Assembly (NCBI GenBank): GCA_031256615.1
Contig: JAIRQG010000055.1
Span: forward strand, 1 to 7,862
Reading direction: 5' to 3'
Source of the DNA: Candidatus Methanoplasma sp.
GTDB taxonomy: Archaea > Thermoplasmatota > Thermoplasmata > Methanomassiliicoccales > Methanomethylophilaceae
Length of the DNA stretch: 7,862 nucleotides
Under the pieces are notes generated by a model. That model did not search any database and had not been told where the DNA came from. It saw nothing but the letters and a program-made list of their open reading frames with translations. Of this stretch, positions 1 to 7,862 are shown piece after piece. How positions within the stretch are numbered: position 1 is the stretch's first letter; each line of letters opens with the position of its first letter. Made by a program: the position numbers and the translations under genes.

Positions 1-186
1 GGCGGGGTCAGGTCCGCATATCCGGAGGAAGCTAAAGATATCGGCGGGACCAGATTGGATGAGGCAGATTTTGCCGATCTCATTGTGACCGCGTGCCCGT
101 TCTGCGTTGCGAACCTGGCCTCGGCCGCGGGCGGCCGTAAGGTGAAAGTGGTCGATCTGACGGAACTGGTGGACAGCAGCCTCTGA
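1..186 (+). CDS. CCG-domain (Fe-S)-binding protein, HdrB/HdrD/GlpC-like, 3' end only
   Basis: Frame 1 is open from the window edge to a TGA at 184-186, giving the last 61 residues; the start lies outside the window. The sequence TACPFCVANL (residues about 30-39 of the fragment) matches the closing CxxC half of a cysteine-rich CCG domain. That domain is used by heterodisulfide reductase subunits B and D, GlpC and LutA/GlcF-type proteins to bind a special iron-sulfur cluster in electron transfer. The end, DLTELVDSSL, resembles the HdrD/GlpC type more than classical HdrB. Cytoplasmic electron transfer is the likely role, but the substrate cannot be told from the fragment. The stop lies 2 bases before the folP start, so the two are probably cotranscribed. 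Confidence 0.7.
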   Translation, partial: GGVRSAYPEEAKDIGGTRLDEADFADLIVTACPFCVANLASAAGGRKVKVVDLTELVDSSL

Positions 187-188
187 TC

Positions 189-998
189 ATGCACCCCTCC
201 GATCTTTGGAAAAGGCCGGAAGGCAGACCATTGATAATGGGGATACTGAACCTGACCCCCGATTCATTCTCGGACGGAGGCGCATACCTTTCAACAAATA
301 ATGCCTTGAAGCATGCTTATCATCTTTTGGAGAGCGGCGCGGATGTCATAGACATAGGAGGAGAATCCTCAAGGCCAGGTTCCGAACCGGTATCTGAGGA
401 GGAAGAGATCGAAAGGATCATCTGCGTGATAAAAGAACTCGCGCCGACGATCGGCATCCCCATATCGGTAGATACAGCGAAGCCCCGCGTTGCCGAATTA
501 TCTCTCAAAGCGGGAGCGTCGATCATCAACGACATCGGCGGATTACGGAATGACGATATGACGGATGTTGCGATATCTCACGATGTTCCGGCGGTGATCG
601 TGCATATGCACGGAACCCCAAAGACCTTCGGGACTGACATGATGGAAGGCGATGCCCTGGCCGAGATCAAAAGGTTCCTCAACGAAAGGGCGGAGCACGC
701 CGTAGGCAGAGGACTGGATGAAAAGAACATCATCCTTGATCCCGGAATAGGTTTCGGGAAGAACCCTGAGCAGGACATGATGATCATACAAAACAGCGGA
801 TGGTTCGGCGGCGGATACCCTGTGCTCATCGGCCCGTCCAGAAAGAGGTTCCTTTCGAAGCATTATCCCCGCATGGAAAGAGACGAGGCCACTGCCGCAG
901 CATCGGGAACAGCTGCGGAGAATGGCGCGGCGATCCTCAGAGTGCATAACGTCTCCGCAGTCGTGCAGTTCCTTGAACGGCGTCGTTCCGGCTTATAA
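189..998 (+). CDS. folP: Dihydropteroate synthase
   Basis: This enzyme joins 6-hydroxymethyl-7,8-dihydropterin diphosphate to p-aminobenzoate to make 7,8-dihydropteroate in folate synthesis, in the cytoplasm. At 269 residues it has the usual length of a single-domain TIM-barrel enzyme. The family motifs are all present: NLTPDSFSDGG (21-31), DIGGESSRPG (55-64), SVDT (93-96), NDIGG (114-118), MHGTP (140-144), DPGIGFGK (184-191), GPSRKRF (215-221) and RVH (251-253). The usual ligand residues map to N21, R62, D95, N114, D184, K219, R251 and H253, so the enzyme should be active. It starts 2 bases after the upstream stop, which suggests translational coupling. No other folate gene is visible nearby. 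Its last bases overlap the convergent DUF2116 gene by 6. Many methanogens use methanopterin and lack this enzyme, so its presence is a clue to lineage or transfer. Confidence 0.96.
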   Translation: MHPSDLWKRPEGRPLIMGILNLTPDSFSDGGAYLSTNNALKHAYHLLESGADVIDIGGESSRPGSEPVSEEEEIERIICVIKELAPTIGIPISVDTAKPRVAELSLKAGASIINDIGGLRNDDMTDVAISHDVPAVIVHMHGTPKTFGTDMMEGDALAEIKRFLNERAEHAVGRGLDEKNIILDPGIGFGKNPEQDMMIIQNSGWFGGGYPVLIGPSRKRFLSKHYPRMERDEATAAASGTAAENGAAILRVHNVSAVVQFLERRRSGL

Positions 999-1190
999 GA
1001 AGGCGCCTATTGTCAGTATGACCAATACGCTTACGGCTGTCACTACAACAAAAAGGATATTGTTGCTCTTTTCCTTTTTGATCTTAGCCTGATCCTTCCA
1101 ATAACAATCCTCTGAGCAGTAGGCCTGCTCGAATGGCACGGGGTCTCCGCAGAACTTACAGTGGTCATGTTCAGGCAGTCTTACGGACAT
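993..1190 (-). CDS. DUF2116-type zinc-ribbon protein with C-terminal membrane helix
   Basis: The protein has 65 residues. The N-terminal part has four cysteines, C11, C14, C25 and C29 (HCKFC, YCSEDC), spaced to hold one zinc. A lysine-rich linker (about 33-42) follows, then one hydrophobic helix (about 44-64) that runs to the C-terminus. This is the layout of the archaeal DUF2116 zinc-ribbon family, whose function is unknown. The polarity suggests a tail-anchored protein with the zinc ribbon in the cytoplasm. There is no Shine-Dalgarno sequence before the ATG, but a TATA-like TTTAAAT on this strand lies about 26 bases upstream, so the mRNA is probably leaderless. It is divergent from the SPFH operon and shares the intergenic region with it. 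Its stop is shared with the folP stop in a TTATAA palindrome. Confidence 0.85.
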   Translation of the reverse strand: MSVRLPEHDHCKFCGDPVPFEQAYCSEDCYWKDQAKIKKEKSNNILFVVVTAVSVLVILTIGAFL

Positions 1191-1212
1191 CGACGGCTCA
1201 TCGCGGTCTTGG

Positions 1213-1219
1213 TTTAAAT
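1213..1219 (-). promoter_or_regulatory. TATA-like box for the DUF2116 gene
   Basis: On the minus strand the sequence reads GATTTAAACC. Its centre lies about 26 bases before the ATG at 1190, the archaeal TATA-to-start distance for a leaderless transcript. This is position-based inference. Confidence 0.45.
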
Positions 1220-1283
1220 CTCTGTATGTTCTGAGATATAGAAATGCCTTAAGTCAAAAATAACACTATAAAGTAAAAGAAAC

Positions 1284-1294
1284 ATCTATATAAA
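1284..1294 (+). promoter_or_regulatory. TATA box for the five-gene zinc-ribbon/SPFH operon
   Basis: ATCTATATAAA follows a purine-rich stretch (AAAGAAAC) that could serve as the BRE. The TATA centre is near 1290, which puts the expected transcript start near 1315, only a few bases before the ATG at 1322. No Shine-Dalgarno sequence precedes that ATG, in keeping with a very short leader. A second TATA-like string, ACTATAAAG at 1265-1273, is a weaker alternative. Confidence 0.6.
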
Positions 1295-1321
1295 CCAGCT
1301 ATAATTCATGCGAGTATTACT

Positions 1322-2233
1322 ATGGTATTGAGTGTTTTTAAGTCCGGCGATGAACTGTTCAATCAGGGCATAGACCTGGTAAAAAGGAAGGAATATGCCA
1401 AAGCAAGAAGGAATTTTGAAAAGACCATTGAGAAAGGCGGCAGGGAAGCGGCACTTGCAAGAGCCTATGTGGACATAATAGATGCGTGCCTTGACAGGGA
1501 TAATCCTGGCAAGTACAACAAACTCGCGTCAACCCTTGATCAAATGAAGGAGGATTTTGAGTTTGGACTGACCGAGATAAATCCTCCCAGAGTCGCATTG
1601 GAGTGCAGGCTGCTGGCCGAACGAATGGAGGCCGGAAGGATGCCTGGGGGCACCCCTGCGCAGGCGGAAGCAAAGGGTAACAGGTTCCTTGACGTTGCCA
1701 GAAAATATCAGGCGATGATAGGGAATGAGACGATAAAGATCAGCGAGATCGTAGGAATACCTGTGAACACCGGCATCAAAGAGGCCCTGTACGCACAGAC
1801 CGTTGGATACGAGAACCTTGCTTTGGGAGCGGTTGCAGCGGACCCGAAGAGGGCCGCTGAGCTGCTGCAGAACGCGTATGCCTGCCGCAAACAGGCCGGA
1901 GAGGATGCTCAGTATATCCTGAACACCATCAATGCATATTCTAAGTCAGTGAAATGCTGGATCTGCGGAAGGCCTTCAACCGGCGAGGGCGTGCATTTCC
2001 TTGCGATGCCCAGCGATATATCGCCGTTTATGAAGAAATCCGATGACGATATACTGAAATCCACTCCTGCCGATTATAACTCGGTATATGTATGCAGACC
2101 TTGCTACTCCGCTATATCTAGAAGATCGGATGATATTGCAAGGCAATACCACGAAAGAGCGATGCAGGAGATGAGGGCCATGGAGGCGAGACTACAGGCC
2201 CAGATCAGCAGCATGGCCATGATGAGACGGTGA
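1322..2233 (+). CDS. Helical-repeat (TPR-like) protein with C-terminal CxxC/CxxC zinc site, first gene of the SPFH operon
   Basis: I do not recognise a named family for this 303-residue protein. Residues about 5-60 look like a TPR-type helical hairpin (ELFNQGIDLVKRKEYAKARR, then NFEKTI). The middle, to about 207, is also mostly helical, with a second TPR-like stretch around 156-193. A compact metal site follows, CWIC (212-215) paired with CRPC (258-261). The last 35 residues are a charged, methionine-rich helix that may be a coiled coil. There is no signal peptide or membrane helix, so it should be cytoplasmic. The stop lies 5 bases before the next gene's TTG. Position and shared zinc sites suggest an adaptor for the downstream SPFH complex, but this is inference. 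The ATG at 1322 is supported by the TATA box about 30 bases upstream. Confidence 0.85.
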   Translation: MVLSVFKSGDELFNQGIDLVKRKEYAKARRNFEKTIEKGGREAALARAYVDIIDACLDRDNPGKYNKLASTLDQMKEDFEFGLTEINPPRVALECRLLAERMEAGRMPGGTPAQAEAKGNRFLDVARKYQAMIGNETIKISEIVGIPVNTGIKEALYAQTVGYENLALGAVAADPKRAAELLQNAYACRKQAGEDAQYILNTINAYSKSVKCWICGRPSTGEGVHFLAMPSDISPFMKKSDDDILKSTPADYNSVYVCRPCYSAISRRSDDIARQYHERAMQEMRAMEARLQAQISSMAMMRR

Positions 2234-2238
2234 AATGA

Positions 2239-3783
2239 TTGGATGAAATGGTTATGCTCCGGTGCAAATACTGCGGTGCCCCTCTTGAGAAAAAGGCCTT
2301 GGAGTCTGATTCTCCGTACATAACATGCTCCAGCTGCGGTACGTCCCAGCAAAGGGTGGATGCCAGGGCATATCTTGACCAGATGATGGGACAGATACAG
2401 TCATGGATAAGCAGGACCATACCGGGAGGATTCTCCATGTCTCAGAGCGAGAACGTGGACTCCGTTGCAAGATTCAATATATTCAACAACAATGTTAGAC
2501 CAAGGGTCGAGACAGAATATTCAGAATACAGGTTTGCGGCCAATTCTCTTTTGGCAAATCCTCTGATAACGCTCCCTTTCACCACTGATAACAGCGCCGT
2601 GCCCGCCCACACCTCCGCGAAAGCATTCGAGTTCAATGCAAAGGTCAAGAGCATAGAGGCCCTGGCTGTAGACGAAGCTTCCAAGAACATCGTCATATCG
2701 GCGGAGGAGATGGCTTCGGGGTATGCGGTTCTGATCAACAACACGAAACTTCTCCAGGAAGACAAGCCCGGAAGGTACACGCTTATGGCCAACAATTTCA
2801 CGGAAGCCTCGGCGGCGTTCGGGAAGATCAAAGGATACGGACCTGCCGCAGACCGCTTCCGGGCTTTGGCCGGGGTCTGTACGGGGTGCGAGAAACTCCT
2901 GAACGGGGACGGCGCCGGAAGCCTCTCATACTTCGAGGCGGGGGCCGCACAGCTAAGCAAGGTCAAGACCGCCATCAGCACAGATCTGACGCTGGGCATC
3001 ATGTATCAGGCGGTGGACATGGAGATAACGCAGACAAAGATCCTTTCGGACATTGCCGGATTCGTCCTCAAAGGGGTTGCCGCAAATCCCCTGGAGATAC
3101 TCAACACCATCAAAAAGATAATAAGCTTCAATTACCCGAAAACGGGGAGGTGGGGATACCTGCTCGGGAACAAGGACAGATTCAGCGAGATCTTCGCCAA
3201 TCTTTCGAAAGTGCTCAGCGCAAAATCCGGAGGCACGCTCGCCATCGTACCCGGTGCGGGAGAATATCTGATACCGTTTTGGGATATCGATCTCAAATAC
3301 AGCTTCCAAACGGGTGCGGCATGGGCGAAAAAGAGCGTTGAGGTCAAAGAGGATCTTCTCATACCGGCAGACTTCGTCATCGACGCGCAGTGCCTGAACG
3401 ATCCGAGGGGCGGGATCACGGACATATTCTCCATAAGGCCGGAAAAAAGCATACTCTCAGGGATAAAAGGAACCGAGACGAGCATAAGCGACGGAGAGGG
3501 CATCGGACGACTTTCCGATTCCGCCGCACAGAACTCTCCGGGGTCGAGAAAGATCGTGGTCCCTCTGAGCACAGAAAAAGAAGCAAAAAAGCTGATGAGC
3601 GAGTATCTTGCGGTATGCACCAGCCAGGACTCGAAACTCAAGCTGAGCAATCCTAATGTAAAATCGCTCATCTTTATACCATGCAATGTCAGCGGCGGCC
3701 GTGTCGAGGTCCCGAACGGATTCGGCAAGCTTGTGCCCCAGCGCATGAGAAGGATGGAGCTTTCTCAGATGATAATAATATAA
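2239..3783 (+). CDS. Large zinc-ribbon protein of unknown function, SPFH operon
   Basis: The protein has 514 residues from a TTG start at 2239, chosen because GGTGA (2229-2233) lies 5 bases upstream; an in-frame ATG at 2248 would shorten it by 3 residues and is a fair alternative. An N-terminal zinc ribbon (CKYC at 9-12 and CSSC at 30-33) is followed by a short helix and a long region with no family I can name. Around 350-380 the segment YLIPFWDIDLKY, followed by a FQTGAAW stretch, resembles the 'PFW' beta domain of zinc-ribbon proteins encoded beside SPFH genes, such as B. subtilis YdjG; this comparison is from memory and weak. The C-terminus (MIII) is hydrophobic but too short to span a membrane. 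The tight spacing to the neighbours argues for a shared complex. Confidence 0.85.
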   Translation: MDEMVMLRCKYCGAPLEKKALESDSPYITCSSCGTSQQRVDARAYLDQMMGQIQSWISRTIPGGFSMSQSENVDSVARFNIFNNNVRPRVETEYSEYRFAANSLLANPLITLPFTTDNSAVPAHTSAKAFEFNAKVKSIEALAVDEASKNIVISAEEMASGYAVLINNTKLLQEDKPGRYTLMANNFTEASAAFGKIKGYGPAADRFRALAGVCTGCEKLLNGDGAGSLSYFEAGAAQLSKVKTAISTDLTLGIMYQAVDMEITQTKILSDIAGFVLKGVAANPLEILNTIKKIISFNYPKTGRWGYLLGNKDRFSEIFANLSKVLSAKSGGTLAIVPGAGEYLIPFWDIDLKYSFQTGAAWAKKSVEVKEDLLIPADFVIDAQCLNDPRGGITDIFSIRPEKSILSGIKGTETSISDGEGIGRLSDSAAQNSPGSRKIVVPLSTEKEAKKLMSEYLAVCTSQDSKLKLSNPNVKSLIFIPCNVSGGRVEVPNGFGKLVPQRMRRMELSQMIII

Positions 3784-3789
3784 ATGAAC

Positions 3790-3797
3790 GGAAGTGA
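3790..3797 (+). promoter_or_regulatory. Ribosome binding site that favours the internal ATG at 3802
   Basis: GGAAGTGA ends 4 bases before the ATG at 3802, and GTGA can pair with the archaeal 16S end. The first ATG (3784) abuts the upstream stop as TAAATG and could also be used by coupled re-initiation. Confidence 0.45.
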
Positions 3798-3801
3798 AAA
3801 A

Positions 3802-4164
3802 ATGAATAACAAAACTTTGTCTGCGATTTCGCTGGGATCGGCGATCATCGCACTGGGAATCGGACTGATAGTCTATGTCATCACTGACGAGTTGGCGATG
3901 ATATTGTGGACTGTCTTGCTGATATTCGGTATAGCGCTGCTCGCCATGTCATTCTTATACTCAGGCAAGAGCGGGAAGTTCGGCCCTTCTGAATTCGTTT
4001 ACAGAATGGTGCTGGGCATACTTCTTGCCGTCATCGGCGTGATAGGCATACTATACACTTACACAGATGTCAGCATCTGGATACTCGCGGCGATATTCCT
4101 CATAGCCCTAGCGCTGGTGGGGATCTTGGTTGCGCTTATGAACGGAAAAAAGGAGGGGCAGTAA
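3802..4164 (+). CDS. Small four-helix membrane protein, SPFH operon
   Basis: From the ATG at 3802 the protein has 120 residues; an in-frame ATG at 3784 adds six (MNGSEK). I prefer 3802 because a binding site sits just before it and the first helix follows closely. Four hydrophobic segments are clear: about 8-28, 31-53, 66-88 and 91-113. A basic loop (SGKSGKFGPSE) lies between helices 2 and 3 and the tail is NGKKEGQ. By the positive-inside rule both ends and that loop face the cytoplasm, making two helical hairpins. There is no catalytic motif. It is the only membrane protein in the operon, so it is the natural candidate to tether the soluble SPFH and zinc-ribbon proteins. No family name is recognised. 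Confidence 0.85.
   Translation: MNNKTLSAISLGSAIIALGIGLIVYVITDELAMILWTVLLIFGIALLAMSFLYSGKSGKFGPSEFVYRMVLGILLAVIGVIGILYTYTDVSIWILAAIFLIALALVGILVALMNGKKEGQ
4151..4158 (+). promoter_or_regulatory. Strong Shine-Dalgarno sequence for the coiled-coil gene
   Basis: AGGAGGGG lies inside the 3' end of the membrane-protein gene, with 8 bases between AGGAGG and the ATG at 4165. It supports that start and independent ribosome entry at this junction. Confidence 0.7.
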
Positions 4165-4695
4165 ATGCCGATCGATGAAACAATAGAGAGTCAAATGAAA
4201 AAGAACCAATCCCTCATAGAGAGGATCGGTCTCTACATCCCCATCTACAGAGGGTACAAGAACAAGAACCTCCGCAGGGATGAGGATCGGGCCGTAAGGA
4301 CCGAGGTTGCCAGGGTCCTCGAGAGAGCGAAACTCGACCTGGTCACCGTGCAGAGAGCAACCGTGAACGATCTTGATCTGATGAGGGACGCAGAAAGAAT
4401 AAGAAGCAAAGCGGACCGCTATTACATAGATGTGAAGAAAGCAGTCAACGGATACAGTGCATTCCACTCATCGGTCAAGATCCTGGAATCGGAGCTTGAC
4501 ATGCTGATCGAATGGGACGCGAACCTGATAGAGGATGCGGTCGCCCTTAAGAACGAGACCGCAGAGCTTGTCAGAATGATCGACGCCGGAGATACGGGAC
4601 TGAAGACCCCATTGAGAGACCTCGAGATAACCATCGATAAACTCATAGAGGACTACAATGAAAGGGAAACGATCATGAGAGGATTCAAAGAGTAA
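4165..4695 (+). CDS. All-helical coiled-coil protein encoded beside SPFH, function unknown
   Basis: The 176-residue protein is highly charged, appears almost wholly helical, and has no membrane segment or cysteine pairs. Two recognisable blocks stand out: GYKNKNLRRDEDRAVR (30-45), and GYSAF (96-100) leading into a helix through about 128 with acidic and aliphatic spacing. From memory, bacterial proteins with a GYk-x-rRe-x-D-x-x-R block followed by a GY-x-x-F block also occur beside SPFH-domain genes; I give no family number. The length and helical make-up invite comparison with PspA/ESCRT-III proteins, but I see no direct sequence match. It starts immediately after the upstream stop (TAAATG) behind a strong binding site. 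Likely role: soluble structural partner of the SPFH protein (inference). Confidence 0.85.
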   Translation: MPIDETIESQMKKNQSLIERIGLYIPIYRGYKNKNLRRDEDRAVRTEVARVLERAKLDLVTVQRATVNDLDLMRDAERIRSKADRYYIDVKKAVNGYSAFHSSVKILESELDMLIEWDANLIEDAVALKNETAELVRMIDAGDTGLKTPLRDLEITIDKLIEDYNERETIMRGFKE

Positions 4696-4701
4696 GGTGA
4701 T
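4696..4701 (+). promoter_or_regulatory. GGTGAT ribosome binding site for the SPFH gene
   Basis: GGTGAT is complementary to the conserved archaeal 16S 3' end (ATCACC). It sits between the upstream TAA and the ATG at 4706 with 4 bases of spacing, fixing that start. Confidence 0.75.
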
Positions 4702-4705
4702 CTAA

Positions 4706-5812
4706 ATGGCAGAAAAAACAAACGTAGTGTTCTGGGCGAACCAGGGGCAGGATGACATAATATACAGGTCGGCACAGGACGACCTCAGGACGATCACTTC
4801 GGTCACCGTGCCGGAGCATGCTGTAGCGCTCTTCATCAGGGACGGGCAGCTGATGGGCGTGCTGGAGCCGGGGAGGCATGTCATAACCTCGGCGAACATC
4901 CCCTGGCTCACGAAACTGTACAACCTTGCGCTGGGTTTCAAGGAGACGCCGTTCAAAGTTTGGATCGTGTTCGTCTCCCTGAAGATGTTCAACGGCAAGT
5001 GGGGCATCAGAAGCATGATAAAAGCGGCCAAGGAGTACGAAGTGCCGATAGTCCTCATGGCGAACGGAGACTTCCAGTTCAGGATCAACGACACAGCGGT
5101 GTTCTACACCCAGGTGCTCGGCGGGCTTAACGCATACTCGACCGGCGACGTGAACTCTTTCATGAAGAGCTTCATCAATGAGCAGATCATCCAGCAGATG
5201 AACACCCAGTATTACATGGACATCATGGAGAATCTCGAGAAGGCGTCCACCAACACCAAGATACTCATCGAGCAGTACTTCGCCCAGAGAGGCATTGAAC
5301 TGCTTTCGCTGAAGATCAATGAGGTTCTTACGACCGACGAGGACCGCCAGAAGGTGTTCAACTACCTGCAGTTCAGCAGCAAGAACGGAGAAGCCTTCAG
5401 AAGATACGAGGTTATGGAGAGCATGGCCAACGCCATCGGCGAATCCACAGGAGGAGCGGCGATGGGCGCAGGAATGCTTCTGTTCCCGCAGATGTACCAG
5501 CAGCTGCAGCAGCAGCCGGTTCAGGGTGTGCAGCAGCAACAGCAGCAACAGCAGCCAATGAAGGTCATGTGCCCAACATGCGGCGGACTGAACGAGTACC
5601 CGTACAAATACTGCAACAGCTGCGGACAGCCCTCGCCTATGGCGGCGGCCCATGGACAGCCTGTGCAGGCGCAGCAGGCGCCTCCGGCAGGGAACACCGG
5701 AGTATCTGCGGGCGGCAAGAAGTTCAAGAACTGCCCTTACTGCGGCGAGGATATCAGCAGCCTTCCGAAGACACCCAAATTCTGTCCTTACTGCTCAGAG
5801 CAGATAAACTGA
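4706..5812 (+). CDS. SPFH-domain protein with poly-Q linker and two C-terminal zinc ribbons
   Basis: The protein has 368 residues. Residues about 1-215 match the stomatin/prohibitin-like SPFH group often annotated as 'virion core protein' or COG4260, which includes B. subtilis YdjI: TVPEHAVALFIRDGQL, LEPGRHVI, the strand-rich core and LLSLKINEVLTT. A short helical and Gly/Ala-rich part (about 216-258) follows, then a Gln-rich linker with eight consecutive Gln (276-283). Two zinc ribbons close the protein: CPTC/CNSC (289-292, 303-306) and CPYC/CPYC (343-346, 360-363), joined by an Ala/Gln/Pro linker. There is no N-terminal membrane helix, unlike classical stomatins, so membrane contact is probably through partners. 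SPFH proteins form large ring or scaffold assemblies at membranes. It is the last gene of the operon and ends at a hairpin terminator. The family call is firm; the cellular role is inferred. Confidence 0.92.
   Translation: MAEKTNVVFWANQGQDDIIYRSAQDDLRTITSVTVPEHAVALFIRDGQLMGVLEPGRHVITSANIPWLTKLYNLALGFKETPFKVWIVFVSLKMFNGKWGIRSMIKAAKEYEVPIVLMANGDFQFRINDTAVFYTQVLGGLNAYSTGDVNSFMKSFINEQIIQQMNTQYYMDIMENLEKASTNTKILIEQYFAQRGIELLSLKINEVLTTDEDRQKVFNYLQFSSKNGEAFRRYEVMESMANAIGESTGGAAMGAGMLLFPQMYQQLQQQPVQGVQQQQQQQQPMKVMCPTCGGLNEYPYKYCNSCGQPSPMAAAHGQPVQAQQAPPAGNTGVSAGGKKFKNCPYCGEDISSLPKTPKFCPYCSEQIN
5501..5554 (+). repeat. CAG/CAA repeat coding for a poly-Q linker
   Basis: The stretch from the QQLQQQ motif to an uninterrupted run of eight Gln codons at 5531-5554 (CAG CAG CAA CAG CAG CAA CAG CAG) lies between the SPFH domain and the first zinc ribbon. 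The codon mix is periodic (CAGCAGCAA), so replication slippage could change linker length without breaking the frame. Confidence 0.8.
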
Positions 5813-5858
5813 TCCGGCCAACGCCGGGTCTTCTTTTTCATTTTTCCGTCTTTATTTT
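5811..5858 (+). terminator. Hairpin plus T-rich terminator of the SPFH operon
   Basis: GATCCGGC (5811-5818) pairs with GCCGGGTC (5823-5830), an 8-bp stem with one G-T pair and a CAAC loop. T-rich runs follow from 5831 (TTCTTTTT, CATTTTT, CTTTATTTT). The stem begins inside the TGA stop codon. Confidence 0.8.
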
Positions 5859-5869
5859 CGATGTTCCTC

Positions 5870-6550
5870 TTATGTATCTGTGGTCACATCATCCCAGTCA
5901 TCTTCACAATAGTTGATCAGCCAATTCAGCGCACGGTGCCTCTCCATCACGATGCCCCATTCATTCTTGTGCTCCATCGGATTGCTGATCCTGTTCTCCA
6001 CACACGCCCAGTCATACCTGTAGATAAGGTCTGCCTGGTCCAATATAGCTTCTTTATCACGCAGGACCGCATTTGAAAGGAATTCCCTATAGCTCTTGTA
6101 ACCATTCATCAGACCGACAGCTTTAGTTACGTCGCATACCTCGGCAGGCACCGCCAGAGCCTCTTTTGTGCTCAGAAAGCCCAGCGCCCAGAGCATAACG
6201 GTGAACGGCTCGTACTGCCATGAGTATTTGATGCATTCTGACATGTCTGGATCTTTGTTCTCCAGGAATGCTCTTTCATCTGGGGTAAAGAAATCTTGCG
6301 CATCAAAAAGCCTGATCAGTCTTTCTATCCATTTTCTGTGCTTTTTCCGTTTTTCGCCCGAACAAAGCCCTTCGGCATACAGAGATATCAGCATCAGGCC
6401 GACCGTCCGGCGGGCGACCTCTTCCTTCGTGCGCAGGACCGTCTCATCCATGCTTTCGATCCGGGGGAGCCCGTCCATTGTCTTTATTCCAAGCGCTTTC
6501 AGAATCGCGATGCTTTTCTGTTTTCTCTGTTCCGAATCATCGTCGCACAT
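5870..6550 (-). CDS. DUF4272 domain protein
   Basis: From the ATG at 6550 the product has 226 residues; an upstream in-frame ATG at 6586 would add 12 hydrophobic residues (MFMLWTPFHLFI) that the family does not need. The DUF4272 signature runs the whole length: LPRIE (28-32), LRTKEEVARR (39-48), WQYEPFTVMLWALG (111-124), ILDQADLIYRYDWA (169-182), GIVMERHRALNWL (199-211) and the closing WDDVTTDT (219-226). The function of the family is unknown; it is a soluble, helical, mostly bacterial family, sometimes found near toxin-immunity loci. Here it stands alone, tail to tail with the SPFH operon, and may have been acquired from bacteria. No residue can be named catalytic. The gene looks intact. Confidence 0.9.
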   Translation of the reverse strand: MCDDDSEQRKQKSIAILKALGIKTMDGLPRIESMDETVLRTKEEVARRTVGLMLISLYAEGLCSGEKRKKHRKWIERLIRLFDAQDFFTPDERAFLENKDPDMSECIKYSWQYEPFTVMLWALGFLSTKEALAVPAEVCDVTKAVGLMNGYKSYREFLSNAVLRDKEAILDQADLIYRYDWACVENRISNPMEHKNEWGIVMERHRALNWLINYCEDDWDDVTTDT

Positions 6551-6573
6551 AATGAATAGATGGAATGGCGTCC

Positions 6574-6590
6574 ATAACATAAACATATTT
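6574..6590 (-). promoter_or_regulatory. Possible TATA-like region for the DUF4272 gene
   Basis: The minus strand reads AAATATGTTTATGTTAT here, about 25-38 bases before the ATG at 6550. It is AT-rich and correctly placed for a leaderless start at 6550, but not a clean TATA box. There is no Shine-Dalgarno sequence before either candidate ATG. Confidence 0.3.
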
Positions 6591-6667
6591 GGGTACCGCG
6601 CGTGCCTCTGAACGACATCCGTAGATTTCTGGGCGATGAAGGCAGTATTGGAGAGTTATTACTACGA

Positions 6668-6690
6668 TATTCGTTGCAATAATACGAATA
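6668..6690. repeat. Inverted repeat TATTCGT-N9-ACGAATA, possible operator
   Basis: TATTCGT (6668-6674) and ACGAATA (6684-6690) are perfect inverted 7-mers around a 9-base spacer. They lie 23 bases upstream of the TATA box at 6713 and between divergently read genes, a position suited to a dimeric regulator. The binding role is inferred. Confidence 0.4.
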
Positions 6691-6703
6691 ACACATACAT
6701 CGT

Positions 6704-6720
6704 TGAAAAGAATTATATAA
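6704..6720 (+). promoter_or_regulatory. Strong BRE/TATA promoter
   Basis: TGAAAAGAATTATATAA combines a purine-rich BRE-like stretch with TTATATAA. The expected transcript start is around 6741-6745, right at the GGAGGT sequence before a GTG codon at 6750. It is one of the best TATA boxes in the window, yet no long gene follows until 7044. Confidence 0.6.
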
Positions 6721-6749
6721 GCGGAAATGCAGTGTATACTTGGAGGTTA

Positions 6750-6863
6750 GTGAAAATCGCAAAAAGTAATACGTCAAAACCCTGCGGCGAGAATGATCCT
6801 GTGGAAAAAGTAGACATCAAAGAGAAAAACTGGTCGATTGACGCTTTCCGCTATATGTCCTAA
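6750..6863 (+). CDS. Possible 37-residue small protein
   Basis: A GTG at 6750 opens a frame of 37 codons to a TAA at 6861-6863. GGAGGT (6742-6747) lies just before it, with only 2-3 bases of spacing, which is short. A BRE/TATA promoter ends 30 bases upstream, and a T-rich terminator lies about 80 bases after the stop. The product is charged (PVEKVDIKEKNW) with one Cys and no membrane helix. The same frame is open back to an ATG at 6636 (75 residues), but that start lies before the promoter and has no binding site, so the short form is preferred. I recognise no family. It could equally be a non-coding transcript. Confidence 0.4.
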   Translation: MKIAKSNTSKPCGENDPVEKVDIKEKNWSIDAFRYMS

Positions 6864-6909
6864 CGGTTTTCTCGGATCATTTGCAAGACTCGACGGATGA
6901 CCGCAACAA

Positions 6910-6966
6910 TCCGGCTGCGGCCGGGACCTTTACCAAAAAAGAGTTTTTGTTTTTGTTTATGATTTT
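6910..6966 (+). terminator. Hairpin and T-rich terminator before apt
   Basis: CCGGC (6911-6915) pairs with GCCGG (6920-6924) around TGCG. An A6 run and GAG follow, then T-rich sequence from 6944 (TTTTTGTTTTTGTTTATGATTTT). It would stop transcripts from the promoter at 6704. Confidence 0.6.
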
Positions 6967-7000
6967 CAAGCATTCTCATATCGCTTTCCTGCCTGCGGAC

Positions 7001-7013
7001 GGAAGAATATTAA
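7001..7013 (+). promoter_or_regulatory. TATA-like box for apt
   Basis: GGAAGAATATTAA combines a purine-rich BRE-like start with AATATTAA. The expected transcript start is near 7035, about 8 bases before the ATG at 7044. No Shine-Dalgarno sequence is present, which fits a leaderless or very short leader mRNA. Confidence 0.5.
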
Positions 7014-7043
7014 CAGACAACAGCATTTGACAGAACGAGACAC

Positions 7044-7568
7044 ATGAAAGAGCTGAAGGATTATGTCACGGCGATACCCGACTTCCCTAAGAAAGGGATA
7101 ATGTTCAGGGACATCACCACCATTATCGAGGACCCTAACGGTTTCAAGTTGGCCGTGGACAGTCTGATAGCTTTGCTTAAAGGCGTGGATTTTGACCTGG
7201 TGCTCGGTTCGGAATCAAGAGGATTCGTATTCGGCGCTCCAGTGGCGTATGCGATGGATAAGGGCTTGGTGCTTGTAAGGAAGAAAGGAAAGCTTCCGAG
7301 AAAGACCATCTCCGAAAGCTACGAACTGGAATACGGAGAGGCTACCCTGGAGATCCACACCGACAGCATCAAAAAGGGGCAGAGGGTAGTGATCATCGAT
7401 GACCTTATTGCGACAGGCGGAACGACAAGCGCGGTCATAAAACTGGTAGAGAAGCTTGGCGGAGAGGTCGTCAAGATATGTTTCGTACTGGAGCTTGCCG
7501 GCCTTAAAGGAAGAGATGCGCTGAAAGGATACGATGTGGAATCTCTGATCATTTACGAAGGGAACTGA
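7044..7568 (+). CDS. apt: Adenine phosphoribosyltransferase
   Basis: The enzyme converts adenine and PRPP to AMP and diphosphate, a cytoplasmic purine-salvage step. Its 174 residues are the normal family length. The start (DYVTAIPDFPKKGIMFRDIT) is the typical Apt N-terminus that forms the adenine-binding hood. ESRGFVFG (57-64) is the conserved loop near the active site, RKKGKLP (80-85 region) the flexible lid, and VVIIDDLIATGGTT (115-128) the PRPP-binding motif with its two Asp (D119, D120). All key parts are intact. It is monocistronic: its own TATA box and an upstream terminator precede it, and an AT-rich promoter region follows. A hypoxanthine-specific relative is possible in archaea, but the N-terminus fits Apt well. 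Confidence 0.95.
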   Translation: MKELKDYVTAIPDFPKKGIMFRDITTIIEDPNGFKLAVDSLIALLKGVDFDLVLGSESRGFVFGAPVAYAMDKGLVLVRKKGKLPRKTISESYELEYGEATLEIHTDSIKKGQRVVIIDDLIATGGTTSAVIKLVEKLGGEVVKICFVLELAGLKGRDALKGYDVESLIIYEGN

Positions 7569-7582
7569 AAGCTTAGCTTCAG
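7565..7582 (+). terminator. Weak hairpin at the end of apt
   Basis: CTGAAAGC and GCTTCAG can form a 7-bp stem with one bulged A and a TTA loop, overlapping the stop codon. No T-run follows directly, although AT-rich sequence begins about 30 bases on. A terminator role is uncertain. Confidence 0.3.
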
Positions 7583-7608
7583 AAAATCAAACTATGTGTC
7601 CAATTGCT

Positions 7609-7684
7609 ATAATTGATTATTATAATTAAATAATATAATAAGGTTTTATTTAAATATCAAAACTCTATTACGATAATTGATTAT
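7609..7684. repeat. Two copies of the palindromic motif ATAATTGATTAT flanking a TATA box
   Basis: ATAATTGATTAT occurs at 7609-7620 and again at 7673-7684. Each copy is an inverted repeat, ATAAT-TG-ATTAT. The copies flank the TATA-like box at 7649-7656, and the second one covers the expected transcript start. This is the arrangement of a regulated or self-regulated promoter. The AT-rich background raises the chance rate. Confidence 0.45.
7645..7656 (+). promoter_or_regulatory. TATA-like box for the gene entering at the right edge
   Basis: TTTATTTAAATA includes TTTAAATA at 7649-7656. The expected transcript start is about 7678-7682, giving a leader of about 8 bases before the ATG at 7689. The surroundings are very AT-rich, so other TATA choices exist. 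Confidence 0.45.
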
Positions 7685-7704
7685 AATAATGGATTATAAT
7701 AATG
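7679..7704 (+). repeat. Perfect tandem repeat of a 13-bp unit containing the start codon
   Basis: GATTATAATAATG occurs twice in direct succession (7679-7691 and 7692-7704). Each unit ends in ATG. Because 13 is not a multiple of 3, the two ATGs are in different frames. Confidence 0.85.
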
Positions 7705-7862
7705 GTGCTGTTAATTATTCTTTGTACAGGCCCGCAGGGTACCCTGTGCGCCATAAGAGAAAGGTTCCTTTCAATCCGGCATTGAGAGTGCATCCAAAAT
7801 ATCGCGAGACCGTACAAAGGATCCGAGATCTTGACAACCGTCTCGGAGAAATGGTCCTTAGC
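7689..7862 (+). CDS. Unrecognised protein, 5' part only
   Basis: From the ATG at 7689 the frame stays open for 58 codons to the window edge. The start reads MDYNNGAVNYSLYRPAGYPV and continues with a basic segment (RHKRKVPFNPALRVHPKYRE) and then a helix-like stretch ending DLDNRLGEMVLS. Codon use after the first 15 codons resembles that of the other genes. No family is recognised from this part; the basic N-terminus would allow nucleic-acid binding, but that is a guess. A TATA-like box about 35-40 bases upstream and a flanking palindromic motif support a real start here. There is no Shine-Dalgarno sequence. The competing ATG at 7702 opens a frame that closes at 7785 after 27 codons. Confidence 0.6.
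   Translation, partial: MDYNNGAVNYSLYRPAGYPVRHKRKVPFNPALRVHPKYRETVQRIRDLDNRLGEMVLS

Follow-up and report, generated by a model that had tools for sequence, protein, structure and literature searches.

A conserved five-gene cluster with an SPFH/zinc-ribbon protein in Candidatus Methanoplasma and its possible role as a membrane scaffold

Results

Organization of the locus

The window, the stretch of 7,862 nucleotides from Candidatus Methanoplasma sp. that was analysed (contig JAIRQG010000055.1), carries five consecutive genes, designated g1 to g5, with the following features.

1286..1293, + strand: TATA-like box, candidate operon promoter from its sequence; the motif around it could be aligned with 4 of 7 relatives
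1322..2233, + strand: g1, ORF of 303 aa; N-terminal TPR-like region and C-terminal four-cysteine zinc site (C212-C215, C258-C261)
2239..3783, + strand: g2, ORF of 514 aa with TTG start; zinc ribbon (C9, C12, C30, C33), predicted TPR-like solenoid (about 75-330) and C-terminal beta domain with PFW motif
3784..4164, + strand: g3, ORF of 126 aa (alternative start 3802); predicted four-TM protein, proposed membrane anchor
4165..4695, + strand: g4, ORF of 176 aa; short N-terminal helix and four helices (predicted), proposed to stand in the position of PspA in B. subtilis
4706..5812, + strand: g5, ORF of 368 aa; SPFH (Band_7_1) domain, Q-rich linker and a pair of zinc ribbons at the C-terminus; no TM segment detected
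5811..5830, + strand: stem-loop of 8 pairs with T-rich tail, possible terminator

As the original prediction stated, the genes are tightly packed on one strand, with intergenic gaps of 5, 0 (18 if g3 starts at 3802), 0 and 10 bases. All five are real genes that evolve under purifying selection, with dN/dS values of 0.03-0.33 against four relatives of the same genus, ratios that are rough given the partly saturated dS (0.6-3.2). CxxC motifs number two in g1, three in g2 and four in g5; eight of these belong to zinc-type pairs, which agrees with the predicted three zinc-pair proteins and eight motifs. Of the motifs in g2, the third (CTGC at residue 214) lacks conservation.

One promoter and one strong terminator had also been proposed. 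For the promoter, the candidate is the TATA-like CTATATAA at 1286, which precedes the first ATG by 36 bases. When seven relatives were aligned, a AAAGRAACATYTAT-like stretch was present at the same place in L051, L052, L053 and less well in L055, and was not clear in L054, L060 and L063 (labels L0xx to L2xx denote the compared loci and G0xx the compared genomes). The terminator, however, proved only suggestive, because the background of such sites is high (7 in the region against 3.7 +/- 1.8 in shuffles). A scan with Rfam at the gathering threshold gave no match.

The SPFH protein and the four-TM protein

The last gene encodes the SPFH/zinc-ribbon protein that had been expected. It matches Band_7_1 (PF13421, E=1.6e-23, 83.9 bits, cut-off 24) and, closer to the threshold, Band_7 (PF01145, 27.7 bits, cut-off 23.6), and ends in the zinc ribbons. 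Only zinc-ribbon matches were obtained when solved structures were searched with the SPFH profile, and matches in the PHROGs phage library were confined to the zinc-ribbon part of g5. The PADLOC defence library yielded only three matches (E 0.0015-0.0051).

A simple scan for hydrophobic segments predicted four in g3 (residues 15-33, 43-61, 72-90 and 100-118) and none in g1, g2, g4 or g5.

g4 is not recognizable as PspA by sequence

That the helical partner is a coiled-coil protein other than PspA was supported at the level of family profiles. PspA (PF04012) matched none of the five proteins, g4 matched neither PF04012 nor PF03357, and neither family was among the matches listed (best 25 of 28 families) for 39 g4 members. 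The AF2 model of g4 (pLDDT 87.8, best of five models) predicts a helical bundle; comparison of this fold with PspA and ESCRT-III gave no significant relation, and PspA structures were absent among the matches listed, which excludes nothing. Solved structures searched by sequence gave none for the single g4 protein and no convincing match for its profile. Some similarity was found to NF047596 of NCBIfam, which aligns with residues 25-170 (E=2.4e-7) far below its cut-off (30.8 versus 210 bits), exceeds that cut-off in 0 of 21 genomes and also has a sub-cut-off match in Bacteroides ihuae. NF047596 is the LIMLP_15305 family, a name that also occurs in one Leptospira paper.

An N-terminal zinc-ribbon pattern like that of the SPFH protein is found on g4 in 11 of 134 loci, which points to contacts in common. 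The idea of an amphipathic N-terminal helix was not used, the hydrophobic moment being not exceptional.

PspA itself is scarce in the order to which the window belongs. It was found above the cut-off in 2 of 120 genomes, and in 4 at E <= 0.001, by a search that matched 9 of 14 genomes of a control set. In the two genomes the gene lies outside the operon, on a different contig or 275 kb away, and the genome of the window (81% complete) gave no match. This scarcity alone does not show that g4 replaces PspA. Methanogens with g4-g5 may carry both, since Methanosarcina acetivorans and Haloferax volcanii of the control set have PspA.

g1 and g2 as a zinc/TPR-like pair

No Pfam or NCBIfam family was found above the cut-off for g1 or g2, in line with the statement that the first two genes match no nameable family. 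All four cysteines of the g1 zinc site are invariant in 21 aligned rows. TPR_2 was found in 15 of 21 g1 members at E <= 0.05; g1 of the window scores 15.6 bits (cut-off 27), and its whole sequence matches consensus TPR chains (best E=8.2e-7), the alignment lying at residues 8-42 with no single stretch passing alone. The original prediction named one additional TPR-like zinc protein; g1 resembles TPR chains below the cut-off, and a TPR-like solenoid is part of the g2 model as well.

For g2, Pfam and NCBIfam gave only weak zinc-ribbon matches, and solved structures searched by sequence gave none for the single protein and no convincing match for the profile. Its AF2 model (pLDDT 82.8) suggests a zinc ribbon, a TPR-like solenoid and a beta domain. 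There is a hint that g2 may be a protein like znC, a zinc-ribbon partner in sister families (see below), with an inserted solenoid: the g2 C-terminal domain aligned with znC at E 0.0026 (score 26.3, best of 60 column shuffles 23.8), with an hhalign probability of 11%, or 2.7% with fewer sequences. A comparison of the full g2 profile with znA, znB and znC was set aside, only the zinc ribbon being aligned (probability 77-92%).

Conservation and two operon types

The co-occurrence of the genes in relatives was borne out within the family of the window, where all five stand in order in 23 of 24 fetched loci. For g3, which likewise precedes g4 in 23 of 24, this extends to L102, and weaker matches occur in L108, L112 (E 6.5e-4) and L123. 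The cluster is conserved and likely a single operon. The widespread core, however, consists only of g4 and the SPFH gene: g4 lies directly 5' of the latter in 126 of 134 distinct loci, with a gap of at most 30 bases (overlaps included) in 120 of the 126, and this adjacency extends to Methanoperedens, Methanomicrobium and Methanocorpusculum. Beside this core, g1 and g2 make up another pair, which can be separated from it.

Sister families possess another five-gene version (type A, the window being type B) in the order g4-SPFH-znA-znB-znC. It shares the g4 and g5 families, the number of genes and the presence of zinc-ribbon partners with the window, and differs in that znA and znB have predicted C-terminal TM segments, that its SPFH proteins form a separate clade and that g1, g2 and a four-TM gene were not found in it. 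No genome was found to carry marker genes of both versions (0 of 120), and their SPFH proteins are deeply split in the tree: the operon version of the window is a distinct type and not a local gene swap.

Discussion

Comparison with known systems

No description of the operon was found in a search of open-licence papers, which yielded none on COG4260 or on SPFH proteins in Methanomassiliicoccales. The original prediction likened it to pspA-ydjGHI of B. subtilis. The likeness is in working style only (PMC8581546; PMC11237479): in both, an SPFH protein that lacks a TM segment and carries a zinc motif at its C-terminus is encoded together with one or more membrane proteins, one or more zinc-ribbon proteins and a helical partner. 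The components differ. PspA is missing and the helical partner comes from another family; a four-TM protein takes the place of YdjG/H, and Pfam gave no TPM-domain (YdjH) match for any of the five proteins at E <= 1; and the zinc-ribbon partners g1 and g2 look TPR-like and are without predicted TM segments.

A proposed PspA-independent scaffold

SPFH proteins generally oligomerize at the membrane. The chances are about even, in our judgement, that the products of the five genes form an SPFH scaffold, independent of PspA, at the inner face of the archaeal membrane, where it would sense or contain membrane damage. Such a scaffold would form by oligomerization of g5 at the membrane, where g3 is proposed as the anchor because the simple scan predicted no membrane segment in g5 itself. 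The direct SPFH partner would be g4, in the place that PspA takes in B. subtilis. Docking would take place through the zinc ribbons of g1, g2 and g5, and the recruitment or sensing of client proteins or of damaged membrane would fall to the TPR-like solenoids of g1 and g2. The analysis itself established which genes are present, how they are ordered and distributed, the sequence motifs and how rare PspA is in the order; the role in surveillance or containment is inferred, as are co-transcription, assembly, anchoring and docking. Counted in favour of the scaffold were the conserved order of the five genes in the family, the joint occurrence of g1 and g2, the adjacency of g4 and g5, the zinc-ribbon pattern on some g4 proteins, the rarity of PspA in the order, the pairing of g4-g5 in sister families with zinc-ribbon proteins that bear predicted C-terminal TM segments and the need of YdjI, itself predicted to lack a TM segment, for YdjG and YdjH in its localization (PMC8581546). 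Counted against it were the absence of g1 and g2 from 21 of 75 family genomes, including G045, G048, G054 and G056, which are 97-99% complete, the g1-g2 genomes without a g4 match and the loci with the g1-g2 pair alone (see below), the lack of a significant fold relation of g4 to PspA or ESCRT-III, and the loci L209-L211, in which g4 is not recognizable. A g4 fused into the variant four-TM proteins of L209-L211, as their C-terminal helices, was considered and rejected (E 0.0065 at best).

Alternative readings

An unlikely alternative is that the g4-g5 scaffold and a g1-g2 zinc/TPR pair with a task of its own are separate modules, which have only a promoter in common. The pair may indeed act independently of g4-g5, because it occurs alone in L207 and L208, which belong to the 5 of 54 g1-g2 genomes without a g4 match, and in L221 and L222 from another family; moreover, all 16 sister-family loci examined have g4-g5 without g1-g2. 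On the other hand, 49 of 50 family genomes with g4 also carry g1 and g2, and in L209-L211 the pair is again followed by an SPFH gene. Within the pair, g1 and g2 were found in exactly the same 54 of the 120 genomes of the order.

HflK/C and the prohibitins are SPFH proteins that control proteases, and TPR solenoids often bind peptides. The cluster might accordingly serve membrane protein quality control, with an SPFH ring that regulates a membrane protease encoded elsewhere and with adaptors for its substrates in g1 and g2. The solenoid modelled in g2 would fit such adaptors, but visual inspection of the ORFs listed at twelve loci revealed no protease, and we consider this improbable.

Very improbable is an ESCRT-like sorting machine with g2 as a Bro1-like adaptor beside SPFH, as in the methanogen ESCRT loci. 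Those Meth_adaptin loci (PMC10936438) also have an archaeal SPFH protein that bears a coiled coil and a zinc ribbon, in a setting of membrane remodelling. In contrast to them, the ten window proteins scanned gave no match to Vps4, ESCRT-III or an adaptin-like protein, and loci L031-L070 showed no AAA-like Walker-A pattern up to 5 kb from g4. Neighbouring ORFs with Walker-A in L113-L115 turned out to be ABC transporters.

Implications

Returning to the PspA-independent scaffold, a broader generalization is offered tentatively and is judged rather unlikely. Archaea would possess a PspA-independent class of SPFH membrane protection with g4 as effector, in the role that PspA plays in bacteria, and two mutually exclusive outfits, type A with TM-anchored zinc ribbons and type B with a four-TM anchor and soluble TPR/Bro1-like g1-g2.

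The analysis puts on record two protein pairs with clear conserved residues. The two-gene core g4-g5 occurs in Thermoplasmatota as well as in several methanogens, and strain-named hosts such as Methanomicrobium mobile and Methanocorpusculum would lend themselves to testing it. The findings suggest a form of SPFH-zinc-ribbon scaffold that is not built around PspA; they bear on the handling of membrane stress by archaea that lack PspA, for which they offer a defined gene set.

The probable operon and its proteins

The ORFs of the window bear out the original description of five genes, g1-g5, in one order on the same strand. These and their neighbours are:

993-1190, - strand: 65-aa protein (DUF2116 treble clef, E 4.1e-12) whose C terminus has a hydrophobic stretch; gene divergent from the operon
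1322-2233, + strand: g1, zinc/TPR-like protein
2239-3783, + strand: g2, zinc/TPR-like protein
3784-4164, + strand: g3, four-TM protein
4165-4695, + strand: g4, helical bundle
4706-5812, + strand: g5, SPFH protein with zinc ribbons
5870-6586, - strand: DUF4272 protein (PF14094, E 4.8e-62), convergent, directly after the operon
7044-7568, + strand: phosphoribosyltransferase, read as adenine-type, downstream of the operon

The sole operon protein above the curated Pfam cut-offs was g5 (Band_7_1, E 1.6e-23; Band_7, E 3.3e-6). Neither g1 nor g2 passed them, in agreement with the earlier statement that these two match no nameable family. TPR_2 was found in 15 of 21 g1 members at E <= 0.05, and comparison of g1 with consensus TPR chains gave a whole-sequence E of 8.2e-7, with no single stretch passing alone. 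The four-cysteine site of g1 and the zinc ribbon of g2 are invariant. Four TM segments were predicted in g3 and none in g1, g2, g4 and g5. The match of g4 to NF047596 (E 2.4e-7) lay far below the cut-off of that family. The named close relatives of g4 are from Candidatus Methanoplasma and Methanomassiliicoccaceae, and a methanogen of this group is the most probable source of the window. Comparison with four same-genus relatives indicated purifying selection on g1-g5 (dN/dS 0.03-0.33, rough figures because dS is partly saturated).

Conservation within the family

The order survey comprised 120 genomes, 75 of them in the window's family (counted from rows). A single-sequence search found g4 in 50 of these 75, and loci were picked by this match and fetched for 24 of the 50 (L047-L070). 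All five genes, in the same order and strand, were present in 23 of the 24, L050 lacking g3; in these related genomes the five genes do occur together. At E 1e-10 or better, g1 and g2 occurred in the identical 54 genomes of the 120, all within the family; 17 further weak g2 matches outside it (E 1e-3 to 1e-5) cover the zinc ribbon only. Both were present in 49 of the 50 genomes with g4 (exception G084), and five genomes had g1-g2 without a g4 match (G001, G062, G068, G090 and G107).

In all six relatives displayed (L047, L052, L055, L062, L064 and L070), a matching phosphoribosyltransferase gene stood downstream of the operon, at a distance of up to about 5 kb. Just 3' of the operon in L070, an extra 106-aa ORF (9430-9750) resembles part of the SPFH protein.

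Two operon types

In sister families of the order, 16 loci were drawn from 37 genomes with g4. The arrangement g4-SPFH-znA-znB-znC, the last three being zinc-ribbon genes, was found in 14 of them; L041 is cut by the contig end and L042 has g4-SPFH only. ZnA and ZnB have a zinc ribbon and motifs of the kind YFPIW and PFW. A scan of two examples of each of these proteins predicted TM segments at the C terminus, and a scan of two ZnC proteins predicted none. At E 1e-10 or better znA was present in 40 of the 45 order genomes outside the window's family and in none of the 75 inside, and strong g2 matches across the order were confined to this family. In the wider set, znA-znB-znC preceded g4-g5 in 14 loci, and reduced forms also occurred.

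An SPFH tree of 51 rows was divided by a branch with 100/99 support. One side held the window's family and two loci of a different family in the phylum, L102 and, on a long branch, L108; the opposite side held the sister families, the rest of the phylum, methanogens and the variant loci L209-L211. Because of this split, and because L102 has a complete g1-g5 operon, the window's operon type is a separate lineage, which would either have spread or have been kept in few lineages.

The g4-SPFH core and the separable g1-g2 pair

A g4 profile search of the phylum was positive in 67 of 194 genomes. From a scan of named genomes the best 80 of 199 candidate stretches were kept, which include Candidatus Methanoperedens (L122), an ANME-2 archaeon (L126), Methanomicrobium mobile (L145), Methanocorpusculum species and Methanocalculaceae. 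The record titles name archaea for 79 of these 80, and that of L158 says bacterium. Adjacency was scored in 134 loci (140, L031-L070 and L097-L196, minus 6 duplicates). SPFH directly followed g4 in 126; the two genes overlapped or lay no more than 30 bases apart in 120 of these. Three of the others stop too early and five lack the direct order: in L108 one gene separates the two, and in L113-L116 a divergent g4 adjoins a coiled-coil protein whose N-terminal domain is unrecognised and which ends in a zinc ribbon in L113, L115 and L116. These neighbours are perhaps SPFH relatives beyond recognition, and we do not claim them as SPFH. A pattern scan (six sequences viewed) found an N-terminal zinc ribbon of the SPFH type on g4 in 11 of the 134 loci (L110, L111, L158, L163, L164, L171, L184, L185, L186, L192 and L194).

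The g1-g2 pair stood without an SPFH or g4 gene in the fetched stretches L207 (6090-8593; G001), L208 (5189-7673; G068), L221 (2954-5510) and L222 (5569-8152). Strong g2 matches occurred in 19 of the 194 phylum genomes, outside the window's family only in G157, G211 and G250; in the first two g1 and g2 are adjacent, with no SPFH in the fetched stretch. In L209 (5143-9487; G062), L210 (5623-10090) and L211 (4759-9098) g1-g2-SPFH is followed by a protein with hydrophobic segments, four TM segments in L209, and C-terminal helices, and no g4 is recognisable; L212 (G090) stops inside g2. Of the 21 family genomes lacking g1-g2, stretches of four were viewed (L213, G115; L214, G048; L215, G054; L224, G045). 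In L213 the contig ends with SPFH and a fragment of g4. L214 (4385-7008) has SPFH (447 aa), then a g3-like 119-aa protein, and a convergent gene for a 290-aa zinc-ribbon protein adjoins the two. That g1-g2 is separable counts against a single five-part complex.

Comparison with the Psp system

PspA (PF04012) was above the cut-off in 2 of the 120 order genomes (G010 and G014; 4 at E <= 0.001), on another contig or 275 kb away from g4; 9 of 14 control genomes were positive, including Methanosarcina acetivorans and Haloferax volcanii. The window's genome, which is 81% complete, gave no PspA match. A Snf7 search was negative in all 120, which says little because only 1 of 14 controls was positive.

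In B. subtilis, according to passages of PMC8581546, YdjI has a zinc-finger motif and no predicted TM segment, its membrane localisation depends on YdjG and YdjH, and PspA foci require it. Its operon, in an excerpt of a survey of Psp partners, joins PspA to band-7 plus zinc-ribbon, zinc-ribbon membrane and TPM-domain proteins (PMC11237479). The proposed likeness to pspA-ydjGHI extends to the style of parts; PspA and TPM are both absent from the archaeal operon. As to assembly and function, we infer that SPFH and g4 would form a scaffold that g3 would anchor, with g1 and g2 docked through their zinc ribbons.

The g1-g5 set is a real, well-conserved archaeal gene cluster. It is a variant among SPFH-zinc-ribbon systems, in which the helical protein g4 would be a partner of SPFH and g1 and g2 may be adaptors.
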